Positions 1 through 46,093 of a stretch of DNA of 46,093 nucleotides are shown piece by piece (positions within the stretch are counted from its first letter, which is position 1; every line of letters begins with the position of its first letter). The position numbers were made by a program, and so were the translations under genes. The notes under the pieces are model-generated. The model was not told where the DNA came from. It saw nothing but the letters and a program-made list of their open reading frames with translations, and did not search any database. Source of the DNA: a bacterium (GTDB lineage: Bacteria > Bacillota_I > Bacilli_A > RF39 > UBA660); assembly GCA_030531905.1 (NCBI GenBank), contig JAUNMG010000002.1, forward strand, positions 1 through 46,093, given 5' to 3'.

Positions 1-475
<475 letters not shown>

Positions 476-543
476 AATTTATTTTAGTTTGTTTTTAATA
501 ATTTAAAATTATTACCTAGCTACTCAAAATTGACGTTTTACTT

Positions 544-578
544 AGTTTTCAAAGATCATTGCATTGCTCTAACCGAGC
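544..578 (-). promoter_or_regulatory. rRNA leader antitermination boxB/boxA-like elements
   Basis: On the minus strand a small hairpin (GCTC, 5-nt loop, GAGC; 566-578) is followed by TGATCTTTGAAAACT (544-558). This resembles the boxB-boxA arrangement of Bacillota rRNA leaders, where Nus factors prevent premature Rho termination. It lies between the last promoter and the 16S start, as expected. Confidence 0.6.
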
Positions 579-587
579 TGCATTACC

Positions 588-616
588 AATATAACAAATC
601 ATTTATTCTTTGTCAA
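588..616 (-). promoter_or_regulatory. rRNA promoter P4 (closest to 16S)
   Basis: TTGACA (611-616) and TATATT (588-593) are separated by exactly 17 bp on the minus strand. An A-rich tract lies just upstream, like an UP element. Transcription should start near 580, giving a leader of about 105 nt before 16S. Confidence 0.85.
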
Positions 617-762
617 CACTTTTTTAAAAGTTTTTTACATTTTTTACTTACCATATTTTTTTATGGAAGAAAATCTGTTTGAATCTTCATTCATTATTAT
701 AATGATGAAGTAACAAGTATAAATGAGTTAAATTGTTTTGCATGTTTTTCACATGCCCCATT

Positions 763-791
763 AATATATCAAATTCATTTTAATAAGTCAA
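763..791 (-). promoter_or_regulatory. rRNA promoter P3
   Basis: TTGACT (786-791), a 17-bp spacer and TATATT (763-768) lie on the minus strand, with an A-tract upstream. It is one of four near-identical promoters spaced about 170 bp apart before 16S. Confidence 0.8.
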
Positions 792-937
792 TACTTTTTT
801 TGAATTTTTTTACATTTTTTTATTTACCACTTTACATGGAAGAAAATGTAAACTTTTATTATATATCAATGGATTAGGTGAATAGCACTTTTTAAAAATT
901 TCTATTCACTTTACACATTTTTGCAACGTGCTCATTT

Positions 938-966
938 AATATACCAAAGCAATTTTAATAAGTCAA
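938..966 (-). promoter_or_regulatory. rRNA promoter P2
   Basis: TTGACT (961-966), a 17-bp spacer and TATATT (938-943) lie on the minus strand. The transcribed start shares GTTGCAAAAATGTGT with that of P1, so the units look like duplicated copies. Confidence 0.8.
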
Positions 967-1104
967 TACTTTTTTTGAAATTTTTTAATTTTATTTTATA
1001 ATGGTATATTTTCTTAATTTTTTTTGGCAATATTAACTAAAATTTAATGAACAATAATAATAAACTTTATTATCTATTCACACATTTTTGCAACGCGCCT
1101 CTCT

Positions 1105-1133
1105 AATATAACAGAGCAGTCTTAATAAGTCAA
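1105..1133 (-). promoter_or_regulatory. rRNA promoter P1 (most distal)
   Basis: TTGACT (1128-1133), a 17-bp spacer and TATATT (1105-1110) lie on the minus strand, followed by the same GTTGCAAAAATGTGT downstream sequence as P2. It is the first of the four tandem promoters. Confidence 0.8.
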
Positions 1134-1227
1134 CTCTTTTTTTTGTTTTTTTCATTATCTTTTATATATGCCACAAAATGCATTCACCACTTATATTATA
1201 TTTAGGTATTATGATAATTATTACACA

Positions 1228-1761
1228 TTATTTTACTTTTAAATCTTTATAAATTTCATAGTAATGTTCAACAGTTCCTTTTTCAAAAGCTATATCCTTT
1301 TTTCGAGCATGTTCTATTAAATCAGATAATTCTTCTTTCAAAATCATATCCAGTTTTTTCGAATATCCCATTAAACTTTTGTGGTATTTATATTCACCAC
1401 AATCTAAAACTTTAAAAGAACCATCTGGAAATACTCTTAAATCTAAATCATAATCTATATATTTGATCGCACCATCTTCTATTATAAATGGTGATGCTAT
1501 ATTGCAATAATAATAAATACCATCTTTTTTATACTGTCCTATTATGTTATACCATTTATTTTTAAAAAAATATAAAACGGCTGGTTCTTTTGTATGCCAT
1601 GTTCTTCCATCTGATTCTGTTACTTTTGTTTTTTCATTTCCAAAAATAAGATAATCATCATGTATTTCTAATAAAACAGCTTCATCCCATGCTCTATGGA
1701 TTTTACTATCATGCTTATAACTATGAATGATATATCTCTTTCCTATTTCTAAATTTTCCAT
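1228..1761 (-). CDS. NtdP/YgaC-like nucleoside di/triphosphate phosphatase (DUF402)
   Basis: A cytosolic protein of 177 residues. It shows the DUF402 hallmarks of Bacillus YgaC/NtdP almost in full: IHSYKHD near the N-terminus, VTESDGRTW, REP/KEPAVLYF-type strand, DGIYYYCNIASPF and IDYDLDLRVFPDG. The family removes phosphate from nucleoside di- and triphosphates with the help of bound metal. I chose the ATG at 1761 because GAGGT lies 9 nt before it and homologues begin there; a longer frame to 1815 has no good ribosome site. It stands alone between the rRNA promoters and a terminator. I infer a housekeeping role. Confidence 0.85.
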   Translation of the reverse strand: MENLEIGKRYIIHSYKHDSKIHRAWDEAVLLEIHDDYLIFGNEKTKVTESDGRTWHTKEPAVLYFFKNKWYNIIGQYKKDGIYYYCNIASPFIIEDGAIKYIDYDLDLRVFPDGSFKVLDCGEYKYHKSLMGYSKKLDMILKEELSDLIEHARKKDIAFEKGTVEHYYEIYKDLKVK

Positions 1762-1815
1762 TCTTACTACCTCATCTCTGATTACTAGTATATCTTCTTT
1801 ATAACTTTTTTTCAA

Positions 1816-1855
1816 ATAAAAAGCATAATATTACATTTTTATAAAAATATTATGC
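1816..1855 (-). terminator. Intrinsic terminator upstream of the DUF402 gene
   Basis: The 10-bp inverted repeat GCATAATATT (1823-1832) / AATATTATGC (1846-1855) is followed on the minus strand by a T-rich run. It lies just after the stop codon of the HdeD-like gene and ends that transcript. Confidence 0.75.
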
Positions 1856-1870
1856 CTATTATATAGATTT

Positions 1871-2548
1871 TTATTTGCTATTACTTTTTTTATTTTTCTT
1901 TGGAGTTTGTTTCTTATTTTTTGAAGTTTTTTTAGATGATTCTTTCTCGTCAATTTCATCATTAGAAGTAGCATCTTCTGTCTCTTCAATAATTTCAGCT
2001 TCAACTATAGTCTTAAATTCATCAACATTTTTCTTTATAATTAATGTTGAAATAATGTCTAATACTGAATAAATTAAAATAAATATTCCCACTATCCTCA
2101 TTATAAGAACAGCTCCAGCAAATGGATTAAATAGTAAGACGATACCACAAATAGTACTTATTATTGCAATTACCATTGTTGTTTTCCACATATCATTGTC
2201 ACAATTCTTTAAATCAAATGCATATTGAATTTTAATTGCACTACTAACAATTATAGCAATTCCTAATACTATTGGAATAATACTTGCTATCGCATGAGGA
2301 TTAGTAACAACAATTATTCCTAAAACAATTGTAACAATACCATATAACACATCTAATTCTGATGTTTCAAAACCTATTTTATTATTTCTAATGTATCTTA
2401 CAAATGCAAATGCACCTGCAGCCATTAATATTGCACCTATAATGTATGAAATAGTTGTAATTGTAGCCTCTGATTCAAATATTAAAAGTAATCCTAATAC
2501 AAATAATACAATTGAAGTAAATATTGATGATTTAAAAAAGTTTTTCAT
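1871..2548 (-). CDS. HdeD family (DUF308) membrane protein
   Basis: A 225-residue integral membrane protein with about six hydrophobic helices between residues 10 and 175, in the repeated pairs typical of the DUF308/HdeD fold. Glycine-rich turns such as GLLLIFESEA, GIVTIVLGIIVVTNP and CGIVLLFNPFAGA recur in the three pairs. The last 50 residues are a charged, Lys/Ser/Glu-rich cytoplasmic tail. In Escherichia coli HdeD is linked to acid resistance; in Gram-positives the role is unproven. It has its own terminator and probably its own promoter (TATACT at 2595-2600, weak -35), so it is likely monocistronic. Confidence 0.8.
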   Translation of the reverse strand: MKNFFKSSIFTSIVLFVLGLLLIFESEATITTISYIIGAILMAAGAFAFVRYIRNNKIGFETSELDVLYGIVTIVLGIIVVTNPHAIASIIPIVLGIAIIVSSAIKIQYAFDLKNCDNDMWKTTMVIAIISTICGIVLLFNPFAGAVLIMRIVGIFILIYSVLDIISTLIIKKNVDEFKTIVEAEIIEETEDATSNDEIDEKESSKKTSKNKKQTPKKNKKSNSK

Positions 2549-2617
2549 AGTTCACTACCTTTCTTTAACATAAGCAATTGTTATGCTTAACAATAGTATA
2601 CCATAAATTTATTAATA

Positions 2618-2668
2618 TAAAATAAAAAGTTATTAAACTTTTTCCACAAGAAATGTTAATAACTTTTT
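2618..2668 (-). terminator. Intrinsic terminator overlapping the gpsA 3' end
   Basis: The perfect 13-bp inverted repeat AAAAAGTTATTAA (2624-2636) / TTAATAACTTTTT (2656-2668) leads into a T-rich stretch on the minus strand. The right arm lies inside the last codons of gpsA, so coding sequence doubles as terminator stem. Confidence 0.75.
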
Positions 2669-3610
2669 TGGATTTTCTTCTTTCTTTACTATATTATATA
2701 TTAAATCAATAATTGGAATATTTACATTTTTATCTATTAACAATTGATAAATTGATTCTAAGGTATAATACCCTTCAACAGTATTATTTTTTAAATATGT
2801 TTCTTTTTCTTCTTGTGAAACACCCTTACCAAGTATTTGTCCAAAACTAAAATTTCTACTTTTGACGCTTGTACATGTTAATAATAAGTCCCCAAAACCA
2901 GCAAAGCTTAAAACCGTTTTTGGATCTCCTTTAAATGCTTCAATTATTTCACTTATATCATGTAATGATTCAGTTATAAGCATTGCCCTTGTTGAATCAT
3001 TAGCTCCAAGTCCATCTAGCATACCTGATGCTAATGCAATAACATTTTTTATAGAACCACATATTTCTGTACCAACTACATCATTTGTATGTCTTAATTT
3101 TAAATAAGAGTTACATAATGCTTCTTTTACAATCTTTTCTGTTTCTTTATTTTTTGTTGCCAAAGTTAACCCAATAGGTTTTTTAGTTATCATATCTTTA
3201 GCGAAGGATGGTCCTGATATAACTGCTACCTTATCACTTCCAATATGATTATCTATTATATTATGAATAAATAAACCTGTTTTTTGTTCAATACCTTTAG
3301 ATGCTATACATATATGTTGTTCTTTTGTTATGTATTTTTTTAATTCAATGCATAATGAGTCAACAAATGCTGCCGGAATAACAATAATTAATAAATTCTT
3401 ATCTCTACTACACTCTTCTACACTAGTTGTTATCTTTATATCACTAGGTAAAATATAATTTGGCAATAACTTAGGATTGCCATGATTTTTTTCTAAATCT
3501 TGTTTTTCTTCTTCAAACTTTGTCCACATTGTAATATCTATATTATTTTCATATAATACAGAAGCTAATGCCATTCCATATGCACCTGTACCAAAAATTC
3601 CTACTTTCAT
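2633..3610 (-). CDS. gpsA: NAD(P)-dependent glycerol-3-phosphate dehydrogenase
   Basis: The protein has 325 residues, the usual GpsA length. It starts with the Rossmann dinucleotide motif GTGAYGMALA (residues 7-16), followed by the family signatures SGPSFAKD, the catalytic lysine region EICGSIKNVIALASG and AGFGDLLLTCTS. The enzyme reduces dihydroxyacetone phosphate to glycerol 3-phosphate in the cytosol, the first backbone step of phospholipid synthesis. A GGAG sequence precedes the ATG. The DUF3048 gene lies 10 nt upstream on the same strand, so the two are probably co-transcribed. Identification is firm. Confidence 0.96.
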   Translation of the reverse strand: MKVGIFGTGAYGMALASVLYENNIDITMWTKFEEEKQDLEKNHGNPKLLPNYILPSDIKITTSVEECSRDKNLLIIVIPAAFVDSLCIELKKYITKEQHICIASKGIEQKTGLFIHNIIDNHIGSDKVAVISGPSFAKDMITKKPIGLTLATKNKETEKIVKEALCNSYLKLRHTNDVVGTEICGSIKNVIALASGMLDGLGANDSTRAMLITESLHDISEIIEAFKGDPKTVLSFAGFGDLLLTCTSVKSRNFSFGQILGKGVSQEEKETYLKNNTVEGYYTLESIYQLLIDKNVNIPIIDLIYNIVKKEENPKKLLTFLVEKV

Positions 3611-3620
3611 TTTTCTTCTC

Positions 3621-4670
3621 CTAACTTATTTCAATTTGTGTTGTAACTGGAATTATTTGAATAAATGTATTACCATCATTCACTTTTATTTCTTTTCCAT
3701 TAATATCTGTATATTTAGTTTTAGAACTTCTACTACTTTTATTCCAAGTGATTGGAATAGCATAACCATTGGTAATATAATAACCATCATTAGAACCAAC
3801 AGTATCCAAATCTTGTCTACCATAACTGTCTAAATTACGATTGAAAACTTTTTCTACAATTATGTTTTTATAATGTAATTGCTCTTTAGTATTTTTATCA
3901 ACATGAGGATTACCATCCATACTTCTTAAATAATAGTTATTTTCACTATCATAAGAATAACTTGTCGTCTGATAATTAGAATATTTAAGGTTTACATTAT
4001 TAGCGATGGTACTATTTGTATTTTCATCATTACTTAAATTAATTTCATCAACACTATAATTAAGTAGTTTCCAGTCGCTAACTTCTGTTTTATATGTAGA
4101 TTCTTTTGCTTTTTTATATAATGTTTCAGTACTTGTAAAAACATTATGTGGTGCTCTTATATTTTTATCTCTCCAGTAAGCACTTTCATTTGTAAGGCCA
4201 TTAATATTATTAACACCTAGAGCGGTTATATCATTTTTAGCAAACTCACTCCATCCAAAATGACAATATATGGCATCACTTTCTAAAGCATAATCTAAAA
4301 AATAATGTCTTGAACTACGAACTGGTCCAATTAAAGAAACATCTTTATCCTTAAATAAAGCCATAATTCTAGTAAGACCACCCTCAACAATTATTTCATA
4401 ACTTAGATATGCATCTTGCAATCCTGCATGTGAATTATATCCAACATTATTATCATACATAACAGCTATTGGTCTTTGATTACTATTTTCATCAACAATC
4501 TTAAGTTGTTTCTTTTCTTTTTTAGGTTCTTTTATTATAGGAATATCTACTTCATTATCTGAAAAAACATAATAATAGATAATTCCTCCTAAACATAAAA
4601 TTACTATTAATAAACAAATAGTTATGATCTTTTGATTTTTTCTTTTGGACTTTCTTTTCTTTTTGGACAT
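3621..4670 (-). CDS. DUF3048 membrane-anchored extracellular protein (YerB-like)
   Basis: A 349-residue protein with a very basic N-terminus, one membrane helix (about residues 17-37) and a large extracellular part. The family signature is clear: RPIAVMYDNN, QDAYLSYEIIVEGGLTRIMA, IGPVRSSRHYF, YCHFGWSEFA. Bacillus YerB homologues usually carry a lipobox cysteine; here a transmembrane anchor replaces it. Function is unknown, with cell-envelope roles suspected. The ATG at 4670 is preceded by GGGTGAT; an in-frame GTG three codons earlier is less likely. It lies directly upstream of gpsA. Confidence 0.8.
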   Translation of the reverse strand: MSKKKRKSKRKNQKIITICLLIVILCLGGIIYYYVFSDNEVDIPIIKEPKKEKKQLKIVDENSNQRPIAVMYDNNVGYNSHAGLQDAYLSYEIIVEGGLTRIMALFKDKDVSLIGPVRSSRHYFLDYALESDAIYCHFGWSEFAKNDITALGVNNINGLTNESAYWRDKNIRAPHNVFTSTETLYKKAKESTYKTEVSDWKLLNYSVDEINLSNDENTNSTIANNVNLKYSNYQTTSYSYDSENNYYLRSMDGNPHVDKNTKEQLHYKNIIVEKVFNRNLDSYGRQDLDTVGSNDGYYITNGYAIPITWNKSSRSSKTKYTDINGKEIKVNDGNTFIQIIPVTTQIEIS

Positions 4671-4842
4671 AATAATCACCCACTATATATTTTTGAAGTT
4701 CCTACATCTTTAGAATACCACAAAATTGATAAAAAAAATATAATATATAGATTTAATCATAATTACGTGTGTAAAATAAAATAAAATAAATTTTTGTATT
4801 GATTAAAACATCTTTATATTATATAATAGCATTGTCAATTCC

Positions 4843-4918
4843 ATTAATAGGGGATTAGTTAAATGGTATAATAATGGTCTCCAAAACATGAGGCTTACCA
4901 TTCTTAAACCCTATTAAT
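4843..4918 (+). other. tRNA-Trp-like structured element (defective tRNA or decoy)
   Basis: From 4849 the sequence follows tRNA-Trp (5040-5113) closely for about 38 nt: acceptor start AGGGG, the D-arm with AATGGTA and an anticodon loop with CTCCAAAA. The rest diverges and has no T-arm GTTCGA. It is enclosed by the perfect 10-bp inverted repeat ATTAATAGGG / CCCTATTAAT (4843-4852, 4909-4918), and a second stem AATGGT / ACCATT encloses the CCA-bearing loop. It cannot fold as a normal cloverleaf. It could be a degenerate tRNA-Trp left by an older integration, or a structured RNA mimicking tRNA-Trp. Confidence 0.5.
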
Positions 4919-4955
4919 TTCAACGAATTTGATTTATATATTAATTTTTTTCGGA

Positions 4956-5030
4956 GTGTTTCCTGCCAATTTGAAGTGGAGCAAATCAACTTGAAACACG
5001 ATCAACCACAATCAATCATTGTGTTTCAAG
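4956..5030 (+). other. Structured intergenic stretch with alternative hairpins
   Basis: CTTGAAACAC (4990-4999) is a perfect inverted repeat of GTGTTTCAAG (5021-5030). Its core GAAACAC can equally pair with GTGTTTC at 4956-4962, so two hairpins would exclude each other. No open frame with a ribosome site was seen. It lies between the tRNA-like element and tRNA-Trp. It may be an untranslated RNA or a recombination site; no T-run follows, so it is not an obvious terminator. Confidence 0.35.
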
Positions 5031-5039
5031 ACAATCTAT

Positions 5040-5113
5040 AGGGGTATAGTTTAATGGTAGAATGAGGCTCTCCAAAAGCCCAGATGTGAGTTCGATTCTT
5101 ACTACCCCTGCCA
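5040..5113 (+). tRNA. tRNA-Trp (anticodon CCA)
   Basis: A 74-nt cloverleaf. Acceptor arms AGGGGTA (5040-5046) and TACCCCT (5103-5109) pair fully. The anticodon loop is CTCCAAA with CCA at 5072-5074, the T-loop is GTTCGATTC, and the 3' CCA is encoded (5111-5113). The anticodon stem has one A-C mismatch at its base. It is one of few plus-strand genes and its 3' end faces the integrase gene, the usual geometry of an element integrated at a tRNA 3' end. Confidence 0.95.
5090..5113 (+). other. Putative attachment site: tRNA-Trp 3' end
   Basis: The integrase gene begins about 100 bp beyond the tRNA 3' end and everything rightward looks like ICE sequence. Tyrosine integrases of this kind often recombine within the T-arm and acceptor end of a tRNA (known). 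The exact crossover cannot be defined because the matching right-end copy lies outside the window. Confidence 0.35.
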
Positions 5114-5155
5114 TGTAATTAACAGGTTTTACACTTGTTTATAATATAATTATAA

Positions 5156-5186
5156 AAATAGTAGCAAAAAAATGCTACTATTTTTT
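5156..5186 (+). terminator. Bidirectional terminator between tRNA-Trp and integrase
   Basis: An 11-bp stem (5156-5166 with 5173-5183, AAATAGTAGCA / TGCTACTATTT) has a 6-nt loop and runs of T on both strands. It can end tRNA-Trp transcripts on the plus strand and integrase transcripts on the minus strand. Confidence 0.85.
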
Positions 5187-5215
5187 ATTATTTTTTAATC
5201 ATAGATGTAAATTAA

Positions 5216-6754
5216 TTATAAATACATAGGTCGTATTTTACATACATCCATTCTTACATTGCTCATAATATTTAAAAACGCTTCTTTTACTGTATCTGTG
5301 GTATTAGAGTCAATAAACAGATTTATATTCTCTAAATAGTTATACTTTTCTAATATATAATTTCTGCAAGTTTCTATTAAAGATTTATGATTTTGTTCTG
5401 TTAATTTTTCTCCTGTAATGTATTGAACTGCTTTAGTTACTTCTTCTTCACTAGCAATATTAATTCCAATTATTATTGAAGTAACTACTTTAAAGTTCAA
5501 TATATTAGAAACATATCTATTTTCATAATTTTTTTCTAATTTTTCTGCAATTAATTTATCTTGTCCTAAATTACTATGTGTATATATTCTTAATGTAGTT
5601 GCAACATCAGAATGTCCAAGTCTTCTTGAAACATCTTGAATTGGTACTCCCATACTTAACAAGTCAGTTGCATGAGAATGTCTAATATCATGTACTGTAA
5701 TATATCTTAAATTAAATTTTTTCCTGAATTTTTTCCATTCATCAGTTAAGTTATTAGGATTCCATATACATTTATATCTGACATTTTGAAATACAAAATC
5801 ATTATCATTTATATCATAGCCACAATTTATTTGATCTTTTTTGTATTCAAGCAATAAATCTATGCAAACAGAAGGTACATGAATATCTCTATAACTAGCA
5901 TCATTTTTTAACTTTTTACATACTAAATTATTAGGAAGTCTTTCTATAATATCTTCTTCTGCAAAATTTTCTTCTCCAACAGTAACAACGGCTCTGTCAA
6001 GTGATAAAACTCCTGTTTTAACTTTTATATCTATCCATTTAAGTCCAATTAATTCTTCTCTACGAAGTCCACTATTAAAAAGTAAAGTAATAGCAGTTTT
6101 TAATCTTAAGTTTTGAGAATGAAGTATCCTATCATTCATACCATTTTTGTGAGTTGGCAGTTTCTCTAAACATTCTAGTGCTTGTTCAATTTCATCGTGA
6201 TCATAATAATTTCGTTTTTTTGTATCTGATTTAGGCTTATTTCTAACATGAAAAGCAGGATTGTATGTTACCCATTTTTTAAATATTGCATAATTGAATA
6301 TAGTTCCTATTAATGTGTGGGAATGTTTAATAGTTGTTTCTCTTAATCCTTTATCTCTCATTTTTTTATACAAATTTTCTAAATCAGATTCTTCTATTTT
6401 TCTAATTTTTTTAAAACCAAACTCTGGTAAAATATGATTATTCAAATGAATTTTATAACCATTTATTGTTGTACCAGTTTTTTTACTATAATCTCTATCT
6501 TGCAAAAACATTTTCGCAACTTCTAAAAAGTTATAACCACCATTAGATGTTTTAATTCCTTTCGATTTGTTTTCTTTTAATTCTTTCTTTATTTCATCTC
6601 TACGTGCAATAGCATCTTCTTCAGTACCTCTAACTGTCTCTGTTATTCTATCTCTTTTTCCATCTTCACGATAACCATTACTTATTTGTATTTCATATAC
6701 TCCTTCAGATATTTTTATAATGTTTTTTAATCTGTCGTCTTTTTTTTCACTCAT
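5216..6754 (-). CDS. int: Tyrosine site-specific integrase of the ICE
   Basis: A 512-residue tyrosine recombinase that would excise and integrate the element. It has an N-terminal arm-binding region (about 15-65), a core-binding SAM-like domain (about 75-170) and the catalytic domain (about 185-400). Catalytic residues are visible: Arg231 in LLFNSGLRREEL, His355 and Arg358 in HDIRHSHA, His381 in RRLGHSD and nucleophile Tyr391 in RIYTHS. The start is preceded by AGGAGG. After Tyr391 come about 120 further residues; Tn916-type integrases end near residue 405, so this is a true C-terminal extension with no fold I recognise. The xis-like gene lies 11 nt upstream. Confidence 0.95.
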   Translation of the reverse strand: MSEKKDDRLKNIIKISEGVYEIQISNGYREDGKRDRITETVRGTEEDAIARRDEIKKELKENKSKGIKTSNGGYNFLEVAKMFLQDRDYSKKTGTTINGYKIHLNNHILPEFGFKKIRKIEESDLENLYKKMRDKGLRETTIKHSHTLIGTIFNYAIFKKWVTYNPAFHVRNKPKSDTKKRNYYDHDEIEQALECLEKLPTHKNGMNDRILHSQNLRLKTAITLLFNSGLRREELIGLKWIDIKVKTGVLSLDRAVVTVGEENFAEEDIIERLPNNLVCKKLKNDASYRDIHVPSVCIDLLLEYKKDQINCGYDINDNDFVFQNVRYKCIWNPNNLTDEWKKFRKKFNLRYITVHDIRHSHATDLLSMGVPIQDVSRRLGHSDVATTLRIYTHSNLGQDKLIAEKLEKNYENRYVSNILNFKVVTSIIIGINIASEEEVTKAVQYITGEKLTEQNHKSLIETCRNYILEKYNYLENINLFIDSNTTDTVKEAFLNIMSNVRMDVCKIRPMYL

Positions 6755-6765
6755 AATTGTACCTC

Positions 6766-7068
6766 CTAAATATATTTAATTTTTTCAGAGATACAATTTG
6801 AGCCACTAGTTTTTTGATTCTGGATATATGTTTCTATATCACGTGAATCATAAAAGTTTAATTTTCCTCTTTTTATAACAGGTATTTTATCTTCTCTAAC
6901 TGCCTGCTCTAAACCATATTGAGTTAATAATGGATATTGTTCCAAAACTTGCTTTGTTTTTAATAATTTTCCATTATTATTATTTTCTGCGAGACCTTCT
7001 TCATATTTTTTTAGTAAGCAACCAATTTCAAAAACCAAATCTCCCAATGAAAACTTATTAGAGTTCAT
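6766..7068 (-). CDS. Excisionase-like helix-turn-helix protein
   Basis: A 100-residue protein. The C-terminal half fits the small winged-helix excisionase/MerR-like DNA-binding family: TKQVLEQYPLLTQYGLEQAV, then VIKRGKLNFYDSRDIETYI. Such proteins bind near the element end and steer the integrase towards excision. The N-terminal 40 residues are unrecognised. GAAAGG precedes the ATG. It lies 11 nt before int and probably shares its transcript. I infer the Xis role from fold and position; a general transcription regulator is the alternative. Confidence 0.7.
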   Translation of the reverse strand: MNSNKFSLGDLVFEIGCLLKKYEEGLAENNNNGKLLKTKQVLEQYPLLTQYGLEQAVREDKIPVIKRGKLNFYDSRDIETYIQNQKTSGSNCISEKIKYI

Positions 7069-7092
7069 TTATTAACCTTTCTCAAATAGTGA

Positions 7093-7161
7093 TGAAACTT
7101 TGCATCTCTTAAATCACATCATATTTATTTTTAATTACTAATGCCATTGTGCAAAGTTTCA
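7093..7161. repeat. 12-bp inverted repeat upstream of the xis-like gene
   Basis: TGAAACTTTGCA (7093-7104) and TGCAAAGTTTCA (7150-7161) are perfect inverted copies 45 bp apart in the gap before the xis-like gene. They may be operator or Xis/Int arm sites. The loop is long for a terminator, although a T-run follows on the plus strand. Confidence 0.5.
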
Positions 7162-7187
7162 ATTTTTTTATAATTTATACATTTGAT

Positions 7188-7382
7188 TTATTCTTTATTT
7201 ATGAGTTTGGCATTATATTTAAAATTTGGATTTTTATCAAAAATATCATTAAGTCTCATATTGTTATTAATTCTCTTTTGTATTAAATCATCTACCTTTT
7301 TAATTGCTTTCTTCATACTATTTTCTGATATATACATAGAAGTAGTTTGTATTTTCCTTACTGTGACTAAATATCTTTTCAT
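7188..7382 (-). CDS. Small protein next to MazF (DpnD/PcfM-like start)
   Basis: A 64-residue basic protein starting MKRYLVTVRKIQTTSMYI, followed by a helix rich in Lys and Asp. Its N-terminal strand resembles the protein on the other side of mazF (MKKFLVNIRSYRDDKL). This beta-strand start followed by an acidic or basic helix is typical of DpnD/PcfM-like small proteins in ICEs. It overlaps the 3' end of mazF by 4 nt, so translation is coupled. It could be an antitoxin, but it lacks a recognisable MazE DNA-binding region. Confidence 0.6.
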   Translation of the reverse strand: MKRYLVTVRKIQTTSMYISENSMKKAIKKVDDLIQKRINNNMRLNDIFDKNPNFKYNAKLINKE

Positions 7383-7735
7383 TTAGACCTCCCTTTTATT
7401 CCTAATGCAATGTTTATAGAATTATCTATTTGTTGCATTTCTTCTAACGACAATTTTCCTAAAAAACTTTTTAATCTGCATTTATCAATCACTCTTGTTT
7501 GTTCTAATAAGACGATCGAGTTCTTTTTAATTATATTTGATGGTTTTATTTTTACATGAGTTGGAAGTTTTGCTTGCTTTGTTGAAATAGGGGCTATAAT
7601 TACTGTTGAACTAAAATAATTACCAATATTATTTTGAATAATTAAAACAGGACGAATACCACCTTGTTCACTACCTTTAACTTCGTCTAGATTTGCATAA
7701 TATATATCGCCTCTACGAATTATTTTTTTTAGCAT
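7379..7735 (-). CDS. mazF: MazF/PemK-family toxin (endoribonuclease)
   Basis: A 118-residue protein with the MazF barrel signatures: RRGDIYYANL near residue 7, EQGGIRPVLIIQNN (24-37), TVIIAPISTK and LEQTRVIDK. The family cleaves mRNA at short sequence motifs and is held inactive by an antitoxin. The Arg of GGIRPV and the later Thr/Ser of IAPIST, which line the active site, are present. No classical MazE gene precedes it; the upstream small gene (7713-7910) overlaps it by 23 nt and is the best antitoxin candidate by position. In an ICE it could act as an addiction or stabilisation module. Confidence 0.92.
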   Translation of the reverse strand: MLKKIIRRGDIYYANLDEVKGSEQGGIRPVLIIQNNIGNYFSSTVIIAPISTKQAKLPTHVKIKPSNIIKKNSIVLLEQTRVIDKCRLKSFLGKLSLEEMQQIDNSINIALGIKGRSK

Positions 7736-7910
7736 TTTCTTCCTCCCTAATGGTGTAAATGTAATTTGCTTCTCTTGGACTAATCATGCTTAATAGATTT
7801 GTTTTATTTAATATATCTTTTAATATTCTTTCTGCTTCTCGTTTGTTTTTTCCTAAAACACATAATTTATCATCTCTATAACTTCTAATATTTACTAAAA
7901 ACTTTTTCAT
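7713..7910 (-). CDS. Small DpnD/PcfM-like protein, candidate antitoxin
   Basis: A 65-residue protein: strand MKKFLVNIRSYRDDKLCVLG, then a helix with REAERILKDIL. The same helix motif, EEAERILKD, occurs in the small ICE protein at 43349-43570, with 26 identical bases. Its end overlaps mazF by 23 nt, an arrangement common to antitoxin-toxin pairs. I see no AbrB or ribbon-helix-helix motif, so antitoxin function is an inference from position only. Confidence 0.6.
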   Translation of the reverse strand: MKKFLVNIRSYRDDKLCVLGKNKREAERILKDILNKTNLLSMISPREANYIYTIREEENAKKNNS

Positions 7911-7933
7911 ATAATTTCCTTTCTTTTATGTAT

Positions 7934-7957
7934 AAAAGCTCTTAAGATAGAGCTTTT
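7934..7957 (-). terminator. Intrinsic terminator after the sigma/broken-gene transcript
   Basis: The stem AAAGCTCT / AGAGCTTT (7935-7942, 7949-7956) has a 6-nt loop and T-runs on both sides. It lies directly after the stop at 7961 and before the mazF group, so it separates the sigma transcript from the toxin genes. Confidence 0.75.
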
Positions 7958-7960
7958 TAG

Positions 7961-8131
7961 TTATTTTTCACTGTCATATTTTCTCTCGTCCAACAGTATA
8001 TGGACTTCATCAAACGATTGATTGCTAATCAATTCCATAGAAATTTCATCTTCTTGTGGATCTCACAAGACTGCCTCCATTGCTTTGGACTATGGCTAGA
8101 CAGAAGTATCATTGTCTTCATTATTTGTCAT
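7961..8131 (-). pseudogene. Broken small ICE gene with three in-frame stops
   Basis: From an ATG at 8131 a 56-codon frame runs to TAA at 7961 without any indel but with stops at codons 12 (TAG, 8096-8098), 14 (TAG, 8090-8092) and 23 (TGA, 8063-8065). The readable parts look like real protein: MTNNEDNDTSV, SKAMEAVL, DPQEDEISMELI, then FDEVHILLDERKYDSEK. Each stop is one G-to-A change from TGG, so the ancestor may have read VWPWSK and LWDPQE. I do not recognise the family. An intact fragment could start at the ATG at 8038 (25 codons). ATTAGG / CCTAAT just before 8131 can form a small hairpin. Confidence 0.5.
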
Positions 8132-8339
8132 CGCATATTAGGAGCAACCTAATTTTATAGCCAAGTATTTATCGTCAAGCGTACTTGCTAACGTGCTATT
8201 AATAATGAGAATGTATTTGATGAATGTTATTTAATTGTCAAAGAGCTTGAATTCTCAAAAAAGAGAAAACAATTTTGAAAGAGATTTAATCCCTTTCACT
8301 TGTTTCCCCACTTAACTCCAATTTTTAAGGGTATAATTT
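8132..8339. other. Gap between the sigma gene and the broken small gene
   Basis: About 200 bases with no supported frame. On the minus strand it holds TTGACA near 8238-8243 and TTGACG near 8173-8178, possible -35 boxes without convincing -10 partners, and short inverted repeats such as CAAGT / ACTTG. It may be a leader for the broken gene or a small RNA. Confidence 0.3.
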
Positions 8340-8819
8340 TTATTTTTTTAATATTTTTTTCAATTTTGATATTCCACTATCAATACTTTCTTTAACAGAC
8401 ATAATAGAACAATTTTCTTCTTCTGCTATTTTTTTTAATGTCATATTCTCAAAATAATACTTTCTTATTCTTCTTTTTTGTACAACAGATAACTTATCTA
8501 GTGCATTTTTTAAATCATTATGTAACAGTTTTTCTTCAACTTCTTCTTCAACTGATGCTGGTTTATTTATCGATCTATGATATAAAGTTTCCTCAAACAT
8601 TTCTGACTGTTCAATATGTCTTTCGTATTTGTGCATTTGTGATATATCTTCTAATTCAAAACTATCAAATGCAAAGAAAACATTTTTTGATACTTCAATT
8701 TTATTTATATTTCTCTTATTATCTTTAAATATCACATGATATTTATTACTAACTTCGTTATATTCTAAATTATATGGGTTATCATTACTTTTTCTCCTAT
8801 TCTTTTTATATTGTCCCAT
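8340..8819 (-). CDS. Sigma-70 region 4-like regulator of the ICE
   Basis: A 159-residue protein. The C-terminal third (about 105-158) is sigma region 4: LDKLSVVQKRRIRKYYFENMTLKKIAEE, then a helix-turn-helix SIMSVKESIDSGISKLKKIL that would read a -35 element. There is no region 2 core, so like Orf7 of Tn916 it is a partial sigma-like activator. Region 105 upstream is acidic. GGAGG lies 8 nt before the ATG but can be locked in a hairpin with the end of an upstream leader frame. In Tn916 the Orf7 protein drives genes needed for excision (known); here xis, int and mazF lie downstream. Confidence 0.85.
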   Translation of the reverse strand: MGQYKKNRRKSNDNPYNLEYNEVSNKYHVIFKDNKRNINKIEVSKNVFFAFDSFELEDISQMHKYERHIEQSEMFEETLYHRSINKPASVEEEVEEKLLHNDLKNALDKLSVVQKRRIRKYYFENMTLKKIAEEENCSIMSVKESIDSGISKLKKILKK

Positions 8820-8825
8820 TGTTTA

Positions 8826-8872
8826 TCCTCCAATCATTTCAATTTTTTTAATCAAAATGATTAGATGGAGGA
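8826..8872 (-). promoter_or_regulatory. SD-sequestering hairpin before the sigma gene
   Basis: The sigma gene's ribosome site with 8 more bases (8826-8839 on the plus strand, TCCTCCAATCATTT) is complementary to 8855-8862 plus 8867-8872 (AAATGATT, 4-nt bulge, GGAGGA). The leader stop codon (8848-8850) lies in the loop. A ribosome finishing the leader would open the stem and free the site, so sigma translation should depend on leader translation. Confidence 0.65.
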
Positions 8873-9018
8873 CTTCTGCATCTATATAGCTTTATTACAT
8901 AAAAAAAGGCGCTTTCCTCACTCTTGTTAAGAGTAAAAAAAGCGACAAAATCCCTTACAGAATATTTTCGTAAATCTAAATCTAACAAAAAAAAGTAGTA
9001 TTTGTTTTTTATCTTCAT
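8848..9018 (-). CDS. Leader peptide of the sigma-gene attenuator
   Basis: A 56-codon frame whose ATG at 9018 is preceded by GGAG at good spacing; another ATG four codons earlier lacks a site. The peptide (MKIKNKYYFFLLDLDLRKYS..., ending CRSPPSNHFD) is aromatic- and Leu-rich and matches no enzyme family. An intrinsic terminator lies inside the frame and the 3' end forms one arm of the hairpin hiding the next gene's ribosome site. These properties fit a regulatory leader, as before tet(M) in Tn916, rather than a functional protein. Confidence 0.55.
   Translation of the reverse strand: MKIKNKYYFFLLDLDLRKYSVRDFVAFFTLNKSEESAFFYVIKLYRCRSPPSNHFD
8901..8944 (-). terminator. Intrinsic terminator (attenuator) inside the leader frame
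   Basis: On the minus strand the stem CGCTTT...ACTCTT / AAGAGT...AAAGCG (8939-8944 and 8929-8934 with 8920-8925 and 8910-8915) is followed by seven T's. It would stop transcription before the sigma gene unless a ribosome translating the leader follows closely. Confidence 0.8.
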
Positions 9019-9066
9019 AGGCAGCTCCATATGAGCAATGCCATAAGGTAAAAATAAATACTACTT
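8993..9066 (-). promoter_or_regulatory. 11-bp inverted repeat around the leader start
   Basis: AAGTAGTATTT in the leader RNA (9056-9066) pairs perfectly with AAATACTACTT (8993-9003), enclosing the leader's ribosome site and ATG. A second copy of the first arm lies upstream at 9153-9163. The stem could hide the leader start or set up a choice of structures. Confidence 0.55.
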
Positions 9067-9191
9067 AAAAAATATTTTGCTTATTTATTATTAACTATTA
9101 CATTATTGAATTATGAGTTTAAATACTACATACTACAATACTGCTATACTACAAATACTACTTAACTACACACCCCTGATTTTACTACAAT
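9067..9191 (-). repeat. GTAGTA-rich 5' region of the sigma leader
   Basis: Between about 9121 and 9191 TACTAC (GTAGTA on the minus strand) recurs six times at irregular spacing, including the 11-mer AAATACTACTT at 9153-9163 that repeats at 9056-9066. No gene is seen. It may bind a regulator or form RNA structure. I could not identify a convincing promoter for the leader; it should lie in or just above this stretch. Confidence 0.45.
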
Positions 9192-9288
9192 CAACTCACT
9201 TTCTAATAACCTAATAGCACTTGGCATTGCTATCATATATATTGTATATCAATATGAAATATTTTTCGAGTTTTTTATAGGCGTATAT

Positions 9289-9317
9289 TTGATTTTATTA
9301 ATATTAAATATTATAAT
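9289..9317 (+). promoter_or_regulatory. Promoter of the zinc-ribbon membrane protein gene
   Basis: TTGATT (9289-9294), a 17-bp spacer and TATAAT (9312-9317). The AGGTGA ribosome site follows about 7 bases later, so the leader would be very short. Confidence 0.6.
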
Positions 9318-9337
9318 TTTAGTAGGTGATAATTTTT

Positions 9338-9898
9338 ATGAAATGTCCAAATTGTGGAAAAATGATGAAAAGAGAGTTTTGTATGTTTTGTGGGTATATG
9401 ATTAATGGTAATTATATTCATAATACTGAAAGTGCTATATCTGATTTAGAGCTATATTTAGGAGAAGAATATAGTAAAATAATTAGAAATCAAAATTACT
9501 TTATCACATTTATATTCGGTCCTTTATATTTATGTTTTCGTGGATTTTTTTTCACAGGATTTATTTTGGAAATATTTAACTGTTTTTTTCTACTATTTAT
9601 TACTACAATAGGTGGATATCTTGAATTGGCATTTTTTAATTTAGCATATGTTTTCTTCGTTATAGGATTTATACTAAGTAAAATGACATGGATGACGATA
9701 AATAACATAATATATATCAAATTAATAGAAAGAAAAATCAAAAAAATTAAAAATGAAAATGGAAAAAATTATATAAAAGTATTGCAAAATAAAAAAGCAA
9801 CAAAAAATATATTTTTACCATTTTTGGCTATAATATTATACATCATTATATTGCTTTTAATTATTATATTATATAGAATTTTTAAAGGAAATTTATAA
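9338..9898 (+). CDS. Zinc-ribbon membrane protein of unknown role
   Basis: A 186-residue protein. The N-terminus is a small zinc ribbon (CPNCGK, then CMFCGYM; two CxxC pairs at residues 3-17). Three or four hydrophobic segments follow (about 50-115 and 160-183). The ATG at 9338 has AGGTGA 7 nt before it; a GTG four codons earlier would lie inside that site. It is the only plus-strand protein gene I support. It converges end to end with the ABC exporter genes. It may protect the cell from the exported peptide; that is only inferred from position. Confidence 0.7.
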   Translation: MKCPNCGKMMKREFCMFCGYMINGNYIHNTESAISDLELYLGEEYSKIIRNQNYFITFIFGPLYLCFRGFFFTGFILEIFNCFFLLFITTIGGYLELAFFNLAYVFFVIGFILSKMTWMTINNIIYIKLIERKIKKIKNENGKNYIKVLQNKKATKNIFLPFLAIILYIIILLLIIILYRIFKGNL

Positions 9899-10540
9899 TT
9901 ATACGTTTGTTGTTTTCTTTATATTACCACAATCCATTTTATATACTTCATCACAAAGTGTAATAATGTCTTCTTTGATATGTGTTGCCAATATCACAAT
10001 CTTTCCTTTTTTCTTTTCATCCAATAACAAGTTTCTAATTTTTTTTGCGCTTTTTTCATCTAAACCATTAAATGGTTCATCTAGTATAAGTACATCTGGA
10101 TTTTCCATAAGAACTTGAGCAATTCCTAATTTTTGTTTCATTCCTAATGAATATTTATGATATTTTTTATCTTTGTCATCATACAAATCTACTTTTTTCA
10201 AAATATCATCAATTTCTTTTTCTCCAATCTTTTTTTGAATAGATGCCAACAAAACTAAATTTTCTTTACCTGTTAAATCAGGAAGAAAGTTTGGTTTTTC
10301 TATTAATGCCCTAGTGTTAGGAGGAAATATTTTATTTTTATTTATATCAACACCATCATATAAAACCACACCTGATGATGGTTCATAAAAAGAGCATATA
10401 ATTTTAAGTAGTACGCTTTTTCCAGAACCATTTCTACCAATTATTCCATAGATTAATCCACTTTTAAAAGTAATAGTTACATTACTTAATACTTCTACAT
10501 CTTTAAAATCTTTTTTTATTTGTTTTAACTCTAATTTCAT
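9899..10540 (-). CDS. ABC transporter ATPase subunit (exporter/immunity type)
   Basis: A 213-residue nucleotide-binding subunit with Walker A (GRNGSGKS, about residue 36), signature YSLGMKQKLGIAQ (about 128), Walker B (VLILDEPFNG, about 150) and the H-loop histidine (LATHIKED). The short single-domain form with a GMKQKL signature is typical of bacteriocin-immunity and BcrA-like exporters. The stop overlaps the plus-strand gene's end by adjacency, and its ATG overlaps the stop of the next membrane gene upstream by one base, so the four genes form one operon. Confidence 0.92.
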   Translation of the reverse strand: MKLELKQIKKDFKDVEVLSNVTITFKSGLIYGIIGRNGSGKSVLLKIICSFYEPSSGVVLYDGVDINKNKIFPPNTRALIEKPNFLPDLTGKENLVLLASIQKKIGEKEIDDILKKVDLYDDKDKKYHKYSLGMKQKLGIAQVLMENPDVLILDEPFNGLDEKSAKKIRNLLLDEKKKGKIVILATHIKEDIITLCDEVYKMDCGNIKKTTNV

Positions 10541-11235
10541 TATATTTTCCCTACTTTCTGAATTATTTTTTTACTATTATATTTAAAAATATATTTTAAT
10601 GCACTTAGTAACAATAATATACATATTGCTATATATACTATATTAATATTAGAAGTACAATTCATTATGTTTTTTGGATATAAAAAACAGAATATGACTA
10701 TACTGATCAAAATTATTATTTTTGCTCTATCTAATAGATTAAAAGTTATATAAGCGATCAACGAAAAATATTGTATTAAAATATAATATAAATAATCTGT
10801 GACAAACATTGATGTTATATATGTAATATTTAAATTATAACCAAATAAGTACATAAGTATCATTAGCAATAAATATTCAATAATTTTAAATAAAAACATA
10901 ATTAATAAAAATGAAATATTTTTATTTCTAATCCAACTATTAGGAGTTACTCTTAAAAATATATTATCTAATTGATACCTTACATCTTTAATATATATAC
11001 TGAATACCATATAAATACATATCGACAAATGTAAAACATACATAATTAACTCAATATATAATGAACTATTAATCTTAAAATTATTTCCTAAAATTACATT
11101 TATCATATCAACCAAATCTAGTTTATTCATATTATAAAAAAAACTAACAAATAATATAGAAAATAAATACGTACTTAATATTTTTTTCATTTTGTTAAGA
11201 ACAAATGATATATCATTTAAAAATATATATTTCAT
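10540..11235 (-). CDS. ABC transporter membrane subunit (6 TM)
   Basis: A 231-residue, strongly hydrophobic protein with about six membrane helices and no recognised catalytic motif. It lies between the ATPase gene (1-nt overlap) and another membrane gene (1-nt gap). I take it as a permease subunit of the exporter; the assignment rests on position and topology. A basic cytoplasmic start (MKYIFLNDISFVLNKMKK) fits ABC-2 type permeases. Confidence 0.7.
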   Translation of the reverse strand: MKYIFLNDISFVLNKMKKILSTYLFSILFVSFFYNMNKLDLVDMINVILGNNFKINSSLYIELIMYVLHLSICIYMVFSIYIKDVRYQLDNIFLRVTPNSWIRNKNISFLLIMFLFKIIEYLLLMILMYLFGYNLNITYITSMFVTDYLYYILIQYFSLIAYITFNLLDRAKIIILISIVIFCFLYPKNIMNCTSNINIVYIAICILLLLSALKYIFKYNSKKIIQKVGKI

Positions 11236-11236
11236 T

Positions 11237-11980
11237 TCAAATCCTCTCTTTAAATAACAAATGAAAACCAGTAATAACTAATATTTCAATAAAACCAGCA
11301 AACAACAATGATGAAGTTAATTCATTAATAAAAGTTAAATAATTGGATGTTGTAAAATAATTCCATGGAATAATATTTAATATACTTTTTGCACCTGCGT
11401 TAACTGGATATACAATCAGTCCTATAATAAAGAATATATTAAACCAAATTATTTTTTCACGCCATTTTTGATATAAAATAACATTTAGAATAGAAATTAA
11501 TAAAGTTATTATAATATACCTAATTAAATAAAATATTATATATACACTACTAGTTATAGAATAATTTAAATATGCTTTATTACTTATTATTTTTCCTTTA
11601 AAAATCAAGCAAAAACTTAATATCATTACATAAAGAATTATAAAATATATTATATTATAAATTATTGTAAAAATAATAATTTCTTTAAGGGCATCTTTTT
11701 TTGATTTTTTTCGTATAAGATAATAATCAAATTCTTTAGAAAAAGTGGAACATACAGTAATAGTATTAAATAATATTATAGAGAGTAATATAATATTAAA
11801 AAAAGGAAATTGAAATATAACAATTAAAGAATCTGTTACATTATTTTCATTTATTCCTAATGCCAAAGTTCCATATACTGCTAAAATTATAGTTAACAAA
11901 AATACTATTTTAAATTTTTCTGTATTTGTTAAATAATCCAAAATAACCTTATAATTATGCATTCTGTTTTTCATTCTCAA
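11237..11980 (-). CDS. ABC transporter membrane subunit (ABC-2 type, 6 TM)
   Basis: A 247-residue protein with six predicted helices. It begins with a polar stretch containing YKVILDYLTNTEKFKI, the usual cytoplasmic start of ABC-2 permeases. Its ATG region overlaps the end of the upstream gene by 26 nt. With the neighbouring subunits it would form the channel driven by the ATPase. No close family name can be assigned from sequence alone. Confidence 0.7.
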   Translation of the reverse strand: MRMKNRMHNYKVILDYLTNTEKFKIVFLLTIILAVYGTLALGINENNVTDSLIVIFQFPFFNIILLSIILFNTITVCSTFSKEFDYYLIRKKSKKDALKEIIIFTIIYNIIYFIILYVMILSFCLIFKGKIISNKAYLNYSITSSVYIIFYLIRYIIITLLISILNVILYQKWREKIIWFNIFFIIGLIVYPVNAGAKSILNIIPWNYFTTSNYLTFINELTSSLLFAGFIEILVITGFHLLFKERI

Positions 11981-12911
11981 TCACCACTTTCTCTTTATTT
12001 GATAATTTATAACATATAAATATAAAATTACATAAAAATATCAAAAAAGCAATCAGTATCAAAATAGCATAATTCATTGGCTGATTAAAAAACCAATATC
12101 CAGTAATATTAAAATATTCTGTTAACTCTTTTAATCCAAAAACTTTGTTAATTATTATTGAATATATAATTATATATATAATTAAATCTTCAAATATAAA
12201 AGTTATATAAGCAATAATACTAGTTATAATAGGATTTTTATTTTTTACTGAATAAAATAAACCTATACATCCATAAACAATGCTCATAATATATTGTAAT
12301 AAACATATCATAAAACCATAAAATATGAAATTTTTATATTTCCATGAATCATAAACTACTATATTTTTTACAGTAGGATCTACATTAAAATTAAATTTAG
12401 TAATCAAACAAGAGCAAACAAAAATAATTATTAAACTACAAGGAAGAATAAATGCAATCTTCATTAATTGAAATATTTTTTTCTTTAAATATTGTTTATA
12501 ATTCATTCTCATTAAATAATTTTTAAACATTCCTGAATTAAATTCTGCATGAACTGTTCCAATTATGGCAATAATTATTAACATTGGTGATAATAATTGT
12601 AGTATTGAAAATAAATTATTTTCGACTATTTCACATGTTAATGTAATTGCATCTAACTTATCAAATTTTTCTTTTGGATTATTATTTTCTATATAATTAT
12701 TGAGTTGTGACTCATCAGAAAAAAACGAACAATATTTATTACCTTTAATATCTTTTTTATAACATTTTTCTTTTATTTCATAGTATGATTTTGAATATGA
12801 ATAATAATCTTTAAAGTATTGATAAAATGAAAAAAATATTATTGATAAAATGACAACAAAGATAAAAATTATGGATTTATTTTTTCTAAAAAATGTATTT
12901 ATTTTTTTCAT
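11955..12911 (-). CDS. ABC transporter membrane subunit with extracellular loop
   Basis: A 318-residue membrane protein. One helix near residues 14-32 is followed by an external loop of about 60 residues with three cysteines (KEKCYKKD, KYCSFF), then helices near 95-120, 145-170, 190-215, 230-255 and 280-300. This resembles ABC-2/YhaP-like permeases of peptide-export systems. GGAGGCAAT precedes the ATG. The upstream gene encodes the small secreted peptide, so it may be the first transporter gene of a peptide, immunity and export operon. Confidence 0.7.
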   Translation of the reverse strand: MKKINTFFRKNKSIIFIFVVILSIIFFSFYQYFKDYYSYSKSYYEIKEKCYKKDIKGNKYCSFFSDESQLNNYIENNNPKEKFDKLDAITLTCEIVENNLFSILQLLSPMLIIIAIIGTVHAEFNSGMFKNYLMRMNYKQYLKKKIFQLMKIAFILPCSLIIIFVCSCLITKFNFNVDPTVKNIVVYDSWKYKNFIFYGFMICLLQYIMSIVYGCIGLFYSVKNKNPIITSIIAYITFIFEDLIIYIIIYSIIINKVFGLKELTEYFNITGYWFFNQPMNYAILILIAFLIFLCNFIFICYKLSNKEKVVIENEKQNA

Positions 12912-12933
12912 ATTGCCTCCAATTTATTAAGTA

Positions 12934-13398
12934 AGATAGAGTGATTTACATTATTTTATCTAATAAAACTTATATTATTAATAAGACCAAACACCAGAGA
13001 AAGTTGCTGCTGTTGGTAAATTTTTATTTGATTGTAGATTCAATTTAAATGAACCCATGTAAGAATTTTCGCTTCCCCAATTGTTATAAGAATATGGTAC
13101 TTCAATCCATGAAGAGAAACCAGAAGGTGCAAGCATAGAGTATGTTCTTCCAATTATTACTCTTCCGTCACCACTAACATTATCAGTACATCTTGTTTTC
13201 TTTACTCGTTGAATTGAAGAAGTAGATTTGTCCTTTTGAGGAGAAATCCAAGTTCCCTTAATTGCAGGAATAGTTATATTACTTATAGTATATTGACTTG
13301 CACTTACTCCAATTGATGTAAGAGCAAATGCGCATACAAATAGCGCCATTGTATATTTTAAATATTTCATAAAAAAATCCTCCTTTATCACTCTATCT
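12934..13398 (-). repeat. Complementary 11-mers flanking the secreted-peptide gene
   Basis: AGATAGAGTGA lies in the mRNA 4 nt before the peptide gene's ribosome site (13388-13398) and its exact complement TCACTCTATCT lies after the stop, before the first transporter gene (12934-12944). Pairing would loop out the whole peptide cistron and could affect either ribosome site. Confidence 0.45.
12978..13370 (-). CDS. Small secreted peptide, candidate bacteriocin/toxic peptide
   Basis: A 130-residue precursor with a clear signal peptide (MKYLKYTMALFVCAFALT..., likely cut after VSA near residue 24). The mature part of about 106 residues is Ser/Gly/Asn-rich with one cysteine and ends GVWSY. The ATG at 13370 is chosen because AAGGAGG lies 7 nt before it. 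It heads the exporter operon, as in lactococcin 972-like or DUF2712-like loci (secreted peptide, membrane proteins, ATPase), but I cannot match either family with confidence. Inverted 11-mers flank this cistron. Confidence 0.65.
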   Translation of the reverse strand: MKYLKYTMALFVCAFALTSIGVSASQYTISNITIPAIKGTWISPQKDKSTSSIQRVKKTRCTDNVSGDGRVIIGRTYSMLAPSGFSSWIEVPYSYNNWGSENSYMGSFKLNLQSNKNLPTAATFSGVWSY

Positions 13399-13551
13399 CG
13401 ACCTTTATTGTACAATGTATATCCTTAGAAAAAATTAATTATCTCTTAAATGTCGACTTTATACCTTTTTTGGGATTTTATGACGATTTATGGTAAATTT
13501 TGGAAATTTTAATTTACTTATATTTATATTATAACATTCTAATTACAAAAA

Positions 13552-15180
13552 TTATAAATTAATTTTAAAATAATTAAACTGGGATGTTTTATTAAACTCA
13601 TAAGCATTCCATATATCAGTATGATTTGTACTAGGATCGACCATTATTAAACTATTGCCATTAACACCTGTTAATGCTACCCAGTGTTGACTTGTTTCTG
13701 TTGCACCTAATACTTCAATAGTAAGATAATAACCATTATTATAATATTGTGTTATTAATGATAGTTTTTCTTCTCTTGATTTTCCTCTTAAATTAACTTT
13801 TCCAACATATTTAAAATTAGGAACAACTTTTGATATTGCACCATATTGTAAGTTCCCATTACCATCAAAACCTCCATTTTTATTAAGGTGTTCTACAAAA
13901 CTGCCTGGATTAAAGTTTTTTATTGGAGTGCTTATTCCAGATTTTGCTATTAATATTGAAATAGATGTAACTAAACAACCAATATCTCCAATAGTGCTAT
14001 TAGTATTTCCTATTTTTATATTAGACCAAGGAGCTCCTCTTTGTCTCCAACTAACATAATCTCCAGATTCCTGATTTCCATATATAACACCATTCCATAA
14101 CATTGAATATTCTTCCTTAGATAACTCTGCAATTTGTAGGTTTTGTGCAGAATTAAAGCCATATTCTAATTTCATTTGTTCTATAGTCTTTGTAGTCATT
14201 ATTATGTGAAGCACTTGTTTTTGAACTTCTTTTGGAGTTCCATTAATATTAATTCCCTGTTCTGTAACTGTCTCTGTTCTAACTTCTGATGATAATTTAT
14301 TCATATCCCAAAATATTTTTTTAATCATGTCTTTTTTTTGATTATCGATTGTAATAACTTCTTGTTCATTATTTCCTTTTGATACTTTTGCAGTATAAAT
14401 AGATAATATATCTTTCCAACTTGCTTGACTACCATCCAGAACAAAACTATCATGAGGATTTTGATCCTGAATACTTTGTAATTTATCCGAAAACTCTCTA
14501 TTACATTCTGCAACTACTTCACTCATTGTAATAGCATTTTCACTCGTTTTTTCACTGGATAAAAATATTCCCATAAATGAACTGCATAGCAGTCCTACCA
14601 AACAAATAACTATTATAACTACTATTGCAATCCAACCACCTGCAATAATAGCAGAAATTAGAGCTTTTGTTGCTGCTATTATTGCTTTAATGCTAGATAT
14701 TGTAGCCTTAACTGTAACTTTTATCCCTTTCACAGTTACTTTTGCAGCATCTTTTGCAAGTTTCATAGCTTTTTGGCTTGCTTTTATTGATTCTTGTGCT
14801 GCTTTTTTTGTATTTTTTGCTACTGTTTTCGTTGTTTTGATTGTTTGTTTTCCTGCTTTTTTACTTGTTTTTTTAGCAATTTTTTTCTTTTTAAACTTAT
14901 CAATTTTTTTCTTTGCTTTGTATATATTATCTTTTGTTTCAACAACTGACTTTCTTCCTTTATTGTTAATATATCTAACACCCTCATTTGCTAGAGTAGT
15001 AGATGTAGAAGATATTTTATTACTCTCATATTCATATATCGAATTATCATCATTATACAATTGTTCTGATCTATCTTTTACTTTCACTATATTATCTTTT
15101 AATTTTTCTGTTCCTACAACTGCTTTATTTAAAGTTTTAATTTCATGATTAGTTATATCTTTTACTTTAATCTTTGTCAT
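13552..15180 (-). CDS. Conjugation wall protein with C39-like peptidase domain
   Basis: A 542-residue protein. Residues 1-175 are a Lys/Ala/Thr-rich cytoplasmic helix region; one membrane helix follows (about 180-205); the external part ends in a cysteine-peptidase-like domain (about 375-542). Candidate catalytic residues are Cys in GDIGCLVTS, His in SQHWVALTG and Asp in MVDPSTN, the order of peptidase C39-like folds. In Tn1549/CD1108-type elements the protein at this place carries wall-degrading domains for passage through peptidoglycan. GGAGG precedes the start. It lies 15 nt after virB4. Confidence 0.75.
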   Translation of the reverse strand: MTKIKVKDITNHEIKTLNKAVVGTEKLKDNIVKVKDRSEQLYNDDNSIYEYESNKISSTSTTLANEGVRYINNKGRKSVVETKDNIYKAKKKIDKFKKKKIAKKTSKKAGKQTIKTTKTVAKNTKKAAQESIKASQKAMKLAKDAAKVTVKGIKVTVKATISSIKAIIAATKALISAIIAGGWIAIVVIIVICLVGLLCSSFMGIFLSSEKTSENAITMSEVVAECNREFSDKLQSIQDQNPHDSFVLDGSQASWKDILSIYTAKVSKGNNEQEVITIDNQKKDMIKKIFWDMNKLSSEVRTETVTEQGININGTPKEVQKQVLHIIMTTKTIEQMKLEYGFNSAQNLQIAELSKEEYSMLWNGVIYGNQESGDYVSWRQRGAPWSNIKIGNTNSTIGDIGCLVTSISILIAKSGISTPIKNFNPGSFVEHLNKNGGFDGNGNLQYGAISKVVPNFKYVGKVNLRGKSREEKLSLITQYYNNGYYLTIEVLGATETSQHWVALTGVNGNSLIMVDPSTNHTDIWNAYEFNKTSQFNYFKINL

Positions 15181-15195
15181 ATTCCACCTCCAAAA

Positions 15196-17523
15196 TTATT
15201 CTCCAAACTTGGTAGTCATTAACTTATATAATTTTGTATTAGTAGGAAATTGATTTTTAAATGGTACTAATGAACTTCCTACTTTTAAAAGACCTTCTCC
15301 TGCTCCCACATTTGTAATGTAATTCATTTGTAAGTCTGATATATTTAATAGTTTTGCAAGTTCAATTCTATCTGTTGATGCTTGATTTAACATAACTATA
15401 AATTCACTATTTGCTAACATTGCCCTAGCAGTATGAGATTGTAGTAAATCATCAACATTTTGTGTTATACCTGTGCAATATGCTCCATATTTTCTAACTC
15501 GTTTCCATAAAGTGAATAAAAAGTTTGAAGAATATTCATGTTGAAATAATAGATATATTTCATCAATAAAAATAAAGGTATTTCTACCTTTAGACCTATT
15601 TAAAGTTATTCTATTTAAAATACTATCTAAAACAACTAACATTCCAATAGGTTGAAGTTGTTTTCCTAAATCTAGTATGTCGTAGCAAATTAATCTATTA
15701 TTTGTGTCTACATTTGTCTGCTTTGCAAAGGTATTTAAACTACCATTTGTAAATAATTCTATTGCTAAAGCAATACTTTTTGCTTCAGGTTCTTCTTGTT
15801 TTAACAATTCTTCTCTAAAGTCCTGTAATGTTGGAGGAATACCTTTATAATTACTTTGTTGATAATATCTATAAACCCTCGCAGTACATCTATCAATAAT
15901 AGATTTCTGTTTTGGACCTAGATTGTTTCCACCTATAAGTTGTTCACATAATGATAATATAAACTCTGATTTTAAAATCACAGGATTTGCTCCATCTCCA
16001 TATTCACTATTCATATCCATAGCATTAAGATGATACTTACTTGTTGCTGATATAGGAAAAACAGAGCCACCTAAAGCAGATACTAATTTTGAATATTCTC
16101 TTTCAGGATCAACAATAATTATATCTGCATTTGGATCTCTTAACATTACTGATACAATCTCATTCTTACCAGAGAATGATTTTCCACTACCACTGACCCC
16201 CAATATGAAACTATTACCATTTAAAAGTTGTTTTCTATCTGCAATAATCATATTTTTACTTATAATGTTTTGTCCATAATATATACCATTTTCATGATTT
16301 ATCTCTTGAACTTTAAAAGGCATAAATACTGCTAAACTTTCAGTAGTTAAAGTTCTCAATGTATCTATTGTTCTAATTCCATAAGGCATTGCAGTATTAA
16401 GCCCGTCCATTTGTTGCCACTTTAATATTGAAAACTGACATAAATGTTTTCTAGCAGTTGCTAATAAACTATCTGTATCTTGGTCTAATTGTTCTTTTGT
16501 TTCTGCAGTATGCACCATTGTTAAGACAGAAATAAACATTCTTTGATCTCTTGTTGTTAAATCATCTAAAAACTCTTTACTTTCATTTCGCTGTTGTTCT
16601 AAGTCATAGGGGATAACTGCACTAAAATTATTATTTGTATTTTGTCTCCTTTGCCAATTTGTTATGTTGGTCTCTACACCTAATCTTCTGTTTTCTACTT
16701 CTCGTATTGCTTCATCCATAGGTATAGGAATTACATCTATACTCATTATTAAGTTTCTATTTATATCAGTTAATTCTGTTACCATATTATCTTTGATATA
16801 TGAAGCATATTCTTTTAAAAATATAACTCTACCATATCTTTCTCCCATTTTGAAATAATCTTTCTCAAACTCAAAACTATCAGGACATATTAAATCTTTA
16901 AAACTATGACCTTTTCTCATATTATTTAACATATCAAAAGTAAAATAATTTTCTTCTCCAACTCTATAAAAATCATGCAGTAAACGAAGTCTATCTACTG
17001 CATCTAATTCTATACATCTTGATCCTAGTTGTGCGAAATGAGAAGTTATATCTGCTCCTATTCTTGAAAAATATGTCTTTGCTTCTTCTATATTTTTTTT
17101 ATTCACAGAAATTGTTAAAAACTTTTCTTGTGTTATACCATTTGAGCCTGTTGCTTTATCTAACAACATCTCATTATATTCTTTTCTATATTCATCTAAA
17201 TCATCATTTTCCAATGGTAGTAATACATTTTTTTCAAAATCTATTCTATTTAATCTTCTATTTAATATTGTAATTTTTGTTGTAGAGCCTGTATCAAATG
17301 AGTTTAATAACTCACTATAACCTAAAAACATACCTTCTTTATCTGATCTACTTGCTACTGCATAATTTATATCAGTAAAACGATAGCATTTTGAATATTT
17401 ATTTTTTCCAATTTGAAATATACCATCTTTCCATATTCTTGTTACAGGAATAATATCTTGCACACCTTTTGGTACAACAAATGTTTCTTTATCTTGTTTT
17501 AATAAATTATTTAATGTTTTCAT
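15196..17523 (-). CDS. VirB4-like ATPase of the conjugative type IV system
   Basis: A 775-residue protein. An N-terminal VirB4 domain is followed by the ATPase domain with Walker A (GVSGSGKSFSGKNE, near residue 440), IVDPEREYSKL and Walker B (TFIFIDEIYLLF, near 640), then the characteristic NASEF/ANSEFIVML and TGITQNVDDLL stretches. VirB4 proteins power assembly and substrate transfer at the inner membrane. The start overlaps the stop of the PrgI gene by 4 nt, showing coupled translation. It is among the most secure calls in the window. Confidence 0.95.
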   Translation of the reverse strand: MKTLNNLLKQDKETFVVPKGVQDIIPVTRIWKDGIFQIGKNKYSKCYRFTDINYAVASRSDKEGMFLGYSELLNSFDTGSTTKITILNRRLNRIDFEKNVLLPLENDDLDEYRKEYNEMLLDKATGSNGITQEKFLTISVNKKNIEEAKTYFSRIGADITSHFAQLGSRCIELDAVDRLRLLHDFYRVGEENYFTFDMLNNMRKGHSFKDLICPDSFEFEKDYFKMGERYGRVIFLKEYASYIKDNMVTELTDINRNLIMSIDVIPIPMDEAIREVENRRLGVETNITNWQRRQNTNNNFSAVIPYDLEQQRNESKEFLDDLTTRDQRMFISVLTMVHTAETKEQLDQDTDSLLATARKHLCQFSILKWQQMDGLNTAMPYGIRTIDTLRTLTTESLAVFMPFKVQEINHENGIYYGQNIISKNMIIADRKQLLNGNSFILGVSGSGKSFSGKNEIVSVMLRDPNADIIIVDPEREYSKLVSALGGSVFPISATSKYHLNAMDMNSEYGDGANPVILKSEFILSLCEQLIGGNNLGPKQKSIIDRCTARVYRYYQQSNYKGIPPTLQDFREELLKQEEPEAKSIALAIELFTNGSLNTFAKQTNVDTNNRLICYDILDLGKQLQPIGMLVVLDSILNRITLNRSKGRNTFIFIDEIYLLFQHEYSSNFLFTLWKRVRKYGAYCTGITQNVDDLLQSHTARAMLANSEFIVMLNQASTDRIELAKLLNISDLQMNYITNVGAGEGLLKVGSSLVPFKNQFPTNTKLYKLMTTKFGE

Positions 17524-17867
17524 ACTTTATTGACCTCCTCCAATTTATCTTTTAGTAACTCATAATAAAAATTAGTAGGTTTAAATACTAATTTTTTTGG
17601 TACTAAAAACTCTGATTTAATAAATGCATATACAAGTTTTTCTGCTGACATACCATTATATGTTACAAATCCTAAAGCAGCAAAGGGAGCAGCACTTAAA
17701 ATACATATCCATGATATTGTTTCAATACCAAATATATTTCTTAATAAGAAATATACCAAAACTGCTACTCCACAAGCTAATATTGAAAATATAAACTGTC
17801 TTAATGATAGTCCAAAATAAACACTTTCTGTATATGACCTAATTTCTCTGTTTATTTTAACTTCCAT
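17520..17867 (-). CDS. PrgI family membrane protein
   Basis: A 115-residue protein. MEVKINREIRSYTESVYFGLSLRQ is the conserved PrgI start; two membrane helices follow (about 27-45 and 50-70), then GMSAEKLVYAFIKSEFLVPKKLVF. PrgI proteins sit just before VirB4 in Gram-positive conjugation operons and play the VirB3 role as membrane partner of VirB4. The position and the 4-nt overlap agree. Confidence 0.9.
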   Translation of the reverse strand: MEVKINREIRSYTESVYFGLSLRQFIFSILACGVAVLVYFLLRNIFGIETISWICILSAAPFAALGFVTYNGMSAEKLVYAFIKSEFLVPKKLVFKPTNFYYELLKDKLEEVNKV

Positions 17868-17869
17868 TA

Positions 17870-18199
17870 CTATCTACCTCCCATACTAAATTGTCTATTT
17901 TTTTGAGGCACATGAATAACTTTTTCTGTTTCTGTTGTTTTATCACTACCAACGAACTTTAAATTATGCAACTTTAAAACTTGGGAAAGAGTATAATAAC
18001 AGGTTTCCCATATATTGCTATTCAAATATAGATCTCCCTTACATCCATTTTTTGTATAATCAACAACTTTATCTATATTTTTATAAAGCTCGTTTAAATC
18101 ACAATCAATATCTCTATAACAACTTTCTTCATCTAATTTAATATCTTCTTGTAATTGTTCTAACAAATAATTTATTCTTTCATCCTCATATTTTTTCAT
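17870..18199 (-). CDS. Unrecognised 109-residue protein in the transfer operon
   Basis: An acidic, soluble protein with the helix region NYLLEQLQEDIKLDEESCYR and a Cys-bearing stretch (CDLNELYKN, GCKGDLY, ETCYYTL). The end, HVPQKNRQFSMGGR, is basic. It has no signal or membrane segment and I do not recognise a family. It lies 2 nt before the PrgI gene and 19 nt after the InlB-repeat gene, firmly inside the operon. It may assist the channel; this is inference from position. Confidence 0.65.
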   Translation of the reverse strand: MKKYEDERINYLLEQLQEDIKLDEESCYRDIDCDLNELYKNIDKVVDYTKNGCKGDLYLNSNIWETCYYTLSQVLKLHNLKFVGSDKTTETEKVIHVPQKNRQFSMGGR

Positions 18200-18218
18200 A
18201 ATTTAATCATTCCTTTCT

Positions 18219-20471
18219 TTATCTTAATTGAACTCCATAGCCATTATCACAAGTCATATACAGCCATCTTAATGATGGCCATGAACTAGCAGAGGCATTT
18301 GCTAATAAATGATTAGCAGCACTCAAAACATGAGAATAATTACTACTATCTGAAATAAAATCATAATATCCTGTATATTCAAGATTCCAACGACCTCCAA
18401 GACCTTTTTGTGCAAGTAATTCTTGAAATCTTGCAATTCTTGAATTATCTCCATCTTGTGCTTGTCCTGTTAGTAAATAACAATTAGTTTCTCTTACACT
18501 AGCAGTTAATGTTATGTCATTATCTGGCATTGCTAATCCACCAATAATTCCTCCATTATAAATCCACCCATTAAATACATGAACACTATCAACTGAATAG
18601 CCTAGCATTGGTACTTGTGCATTATAATTTACTCTTTGTGAAGAATAAACAGAGCCATTTGGATTTTTGTAGGTTACTGTATGAGTTCTTATTTTCCAAT
18701 TAGCAGTAAATGTTCTGTTTCCTATTGATCCATTTTTAATAGTTATGGTATTTGATGTATTACCATTTTCATCAGTCCAACCTGTGAAATCATAACCTGT
18801 TCTTGTTGGAGTACCAATAGTAATATCTTCATCTTCAATAGTATAAGTTTCTACTTTATTAGTTAATTTTCCACCATTTAAGTTATAATTTATTGAATAT
18901 ATAGTAGGTTTCCAATTAGCAGTAAAAGTAATATTCCCAATCGTTCCATGCTTTATAGTTACATCTTTTTTGGGAGTATCGTTATCAGGAGTAGTCCAAC
19001 CTAAAAAGTCATATCCTCTTTTTGTTGGAGTACCAATAGTAATATCTTCACTCTCAACAGTATAAATAGTTGGTGGATTTTCCAAAGTTCCACCATTTAA
19101 GTTATACTTGATGTCATAATAAACTAATCTCCAATTAGCACTAAAAAACATATCTCCAATAGTTCCTGTATTTACCTGAATTTGTTTATTTAATTTACTA
19201 CCATTACTACCTGTCCAACCCATAAAGTTATATCCTGTTTTTATTGGCATATCAATAATAAAATTATCAGATTCAATACTATAAGTTGCTCGTGCTTTAT
19301 CCAATATTCCACCATTTAACTTGTAGTAAATTGTATAATCTCTCAATCTCCAATTAGCATCAAAAGAAAGATCGCCTGTTGTACCTGTTTCAACAGTAAC
19401 TACCTTTGTTGGTCGTACTATATTATTACCTGTCCAACCCATAAAGTTATATCCTGTTTTTGTTGGCTTATCTAATTGAAATGTATCATTTTCAACATTG
19501 TAATTATTTAATAAATTGTCAGCTGTTCCACCATATAAATTATAATTAAGATTGTAATTTATAATTTTCCAATTAGCAGTAAAAGTAATATTCCCAATCG
19601 TTCCATGCTTTATAGTTACATCTTTTTTGGGAGTATCGTTATCAGGAGTAGTCCAACCTGTGAAATCATAACCTGTTCTTGTTGGAGTACCAATAGTAAT
19701 ATCTTCACTTTCAATAGTATAAATAGTTGGTAGGTTTTCTAAAGTTCCACCATTTAAGTTATAATTTATTGAATATTGAATAGCTTCCCATTTGGCATAT
19801 AATATAATATCTTTTTCCATATTTTTTGTTATTTTAGATATTTTTTTATTAAACTCTTTATCTAAATACCAACCTAAAAAGTCATAACCTTTTTTGTTAG
19901 GAATAGGCAATTCAAAATTGCTACCTTTTTTATATTCTTTGATTTGATTTACAAGTTCTCCACCATTTAATTGATACTCAATTTTAAAAATATTTTCTTT
20001 TTCTATCTTTTGCTTCTTTATAATTTTATTTTTTTGTTTTTCATCTGTTACTTTAGGTTTAATATCATCAAGACCTGTTATATCATCAATAATTGGTGTA
20101 ATAGGATCAAGTATTTTCTTTTTTACAGGCTCTTTTGTATCGAAAGACAATAAAAAAAGCAATACTAATAATATTAATAATAGTAAATGCTTTCTTTTTA
20201 TTTCTATATATCTATTATTTCCAACATATATATAGCCTTTAGTAAACCCAAATATTTTATTTTTTACTATATATTTCTTTTTTCCATCAACAAGTAGGTC
20301 TGTTTGTTGCTTTTTATTTTTCTTTAATTTTTTCAATTTTGTTTTACCAACTATAAATACATTTTTTCCTTCATCTAATTGTCTCTTTTTTATATAAGGT
20401 ATATGATGTGTGTATTTTAATTTTTTATCTTTTTTTATACATACTTTGTAAATATTTTTATCATAATTCAC
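18219..20471 (-). CDS. Surface protein with InlB B-repeats (Listeria-Bacteroides repeats)
   Basis: A 750-residue protein: a basic cytoplasmic region, one membrane helix (about 96-110), a Lys/Pro linker, then six full InlB B-repeats and a partial one with hallmarks such as YNLNGG, TPTRTGYDFTGW and FTANWK, and a C-terminal region of about 100 residues. Such repeats occur in extracellular adhesins. I chose the GTG at 20471: AAGGGG lies 9 nt before it and the upstream gene stops 4 nt earlier; the ATG at 20519 would overlap that gene by 44 nt. Two repeats share a 94-bp identical block. It may help mating-pair contact. Confidence 0.85.
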   Translation of the reverse strand: MNYDKNIYKVCIKKDKKLKYTHHIPYIKKRQLDEGKNVFIVGKTKLKKLKKNKKQQTDLLVDGKKKYIVKNKIFGFTKGYIYVGNNRYIEIKRKHLLLLILLVLLFLLSFDTKEPVKKKILDPITPIIDDITGLDDIKPKVTDEKQKNKIIKKQKIEKENIFKIEYQLNGGELVNQIKEYKKGSNFELPIPNKKGYDFLGWYLDKEFNKKISKITKNMEKDIILYAKWEAIQYSINYNLNGGTLENLPTIYTIESEDITIGTPTRTGYDFTGWTTPDNDTPKKDVTIKHGTIGNITFTANWKIINYNLNYNLYGGTADNLLNNYNVENDTFQLDKPTKTGYNFMGWTGNNIVRPTKVVTVETGTTGDLSFDANWRLRDYTIYYKLNGGILDKARATYSIESDNFIIDMPIKTGYNFMGWTGSNGSKLNKQIQVNTGTIGDMFFSANWRLVYYDIKYNLNGGTLENPPTIYTVESEDITIGTPTKRGYDFLGWTTPDNDTPKKDVTIKHGTIGNITFTANWKPTIYSINYNLNGGKLTNKVETYTIEDEDITIGTPTRTGYDFTGWTDENGNTSNTITIKNGSIGNRTFTANWKIRTHTVTYKNPNGSVYSSQRVNYNAQVPMLGYSVDSVHVFNGWIYNGGIIGGLAMPDNDITLTASVRETNCYLLTGQAQDGDNSRIARFQELLAQKGLGGRWNLEYTGYYDFISDSSNYSHVLSAANHLLANASASSWPSLRWLYMTCDNGYGVQLR

Positions 20472-20475
20472 AATA

Positions 20476-21225
20476 TTATCTTCCCCTTTCTTTATCTTTA
20501 CAAAAACTTCTATCATCATTAAAACTTAATTCCAAATTACCATAACCAAGTATTTTATATTCATCTTCTTCAAATGTTATTATGTCATCTAGGTTATATT
20601 TTTTTACTTCTTCTTTTAATTTTTCAATATCATAATCGTTAAAGTCATCTGCATAATATTCCTTCCAATCTTCTTCTGTTATATGGCACATCGTACTTTC
20701 TGACTCATGTACTGTATCATATATCTCTTTCATTAATTTTGAGCATTTTGATATTTTAGGAAGATTAATATATTTTTCAAAATCTCTATATATTAAGGAT
20801 TTCATTTTATTTTTAATAATAAATATATCCTTATAATCTAACTCATAACTAGCAACTATATTCCCAACCATTTTATTATTTTGATACAACATTGCACGAC
20901 ACCTCATATCTCCAAAATCACTTTTCCAAACATCTGTTATCTCAACTTTTCTATGAGGGAACTCATTTTTGTACCAATTATCAAACTTTTTCCATTCATT
21001 TTCCTTATAAAGGATATCACTTAAAAGAATAACATTGTATTTTTTCTTTATTTCTTCCATTTGACTAATCCAATCATCTGACTCATAAGACAATGTTCCA
21101 TATTCACTATACATTTTGTTAACATTATCTTCTTTATTTACTTTATCAAGATATATTTCTATTGCTTCATATTTCTCTGTACCAATAGATTTTTTAATTT
21201 CTTCATATTCTTGTAATATACTCAT
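20476..21225 (-). CDS. Unrecognised 249-residue protein of the transfer operon
   Basis: A highly charged soluble protein with no signal peptide, membrane helix or motif I recognise. Blocks of note are EWKKFDNWYKNEFPHRKVEI and ITEEDWKEYYADDFNDYDIE. The last codons (KDKERGR) contain the ribosome site of the next gene. It starts 4 nt after the previous gene and lies between VirB6-like and surface-protein genes. No function is assigned. Confidence 0.65.
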   Translation of the reverse strand: MSILQEYEEIKKSIGTEKYEAIEIYLDKVNKEDNVNKMYSEYGTLSYESDDWISQMEEIKKKYNVILLSDILYKENEWKKFDNWYKNEFPHRKVEITDVWKSDFGDMRCRAMLYQNNKMVGNIVASYELDYKDIFIIKNKMKSLIYRDFEKYINLPKISKCSKLMKEIYDTVHESESTMCHITEEDWKEYYADDFNDYDIEKLKEEVKKYNLDDIITFEEDEYKILGYGNLELSFNDDRSFCKDKERGR

Positions 21226-21229
21226 TTTT

Positions 21230-21559
21230 TTACCCTCTTTCTTTTGATTTTTTGTTCTTTTCTATGCTATTTGCAAGATTAATATAATTAGAGGCAATAC
21301 GAGAAAACTTCCCATATTGAAAATCTCCTTTCATTTCTTCACAAATAAAGTTTATTATTTGCTTTATCTGTTTAGGTTTTAAAGACATATTGTAAACTTT
21401 TTCTAACTCTTGTTGTTGTCTTTCTGTTCCTAATTCCAACTCTAATGGTGAAGCACTTAAATATTTTAATTCCATTAAACCATGTGCAAGTGCTTCTCTA
21501 TATTCTGTATCTAAATCACATAAATCAAACTCTATATCTTTTATTGTAACTTTTAACAT
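21230..21559 (-). CDS. Unrecognised 109-residue protein downstream of the VirB6-like gene
   Basis: A mostly helical soluble protein. The N-terminus MLKVTIKDIEFDLCDLDTEY is strand-like; ELELGTERQQQELEKVYN looks like a coiled segment. Family unknown. Its last codons, KSKERG, encode the ribosome site AAAGAGGG of the next gene. It lies 13 nt from the VirB6-like gene and shares its transcript. Confidence 0.65.
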   Translation of the reverse strand: MLKVTIKDIEFDLCDLDTEYREALAHGLMELKYLSASPLELELGTERQQQELEKVYNMSLKPKQIKQIINFICEEMKGDFQYGKFSRIASNYINLANSIEKNKKSKERG

Positions 21560-21572
21560 AATTTATTCCTCC

Positions 21573-22418
21573 TTATAGACCCATCATTTCTCTTACAACT
21601 CGATCAGATGCCTTAATTGTTCCTACTAGAACAAGCATATTAAATACTAATTCTCCTATATATTTCCATACCATTGTTACTGCTGATACAGAAGCATCTA
21701 CTTCTGGTGGTGACGAGGCAAACAGGGAGAAAATAATACAGGCTAATATTACTATTGCTCCCTCTAAACAAACTGCACAATAACTTTTTATAAAACTTCT
21801 TCCTACATTTTGTGTAGGCTCACCTGCAAATGTTGATAGGGGAACAGGAGCTATTGCTGTATATAAATACAACTTAAAGAATCTACCATAAATTGTCATT
21901 ATCATTATATAAGATAAAACAGTTACAACTAAACCACCAATCAGAGTTACTGCCCATAGTGGTATTGACTCAAAAAATCCACATTTTTCTATTGCTTTAA
22001 TGATTGTTTGTGGCAATACTGTTTTTGTCATTGTTTTTAAACCTGCTGTTTTCATAATAGTAGATATTAAGCCTTGTACTATTTCAAATATTGATAGCAT
22101 TAAATCTAAACCATAAGTTACAACTATCTTTGCTATTGCAAATCTTATGAATAATTTAAAAGCGTGTTCAGGTTTTTTCACTTCTGCAAACGATCCACAA
22201 GTTTTCATTACACCTACCAAAAAAAATAGAACTAATAATGCTAGTCCTATTGCTTGTAATGCTCCATGAATATTCTTAATAACTTTCCATATTGCACCAC
22301 CCTTAAATGTTTCTGGTGTTTCAGTAATTAACTTCCAGATTTCTCCTAATTTAGAGTTCCAAGTATCCAATGAGTTTTGTAAGTTTTCTACAACCCAATT
22401 TGTACTTAAAATATACAT
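21573..22418 (-). CDS. VirB6/TrbL-like polytopic channel protein
   Basis: A 281-residue membrane protein with five or six helices. The region VVKTCGSFAEVKKPEHAFKLFIRFAIAKIVVTYG and the final APVPLSTFAGEPTQNVGRSFIKSYCAVCLEGAI are typical of TrbL/CD0411-type proteins of Tn1549-like ICEs, which act as VirB6 in the channel. The gene lies 33 nt after the pilin-like gene. The VirB6 role is inferred from family and position. Confidence 0.85.
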   Translation of the reverse strand: MYILSTNWVVENLQNSLDTWNSKLGEIWKLITETPETFKGGAIWKVIKNIHGALQAIGLALLVLFFLVGVMKTCGSFAEVKKPEHAFKLFIRFAIAKIVVTYGLDLMLSIFEIVQGLISTIMKTAGLKTMTKTVLPQTIIKAIEKCGFFESIPLWAVTLIGGLVVTVLSYIMIMTIYGRFFKLYLYTAIAPVPLSTFAGEPTQNVGRSFIKSYCAVCLEGAIVILACIIFSLFASSPPEVDASVSAVTMVWKYIGELVFNMLVLVGTIKASDRVVREMMGL

Positions 22419-22451
22419 TAAAGCACCACCTCCTTTAATTTATTATTTTTA

Positions 22452-22778
22452 TCAACCTGTTATAATACCAAGAATTTCTTTAGCAAATGTTATCAATAAT
22501 CCTCCTGCTACAAATAGAAAACCATTTGCTCGTTGGCTAGGATCGTGTGTCATAAATGATAATCCAATTTGAACAATAGAGTATCCTGTAATTATCATTC
22601 CTATCCCTCTTATCATTCCAAACATAAAGTTTGATAAATTATTAATAACTGTTAAAGGATCACTTGCAGCATAAACAGGTGTAATCAAACTTATAGAAAA
22701 AGATACTATTGCTAAAACAAAAAGTATCTTTCTACAATCTTTCAATTTTTTTAATGTTTTATTATTTCTTTTCTTCAT
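22452..22778 (-). CDS. VirB2/Maff2-like small membrane protein
   Basis: A 108-residue protein with a signal-like helix (about 18-37, ending VYAAS) and two further helices separated by GLSFMTHDPSQRANG. This matches the Maff2 family found next to TrbL-like genes in Gram-positive ICEs, likely VirB2-like subunits of the channel. Its start overlaps the end of the coupling-protein gene by 17 nt. AAGGAG is 11 nt before the ATG. Confidence 0.85.
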   Translation of the reverse strand: MKKRNNKTLKKLKDCRKILFVLAIVSFSISLITPVYAASDPLTVINNLSNFMFGMIRGIGMIITGYSIVQIGLSFMTHDPSQRANGFLFVAGGLLITFAKEILGIITG

Positions 22779-24594
22779 ATTCTTCCATCTCCTTTTTTTT
22801 AAAATAATTATCTATTTCTTCTGAAGAAATTAGTTCATAATCGCCAATTAGTTCTTTTATATCATCTAATAATTCTACTGATAAATCTTCATTATAATCT
22901 GTAAGCGAAAGAGTAGCTATTGCATTTTCTGTTCCTCCATGTAGATATGCTTTTTCCTTTCCATCAGTAGTCTTTAAAACATTAGGATGTTTTAAAATAT
23001 CATACTTTAAATCTTTAATTGGTCTTTCTCCTCGAATAAATAAAATTGCATATCTATTATCAAGAAGTCTAACCTCATCTGGTGTTAATAACTCTCTACC
23101 ATTGATTTGATAATTAGTAGAGTAGTTACCACTTCTACCACTTGATTTTCCATATGTGTTTAGGTCTATCGTAGCACGACCTAAATATTCACTAACCATC
23201 TTGTGAGTGGATTGCTCATTCCCACCTAAATATAAAAAAGAATCGCAATTTCCAATAATACTTTCCCATTGTTTTTCAAATAATGCTTTTAACTGTGCAA
23301 TATTTTGCAATATTATCGAAACTGATACTTCTCTTGACCTCATAACTGATAGTATCTTATCAAAGTCATCAGGTAGTGATACATTGGCAAACTCGTCCAT
23401 TACAAAATGAACATGAACAGGCAGTCTACCACCATATTTGTGATCAGCAATAAAAAACAACTGTTGAAATAGTTGTGTATATAAGATACTAACCAAAAAA
23501 TTAAAACTTGTATCATTATCAGGAATAAGAGCAAATAAAGCAACTTTTTTTTCTCCTAAAGTATTCAATTCTAATTCATCAGTAGCAGTTAATGAAGCAA
23601 GACTATGAAGATTAAACTTTTCAAGTCTTGATGCTAATGTTATTTGAATAGATTTTAATGTTTTAGCAGAGCCAGAGTGGTAGTCTTTATAGTATTTAAC
23701 TGCTATATGATTTGGATTTCTTCTTTCTAATTTTTCAAATAGCACATCTAATGGACTAATGTAACTATCATCATCTTCTTTAACATCTCCTGCTCGAAGC
23801 ATTTCCATTACCATAGGAAAGTTTTGTTCTTCTTCTGGTGCTTCATATTTTAAATAAAATACAAGTGCTAATAAAAGCATACTTGCAGCAGTGTCCCAAA
23901 ATGGATCATTGCTTTGACTACCTTTAGGTGTTGTTGCTTTAAATAAGTTAGTTACTAATTTTTGAACATCATTATCATTTTTTAAATAAACAAATGGATT
24001 ATAGCAATGACTCTTTTCCATATTTATTAAATCTAGAACTTTTACTTCATAACCATTTTTTTCTAATAAATAACCTAAATCTCTAACTATTTCTCCTTTT
24101 GGGTCTAGTACAACAAAACTACTATTACATTGCATAATATTTGGTTTACAAAAAAATCTAGTTTTTCCTGCACCACTTCCACCACATACTAAAATATTTA
24201 GATTTCTTCTATGTTTTCTACCATCTAAACCTATTGAAACATTTTGAGTTAGTATTTTATTATCATTACTTTTTATTTTGCAATATTTCTTATTAATCAT
24301 TTTGGGAGTTCCCCATTTTGCTGATCCATGCTCAACACCTTTTCTATAATTTTTTCTTGTTGAAAAATAAAAACAAAGTCCCATAATATAAATAACAATA
24401 AAAATTACAATAGTTTTCAAACTATTATCACAAATACTTATTTTGAATGGATTGTTCATAATTTTAGAAAAACCATCAATAAAATCTATAATTCCTCCTG
24501 TTAAATAGGGGGCAAATAGAAGTGCCATCCATATTACAGGTATGATGCCAATTATATATACCCATGTAGGCAATTTAATTGATGTATCATTCAT
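22762..24594 (-). CDS. VirD4-like type IV coupling protein
   Basis: A 610-residue protein with two N-terminal membrane helices (about 12-32 and 60-77), then the TraG/VirD4 ATPase with Walker A (VCGGSGAGKTRFF, 136-148), VLDPKGEIVRDLG, Walker B (VHFVMDEFANV, about 392) and SIILQNIAQLKALF. Coupling proteins recognise the relaxase-DNA complex and feed it to the channel. The gene has a 1-nt gap to the following small gene and a 17-nt overlap with the pilin-like gene. Confidence 0.95.
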   Translation of the reverse strand: MNDTSIKLPTWVYIIGIIPVIWMALLFAPYLTGGIIDFIDGFSKIMNNPFKISICDNSLKTIVIFIVIYIMGLCFYFSTRKNYRKGVEHGSAKWGTPKMINKKYCKIKSNDNKILTQNVSIGLDGRKHRRNLNILVCGGSGAGKTRFFCKPNIMQCNSSFVVLDPKGEIVRDLGYLLEKNGYEVKVLDLINMEKSHCYNPFVYLKNDNDVQKLVTNLFKATTPKGSQSNDPFWDTAASMLLLALVFYLKYEAPEEEQNFPMVMEMLRAGDVKEDDDSYISPLDVLFEKLERRNPNHIAVKYYKDYHSGSAKTLKSIQITLASRLEKFNLHSLASLTATDELELNTLGEKKVALFALIPDNDTSFNFLVSILYTQLFQQLFFIADHKYGGRLPVHVHFVMDEFANVSLPDDFDKILSVMRSREVSVSIILQNIAQLKALFEKQWESIIGNCDSFLYLGGNEQSTHKMVSEYLGRATIDLNTYGKSSGRSGNYSTNYQINGRELLTPDEVRLLDNRYAILFIRGERPIKDLKYDILKHPNVLKTTDGKEKAYLHGGTENAIATLSLTDYNEDLSVELLDDIKELIGDYELISSEEIDNYFKKKEMEEYEEKK

Positions 24595-24595
24595 A

Positions 24596-24829
24596 TTATC
24601 TAACCTCTAAAGTTCTTTTAGGTGTTTTTATTTTTTCTTGGGCATCTATTGCTTTTAATAACAACTCATTAATAGGTTGTACTATATCACTATTATCAGA
24701 ATAGCTAAATCCTATTGTATTTTGTTCTATATCATTGTTTTTTAATTTATTATTTTTAAATTCATTAAGTGCATTAATAATAATTCCTAACTCATATTTA
24801 TCAAGATCCAATCTTGCTTTATCTTTCAT
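24596..24829 (-). CDS. Unrecognised 77-residue protein before the coupling protein
   Basis: A small charged protein with helix-forming regions (LDLDKYELGIIINALNEF and INELLLKAIDAQEKIK) and a basic end. No family recognised. The start overlaps the stop of the upstream gene by one base and the coupling-protein gene begins 1 nt after its stop, so it is translated in step with them. Confidence 0.6.
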   Translation of the reverse strand: MKDKARLDLDKYELGIIINALNEFKNNKLKNNDIEQNTIGFSYSDNSDIVQPINELLLKAIDAQEKIKTPKRTLEVR

Positions 24830-25221
24830 TATTTCACCTCTTTCTCATCAAAAAAATAGTATCCACCAAGATTTTCATAATTAATATCATTATATTTTCC
24901 CTGCTTAATGTTAGAGGAAAAAATATTTAATGATTCTTTCATGTATCTAAATAATGTTTCTTGGTCTTTTAAAATATTATCTTCAATTAAAATATAATCC
25001 ACTAAAAACATATCTTCATTATCTATACAAAAGTTAATTTGAAATCTTTTATCTTTATTATTTTCATCATCTTCATGATAAGTTAAATAACAACTTACAT
25101 TATCATCATAAAAATGAAGTATTGCTAAATATTCATCATTTATTGTGGAAAAAAAAGAACTCTTGTTTTTCAAAAGTTCTCTTATATCACACCTTAAAAT
25201 AAAATCTTCTTCTTGTATCAT
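24829..25221 (-). CDS. Unrecognised 130-residue acidic protein
   Basis: A strongly acidic soluble protein with strands such as YLAILHFYDDNVSCYLTYHEDD and DMFLVDYILIED; no known motif. It overlaps the upstream ArdC-like gene by 4 nt and the downstream gene by 1 nt. Acidic, DNA-mimic-like composition is a possible reading but not supported by a motif. No function is assigned. Confidence 0.6.
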   Translation of the reverse strand: MIQEEDFILRCDIRELLKNKSSFFSTINDEYLAILHFYDDNVSCYLTYHEDDENNKDKRFQINFCIDNEDMFLVDYILIEDNILKDQETLFRYMKESLNIFSSNIKQGKYNDINYENLGGYYFFDEKEVK

Positions 25222-26093
25222 CTTACTTGCTCCTTATTTTTCTGTTTTTTCGCAACTTCTTCTAACTTTTTACTCATTCTACTATTCATATCTTCCATAG
25301 CAGTTTTTACTGACTCTAATTCATTTCTAATCTCTCTTGACTCCATATTAGATAAAGAGTAGGGAATAGTATCAAGTTTTATTTTAGAAGTATCTATATC
25401 ATATTTTTTAGCAATCATATAAGCAACACTATTACATTTAAAATTATCTAGTTCAGTATTATTAATTTCGCCTAAACTTACTTTAGCATATTCTATTGCT
25501 AATTCAGGTAATAACTCTTTAATATTTTCACATTTTTTAATATATAATACATTATCATTTTTATTCCATTGTGCATATTGATTGCTATTTTCTATACTAT
25601 CAACAATTTTTACATTAACTGGGCTTTCGTTTAGTAAACCTGCTAATTTTAATTTATCATCATAATTCATCTCAACTGTTTTATCTTTGATATTGGTATG
25701 TGATATATCATACATTTTTTTTGGATTATATGAAGTAGCAACTGTTTTATCTGCTCGTGTATATTGACTACTTGGCTCAAGAATAATGATTGGATTTTTA
25801 AAGTCTTTAATAGCACCTTTCCAATCTTGATAATCTTTTATTTTAGTAGCATTTGGCATTTGTGCAGTTATTAATAATCCATTACCAACAGAATATTTAT
25901 CAAACCTAGATTGAACATCTAAATACACTTTATACTTATCTATATTTGTAACAATATCATTAGCAGTTTTATCAATCATATCATAAGCTTTTTGTCTATC
26001 TTCATTTTTTTGTTTTATCCATTTTTCTTTGTCAAAACCTTTATTATTATCGTTGTTTATTACATTAGATACTACATCTTCTATATCATTCAT
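25218..26093 (-). CDS. ArdC-like N-terminal domain protein
   Basis: A 291-residue protein. The N-terminal half matches the ArdC-like single-strand DNA-binding region: VYLDVQSRFDKYSVGNGLLI, ATKIKDYQDWK and NPIIILEPS, the same block found at the start of the giant protein at 35601-42647. The C-terminal part is helical and charged; the protease domain of full ArdC is not evident. I use the ATG at 26093, 2 nt after the upstream stop and just after the ribosome site AAAGAGGG; a longer frame has no such site. ArdC proteins protect incoming DNA from restriction (known); here that is inferred. Confidence 0.75.
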   Translation of the reverse strand: MNDIEDVVSNVINNDNNKGFDKEKWIKQKNEDRQKAYDMIDKTANDIVTNIDKYKVYLDVQSRFDKYSVGNGLLITAQMPNATKIKDYQDWKGAIKDFKNPIIILEPSSQYTRADKTVATSYNPKKMYDISHTNIKDKTVEMNYDDKLKLAGLLNESPVNVKIVDSIENSNQYAQWNKNDNVLYIKKCENIKELLPELAIEYAKVSLGEINNTELDNFKCNSVAYMIAKKYDIDTSKIKLDTIPYSLSNMESREIRNELESVKTAMEDMNSRMSKKLEEVAKKQKNKEQVR

Positions 26094-26097
26094 TTTT

Positions 26098-26850
26098 TTA
26101 CCCTCTTTCTTTTGCTTTTTTTCTTTTAAATCTATTATTCTTTTTATTATCTTTCTTAATTTTGCCCTCATTTTTATCAATTCCTTTTTCCTTATTTTTC
26201 TCTTTCTGTTCTTCTTTTATTTTATTTAATTGTTCCTTAACAGATGGTTTTTGTTTTTTAGAAACCTCCTCCTCTGTATAATTTTTGTTCTTGTAAGAAG
26301 GATCTGACTGAGGGCTTTTCATCGGGTCTATATCAACTTGTTCCTGTTCTTTAGTAGGAGACATAATATCATCTACTAAATCTTCTACCTTTTTATCTTT
26401 ATTTTTACTTTCTTCTTTAACTTTTGCTTGTTCTTGTTCCTTTTCAATTTCATGTTTTATTGTTGCATTATTAGTTGTGTATAAGTTGAATTTTTGAACA
26501 ATTCTATTAATTTTGCTTGCATCTTCTGCTTTTACCATAATGTCTACTAAACTATCTGGGTTTTTATCTTTTTTATTGACTATTGCATGATACAATACAC
26601 CATATCTTTTCGCTTCTTCTGCAAACTTTTTTAAATCATCTTGTTTTATTGAAAAAACCTTTATTTCCTTTCCAGATTTTAATATCTTTGATAAAGATGT
26701 CTTCCCTTTAGTTTTTGTATGTCCTTTTGATAATGCAGCCAATAATGCAAGTAGTTCTTTTGTTGCTGATCCTGCTACTCTTAAATACATTTCAGTACCC
26801 TGTAATACTATTCTAACAACAGATTCAGCAGCCTCACCTGATGAGTTCAT
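26098..26850 (-). CDS. PcfB family (DUF3801) conjugation accessory protein
   Basis: A 250-residue protein. The first 125 residues fit the PcfB family: AAESVVRIVLQGTEMYLRVAGSA, KTKGKTSLSKILKSG and YGVLYHAIVNKKD. A long, Lys/Glu-rich disordered tail follows. PcfB of pCF10 helps link the relaxosome with the coupling protein (known). The start overlaps the end of the relaxase gene by 17 nt and the last codons (KKAKERG) carry the next gene's ribosome site. Confidence 0.85.
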   Translation of the reverse strand: MNSSGEAAESVVRIVLQGTEMYLRVAGSATKELLALLAALSKGHTKTKGKTSLSKILKSGKEIKVFSIKQDDLKKFAEEAKRYGVLYHAIVNKKDKNPDSLVDIMVKAEDASKINRIVQKFNLYTTNNATIKHEIEKEQEQAKVKEESKNKDKKVEDLVDDIMSPTKEQEQVDIDPMKSPQSDPSYKNKNYTEEEVSKKQKPSVKEQLNKIKEEQKEKNKEKGIDKNEGKIKKDNKKNNRFKRKKAKERG

Positions 26851-28183
26851 CTTTATTCACTTCCTTTCTTTCTTCGTATTCTTTTACTTCTTTTAAATTA
26901 GAACTAATCGTTGGTATTCTTGTTTCTATATCTTCACATAATTCCACCTCCTTTCTATATTCTTTTATTTCTTTTGATAATTCATCTATCTGCATTTTTA
27001 TATTATTTTTTGAGTTAGTATCCTTTGTTTGTTTGTGTTCTTTCCATAACTTACTCCTCATATTCATGAGAGTAGTAAGTTTGGTTGTAATTGTTTCTTT
27101 ATACAAAAAAAATTGCTTGTTAGTTTTTAGTTCATTTCTAACAAGCAATTCTGCTTCTTTTGATAAATCATCTAATTTTTTTATATCCAACCTTACAGAT
27201 GGAGGAAGTTTTTGATATGGATATTTTTTGGGAAAAACTTTCAAAATATAGCAATATTTTAGATATATAGCATATATCCCTTTTTTCTTGTGATTTGAAT
27301 ATTTAGTCTTTCTTATATGATGTATTTTGTTATTATATTCTTCTATAAATGGTATTCTTGTAGCATGAGTATTTTGTATACGTTCTGTTAACTTATCAAT
27401 AGAATAATCTTCTCCAAAACATCTCACAATTCTTATATTTTTTTTGTAAGGATCTCTCCTTATACTTAATTTATTTGCTCTATATGTTAACTCATATCCC
27501 ATTGCAATCATTAATTCTTCAAAATCTTTATAAGAATATGCCATAGCAATAGCTCTATTTAAATCTTCTTTTGCTATTGTATAATAATTTATTCTTTGAA
27601 AGTTTCCCTGTTGATAATTAGCATAGTTAATTCTACTATTCCTACATGGCTTTTCTTTTAAAACACTTAATTTATATTCTTCACATAAACTATCTGATAT
27701 TCTTCGCAATTCTGCATAAGTTTCTCTGTTGTCATAATACTTTTTACCATCTACAAATGATACAGAATTAATTACAAAATGATTGTGAATATGATTAGTA
27801 TTAATATGTGTACTAACTATAACTTCAAATCTATCTCCCCACATTTCTTGTGCCAATTTAACTCCTATCTCATGTGCTATTTCTGGTGTTACTTCTCCCT
27901 CTTTAAAAGATTGAAAAGCATGATAGCCTTGTATTCCATTTTCTTTATTAAACTGACCTTTAGTAATAGCCATTTCTTCATAAGCAATTTCTGGAGTAGA
28001 ATGTATTCCTGATACAAATAATTGTTCTTCTGTTTTATAACTATCTTCTATATATTCAACAGTTTTATGCAAATCTTGATAATTTAATTTACTATTTGAG
28101 TTTTTTGTCTTTTCCACATTAGTTGTATAATCAATAACATGATCTAATCTGCTTCCTATTTTCCAAATTGAAGTTACTGCAAT
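26834..28183 (-). CDS. Relaxase/mobilisation nuclease (MOBP type), apparent AUU start
   Basis: The protein has 449 residues from the start chosen. It holds the relaxase core: Tyr19 in VIDYTTN, likely nucleophile, and the histidine cluster HINTNHIHNHFVIN (about residues 120-135) that binds metal. It would nick the transfer origin and lead the strand out. Homologues begin MAVT-IW; here AVTSIW follows ATT at 28181-28183, with AAGGAG 8 nt before it. The only alternative in frame, GTG at 28201, lies inside that ribosome site. An AUU start would be weak and could limit expression. The C-terminal part is basic and helical. Confidence 0.9.
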   Translation of the reverse strand: MAVTSIWKIGSRLDHVIDYTTNVEKTKNSNSKLNYQDLHKTVEYIEDSYKTEEQLFVSGIHSTPEIAYEEMAITKGQFNKENGIQGYHAFQSFKEGEVTPEIAHEIGVKLAQEMWGDRFEVIVSTHINTNHIHNHFVINSVSFVDGKKYYDNRETYAELRRISDSLCEEYKLSVLKEKPCRNSRINYANYQQGNFQRINYYTIAKEDLNRAIAMAYSYKDFEELMIAMGYELTYRANKLSIRRDPYKKNIRIVRCFGEDYSIDKLTERIQNTHATRIPFIEEYNNKIHHIRKTKYSNHKKKGIYAIYLKYCYILKVFPKKYPYQKLPPSVRLDIKKLDDLSKEAELLVRNELKTNKQFFLYKETITTKLTTLMNMRSKLWKEHKQTKDTNSKNNIKMQIDELSKEIKEYRKEVELCEDIETRIPTISSNLKEVKEYEERKEVNKDELIR

Positions 28184-28242
28184 ATTATCATCTCCTTCCA
28201 CAAAAAAAGGGAATATATTTTTTTATAATATTTTCCCATAGA

Positions 28243-28974
28243 TTATTTATATAAATCCTTATATAGTTTATTTCCTTGTTCTATAACAGATTTTAAACTT
28301 GATAAATCATAGTTAAGTTTTTTACTTATATTATTTGTTATATCGTTATAATGCAATTTATCGAATTCTTCTTCTATAATATCATTCTTTTCATTATATA
28401 AAGTAACATGAAGATAATCCCAATCTAACCAAGTTATAGAAATCACTTGATCATTATCTAATGCTATATCACAGTCTAAATTTGAAAGATAAAAATGCAA
28501 ATCAAATTCAAGTAACTTTGGCATTTTTTGATTAGGAACACTAAAGGTAATTCCATTATCTTTTAGTACATAATATCCTTCCTTATTCTTAATAAAATTA
28601 TTTACTTTTATACCTTCATTGAAATGACTTTCTAATTTATTTTTCGTATTGCTATAAATTACTAAATAAATACAAAATGAACAAATAAGAATAATTAATA
28701 TACTAATAATTACTTTTAAAATTACTTTATACTTTTTAGTATTTTTTGCGTTTTTATCAATTTCTTTAACCATATTCATATTTTCTTTTAATAAGATGTC
28801 TAGGGAAATATTAAACTCATCACTTATCTTAATAAGTGTTTCTATATCTGGATAATTTTTTCCATTTTCCCAATTTGATATAGTTTGTCTTGTTACATTA
28901 AGAACTTCTGCAATATCATCTTGGCTCATCTTATTATCCTTTCTAATTTTTTTAATTTTTTCATCCAGATTCAT
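28243..28974 (-). CDS. XRE regulator with a membrane segment and external domain
   Basis: A 243-residue protein. An XRE helix-turn-helix lies at residues 7-60 (KIRKDNKMSQDDIAEVLNVT, RQTISNWENGKNYPD), one membrane helix at about 85-105, and an outer part of about 135 residues of unknown fold. Such proteins may sense external or membrane signals. A similar regulator follows on the same strand, 111 nt upstream. GGAGG precedes the ATG. A role in control of transfer or of the neighbouring cargo is inferred only from position. Confidence 0.8.
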   Translation of the reverse strand: MNLDEKIKKIRKDNKMSQDDIAEVLNVTRQTISNWENGKNYPDIETLIKISDEFNISLDILLKENMNMVKEIDKNAKNTKKYKVILKVIISILIILICSFCIYLVIYSNTKNKLESHFNEGIKVNNFIKNKEGYYVLKDNGITFSVPNQKMPKLLEFDLHFYLSNLDCDIALDNDQVISITWLDWDYLHVTLYNEKNDIIEEEFDKLHYNDITNNISKKLNYDLSSLKSVIEQGNKLYKDLYK

Positions 28975-28984
28975 TATTTATTCC

Positions 28985-29070
28985 TCCTTTCAACATCATA
29001 ATAAAACCTTTTTAGTTATTGTAACATCAAAAGGTTTTTACATCATAGCAAGAATTTCTTGCTTTTTAAT
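28985..29070 (-). other. Inverted repeats between the two XRE genes
   Basis: Two palindromes lie in the gap: a 10-bp AAAACCTTTT / AAAAGGTTTT pair separated by 17 nt (about 29003-29039) and AGCAAG / CTTGCT (about 29047-29063). Without a clear T-run on the minus strand they look more like operators for the XRE proteins than terminators. Confidence 0.4.
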
Positions 29071-29085
29071 AAATTGTAATTTGTG

Positions 29086-29649
29086 CTATTCACAGGTTCC
29101 ACTATGACTTTTAAAATAATTATCTATATTTGCCATTGAATTATCAATATTATTAAAATTTACAATTTTCTTTATTTCATTTGACATTTCTTTTGAGCAA
29201 CTATCACATTTAAAATAATCATTTGTGCCAAATTCTATTTGATACTTTTTATTATCAATAGAACATATTGTAGTAGCGCTGCTTTCCACATTATGATTAT
29301 CCTTTTTAGCAACTGTACAAATTCCTAAACTTATTACTGCAATTATCATAAATACAACATAGCCAATAAATATAAATCCTATTACTTTTAAAATTTTTAT
29401 TATTATACCAGCTAGTCGTTCTGTGTTACTTATTTTATTCATTAAAAACTCCTTTGATTCATTATCCAAAATTTCATCAATACTTACATTAAATGCCTTT
29501 GATAATCTTTTTAATTGTTCTGGGTTAGGTGTTGTTTCTCCTAATTCCCAATTAGAAATAGTTTGTCTTGTAACATCAACTACTTCTCCTAATTGTTCTT
29601 GTGAAAGTCCTTTTGACTTTCTTAATGATTTAATGTTTTCTTTTAGCAA
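29086..29649 (-). CDS. XRE regulator with a membrane segment (paralogue)
   Basis: A 187-residue protein. The XRE domain (residues 5-60, LRKSKGLSQEQLGEVVDVT, RQTISNWELGETTPN) is close to that of the preceding regulator, followed by a membrane helix (about 85-110) and a short external part with two Cys pairs (CSIDNK, CDSCSKEM). An external zinc or disulfide site is possible. No repeat or ribosome site is unusual. It is adjacent to the IS110-type element. Confidence 0.8.
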   Translation of the reverse strand: MLKENIKSLRKSKGLSQEQLGEVVDVTRQTISNWELGETTPNPEQLKRLSKAFNVSIDEILDNESKEFLMNKISNTERLAGIIIKILKVIGFIFIGYVVFMIIAVISLGICTVAKKDNHNVESSATTICSIDNKKYQIEFGTNDYFKCDSCSKEMSNEIKKIVNFNNIDNSMANIDNYFKSHSGTCE

Positions 29650-29800
29650 TTTACAACATCTCCTTTCCTATAAGCATTATATTAAGGATTGTTCGTTGCT
29701 ACAAGCAATGCTTTTTAACATTTAACTCTAACCTCTACAAATTGACTATCTAAGTTTTGTCAATACTAAATTTATAAAAATATTATACCACGACTAAAAT

Positions 29801-29833
29801 CACGAAAATAGGCATTTTTTTAAAATTTTCGTG
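29801..29833. repeat. 9-bp inverted repeat near the IS110-type element
   Basis: CACGAAAAT (29801-29809) and ATTTTCGTG (29825-29833) are perfect inverted copies 33 bp downstream of the transposase stop. It may be a subterminal IS structure or the operator of the XRE gene downstream. Its bases are not conserved at the other IS flank. Confidence 0.45.
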
Positions 29834-29866
29834 TATTATAGTGATATATGTGATAAAATGAATTTG

Positions 29867-31069
29867 TTAATTTATTTTGAATGTTGTATTATTTTTACAC
29901 ATTGTATATAACATTCTTAATATTTTTGTTGAACACGCAGTTAGGTTTTCATAGTAATGTTTGCCTTCTGCTTTTTTTGTTAAATAATAATTATAAACGG
30001 GATGGTTAGGACACTGACGACCTAATTTAACTACCATTTGACTAATATTAAATAATATCCATCTTGCATATTTATTTCCTCGTTTAGAGATTGTTCCATG
30101 AACATTAATACTTTTTCCTGATTGTATAATTGTTGGATCTAACCCACAAAAAGCAATTAATTGTTTATGGTTATCAAACCTAGTAATATCCCCAAGTTCT
30201 CCAAGTAATTCAGTTGTTAATACTTCTCCAATACCATAAAATGAATTGATAATATTAAAGTAAGGTGATTCTTTTGCTGTTTCAATCATCTTGTCTTTTA
30301 ACTCATTTATTGTCTTAATGTTTTCTTGTAAAACACTTGCCATATCTGATAAGTTTTTAACATCTGAATGATCTTTATCTACTCCTGGATAAGAATTAAG
30401 AGAAATCTCTTTAATTTTATTTGCTAATCTTTTGTAATAATAATCATGTCTTGAATTAGTTTTATATAAATTATTATATAAAGCATCAATTCTTTTTTCT
30501 TTAACTATATAAGCATGAGGAAATGTTTTTATAAAGTTTAAAGCTGTTTCTTCATAGATTCTACTACCTTTAAATATTTCTTCAAACTCTGGAAAACAAA
30601 TATTAATCAATCTCTTATATCTATTTTTACAACTAACATTTAACTGTGTTAGATAAAAATACTGTCTTGTCATCGCTTTTAAATTAGCATATAAATCTTT
30701 CTTTGATAAATCGTGATATTCTACTTCATTAACAAAAAATAACTTGGCTAATCTTATACAATCTTTAGTATCTGTTTTCGTTTTTCTTAAAGTATCATAA
30801 TTGTTTTTAGTAGTTAAACTATTGATTACCAAAGTATTAAAATTATTCTCTTTAAAATATCTTTCTACTGGCAAATGATAGATTCCTGTTGATTCCATGA
30901 ATATTGTTAAATCTTCTAATTTAAAACTATTAATCTGATTTTTCAATTTATCAAAATCCTTTATATTATGTTTAATTTCCTTTGGTTCAATTAAAACCTC
31001 TCCATACTCTGTAGATAACATTACCATACTTTTACATTTTGCAACATCTACACTTAATACTGCTCTCAT
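29867..31069 (-). CDS. IS110-family transposase (bridge-RNA-guided recombinase)
   Basis: A 400-residue protein with an N-terminal RuvC-like DEDD domain (SVDVAKCKS, EST in FMESTGIYH, DTKD in KTDTKDCIRLAK) and a C-terminal Tnp20 domain carrying YGIGEVLTTELLGELGDI, CGLDPTI and the serine region SGKSINVHGTISKRGN. IS110 enzymes recombine DNA guided by an RNA made from the element's own non-coding end (known for IS621). The start has AAGGAG before it. Length matches full-size relatives, so the enzyme is probably intact. Confidence 0.93.
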   Translation of the reverse strand: MRAVLSVDVAKCKSMVMLSTEYGEVLIEPKEIKHNIKDFDKLKNQINSFKLEDLTIFMESTGIYHLPVERYFKENNFNTLVINSLTTKNNYDTLRKTKTDTKDCIRLAKLFFVNEVEYHDLSKKDLYANLKAMTRQYFYLTQLNVSCKNRYKRLINICFPEFEEIFKGSRIYEETALNFIKTFPHAYIVKEKRIDALYNNLYKTNSRHDYYYKRLANKIKEISLNSYPGVDKDHSDVKNLSDMASVLQENIKTINELKDKMIETAKESPYFNIINSFYGIGEVLTTELLGELGDITRFDNHKQLIAFCGLDPTIIQSGKSINVHGTISKRGNKYARWILFNISQMVVKLGRQCPNHPVYNYYLTKKAEGKHYYENLTACSTKILRMLYTMCKNNTTFKIN

Positions 31070-31245
31070 TACTTACTCCTTTCTGAATTTAAGTCTTCTG
31101 TTTCCACCATTACTTCATCAAGCTTGTTATATAGATTCTTTGACCTCACTATCTTAAACTAAATTAATAATAGAAATAAAAGCTGAACTGTCAATTTGTT
31201 AGATTCTAAGACCTCTGTAATTTGCCGTTCTCACTTAAACTCTTA
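31070..31245 (-). ncRNA. Likely bridge-RNA region upstream of the IS110 transposase
   Basis: About 175 nt of non-coding sequence on the same strand lie directly before the transposase gene, the size and place of IS621-type bridge RNA. It contains ATTACAGAGGTCTTAG-like sequence resembling AATTTGTAGAGGT motifs at the two neighbouring gaps (about 29731-29743 and 31760-31773). The guide loops cannot be defined without folding. Confidence 0.4.
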
Positions 31246-31293
31246 GTAAATAATTTAACATAAAAAATAAGATATAAATATTAAATTATTTAC
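31246..31293 (-). repeat. 13-bp inverted repeat near the IS edge
   Basis: GTAAATAATTTAA (31246-31258) and TTAAATTATTTAC (31281-31293) form a perfect 13-bp stem with a 22-nt loop, 28 nt after the aac(6') stop. It may end the aac(6') transcript or mark the IS end; the following minus-strand sequence has no T-run. Confidence 0.45.
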
Positions 31294-31320
31294 ATCTTAA
31301 AGTATACTTGTAATTTGTTG

Positions 31321-31755
31321 CTATAATTGTTTTGTAAAACATATAATTTTATTTACTTCTTTAAATCCATTTTTTAAATGAAATCTATAACTTATCTCAT
31401 TTTCTAATTCGCAATCACTTGCTATTTCTTTACAACCTTTTTCTTTTGCCCAATTTTCACTTTGTATAATTAACTGTTGTGCTATATTTTGGTTTCTATA
31501 TTCCTCTTTTACAAAAATACCTTCCAAATATGCGACAGGGCTAGAATTAACACCTTCAACATATTCGTACCTTAAAGAAACTTGTGAAAAAGCAACTGGA
31601 ACATTATTCTCATAATCAAGATATATACATACATTATCTGAAAATAAATATTCCTTAAATTCATTTTCTAAATCTACCAATGAATGATTATTCCATAATT
31701 CTTTCGCTAATTTTGCTACAATTACATAATCTTTTTGTTCTGCTTTTCTAATCAT
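31321..31755 (-). CDS. aac(6'): AAC(6')-I-type aminoglycoside 6'-N-acetyltransferase
   Basis: A 144-residue GNAT enzyme. The match to AAC(6')-I proteins such as those of Acinetobacter and Citrobacter is clear: LRYEYVEGVNSSPVAYLEGI, FVKEEYRNQNIAQQLI (acetyl-CoA loop), WAKEKGCKEIASDCELEN, and a final HLKNGFKEVNKIICFTK. These enzymes acetylate the 6'-amino group of aminoglycosides such as kanamycin and tobramycin. Length is normal for the family. AGAGGTG precedes the ATG. It lies next to the IS110 element inside the transfer region and so looks like cargo. Resistance itself is inferred, not shown. Confidence 0.8.
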   Translation of the reverse strand: MIRKAEQKDYVIVAKLAKELWNNHSLVDLENEFKEYLFSDNVCIYLDYENNVPVAFSQVSLRYEYVEGVNSSPVAYLEGIFVKEEYRNQNIAQQLIIQSENWAKEKGCKEIASDCELENEISYRFHLKNGFKEVNKIICFTKQL

Positions 31756-31826
31756 AATACACCTCTACAAATTACTATTTATCGAATAACTTATATATAC
31801 ATATTATCATAAATATTCATATAGTT

Positions 31827-32153
31827 CTATTTCTTATCCATAAATAAATATTTTTTCTTAATTTCTATAATAAGATTATTTAAAATATCAACTTGTTTTT
31901 TGTAATAGGGAACATCTATAAAATTAAATGTGTTAGCTTTATGAGCTATTTGATTTAAGTTAATACCAACTTTTCTTATTTCTTTAATAGCATTATAAAA
32001 CTCTTTTGGAGGTTTTTCTTTTGGTTGATAGTCTAATGCTCTTGTTCTCATATAATTTGATATAGTCATTCCAACTTGTGCTGCTTTTTCTTTAATTAGT
32101 CGATCCTCATCATAACTAACTAAAATCTGTTTTTTTAAAACTCTTGTTTGCAT
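31827..32153 (-). CDS. mobC: MobC-like relaxosome accessory protein
   Basis: A 108-residue protein with the ribbon-helix-helix pattern and MobC end: KAAQVGMTISNYMRTRAL, then AIKEIRKVGINLNQIAHKAN. MobC proteins help the relaxase open the transfer origin (known). The ATG lies within the last codons of the DUF3789 gene (19-nt overlap) and AAGGAG precedes it. It sits 0.5 kb from a candidate oriT; the relaxase gene is 3.6 kb downstream, separated by the cargo. Confidence 0.88.
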   Translation of the reverse strand: MQTRVLKKQILVSYDEDRLIKEKAAQVGMTISNYMRTRALDYQPKEKPPKEFYNAIKEIRKVGINLNQIAHKANTFNFIDVPYYKKQVDILNNLIIEIKKKYLFMDKK

Positions 32154-32266
32154 TTTTTTAGCTCCTTTATTTCTCGTTCATATTCGTTAATACGATTTAT
32201 TTGTAAAATGCACATTAGTGCAATACCACTAAAACCTCCAAAGATAAAAATCAATAATTCTTTCAT
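32135..32266 (-). CDS. DUF3789-like small membrane protein
   Basis: A 43-residue protein too short for routine gene finding. MKELLIFIFGGFSGIALMCI is one membrane helix, followed by LQINRINEYEREIKELKK; this is the DUF3789 pattern seen in Gram-positive ICEs. GGAGG lies 9 nt before the ATG at 32266. The frame overlaps mobC by 19 nt, so the pair is translationally coupled. Function is unknown; it is usually carried near mobC. Confidence 0.8.
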   Translation of the reverse strand: MKELLIFIFGGFSGIALMCILQINRINEYEREIKELKKCKQEF

Positions 32267-32289
32267 ATTTAAAATCCTCCTTTTCTTGC

Positions 32290-32319
32290 ATAAAAAAATT
32301 AGTAGTTGCCTACTAATTT
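32290..32319 (-). terminator. Intrinsic terminator upstream of DUF3789-mobC
   Basis: AAATTAGTAG / CTACTAATTT (32296-32305, 32310-32319) forms a 10-bp stem with a 4-nt loop and seven T's on the minus strand. Its stem overlaps the stop codon of the upstream gene. The DUF3789 ribosome site follows at once, so either mobC is made only by read-through or a promoter lies within the stem. Confidence 0.8.
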
Positions 32320-32548
32320 AAACTAATATCTCTCTCAATTTTTTTACAACATCATTTTTTGATAATAATACATTTCTATTTTCAATTAGATAATCTAAAA
32401 ATATGTTTTTAGATTTATCCTCATTTAATTTATTCATAATAGTAGATATGACATGAGCCTTAAACCTTTGTTTATCCAATTCTGTCAATATCATTTTATC
32501 TAAATTGCTAATCATATATACTTCATCCTCATCTAAAATTATTGTCAT
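32318..32548 (-). CDS. Unrecognised 76-residue protein near the candidate oriT
   Basis: A small helical protein: a strand-like start (MTIILDEDEVYMISNLDKM) and helices with TELDKQRFKAHVISTIMNKL. The opening resembles small ICE proteins whose function is unknown. No membrane segment. It is the gene after the oriT-like stretch on the minus strand and has a terminator at its end. Confidence 0.6.
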   Translation of the reverse strand: MTIILDEDEVYMISNLDKMILTELDKQRFKAHVISTIMNKLNEDKSKNIFLDYLIENRNVLLSKNDVVKKLREILV

Positions 32549-32629
32549 AACTATATTATCATAAAACCATGAAAAACTCTATTACAAAGATAAAGTTTTC
32601 ATGTATTAAATATTATTATTCTTTATTTT

Positions 32630-32700
32630 AAAGGGGTTTGGGGTGTTCCCCATATTTGAAAACTTACAGGAGTATGTTTTCAGTGCTTGCTAGGACAAGA
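32630..32700. other. Candidate origin of transfer (oriT)
   Basis: A 150-nt gene-free gap holds GGGGTgttCCCC (about 32640-32651), an imperfect inverted repeat GAAAACtTAC / GTAtGTTTTC (32658-32667, 32672-32681, 4-nt loop) and then GTGCTTGCTAGGAC. An inverted repeat next to a unique nick-like sequence, beside mobC, is the layout of mobilisation origins (known). The nick position is not established. Confidence 0.5.
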
Positions 32701-32703
32701 GAC

Positions 32704-33192
32704 TTACTTCTCAAAAAAGCAATTCCCACAGTATGGACACGAAAAATCACAACTATTACAAGAAGATTTTTCTGTTGTAACAGGTTTTTTATTGCTATTT
32801 TCTTCTATATCTATATCAATATTTTCATCAGTTTCTTCAAAAATATATTCATTTCCTAATAAATATTTTTCTATAATATTTATAACTTCTTCTTCATTTT
32901 CTGCATTTATTTTAACTTTACTTTCTTCAGTTTTTGTTACAAATAAATCAAATACTTTTGTATTTTTATTATATATTCCCATTATTTTTAATATATCAAT
33001 AAGATTTATTTCTAATGCTTCACAAATGCTTATTAAGTTATTTATATGAGGCATTTTTCTTTTTCCACTTTCAATTTTAGAAAGTTCAGAGTGATTAATA
33101 CTTGCTAATTCAGCAAGATGTCTTTGTGATAATCCTTTCTTTTCTCTTTCATTTCTTATTATATTTCCTAATTTTATATACTTAATTTCCAT
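32704..33192 (-). CDS. XRE regulator with a Cys-rich C-terminal tail
   Basis: A 162-residue protein. The N-terminal XRE domain (residues 7-65, GNIIRNEREKKGLSQRHLAELASINHSELS) is followed by an acidic linker and a tail CNSCDFSCPYCGNCFFEK with five cysteines and spacing like a small zinc-binding or redox-active knuckle. It begins 3 nt after the primase-like gene. It may sense metal or redox to control ICE genes; the tail's role is an inference. Confidence 0.8.
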   Translation of the reverse strand: MEIKYIKLGNIIRNEREKKGLSQRHLAELASINHSELSKIESGKRKMPHINNLISICEALEINLIDILKIMGIYNKNTKVFDLFVTKTEESKVKINAENEEEVINIIEKYLLGNEYIFEETDENIDIDIEENSNKKPVTTEKSSCNSCDFSCPYCGNCFFEK

Positions 33193-33195
33193 TTT

Positions 33196-34167
33196 TCATC
33201 TCTCCTTTTCATATCTTTCTTTATAATTTATTTTTAATTTTTTACATAAAAAATCATTGACATCTTTACCAATTCTTGGTGGATCATCAATGACTTTATA
33301 TCTACTACTTAAAATTGTTTTGAGAGCAAAAGATGCTTCTCGTCCTGTAATATCATTATCTAAATGTAATATAATTTTACTTATATTTTGATGCTGATTT
33401 AGATAATATTTTAATGCTAATGGTATTGTACTTTCTTCAATATTTCTTGCAGGTCTATAAACTCCTGCTAAAGATAATAGATTTTCGTTATACCATTCTT
33501 TATTTTCTAACTTTAATAATGTGGCATAAGATAATAAATCTATCGCACTTTCGAATAAATGTAATGTATCGTTTTTATTAATTGAATCTAATTTAAAAGA
33601 GAATGCTTTATGACTTCCATAGCATTCTCCCTTAAAATTATTATTTAAAGTACCTCTAATAAATCCATATCTAGCAGTATTATTCTTATCCATACCAACA
33701 AAAACAACATTGTTATTTTTGTCTTGAAATATTGTTTCATTATCAATACACTCATCTATAATATCTTTATCAATACCTCTTTTTAATAAATAATTTATTG
33801 CTTTTTCATTATCATTTGCTTTAGTTGGTAGAGTTAGATTTAATTTTTTTAAATCATTTTGTTCTTCTTTTATTGCATATTTATAATATGTTGGTGTTTC
33901 TATTTTTTCATGATTTAAAATAATATTCATTGCTTCTTTGAAACTATAATCTCTAACTTTAATCAAATAATCCAAAGCACTTTTACCACCAATACCACGA
34001 GAAAACCAATTCCATAATCCATTTGAAATAACTAAACTATCATGAGTTTTTGTAATGTAAGTGCTATCACTTTTTTTTATTAATTCATCTGGCTCATAAT
34101 TTTTTAGATAAGATAATAAATCCATTTGTTTTACATGATTTATTTGATTTTTAGTATAATATGCCAT
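33196..34167 (-). CDS. DUF3991/Toprim primase-like protein
   Basis: A 323-residue protein. The N-terminus has the DUF3991 zinc/CHC2-like pattern (NWFSRGIGGKSALDYLI), the C-terminal half a Toprim domain (HLFESAIDLLSYATL, then HLDNDITGREASFALKT with the conserved Asp pair). These proteins act as primases for conjugative or replicated DNA in many Gram-positive ICEs (known). It overlaps the DUF3848 gene by one base and precedes the XRE gene by 3 nt. Confidence 0.85.
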   Translation of the reverse strand: MAYYTKNQINHVKQMDLLSYLKNYEPDELIKKSDSTYITKTHDSLVISNGLWNWFSRGIGGKSALDYLIKVRDYSFKEAMNIILNHEKIETPTYYKYAIKEEQNDLKKLNLTLPTKANDNEKAINYLLKRGIDKDIIDECIDNETIFQDKNNNVVFVGMDKNNTARYGFIRGTLNNNFKGECYGSHKAFSFKLDSINKNDTLHLFESAIDLLSYATLLKLENKEWYNENLLSLAGVYRPARNIEESTIPLALKYYLNQHQNISKIILHLDNDITGREASFALKTILSSRYKVIDDPPRIGKDVNDFLCKKLKINYKERYEKER

Positions 34168-34862
34168 TATCTTGAGTCAATAGTCTCCTTTTTTTTATTA
34201 ATTTGAATATTTTTCTTTTCTTCTTTCAACATTTCCTCAAGTTGTGGCAAAATTTTTTCTTTAATATTATTAACATCTATAGGATCAACAACACAAATTT
34301 CATTAAGATATTGTAATTGTTCGCTTTCTTTTAAATCTAAAAATAAATCATATAAATATTGTTTTCCACCTTTTGAATTAAATATTTCATATATATCTAT
34401 TTCATAAATTTCTTCTATTTCATATCTATTTTTTAGATTATTACAAAAATCATAATTATCAAAATCATTTAATGCATTTGTAATCATTTGTATTAATTCT
34501 CTATTAGAATCAGTTTCTAGTTTTAATTTTATCGAATTTACATAATCAGTTGCCAAATCAACAATTCCAATTTCTATATTATCTTCAATAAAATTATTAA
34601 GTTGTCCCTCGCTTTCATAAAAACTTTTGTATAAATAATCAAGTGTATTTTTTTGATTATACAAAGCACTAAGTTCAATTATATTATACTTGGTGGTATC
34701 AAAAGAATTAAATATATCTACAAGTTCTCTTTTCATGGTTAGTTCATAACAATGATTTATTACTTCTTCTATTGATTTGTTTATAAGATTGTTTTTATAC
34801 TCTTGATATTCTTTTCTTATTTTTTCATATACTTTATTACAAAATTCTTTTTTACTATACAT
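34167..34862 (-). CDS. DUF3848 family protein
   Basis: A 231-residue soluble, helical and acidic protein. The first half fits DUF3848: KEFCNKVYEKIRKEYQEYKN, IEEVINHCYELTMKRELVDI, then AALYNQKNTLDYLYKSF-like spacing. The block ELVDIFNSFDT is shared, with 28 identical bases, with the giant protein at 35601-42647. Function unknown. It lies between the AbrB gene and the primase-like gene and overlaps the latter by one base. Confidence 0.75.
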   Translation of the reverse strand: MYSKKEFCNKVYEKIRKEYQEYKNNLINKSIEEVINHCYELTMKRELVDIFNSFDTTKYNIIELSALYNQKNTLDYLYKSFYESEGQLNNFIEDNIEIGIVDLATDYVNSIKLKLETDSNRELIQMITNALNDFDNYDFCNNLKNRYEIEEIYEIDIYEIFNSKGGKQYLYDLFLDLKESEQLQYLNEICVVDPIDVNNIKEKILPQLEEMLKEEKKNIQINKKKETIDSR

Positions 34863-34881
34863 ACATTTTCCTCCTGTTCTA

Positions 34882-35172
34882 TTAATATTTATCTATATTT
34901 TTAAATTGATTATTAATATATTTATCCAATAGGTCATCCAAACTAGTAATATTTTCTTTTGTTATAAAATAGTTTTTATATTCCATTCCTTTTTTAATAA
35001 TTAATAAAGTTCTTATAAATTCTTCATAATTTATAGAATAATTATGTTTTTTTATAATAAGTGCATTATCCTTATATGATATAACAACATCATTATTAGG
35101 TTGTAAATTGAGTCTATCTCTATATTCTTTTGGAATAACAATTCTACCTAAATCATCAATTTTTTTTAACAT
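34882..35172 (-). CDS. AbrB/SpoVT-family DNA-binding protein
   Basis: A 96-residue protein. Residues 1-45 are the AbrB swapped-hairpin domain: LKKIDDLGRIVIPKEYRDRL, then LIIKKH. The C-terminal half is helical and unrecognised. AbrB-type proteins bind DNA as dimers and regulate transcription. The gene overlaps the next upstream gene by 17 nt. It may be the repressor of this ICE section; MazE-like pairing with MazF is not supported because it is 27 kb away. Confidence 0.85.
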   Translation of the reverse strand: MLKKIDDLGRIVIPKEYRDRLNLQPNNDVVISYKDNALIIKKHNYSINYEEFIRTLLIIKKGMEYKNYFITKENITSLDDLLDKYINNQFKNIDKY

Positions 35173-35542
35173 AATTATTTTCCATTTCTTCTTTTATGTT
35201 ATTAAAAATATAATTATCATTTTGAAAAATACCCATTTTAGAAAAATAATAGAATGCATTTCTTCCTCCAACAAAAAACATTTCTTCTAATTCTATATCC
35301 CTTATTTGCATATATTTATCTAATATTTCAATAAGAACTTTTACTTCATCATTATTAAGAGCTATTATTTTAGAATCTTCTAAAACTGATCTTAAATTAG
35401 AATATTCTTTTAATTTGTTTTCAATAAAATCTTCCATAGCAGAATATTCTTTATTTTTTTTAGATAGTTCATTTATTATGCTTTCTTCATAATGCCAAAA
35501 CTCGTTGCAATAGGCAGTGAAAAATGAGTCAAGATTTTTCAT
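35156..35542 (-). CDS. Unrecognised 128-residue acidic protein
   Basis: A soluble, strongly acidic, helical protein (MKNLDSFFTAYCNEFWHYEE, EYSAMEDFIENKLKEYSNL, LIEILDKYMQIRDIE). It resembles DUF6809-like or similar ICE proteins in size and composition, but I cannot confirm this. It follows the giant gene by 58 nt and overlaps the AbrB gene by 17 nt. Confidence 0.6.
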   Translation of the reverse strand: MKNLDSFFTAYCNEFWHYEESIINELSKKNKEYSAMEDFIENKLKEYSNLRSVLEDSKIIALNNDEVKVLIEILDKYMQIRDIELEEMFFVGGRNAFYYFSKMGIFQNDNYIFNNIKEEMENNYVKKN

Positions 35543-35600
35543 AATTTTTCCTCCTCATCAGCATAATACAATTTATATTTTATGGATACAAACCTGTAAA

Positions 35601-38600
35601 TTATCTTTCTCGACTGCTTTTATACTCTTGACGAACATTTTCTACATCTTCTTCTTCGTTCATAATTTCATGAGTTGTTTCATCTAAATTAAGCAATTTA
35701 TTAACTTTACTTAACCTTTTTGATTTTTCTTTTAATTCATCTTCCTGACTAAACTTTTTTCCTAACTCCAATTTTGCTTTTTCTAGTTGTTTTTTATTGT
35801 CATCAATACTAGATTCAGTAGTAGTAATTTTTTCACTAATATTCTTAATAGCATTATCAATTCTTGTAATATTTCCTATATCACTTGTACCTAATTCAAT
35901 AGAATATATTTCATTATTAGTAAGATATAGTCTATATGATTTATAAAATGGGATAAATTGTATTTCCATTTTAAAACATTTATATTGACCAATCTCATGC
36001 TTTTCTTCATTGGTATATTTCTTACATTCTTCTAATATTTTTTCTCCTGCTTCTTGTTTATCATAATATATATTTCCATTAATAGTCATTCCTACAAACT
36101 TTTCATCTTCAATAGAGTATTGACTATTTAATATTTCTAAATCTTTTTTATAATTTTCTAGGATGTTTTCTAATTGTTTTATTTTATTTGGATAGTCTTT
36201 TTTTACTTTACTTTCTAGGCTATATTGCTCACTTAAAAAGTTTTGCTTTAACAATAATAGTTTAGATACTTGGCTATCTAACTCTGTTTTTTCTATTATT
36301 AATGGATTGCCAGCAGCAAGTGCTTTAATTTCTGCATAAGATAGTGCAACTTCATCTATATCTTCTGCACTTCTTAATGGTGTCTTTGATGTCATAATTT
36401 GTGAAATAAACTTTTGTTTATTTTCAACTAATTGATATAAATAAGCATCAAAAGTTTTTTCAGTAATATATCTATAAATATAAATATTTTCATTTTGATT
36501 TCCCTGTCTAATGCCTCTACCATCTCGTTGAGTAAACCAACTTGGTAGCCATGGACAATCTAAATGATGAATAGAAATTAATCTATCTTGGCAATTTGTT
36601 CCTGCACCCATTTTTAAAGTTGAGCCTAATAAAACTCTAATATTTCCTTTTCTTACTTTACTAAAAATCTCTTGTTTTTGAATATCTGTCTTTGCATTAT
36701 GGATAAACTCTATTTCATTTTCAGGTATTCCTTTTTCAATTAACTTGTTTTTTAGGTCAGTATAAACATTAAAAGTATCATCATCTTTTGGAGTTGATAA
36801 ATCACAAAATACTAATTGAGTTAGTTTATCTTCTTTATTTTCCTCCCATATTTTATATACTAATTCGCTACATTTAGTAGTTTTACTATTAATGTCATCT
36901 CCTAATAATTCATTAATTAACCTTTGATCTAAAGATAATTTTCTTCCATCATTAGTGATTTTTAACATATTATCTTCATGAGCATCAACTAATCTGTTTC
37001 TAACTTTTTCTGCTCTTTCTGCAAATGATTTAACTAATTCTAACTGTAGTTCACTAGGTTTAGATATAATAGTTTCATAATGAGCAGTAGGGACAGGGAG
37101 GTTAAGCATATCAGAAGTTTGAATATCTGCTATTTCTTTAAACATTGTCATCAATTCTGGCAAATTATAAAAGCGAGCAAATCTTGTTTTTGTTCTATAA
37201 CCACTGCCTTCTGGTGCTAATTCTATTGCTGTAATTGTTTCTCCAAATGTAGATGCCCAAGCATCAAAATGTTGTAAATTACGATCAATTAATGTTTCAT
37301 ATTGTAAATATCTTTGCATTGTATATAACTCTGCCATAGAATTACTAACAGGTGTTCCTGTTGCAAAAATTACTCCTTTACTATTTGTTAATTCATCTAA
37401 ATATCTACATTTCATAAATAAATCAGAAGATTTTTGTGCTTCAGTTTGTGCTAAACCACCAACATTTTTCATTTTAGTATATAAATATAGATTTTTATAA
37501 TAATGTGCTTCATCAACAAATAGTCGATCAACACCAAGTTCTTCAAATGTTACAACATCATCTTTTTTATTATCATCATTTAATTTTTCTAACTTTTTCT
37601 CAATAGATTTTCTTGATTTTACTAACATTTTTATAGAAAACTTTTCTCCATTATGTGCTTTCAAATCCTCAATACCTCTGCTAATATCATCTAATTGTTG
37701 TCTTAATATATTTTCTTGTCTTTCTTTTGACATTGGTATTTTTTCAAATTGTGAATGACCTATAATAATTGCATCATAATCTCCTGTCGCTATTCTTGAA
37801 CAAAACTTTTTTCTATTTTTTGTTTCAAAATCTTTCTTTGTTGATACCAAAATATTTGCACTAGGGTATAGTTGTAAAAACTCACTAGCAAATTGTTCTA
37901 TGATATGATTAGGAACTACAAATAAACTTTTATTGCATAATCCTAATCTTTTGCTTTCCATTGCAGCAGCAACCATCTCAAAAGTTTTTCCTGCTCCAAC
38001 TTCATGGGCGAGTAGAGTATTACCTCCATATAGTATTCGAGCAATAGCATTAACTTGATGAGTTCTCAATTTTATTTCAGGATTCATACCCTCAAATTCT
38101 ATATGTGATCCATCATATTCACGATTTCTAAACGAATTAAACTTTTCATTATATAGTTTAGTTAATCTCTCTCTACGATCAAAATCATTCCATATCCAAT
38201 CTTGAAATGATTGTTTTATTTTATCTTGTTTTGCTTGAGCAATAGCAGTTTCTTTTCTATTTAAGACTGCTTTTTTCTTTCCCTCGCTATCATATACATA
38301 ATCAAAGATTTTAGTATCTCTCAAATTAAGAGCATCTTCTAGTAATCTATAAGCATTTGCTCTGTTAGTTCCATAAGTTGATGTTACTGCTACTGATGTT
38401 CTATCATAACTTTTATTTTCTATATTCCATTCTCCAGTTAAATTAGAGTAATGAATCTTCATATTATTTCTAGCACCATAAGATGAGTCAAATAAATCAA
38501 ACATAAACTCTGTCATAATATCTTCTGGTATCCAAGTTGTTCCAATTCTAACACTTATTTCTTCAGCAGGTATATCTTTTGGTATAACTTTTTTTAAATA

Positions 38601-41600
38601 CTCAACATTAACATTATAACTGCTATCTTCTTCTGTAAACTTTTCTGCTTCATATAATTTTTCTCGTATATTACCAGATAAATATTCATCAGCAGTAACC
38701 CAATTATTTGGATTTTCCTTTTCTGGTACTCTAAATATTTCTCCTCTTAATTCTTCAATTATTTTATCCATATCCATTTTGCATAGACTTTGAATATATG
38801 ATAAATCTACTTTTGCTTTATCACACAGAGATATTATTAAAGCATCTCTTGCACTTTCTACAGCTCTATTTTTAATAAGTGGCTTAATTGTTCTTTTTGT
38901 GAACATATCTGCTTTTCTTGCTAAATTTCCATTTTCGTCTAGTATTTCTAATGAACATAATAAGAAATAACTACTATCATTAGAAAAAGCAGTAGAGTTA
39001 CCTCTGCTATTAATTAGTCCATATTTCTTTGTAAACTTATCATAGCAATCATTTAATTCTTCTTGTTTTTTTGTAATGTCCTCATCTGGATAGTCAGATA
39101 ATTGCATATCTATTATTTCTCGTGTTATATCTCTTAATTCTATTAGTCCTTTAACTCTGTTTTCAGCAGTTGCAGATAATTTTTGTGGATACATTCTACT
39201 ATCTTCTCTGTAGTATATTTCATCATCAATTAATGTATAAGAAAAGTTTCTAATATTTAGATCAGCCTCAATAGAATTATCTTCTTCTTCAATTTCTTCT
39301 ATTTGATAGTCTTTTAATTCTGCATGAATATTTTGTATAGCATTATTTAATAATTCTCCCAAATCTTCGCCATTTGATTTACAAGTTGATGAGTACCCAC
39401 CATATTGATTAGATACCATTTTCATAATACCTAAAATCATGTTAGGATTATCTACAAAATATTTATTCATAACTATTCCATCTTGATTAGTGTCTAAATT
39501 AACCCATTCAGGCATTATATCAGTTATAGAATCTCTTTTTTGCAGAAATATAATATCACTTGTAACAGTAGTTCCTGCACTATCTAAAAAGGTATTATCT
39601 GGCAATCTTATAGCACCTAGTAAATTTGCTCGTTGAGCTATATATTTTCTAAAATCAATATTTTCTTTATCTAATGTTCCCTTACTTGTAATAAGAGCAA
39701 TAATTCCACCTGATCGAACTTTATCGATTGTTTTTGCAAAAAAATAGTCATGTATGACAAAACCATATTTGTCATATTTTTTGTCATTTAATCTCTCTGT
39801 TCCAAAAGGTACATTTCCAACAACTACATCAAAAAAAGAGTTTGAATAATCTACCTTTTCAAACCCTTGTATTGCAATAGAAGATTTTTGATATAGTTGT
39901 CTAGCAATTCTACCACTTATGCTATCTTTTTCAACACCATATATTTTTAAATTATCATTATTTGGCATCATACCTATAAAATTACCAATACCACAACTTG
40001 GATCTAAAATATTTCCTTTTTTTAGTCCCATTTCTTCAAGTGCTTTATACATTGAACGAATAACTATTGGTGGAGTATAAAAAGCATCAACAGTTGTATT
40101 CATAGCATTGCTATATTCATCATCAGTTAATAATTCTTTTAACTCATTATATTCATTTATCCAACCACTATCTTTTTCAAATGCTTTTGAAAGCCCACCC
40201 CAACCTACATATTTAGAAAGTATTTCTTGTTCTTCAGGTGTAGCATATCTGTCTTCATCTTCACATTGCTTTAGAACTTTTATTGCTTCTATATTATTTC
40301 TATATCGTTCTTTAGGAGTACCCACACCCAAATAATCAGTATCAATTTTATAATTTATTCTTTCTTCATAAGGTACTTCTGGATGTAAGATATAATTAGT
40401 AATTCTACTTTTTACTTTCTTTTTAGGTTTATCATCAACAAGTTCAGGATTATCAATAATTTCTTCATTTTTATCATCATTAACACTAGATAATACTTCT
40501 TTTCTTCCAATGCTTAAATCAATATTTTTTTCATCAAACTTACTATAAAAAATATAAAACGAATCTGGTGTAACATTTATTGAAAAATCTTTGTCTTTAC
40601 TTAAATATTTTAAGAAAGGATCTATTTCTATACTTTCTCTTAATAAAGTTTCATCTTTTTTATCTATATTGAAATAAGTAAAACTGTTTTCTCCTTCCTC
40701 TGTCATATCGCTTTTAATAGTTATAGTTAAGTTTCTCTTATTTGATTTGATATGATTCCATTTTTCTAATTCTATACTATCAACATAAAAAGTTCCTTTG
40801 TATTTGGTATCAAAAGAATTAAATATATCTACTAATCTATCTGCTAGTTCTTGTTCTCTAGGTGCAAATAAAGTTAATTGAGAAGTATTGCTTCTATCTT
40901 TAACTATCACTTTTTCTTTTTCAGTTGGTATAATAACTTCTTTTTTAACATCATATTTTTTTCTATACTCTTTTAATCTTTCTAAATCTTTGTTATCAAC
41001 TAAATCGACTGTTCCATCATCATTATAATTGAATAATCCATCAAATAGAAAATTATAGAAACCTTTACCCTCCCAAACATTGTCATCATCTTCTGCTATT
41101 AAATCTCCATCTTCATTAAAATCTAAATTAATATCATAAATCTTATGTTTATTCAAAATGTGATTTATTAAATCTATCTCATCATTGTATTCTCCATAAA
41201 ATTGTTCTTCTTTAGTATCCTTATTATTTTCACTCCATAAACCTTTATTTCTATCGTCTTCTCTTAATTTATTTTGGAAATCTTCTAAATTCATTACTCG
41301 TGAAATTGATATATATTTAGAGTTATTTATTATAACCTCGAATATACCAATTTTTTCTATTTGATAGTCATTATCATCAATGTAAACTGTATCTCCAATT
41401 TTATAAGAATAAGAAAAGAGAATACTATCTTCAGTATCCTCATTATTTATACTAGTATTAGTTCTTTCATAATTATTTCTTCTGCTTGCATCTTGATATT
41501 GTTCATCATTCCCAACCATTCCATTTGATTGTTCTTCTTCATTTCTTCTGTTATATTCAATTTCTGTTTCATCTGTTTCATTATTAATTCCATTCTCTCC

Positions 41601-42647
41601 TGTGATGTCATTTCTATCTCTTTCAAATGAGATGTTAGAGTTCCTTTCATCAACATTGCTTGATATGTCCCTTTCTTGTTCTTTTTCAAGTATTCCAACC
41701 TCATCATTGAATATTTGCCCATCTCCATTGGTGTTTCGTCCATCACTTTCAGATTTGGTAGAAGATATTTTCCTACCTTTTTGTATGTTATGTTCATAAA
41801 AATCGCTCCTTTCAACTTCTTTTTTCTGCTCACCACTATCATATATAGATTTATTTTGTTTATCAAATGTGTAAGTCTTATCTATTTCTTCCAATCGCAC
41901 ATTTTTTAATGCAACATATATTTCTTTAATACCTACTTTTGCTATATCACTTATTGATGTTCCTAATCTTGAAATAGCATCTAAATCTTGAAAATTAGAT
42001 ATATCTATAAAATCAGTAGCATTAAAAAAAGGAGAGGGATCAATACCACTCCTATTTAGCATCATATAAGCAATACTATTTTTTAATATATTTTTATAAC
42101 TTTCTTCAATTAAATCATTATCAATATTTTCTAATCTAGTATTATTTTTATTATCAATTAGGTCATTATAATAGTCTAAATAATTATCTTCCATTAAATT
42201 ATTTGATAGGGATTTAACAGAACTTATGAAATCATCTTTATTTTCTAAAGTTCCAAATCTATTTTCTAAACGCTCAATTATTTGTTGCTCATATACTTTT
42301 GGTACTGTCCATATTTTTACTTGTTTACCTTTTCTACCATACATACTATGAGTATCATTTAACCCCCATACATATTTAATCTTTTGATTTCCATTATATT
42401 CAGTTAATAAACCTATACCAGAACAACCTGTATTTATAAATCTTTTATATGTGTTATTCCATGTTTTTATATCAGCAGTTGCGATTGCTTCAGGTCGTTG
42501 AGCATATATTAATAATTGCTCACTAAAAGAATTGGTGTAATTCATTGATGCAGTTTTTAGAAAACTTTGCCATGATCTTGAATCTTGAGATATTAAATCA
42601 ATAGTTTCATTATATAAATCATTGATTATTTCAACAGTTGTCGCCAT
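35601..42647 (-). CDS. Giant N6-methyltransferase/SNF2 helicase protein
   Basis: A 2348-residue multidomain protein. An ArdC-like region lies at residues 1-110 (SWQSFLKTASMNYTNSFSEQ), a disordered acidic region near 280-400, an N6-adenine methyltransferase (ILDPSCGIGNF, near 880; GNVPFG, near 946), then a SNF2-type helicase with HEVGAGKTFEM (near 1547), DEAHYYKN (near 1711) and QRDGRGIRQGN (near 2040), and a coiled C-terminus. Such proteins are a hallmark of Tn1549-type ICEs and may protect or process transferred DNA (inference). The methyltransferase motif reads NVPF instead of the usual NPPF/Y. Confidence 0.92.
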   Translation of the reverse strand: MATTVEIINDLYNETIDLISQDSRSWQSFLKTASMNYTNSFSEQLLIYAQRPEAIATADIKTWNNTYKRFINTGCSGIGLLTEYNGNQKIKYVWGLNDTHSMYGRKGKQVKIWTVPKVYEQQIIERLENRFGTLENKDDFISSVKSLSNNLMEDNYLDYYNDLIDNKNNTRLENIDNDLIEESYKNILKNSIAYMMLNRSGIDPSPFFNATDFIDISNFQDLDAISRLGTSISDIAKVGIKEIYVALKNVRLEEIDKTYTFDKQNKSIYDSGEQKKEVERSDFYEHNIQKGRKISSTKSESDGRNTNGDGQIFNDEVGILEKEQERDISSNVDERNSNISFERDRNDITGENGINNETDETEIEYNRRNEEEQSNGMVGNDEQYQDASRRNNYERTNTSINNEDTEDSILFSYSYKIGDTVYIDDNDYQIEKIGIFEVIINNSKYISISRVMNLEDFQNKLREDDRNKGLWSENNKDTKEEQFYGEYNDEIDLINHILNKHKIYDINLDFNEDGDLIAEDDDNVWEGKGFYNFLFDGLFNYNDDGTVDLVDNKDLERLKEYRKKYDVKKEVIIPTEKEKVIVKDRSNTSQLTLFAPREQELADRLVDIFNSFDTKYKGTFYVDSIELEKWNHIKSNKRNLTITIKSDMTEEGENSFTYFNIDKKDETLLRESIEIDPFLKYLSKDKDFSINVTPDSFYIFYSKFDEKNIDLSIGRKEVLSSVNDDKNEEIIDNPELVDDKPKKKVKSRITNYILHPEVPYEERINYKIDTDYLGVGTPKERYRNNIEAIKVLKQCEDEDRYATPEEQEILSKYVGWGGLSKAFEKDSGWINEYNELKELLTDDEYSNAMNTTVDAFYTPPIVIRSMYKALEEMGLKKGNILDPSCGIGNFIGMMPNNDNLKIYGVEKDSISGRIARQLYQKSSIAIQGFEKVDYSNSFFDVVVGNVPFGTERLNDKKYDKYGFVIHDYFFAKTIDKVRSGGIIALITSKGTLDKENIDFRKYIAQRANLLGAIRLPDNTFLDSAGTTVTSDIIFLQKRDSITDIMPEWVNLDTNQDGIVMNKYFVDNPNMILGIMKMVSNQYGGYSSTCKSNGEDLGELLNNAIQNIHAELKDYQIEEIEEEDNSIEADLNIRNFSYTLIDDEIYYREDSRMYPQKLSATAENRVKGLIELRDITREIIDMQLSDYPDEDITKKQEELNDCYDKFTKKYGLINSRGNSTAFSNDSSYFLLCSLEILDENGNLARKADMFTKRTIKPLIKNRAVESARDALIISLCDKAKVDLSYIQSLCKMDMDKIIEELRGEIFRVPEKENPNNWVTADEYLSGNIREKLYEAEKFTEEDSSYNVNVEYLKKVIPKDIPAEEISVRIGTTWIPEDIMTEFMFDLFDSSYGARNNMKIHYSNLTGEWNIENKSYDRTSVAVTSTYGTNRANAYRLLEDALNLRDTKIFDYVYDSEGKKKAVLNRKETAIAQAKQDKIKQSFQDWIWNDFDRRERLTKLYNEKFNSFRNREYDGSHIEFEGMNPEIKLRTHQVNAIARILYGGNTLLAHEVGAGKTFEMVAAAMESKRLGLCNKSLFVVPNHIIEQFASEFLQLYPSANILVSTKKDFETKNRKKFCSRIATGDYDAIIIGHSQFEKIPMSKERQENILRQQLDDISRGIEDLKAHNGEKFSIKMLVKSRKSIEKKLEKLNDDNKKDDVVTFEELGVDRLFVDEAHYYKNLYLYTKMKNVGGLAQTEAQKSSDLFMKCRYLDELTNSKGVIFATGTPVSNSMAELYTMQRYLQYETLIDRNLQHFDAWASTFGETITAIELAPEGSGYRTKTRFARFYNLPELMTMFKEIADIQTSDMLNLPVPTAHYETIISKPSELQLELVKSFAERAEKVRNRLVDAHEDNMLKITNDGRKLSLDQRLINELLGDDINSKTTKCSELVYKIWEENKEDKLTQLVFCDLSTPKDDDTFNVYTDLKNKLIEKGIPENEIEFIHNAKTDIQKQEIFSKVRKGNIRVLLGSTLKMGAGTNCQDRLISIHHLDCPWLPSWFTQRDGRGIRQGNQNENIYIYRYITEKTFDAYLYQLVENKQKFISQIMTSKTPLRSAEDIDEVALSYAEIKALAAGNPLIIEKTELDSQVSKLLLLKQNFLSEQYSLESKVKKDYPNKIKQLENILENYKKDLEILNSQYSIEDEKFVGMTINGNIYYDKQEAGEKILEECKKYTNEEKHEIGQYKCFKMEIQFIPFYKSYRLYLTNNEIYSIELGTSDIGNITRIDNAIKNISEKITTTESSIDDNKKQLEKAKLELGKKFSQEDELKEKSKRLSKVNKLLNLDETTHEIMNEEEDVENVRQEYKSSRER

Positions 42648-42675
42648 ATTCCACCTTCTTTCATAATTAATTTTT

Positions 42676-43014
42676 TTATCTTGCTACATCTTTATTTGTT
42701 TTTTTATTTGTCATTTCTCGTTGAGCTAGAAGTATTACTTTATCCAAAACTAATACTAATTCTGAATCACTTGTACTTCCTAATTTGCCTTCAATTCCAA
42801 TAATTGCTCCTTTTTTGCATTTTTTATCCATATTTTTTATTACATCCTCAAATAATACACAATGAACAACAAAAGAATTATCTTCAGTTATTTTTGCTGT
42901 CGAACTTTTAGGAATACCTATTTTCATTTGTGCATATTTTATTCCATCATCTGTTTTTTTGATTTCTTTTATATCGTCTAACATCTTTGCTACTAGCATC
43001 ACTTTATTCAACAT
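42676..43014 (-). CDS. Single-stranded DNA-binding protein-like
   Basis: A 112-residue protein with the SSB-like OB-fold: a start MLNKVMLVAKMLDDIKEI, VVHCVLFEDVIKNMDKKC and IGIEGKLGST. The usual acidic SSB C-tail is absent; the end is basic (KKTNKDVAR). It would bind DNA strands during transfer. AAGGA precedes the ATG inside the end of the previous gene. Confidence 0.75.
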   Translation of the reverse strand: MLNKVMLVAKMLDDIKEIKKTDDGIKYAQMKIGIPKSSTAKITEDNSFVVHCVLFEDVIKNMDKKCKKGAIIGIEGKLGSTSDSELVLVLDKVILLAQREMTNKKTNKDVAR

Positions 43015-43016
43015 AT

Positions 43017-43346
43017 TTAATCATTCCTTTTTAAGTTTTCTCTTGTAATTAAAAGTTTTTCATAGTAATTCATTTCATATTCACTATAATGTTCGACATT
43101 GCATAAAAGAATATAAATTAATTGTGTTATTTCATTATTAAAATATCTAATATCAATATTTGTTTCTCCATTTTCATCAGTATGAGGAACACTATATTGT
43201 AGTATTTTCTCTCTTATTTTTTTAGCTTGTATTGATATTTCTTCATTATCTGTATTACTTGCTCTAGTTAACAATTCACATAAATTGTTAAATGTATCTA
43301 TATCCACAACAATTCTAATTGGTGGCTTTTTAGTTTGAAATGGCAT
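43017..43346 (-). CDS. Unrecognised 109-residue ICE protein
   Basis: A soluble protein with TKKPPIRIVVDIDTFNNLCELLTRAS and a later helix YYEKLLITRENLKRND. It is flanked by 2-nt gaps. The start PPIRIVVDID is strand-like. No family recognised; likely an accessory protein of the DNA-processing cluster. Confidence 0.6.
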   Translation of the reverse strand: MPFQTKKPPIRIVVDIDTFNNLCELLTRASNTDNEEISIQAKKIREKILQYSVPHTDENGETNIDIRYFNNEITQLIYILLCNVEHYSEYEMNYYEKLLITRENLKRND

Positions 43347-43348
43347 TT

Positions 43349-43570
43349 TTATCTTCCCCTTTCTTTGTCTTTTATTTCTGCACTTTTATACTGTATTTCA
43401 CTTTTTTTAATATTCACATTTTCATTTGATACATCTTTCGCTTTTATTTCTTTAATATTTATACTTTCAATAGTATCTTTTAATATTCTTTCTGCTTCTT
43501 CATGATTTGGAGCAATAACTTCTAATGTCATATTTCCAAATAAACTTACATTAAACTCAAATTTGTTCAT
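43349..43570 (-). CDS. DpnD/PcfM-like small protein
   Basis: A 73-residue protein: a strand start (MNKFEFNVSLFGNMTLEVIA), a helix with EEAERILKDTIESI, and a charged tail. The helix repeats that of the mazF-adjacent protein at 7713-7910, with 26 identical bases. The ATG at 43570 is chosen because GAAAGGAATG precedes it. The tail KDKERGR contains the next gene's ribosome site. DpnD/PcfM-type proteins are of unknown function. Confidence 0.65.
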   Translation of the reverse strand: MNKFEFNVSLFGNMTLEVIAPNHEEAERILKDTIESINIKEIKAKDVSNENVNIKKSEIQYKSAEIKDKERGR

Positions 43571-43793
43571 TTCGATCATTCCTTTCTTCATATCCACTTA
43601 AAAAAGCAATTATCTTTTTATCTTTAATTGCTTTCTTAAAATCAATAATTATTAATGCTTCATTTGCTTGTAAACTAGGTATCTTACCTAAATCTTCTAA
43701 CTTCATTGATAGTATTTTCTTATCAGTATTAAAACCTGCTTGAAATAACTTTTCTAATGTTTTAGTAATTTGCATAATTCCATACTTATCCAT
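43557..43793 (-). CDS. Small 78-residue ICE protein
   Basis: A small helical protein: MDKYGIMQITKTLEKLFQAGFNT and IIIDFKKAIKDKKIIAFLSG. The ATG at 43793 overlaps the stop of the sortase gene and lies 8 nt after GAGGAG. No family recognised. It is translationally coupled to the sortase gene on one side and overlaps the next gene on the other. Confidence 0.6.
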   Translation of the reverse strand: MDKYGIMQITKTLEKLFQAGFNTDKKILSMKLEDLGKIPSLQANEALIIIDFKKAIKDKKIIAFLSGYEERNDRNEQI

Positions 43794-44418
43794 TGTAATC
43801 GCTCTCCTCAATTTCTTCAAAAATATATATTAATTGCTTGTTAGTATCTTCTTTACAAGTGATTAAAGTTAAAGTTTTTGTACTCAAGCTACAATTAAAT
43901 GTAGTTTTACCTGTCTTTTCTATTTCATAGTTGTCTACCAACTTATAAGAGTATTTTCTATTCTTATAGACAATAGTTGCTATATCATCTTTAGTAAGTT
44001 TTACTAAATCTTTAAAATATGCTTTTTGTCCATTACCAGAATGTCCTGCTAAAATTAAATTACCATTTTCTACATCTGGCATATTAGACTCTTTCAATAT
44101 TTGAATATTCTTATCTACATTGTTATTTTTAGATTTAATATCATATAAACCTTTTTCAAGATTTATCTTTGGTATTTCTAATAAAGCTATATATTGTTCC
44201 TTTGCTTTTGGAGTAGTATCTGCCTTATCTTCTGTAATTGTTTCTTTGTCATCTTCTACTTTTTGTTCCTGATTATCTTTAAAATTAGTAATATTTTCTT
44301 TTTCTTCTATATTTTTGAAAATATATGAAATCATTTTAAATGACAATGTACTTAAACCTAATATAATTAACAAAAAACCAACTAATTTTAGGCTCTTTCT
44401 TTTATCTTTTGTTCTCAT
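43786..44418 (-). CDS. Sortase (class D-like) with an unusual active-site context
   Basis: A 210-residue protein with an N-terminal membrane helix (about 10-30), a Glu/Lys/Asp-rich linker and the sortase barrel: IPKINLEKGLYD, LILAGHSGNG (His near 124) and LTLITCKEDTNK (Cys near 188). The Arg that normally follows the Cys by about 10 residues is not seen; the aligned stretch reads NKQLIYIF, with Gln or Lys in its place. The gene overlaps the adhesin gene by 17 nt. The pair may be a dedicated surface-anchoring system for the ICE. Confidence 0.8.
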   Translation of the reverse strand: MRTKDKRKSLKLVGFLLIILGLSTLSFKMISYIFKNIEEKENITNFKDNQEQKVEDDKETITEDKADTTPKAKEQYIALLEIPKINLEKGLYDIKSKNNNVDKNIQILKESNMPDVENGNLILAGHSGNGQKAYFKDLVKLTKDDIATIVYKNRKYSYKLVDNYEIEKTGKTTFNCSLSTKTLTLITCKEDTNKQLIYIFEEIEESDYNG

Positions 44419-45673
44419 AAATCACAACTCCTATTCCTAAAATTATCATAATTACTGCACATATCTCTATTGTGTGTTTATCATGTATTACTGTATCAGG
44501 TACTTCAACAATTATTACTTCTTCAGGTTCTTCTGGTATTTCTTCAGGCTCATCTTCTGGTTCTATAACTATTTTCTCATTATAAAAATATATTGATTCT
44601 TTGGTATGATTACCCTCAATAGTAAATACATAATCATCAATAAACTTATAATTTTCAACACCAGATATTTGAACAACTTTATATGTTCCTAGTTTTAAAT
44701 AAATTGATGTATTACCATCTTCATTAGTAGATATAGTATCAATTAATTCTCCTGTATCATTGTTATATATTTCAAACTCTGCATTTTCTTCTGGTGCATA
44801 TATACCATCTGATCCATAAAGTTTATTAATTTTAAACTCTGTATATACTGTCATATTAATTCTTCCATTAATGAATGTTGGATCACCTCTTGATAAACAT
44901 TTTTGATTTGAGCTATCATATAACATAGGAATCTTATCGTTAGTTTTTGCATTTAAGTTAATTGTTCCTTCATAACCTTTCTTTGCAGTAATAACTAAAT
45001 CATTTCCATTAATTTTCATATCTAAACTATCATTAGAATTAACAGTAAAAAAGTTAGATAAAATCTCATTATTATCATGTAATGTTATAGTTTCTCCAAC
45101 TTTCATATCTACTGTTTGATTATTAAAACTAATTGTTTTTCCATGCTTTGCTACTAATTGTTTTATTTCATTCATTTTAGCATCATACTTATCTATTCTA
45201 GTTAAGGTGTGATCTCCCTCTGCTATTGGATAAGGTGTTGCAACTTTTTCTGTAACTTCCCAAATTAATAATTGTGTTGCTGCATACCAATCTAAATCAT
45301 TATGATTTCCATAACCATAACCATAATATGCATATAATTCTATTCTTTCTATTTCTTCTTCTGTTAAATCTGTTAATGCTAATTTATCTGCTGTACTTTC
45401 ATAACCATTAACAAGGGAGTTATCGTTAAACTTTACATGTGCTTGTATGCAATAAACATACCCACCATCACTTCTTCTTTTAATTGGGTTTTCGTCTCCT
45501 ATAACCCAATAACTTAAATCATTATATTTTGTAGTTGCTACATAATATGTGTAGCTATAATCAATATCAAGAATATCTCTAGTTGTTTGTGCATTTGCTA
45601 TTATTGGAATTGCTCCAAACATAGTAAAAAATATAAAAACACATTGCATTAATTTTTTAAAAACTTTATTCAT
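44402..45673 (-). CDS. Thioester-domain surface adhesin, sortase substrate
   Basis: A 423-residue protein. A signal peptide (residues 1-28, ANA|QTT) precedes a thioester domain with Cys75 in YCIQAH and Gln134 in AATQLLIWE, the bond partners of Gram-positive TED adhesins, then a region of strands, an SpaA/Cna-B-like domain (FEIYNNDTGELID), a Pro/Glu-rich stretch and the anchor EVPDTVIHDKH-IEIC-ILGIGVVIY with basic end. The sorting motif reads VPDTV, not LPxTG. TED proteins bind host or cell surfaces covalently (known); here it may aid mating contact (inferred). Confidence 0.85.
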   Translation of the reverse strand: MNKVFKKLMQCVFIFFTMFGAIPIIANAQTTRDILDIDYSYTYYVATTKYNDLSYWVIGDENPIKRRSDGGYVYCIQAHVKFNDNSLVNGYESTADKLALTDLTEEEIERIELYAYYGYGYGNHNDLDWYAATQLLIWEVTEKVATPYPIAEGDHTLTRIDKYDAKMNEIKQLVAKHGKTISFNNQTVDMKVGETITLHDNNEILSNFFTVNSNDSLDMKINGNDLVITAKKGYEGTINLNAKTNDKIPMLYDSSNQKCLSRGDPTFINGRINMTVYTEFKINKLYGSDGIYAPEENAEFEIYNNDTGELIDTISTNEDGNTSIYLKLGTYKVVQISGVENYKFIDDYVFTIEGNHTKESIYFYNEKIVIEPEDEPEEIPEEPEEVIIVEVPDTVIHDKHTIEICAVIMIILGIGVVIYENKR

Positions 45674-45703
45674 TATTTCATCATTCCCTTCTTTTTTTTC
45701 AAT

Positions 45704-45729
45704 AAAAAAGCCTCTTAAATAAGAGGCTA
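45704..45729 (-). terminator. Intrinsic terminator before the adhesin gene
   Basis: AGCCTCTT / AAGAGGCT (45709-45716, 45721-45728) forms an 8-bp stem with a 4-nt loop followed by T's on the minus strand. It ends the transcript of the gene entering from the right edge. Confidence 0.85.
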
Positions 45730-45732
45730 CTT

Positions 45733-46093
45733 TTAATATCCTAATGCTCGAAAAGCACCAAGATAATATTTATTACCATCAACATATACTTTAACCCAAC
45801 ATCCAATAGTATCAACATACTTTCCACTTACATAACCATAATTTGTAACAAAACCATATTTTTGATTTATAGAATTTGCTTCATTTATACAATCATTAAT
45901 ATTTGAGTATGCTTTTTCTTCCCATGAAAACATTGGAGTATTATAGTAAGCATATTCACTAATTCCAAGTTTTTCCCATTCAGTTTGTGGTCGAGGTGGT
46001 TGTGCAGGTTGTTGAGGTTGAGTATTAGCAGGTTGAGTTTGTGTAGTTTTTGTTTCTTGTTGATTTTGTTGTGGTACTTGATATGTTGTGGTA
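45733..46093 (-). CDS. C-terminal part of a secreted/surface protein (cut by edge)
   Basis: The frame enters from beyond 46093 and ends at 45733. It reads a Gln/Pro/Thr-rich linker (QNQQETKTTQTQPAN, then QPPRPQTEW) and a globular end of about 80 residues with EYAYYNTPMFSWEE, INDCINEANSINQKYGF and a final GAFRALGY. A short internal ATG frame (from 45933) is only a part of it. The linker fits a surface or channel protein; no family recognised. Confidence 0.7.
   Translation of the reverse strand, partial: TTTYQVPQQNQQETKTTQTQPANTQPQQPAQPPRPQTEWEKLGISEYAYYNTPMFSWEEKAYSNINDCINEANSINQKYGFVTNYGYVSGKYVDTIGCWVKVYVDGNKYYLGAFRALGY

Follow-up and report, generated by a model that had tools for sequence, protein, structure and literature searches.

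The window, that is, the whole 46,093-nt stretch of DNA analyzed here, carries on its minus strand a recombination module headed by the gene for a sigma-70 family factor, with genes for a relaxase, a coupling protein, and a TraG ATPase further along the same strand (Table 1). An integrase, a relaxase, a coupling protein, and a secretion ATPase lie together in one block, which identifies the element as an ICE by its gene content; with the PemK-like protein also found, the ICE context assigned by an earlier reading of the letters alone (the sequence-only reading) is borne out. The 100-aa ORF of the module was judged by eye to be excisionase-like, and the Rfam pemK RNA downstream of the sigma gene is probably on the same transcript as that gene. 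Among the cargo of the element are genes for a large repeat surface protein (List_Bact_rpt), a sortase, and a thioester-domain adhesin (18219 to 20519 and 43786 to 45673, both on the minus strand).

The sigma gene is preceded by a structured leader region (9066 to 8819, minus strand). Folding of the whole leader, suggested as a check by the sequence-only reading, gave a structure far more stable than those of dinucleotide shuffles (z = -7.5; 0 of 200 equally stable). The window contains a perfect 11-bp stem around the leader start (P1), whose 3' arm is followed by a run of eight T's (T8); a small hairpin that presents the leader SD sequence in its loop; a leader ORF, which would have 60 codons rather than 56 if the alternative start at 9030 were used (9030 to 8848); an intrinsic terminator within that ORF, the sole terminator-like site within 1.4 kb; and a hairpin that sequesters the SD sequence of the sigma gene, with the leader stop codon (TAA, 8850 to 8848) at its loop and the sigma SD sequence (GGAGG, 8831 to 8827) in its 3' arm. 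A covariance-model search of the leader against Rfam returned no family at the gathering score, the best matches lying far under the cut-off.

Table 1. Coordinates of the sigma leader, its structural elements, and neighboring genes in the window
Feature	Positions	Strand	Remarks
P1 stem, 5' arm (AAGTAGTATTT)	9056..9066	-	Perfect pairing with 9003-8993; z -5 to -6
P1 stem, 3' arm (AAATACTACTT)	8993..9003	-	Within leader codons
Small hairpin GGCA-(TTGCTCATATGGAGC)-TGCC	9020..9042	-	Leader SD GGAG at 9028-9025; directly before leader AUG
Leader ORF, MKIKNKYY...LYRCRSPPSNHFD, then stop	8848..9018	-	56 aa; likelier start at 9018, behind GGAG
Intrinsic terminator inside leader ORF	8901..8944	-	16-bp stem 8944-8910; T7 8907-8901; dG -18.9, z -4.9
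R-S-P-P codons AGA AGT CCT CCA, putative ribosome-arrest core	8866..8877	-	CCTCC = anti-SD
SD-sequestering hairpin, 20 bp, interrupted	8825..8873	-	dG -20.5, z -4.7; 5' arm overlaps RSPP
ICE sigma-70 family factor	8340..8819	-	159 aa; sigma region 4; Pfam Sigma70_r4 28 bits; TIGR02937 above cut-off
Rfam pemK RNA (RF02913)	8035..8115	-	225 nt 3' of sigma stop
Rest of recombination module	5216..7910	-	65-aa ORF, PemK-like toxin, 64-aa ORF, 100-aa ORF, tyrosine integrase
tRNA-Trp beside integrase	5040-5113	+	

Conservation of the leader architecture

Homologues of the sigma factor were gathered by sigma homology alone, with the leaders ignored (30 loci in genomes of the order to which the window belongs, 63 in named assemblies), and 55 non-redundant loci with sufficient upstream DNA formed the working set. 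The order of leader ORF, terminator, SD hairpin, and sigma gene is kept in nearly all of these relatives. The reading frame that runs into the hairpin is free of stops for a median of 51 codons ahead of the conserved motif described below, compared with 8 codons in shuffled sequences and 4.5 in the two alternative frames, and it is open for at least 35 codons in 41 of 53 loci (4.5% of shuffles). Terminators are widespread too: folding placed a U-tailed terminator hairpin just 5' of the motif in 53 of 55 loci but in only 33 of 165 shuffles (20%). Folding here replaced a first terminator rule that allowed loops of up to 9 nt and caught 28 of the 55.

Two other elements of the sequence-only reading are present in the window but less general. 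The position of the leader stop codon in the loop is not conserved; leaders end anywhere from -35 to +49 relative to the sigma start, about half of those in relatives stopping between -35 and -17 and about a third running across the sigma SD sequence or start codon. The P1 stem exceeds the 95th percentile of shuffles in 13 of 48 loci, and homologous stems with compensatory changes occur in a subset (e.g., L003, L027, L040, L066, and L084), so that we rejected P1 as a universal feature. The T8 run, which is specific to the window, was considered as a second terminator following P1 and likewise rejected, as inspection of relatives by eye showed none. More common than P1 is the hairpin immediately ahead of the leader AUG that holds the leader SD sequence in its loop (29 of 53 loci versus 94 of 1,060 shuffles, or 9%), and the same start hairpin is found in the Tn916/Tn1549-type orf7 leaders L137, L139, and L140. 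That a GGC...SD...GCC start hairpin is common to the orf7 leaders and about half of the R-x-P-P loci suggests that these leaders share the origin of their 5' part.

The N-terminal residue profile of the leaders contains no conserved segment, and their lengths vary. The leader of L173 (G414:C32:6572-6632), at 12 residues (MSYYIRAPPPMI, followed by the stop), precedes an ORF of 153 aa that was not matched by the sigma profile used.

The R-x-P-P motif

The best conserved part of the leader is one that the sequence-only reading had missed, namely, an Arg-x-Pro-Pro motif at the end of the leader peptide, whose codons overlap the 5' arm of the SD hairpin. A motif of this type was found in 53 of the 55 loci (RSPP, 32; RGPP, 8; RDPP, 4; RAPP, 4; KSPP, 3; RPPP, 1; RSPS, 1), with R-[S/G/D/A]-P-P proper accounting for 48, and the remaining two loci read HSPP and RSPT by eye. 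The corresponding frequencies in controls were 41 of 2,200 shuffles (2%) and 2 of 55 reverse complements. Two loci of a viral collection, held out from the analysis, read RSPP and RDPP; a first scan of that collection with a single sigma protein had given no match. The leaders often end in (R/K)-C-R-S-P-P, with R or K at position -2 in 27 and C at position -1 in 32 of 53, and apart from this (R/K)-C the residues upstream of the motif are barely conserved.

The two Pro codons form the anti-SD strand, the pairing partner of the sigma SD sequence, and the conservation of Pro-Pro follows in part from this pairing. The other two positions behave differently at the codon level. Arg occupies the motif position in 50 of the 53 matched loci and is encoded by AGA (34), CGT (9), AGG (4), or CGA (3); no base of the second codon is conserved, with Ser there encoded by AGY in 24 loci and by TCN in 12. 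On the sigma-protein tree, at least 12 changes of codon class were counted for Arg and at least 20 for the second codon. Arg has thus been retained through repeated switches of codon class, and R-x-P-P is under selection at the level of the peptide as well.

Sequestration of the sigma SD sequence

When each locus was folded separately, the sigma SD sequence paired with the motif region in 49 of 50, and masking the footprint of an arrested ribosome in silico left at most one of the five SD bases paired in 40 of 50. The R codon lies 44 to 63 nt before the sigma start (71 nt in one case), and, with one exception among 53 loci, the first Pro codon and the sigma start are 38 to 57 nt apart, a spacing that leaves room for an arrested ribosome together with an initiating one. 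The hairpin covaries: in a 23-row alignment with the helix specified, 95.1% of cells were paired (87.5% when shuffled) and the covariation score was 0.288 (0.148 when shuffled), falling to 0.07 or less when the partner strand was slid by one column. RNAalifold predicted no pairs from a 49-row MAFFT alignment because loop lengths vary.

Model R1, a covariance model for this hairpin, scored the window at 60 bits, and in the search with this model, on which the estimate of specificity rests, this was the only significant match in the host genome. Strong matches in other genomes were nearly all R-x-P-P leaders preceding sigma genes, some of them broken. In L143 and L156, intact leaders stand before sigma genes interrupted by stop codons or frameshifts, i.e., decayed elements. 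One further match, L168, lies within an apparent rpoB gene and was rejected as due to chance.

Proposed mechanism and alternative explanations

We interpret the leader as a transcription attenuator combined with a putative arrest peptide of the SecM/Erm kind, such that production of the ICE sigma factor depends on translation of the leader; we put the probability of this reading at about 0.7. Transcription would begin upstream, and the small hairpin would present the leader SD sequence. If no ribosome followed closely behind RNA polymerase, the 16-bp terminator within the leader would stop transcription; if a ribosome translated the leader in step, the terminator would not form and RNA polymerase would proceed into sigma, the pemK RNA, xis, and int. 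A ribosome arrested at R-x-P-P would then cover the anti-SD sequence (CCUCC) and open the hairpin, allowing a second ribosome to start on sigma about 50 nt downstream, while without arrest the hairpin would close again and sigma would stay off. On this model, which presumes that arrest occurs, the arrested complex would be the ON state, and the sigma factor would go on to activate excision and transfer; gene order makes it plausible that the leader controls these processes. Three inputs to such a switch can be envisaged: (i) initiation on the leader, through the start hairpin; (ii) ribosome-polymerase coupling, through the terminator; and (iii) the strength of arrest, for which the overall translation status or ribosome-targeting drugs would be the obvious candidate signals.

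Several published properties of R-x-P-P arrest peptides bear on this reading. In a mutagenesis study of ApdA and ApdP, Arg was irreplaceable, whereas Ala could be replaced by Gly with full and by Ser, Asp, or Pro with partial retention of arrest (PMC12992588), and the second motif residue in our loci (S, G, D, A, or P) is drawn from the same set of arrest-permissive residues. According to the same report, RxPP is strongly avoided in proteomes, especially those of Bacillota, and the arrest is not relieved by EF-P (PMC12992588). RAPP by itself is insufficient for arrest and needs a suitable upstream sequence (PMC7897499). RSPP, the commonest form here, supports arrest only partly in ApdA/ApdP, less well than RAPP or RGPP do in the contexts tested; incomplete pausing that depends on conditions would be well suited to regulation.

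The sequence-only reading had proposed that leader translation gates sigma expression, with termination of translation in the loop as the opener of the hairpin. The gate itself is supported by the terminators, the SD sequestration, and the open frame seen across relatives, but the opener is not conserved, and the spread of stop positions means that the hairpin cannot generally be opened by termination in its loop; arrest, rather than the stop codon, is the likelier means of opening the hairpin. The same spread weighs against plain translational coupling with attenuation, in which a ribosome reaching the leader stop would melt the hairpin and no arrest would be required. In leaders that stop in the loop, such as that of the window, coupling of this kind would open the hairpin too, and the half of relatives with stops shortly before the sigma start could be accommodated; a ribosome on one of the leaders that cross the sigma SD sequence or start codon, however, would block initiation, and coupling leaves both Arg-x-Pro-Pro and its codon switching unexplained. 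We consider it unlikely. Far less probable still is that R-x-P-P is a mere by-product of the anti-SD RNA, with a peptide that has no effect. CCnCC is required for pairing with the SD sequence and encodes Pro-Pro in one of its three frames, but 53 of 55 loci use one and the same frame, and an RNA constraint of this sort would account neither for an x codon free of conserved bases nor for an Arg that persists through four codons of two classes.

A different division of labor would result if the (R/K)-C-R or S-P-P context stalled drug-bound ribosomes only, as in Erm-type drug-sensing leaders, so that the ICE would move under drug exposure. The SD-hairpin logic equals that of erm leaders, the residues at -2 and -1 noted above fit such a reading, some relatives sit just behind tet(O) or tet(40), and Tn916 is activated by translation inhibitors (PMC9154091). 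The +x+ context is nevertheless present in only about half of the leaders, and most carriers have no adjacent resistance gene; we consider this account about as unlikely as plain coupling.

Relation to known regulatory leaders

ApdA/ApdP and SecM, encoded upstream of secDF and secA, have in common with the present leaders a C-terminal R-x-(P/G)-P core and the same permitted residues. In SecM-secA, the SD sequence of the next gene is held in a hairpin that the arrested ribosome opens (PMC7897499), and the same is predicted here. The ICE leaders differ from these systems in that they mostly carry RSPP, are short, contain an intrinsic terminator, and act on an ICE sigma gene in Bacillota; uORFs with RAPP or RGPP are reported to be absent from many members of that phylum (PMC12992588). 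CruR (DUF2946), a copper-sensing uORF of Bordetella, also depends on RAPP and gates transcription beyond the uORF (PMC9426467), but it does so by Rho-dependent termination and a CXXC sensor rather than by an intrinsic terminator within the leader and an SD hairpin. In erm/ermC translational attenuation, a ribosome stalled on the leader frees the SD sequence of the next gene, as we propose, whereas the RxPP core and the added terminator set the present leaders apart from it. Arrest peptides of the RAPP/RGPP type have been found upstream of ECF sigma genes in Streptomyces lividans (SLIV_33595/SLIV_33605); they have four predicted transmembrane segments and are chromosomal, not borne on an ICE, and the accessible sections of that report describe no terminator/SD-hairpin architecture for them (PMC12992588).

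The likeness that the sequence-only reading had drawn to tet(M) attenuation in Tn916 holds in logic only. In both cases, a leader ORF overlaps a terminator in an ICE and control depends on translation, but the tet(M) leader controls a resistance gene, whereas the present leader precedes the sigma gene directly. Homology was rejected, since the tet(M) and tet(O) leaders in L103 and L034 lack RxPP and differ in sequence. No resistance gene intervenes between leader and sigma gene, as had been stated for the window, and this is also true of the relatives adjoining tet(O), where the tet gene sits upstream of the leader. The leaders of Tn916 orf7 and of Tn1549-type sigma genes were considered as members and rejected as well; they have Pro-Pro codons near the anti-SD sequence (TNPP, REPP, and EAPP) but no R-x-P-P. 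A search of the literature, with subscription papers outside its coverage, found no account of an ICE sigma leader of this kind. The best reading, in our view, is that the leader combines known kinds of control in a new form that is broadly distributed.

Distribution and association with the pemK RNA

Distant sigma genes that align poorly with that of the window also have RxPP about 50 to 65 nt upstream (L098, L107-L110, L112, L114, L118, L124, and L126), and further cases are L158, L164, L171-L174, and L177. In Enterococcus faecalis pE509-3 and Streptococcus suis phi-SsuZKB4_rum, an RCRSPP leader and its sigma gene come after tet(O), which is accompanied by a KTR gene, or after tet(40). The same stretch is present on a Salmonella IncC plasmid, where IS26 has apparently cut the sigma gene. 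RxPP arrest peptides were previously known mainly from genes of protein export and metal homeostasis; here the motif is found at the front of the regulatory operon in conjugative elements from both Bacilli and Clostridia, among them the Enterococcus and Streptococcus elements that lie behind tet(O). Should arrest be confirmed, it would link the state of the ribosome directly to horizontal gene transfer, and model R1 together with R-x-P-P would provide a sequence signature for finding such elements.

The pemK RNA lies 3' of the sigma gene in the relatives checked as well (L190-L195), and likewise in Tn916/Tn1549-like elements (L136, 3329 to 3426; L138, 3386 to 3483; L140, 3444 to 3541). The processive antiterminator canT has been mapped in Tn916 to 126 to 577 nt after orf8 (PMC11658703); the pemK RNA of L136, at 179 to 276 nt after orf8, falls inside this interval. 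The canT paper mentions neither pemK nor Rfam (PMC11658703). The pemK RNA may represent a canT-type family of antiterminators, and if so, the leader terminator would gate production of the antiterminator too. A tentative but serious possibility is that these leaders define a widespread and hitherto undescribed class of ICE switches in Firmicutes, elements with tet(O) among them, in which a self-arresting leader with an internal terminator reads the state of translation, drug-stressed ribosomes included, and thereby decides whether sigma, the genes for excision, and an antiterminator RNA resembling canT are expressed.

Two minor observations concern sequences at the margin of this family. In L033 (1930 to 2165, Monoglobus), a 13-aa leader with a GTG start and no RxPP (MTYKWLAYIAKYP, followed by the stop) precedes a sigma gene that has both a terminator and an SD hairpin; this is possibly a variant of the same control. 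G[TC]AGTA repeats lie 5' of the leader in the window (about 9116 to 9176, minus strand) and in its relatives, where they are enriched about sevenfold (77 copies versus 11 expected in 53 loci); they are possibly an operator, a promoter element, or a repeat related to P1.

Follow-up and report, generated by a model that had tools for sequence, protein, structure and literature searches.

Where does translation of a relaxase begin when ATT stands at the head of its conserved N-terminus? The question is raised by the window (the whole stretch of 46,093 nucleotides that was analysed), where the minus strand reads TTTTTTT GTG GAAGGAGATGATAAT ATT GCA GTA ACT TCA ATT TGG at the start of a relaxase gene. 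The first-pass annotation had placed an ATT directly before the residues AVTSIW, at a good distance from AAGGAG, and this was borne out: the ATT lies at 28181-28183, with AAGGAG ahead of it at 28192-28197. To judge from sequence comparison, the gene very probably begins with AUU. The features concerned are:

26834..28183, minus strand: relaxase coding sequence counted from the ATT, 449 aa, MobA/VirD2-like (Pfam PF03432, E = 6.2e-39)
28181..28183, minus strand: probable relaxase start codon ATT; the homologous codon is ATG in 79 of 101 relatives and ATT in the sister gene of locus L031
28187..28198, minus strand: extended Shine-Dalgarno (SD) sequence GAAGGAGATGAT, pairing with AUCACCUCCUUU at 11 of 12 positions
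28199..28201, minus strand: in-frame GTG at codon -6, rejected as start, with a T-run directly before it and the SD after it

The match of the protein to PF03432 reaches 133.7 bits (cut-off 24.6). Tyr19 and the first His of the HINTNHIHNH motif are invariant (99/99 each), while later His residues are found in 98/99, 97/99 and, for one of them, 77/99 sequences. The roles that we ascribe to the N-terminal Tyr and the His cluster are presumed ones, and the MOBP class is likewise our assumption from the motif and the NikA/MobC partner. With 42.7 and 56.9 bits against the NCBIfam TraI/MobA(P) and SAG1250 models, far below their cut-offs of 250 and 575, the relaxase is related to these subfamilies but is not a member of either; the PDB gave no match at E ≤ 0.01. 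The surrounding element is an integrative conjugative element of the CD1110/CD1115 type: its VirB4 CD1110 scores 1041 bits with NF045971 (cut-off 325), its VirD4 CD1115 534 bits with NF045973 (cut-off 250), and Pfam also identifies a tyrosine integrase and a NikA/MobC-like protein. Within the conjugation region lies, in addition, a 766-aa protein (18219-20519) with six stretches of Listeria-Bacteroides repeat (PF09479).

Which other codons of the window could serve? The reading frame is open upstream of the ATT as far as a stop at codon -14, and the codons approaching the start are GTG GAA GGA GAT GAT AAT ATT. The first-pass annotation had allowed for a single canonical codon, a GTG inside the ribosome site; that GTG is indeed the sole in-frame ATG, GTG or TTG upstream, but it adjoins the upstream side of the SD rather than lying within it. 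Starts further downstream were discarded, the next canonical codons (GTG at +22 and TTG at +37) being both past the invariant Tyr19. A frameshift from an out-of-frame codon, of which the first-pass annotation had named none, was also rejected: the ATG at -8 meets a stop after five codons and the TTG at +1 after two. This +1-frame TTG (28180-28182) is common to all 11 ATT genes described below, window included, where it opens an overlapping ORF of 2-12 codons; it occurs inside ATT GCN because the second codon is GCN, and it could compete with the AUU for the ribosome.

Is the ATT peculiar to this gene? Relaxase loci were collected from 196, 386, 385, 36 and 38 genomes (overlapping sets), 47 GTDB loci and 18 fetched stretches. 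The resulting 129 loci, window included, were reduced to 118 with an adequate N-terminal match, 106 distinct ones and 101 with a resolved start, leaving out 11 loci by the match, 12 duplicates and five unresolved starts. Plasmid records (440, all below 60% identity) were kept out of the start counts, and none of 29 pattern-matching stretches on viral contigs encoded a relative. The 101 non-redundant genes start with ATG (79), ATT (11), GTG (5), ATA (4) or TTG (2), and the start column is clear because residue 2 is Ala in 96 of the 99 aligned sequences (L085 and L058 being omitted from residue counts).

The distribution of ATT among these genes is recurrent, not uniform. The sister gene L031, 82% identical to that of the window, likewise has ATT, as do nine further genes, whereas the next closest relatives (L078, L079 and L095; 61-65% identical) have ATG; this is what came of conservation in close relatives, which had been named as a check on the start. 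Elsewhere, the ATT gene L005 is 85-87% identical to the ATG genes L002, L003 and L080. A tree made by a quick method, with several long branches and without L085, requires at least seven changes for ATT, four of them forced by supported (starred) branches, and two for ATA. ATT is nevertheless retained in sister pairs that differ by 18-35%. Between the window and L031, 10 of 36 nucleotides agree upstream, 13 of 18 across the SD and 50 of 57 past the start; by this alignment the DNA just upstream is unrelated, and the SD region and start are common to both.

Other genes of the same loci offer a control. Homologous starts reading ATT, ATA or ATC number 3 of 118 among mobC, primase and DUF3801 (44, 19 and 55 rows), one of the three adjoining a TTG, as against 15 of 101 ATT/ATA starts among the relaxases (Fisher p = 0.001, rows not independent). 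Seven other neighbor genes, with 0 to 12 rows each and a poorly aligned start, were left uncounted; two of their rows read ATA. At locus L046, which also has an ATT relaxase, the homologue of the window's primase (33196-34167) shows ATT in the homologous start position, preceded by a GGTAGTGATC-like SD; the mobC homologue of L127 has ATC at the homologous start.

As for the ribosome site, the extended SD of the window forms a computed duplex of 12 nt (GAAGGAGAUGAU) with -11.4 kcal/mol at an aligned spacing of 6. The anti-SD was taken from 12 of 145 genomes of the host's gut Bacilli family; in the window's own assembly no 16S 3' end was found. The placement of start codons was scored with a simple SD-plus-spacing model, whose spacing parameters are those of published ribosome-site calculators and in which the identity of the start codon carries no score. 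At the ATT or ATA of the 15 relaxase genes the values run from -3.0 to -11.1 kcal/mol. What distinguishes these genes is the form of the SD: a TGA, by which the SD helix is lengthened (GGUGAU), lies within the 13 nt preceding the start in 15/15 ATT/ATA genes, as against 6/30 ATG genes with ≥43% identity (rows not independent, p = 1.6e-7). Among the more distant rows, the TGA-extended SD is present in 5/49 ATG and 3/4 GTG genes. Total SD strength showed no significant excess over 30 ATG genes (≥44% identity), with p = 0.46 when spacing is included and 0.21 when it is not.

A useful point of comparison is infC. The window's own copy reads GGAGGTG TTAGTT ATC GCA, with the same layout as the relaxase and ATC as start, and the host's infC itself appears to begin at a non-canonical codon. 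By homology, the starts in 21 members of the host's gut Bacilli family (L139 plus 20 loci) are ATC in 17 and ATA in four, not AUU; of 30 loci, nine belong to other families and could not be aligned at this point. Like the window's relaxase, these genes combine an ATH codon, an extended SD and an Ala second codon, and 18 of the 21 carry a GTG at codon -3 (the exceptions being L146, L148 and L159), a result of GGAGGTG being placed at about six bases from the start. In L146 there is no canonical codon before the upstream stop. The two differ in that infC is a housekeeping gene with ATC or ATA in 21/21 family loci, whereas the relaxases switch between ATG and ATT/ATA. The starts of three genes of Staphylococcus aureus, infC (AUA), cvfC1 (AUU) and ccpN (AUA), have been mapped by ribosome profiling and have predicted extended SDs, as set out in a passage of PMC13009471.

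Could the relaxase start instead at an upstream in-frame GTG, ATG or TTG, with the ATT coding for an ordinary isoleucine? Codon -6 is GTG in the window and TTG in L031, and codon -3 is GTG, ATG or TTG in 10 of the 15 ATT/ATA genes (the window not among them) vs 0/30 ATG genes at ≥43% identity, a contrast that a start at codon -3 would predict too; automatic annotation would, we expect, probably pick such a codon. However, its position is not conserved, being -3 in 10 genes, -4/-5 in L012 and -6 in the window and L031, some genes having more upstream, and it is missing altogether from L099 (ATT) and L011 (ATA), where stops close the frame at -6 and -2 and no canonical codon follows until an ATG at +26 and +37, respectively, beyond Tyr19. 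In the remaining 13 genes, the 22 upstream canonical codons score worse than the gene's own ATT or ATA in every case (13/13), the best reaching -3.7 kcal/mol and 18 of 22 lying above zero; in the window, the GTG at -6 has +6.7 against -11.1 kcal/mol for the ATT. An ATG at another codon in relatives had been named beforehand as a finding that would speak against AUU. In-frame ATGs do occur among the 15 genes, in L009 (-3), L012 (-5) and L037 (-9 and -15), and those at -3 and -5 are poorly placed relative to the SD, but the relatives that start with ATG use the same codon as the ATT genes. Since infC, whose AUA is ribosome-mapped in S. aureus (PMC13009471), shows GTG at -3 in 18 of 21 family members, the simplest reading of the NTG at codon -3 is that it comes along with a long SD at its best spacing. 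The GTG at codon -6 (window) and the NTG at -3 (relatives) were rejected for their placement relative to the SD, for their lack of conservation and on account of infC, a control that in this family rests on homology, and we hold an upstream start of any kind to be improbable. Still less credence, next to none, is due to a sequencing or assembly error or the decayed start of a dying gene. The assembly is metagenomic, and ATT and ATG differ by a single base; yet there are eleven distinct ATT genes, associated with a special SD, the frame of the window's relaxase is unbroken and has kept the invariant Tyr and His, and from a decayed start one would not expect an ATT still present in a sister that is 18% different.

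A subtler alternative shares the first half of the explanation that we prefer: the AUU start is real, but the long SD makes the third base unimportant, and the codon drifts near-neutrally with no regulatory meaning. The several swaps between ATG and ATT on the tree are in keeping with this, and clostridia can express engineered proteins from AUU, according to a passage of PMC11040787. GTG and TTG, however, are the usual weak starts, and here they are fewer than ATT/ATA (7 vs 15 among the 101 relaxases, and 2 vs 15 in the 47 rows with ≥43% identity); the retention of ATT in diverged sister pairs also argues against it. We rate drift as possible but rather unlikely. Translation from AUU, with a long SD positioning the ribosome and an inefficient start keeping the relaxase scarce, is the explanation in which we place high confidence. 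For the start itself, the first-pass proposal gains from the ATT of the sister, the repeated exchange of ATG, ATT and ATA at the homologous codon, the SD placement and the two relatives that lack any possible canonical start.

How would such a start work? The long SD helix would anchor the 30S subunit with AUU in its P site; fMet-tRNA would then start on a codon that is poorly decoded, and the relaxase would be made sparingly, with a yield of the order of a tenth of that from AUG. A low relaxase level may in turn spare the cell nicks and a premature transfer, and IF3, through its discrimination, may tie the yield to the cell's initiation-factor state. The figure of a tenth comes from S. aureus, where reporters of cvfC1, ccpN and citZ gave ∼10% of AUG in poor medium, ccpN rising up to 30% in rich medium, in the part of PMC13009471 that describes them. 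By these precedents the AUU most likely acts as a translational brake of about tenfold, and the plausibility claimed for such a brake at the outset follows from these effects of AUU and AUA measured in Firmicutes. The repeated switching between AUG and AUU/AUA suggests a deliberately weak start that restrains DNA transfer.

The likeness to cvfC1 (AUU) and ccpN (AUA), whose non-canonical starts are conserved and whose low yield has been measured, lies in such a start with an extended, start-proximal SD in Firmicutes; they differ from the relaxase in being chromosomal genes with ribosome-mapped starts, the relaxase being a mobile-element gene. In E. coli, the AUU of pcnB reportedly limits translation of a chromosomal gene; pcnB shares its codon with the relaxase and differs as a proteobacterial housekeeping gene. 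E. coli infC is regulated by its own product, as a passage of PMC13009471 notes. As for IF3, its coupling to the relaxase start is plausible by analogy with Streptomyces sigR, where a GTC start is repressed by IF3, holding down a potent protein, as excerpted from PMC5472188. The sigR case concerns GTC and a sigma factor, and the effect of IF3 is demonstrated there, whereas for the relaxase it is proposed from that precedent. In the open-access PMC literature, no report of an AUU-start relaxase was found among the matches listed.

Another intriguing question is what precedes the gene. Upstream of the relaxase lie:

28202..28237, minus strand: terminator-like hairpin (28209-28237) plus T7 (28202-28208), directly before the GTG and the SD
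28243..31755, minus strand: four genes between mobC and the relaxase (Pfam), with other gene content there in relatives
28243-28974, minus strand: HTH protein (Pfam)
29086-29649, minus strand: HTH protein (Pfam)
29867-31069, minus strand: IS110 transposase (Pfam)
31321-31755, minus strand: GNAT acetyltransferase (Pfam)
31827..32153, minus strand: NikA/MobC-like relaxosome protein (PF21983, PF05713), the immediate upstream neighbor of the relaxase in many relatives

Where mobC gives way to the relaxase, the element seems to have a cargo site. Its gene content differs among loci (28243-31755 in the window, L031, L032, L037, L046 and L079), often with a hairpin and T-run just before the SD. At L032, an elongation-factor-like gene lies upstream of the relaxase and no mobC was seen there; we take this gene, from its N-terminus, to resemble those for tetracycline ribosomal protection.

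The distance to mobC was counted in the 66 rows with mobC placed, 35 of the 101 having been dropped where none was found upstream and that of the window being placed by coordinates. In 47 of these 66 rows, no more than 100 nt separate the mobC stop from the relaxase start. Distances above 100 nt are found in 7/8 ATT rows vs 11/50 ATG rows (p = 0.0007); with ATA counted too, the association is weaker (7/11 vs 12/55, p = 0.01) because three ATA genes follow mobC directly. The pairs that vary independently in ATT and mobC distance number three on supported branches and six over the entire tree, a count too low to apply a sign test, and the link of ATT to the genes between mobC and the relaxase was set aside.

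The hairpin of the window folds with -8.1 kcal/mol (z -1.39; 21 of 200 shuffles as good) and is not among the predictions of a consensus terminator scan; because the scan missed it and the fold beats shuffles modestly, it is called no more than terminator-like. Counted in unrelated upstream sequences, with no significance demanded of the hairpins, a hairpin plus T-run precedes the start in 8/11 ATT genes (window included), 0/4 ATA genes and 9/30 ATG genes (≥43% identity). On plasmid RA3, MobC represses the operon that it shares with the relaxase, as stated in a passage of PMC4175270, and cargo inserted between mobC and the relaxase would take the latter out of such an operon. In Tn916, an insulator terminator and canT are described as guarding a Gram-positive ICE against premature expression of its DNA-processing genes, in a passage of PMC11658703; this guard acts on transcription, and the hairpin of the window is a prediction. 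From the self-repression by RA3 MobC and the Tn916 insulator, it is reasonable to think of a replacement brake for a relaxase outside the mobC operon. A broader idea is that AUU/AUA has evolved repeatedly as a brake on conjugation that responds to IF3, arises preferentially upon cargo insertion between mobC and the relaxase and couples nicking to the initiation-factor state; this we put forward tentatively, and doubt more than we believe.

What does this gene add? It is a further case of the known class of ATH-start genes with an extended SD, of the infC, ccpN and cvfC1 kind. ORF finders that use the usual start set miss the rare starts other than AUG, GUG and UUG, so that the N-termini of such relaxases would probably be annotated wrongly; in S. 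aureus, mapping found four starts outside this set, and GTG and TTG make up 7.4% and 9.1% of annotated starts, by the figures excerpted from PMC13009471. The natural swaps of AUG and AUU at one site, with the matching SD features, provide a ready comparison for studying how extended SDs support weak starts. For the biology of these elements, the AUU start of the relaxase suggests that conjugation is controlled in part when translation is initiated.
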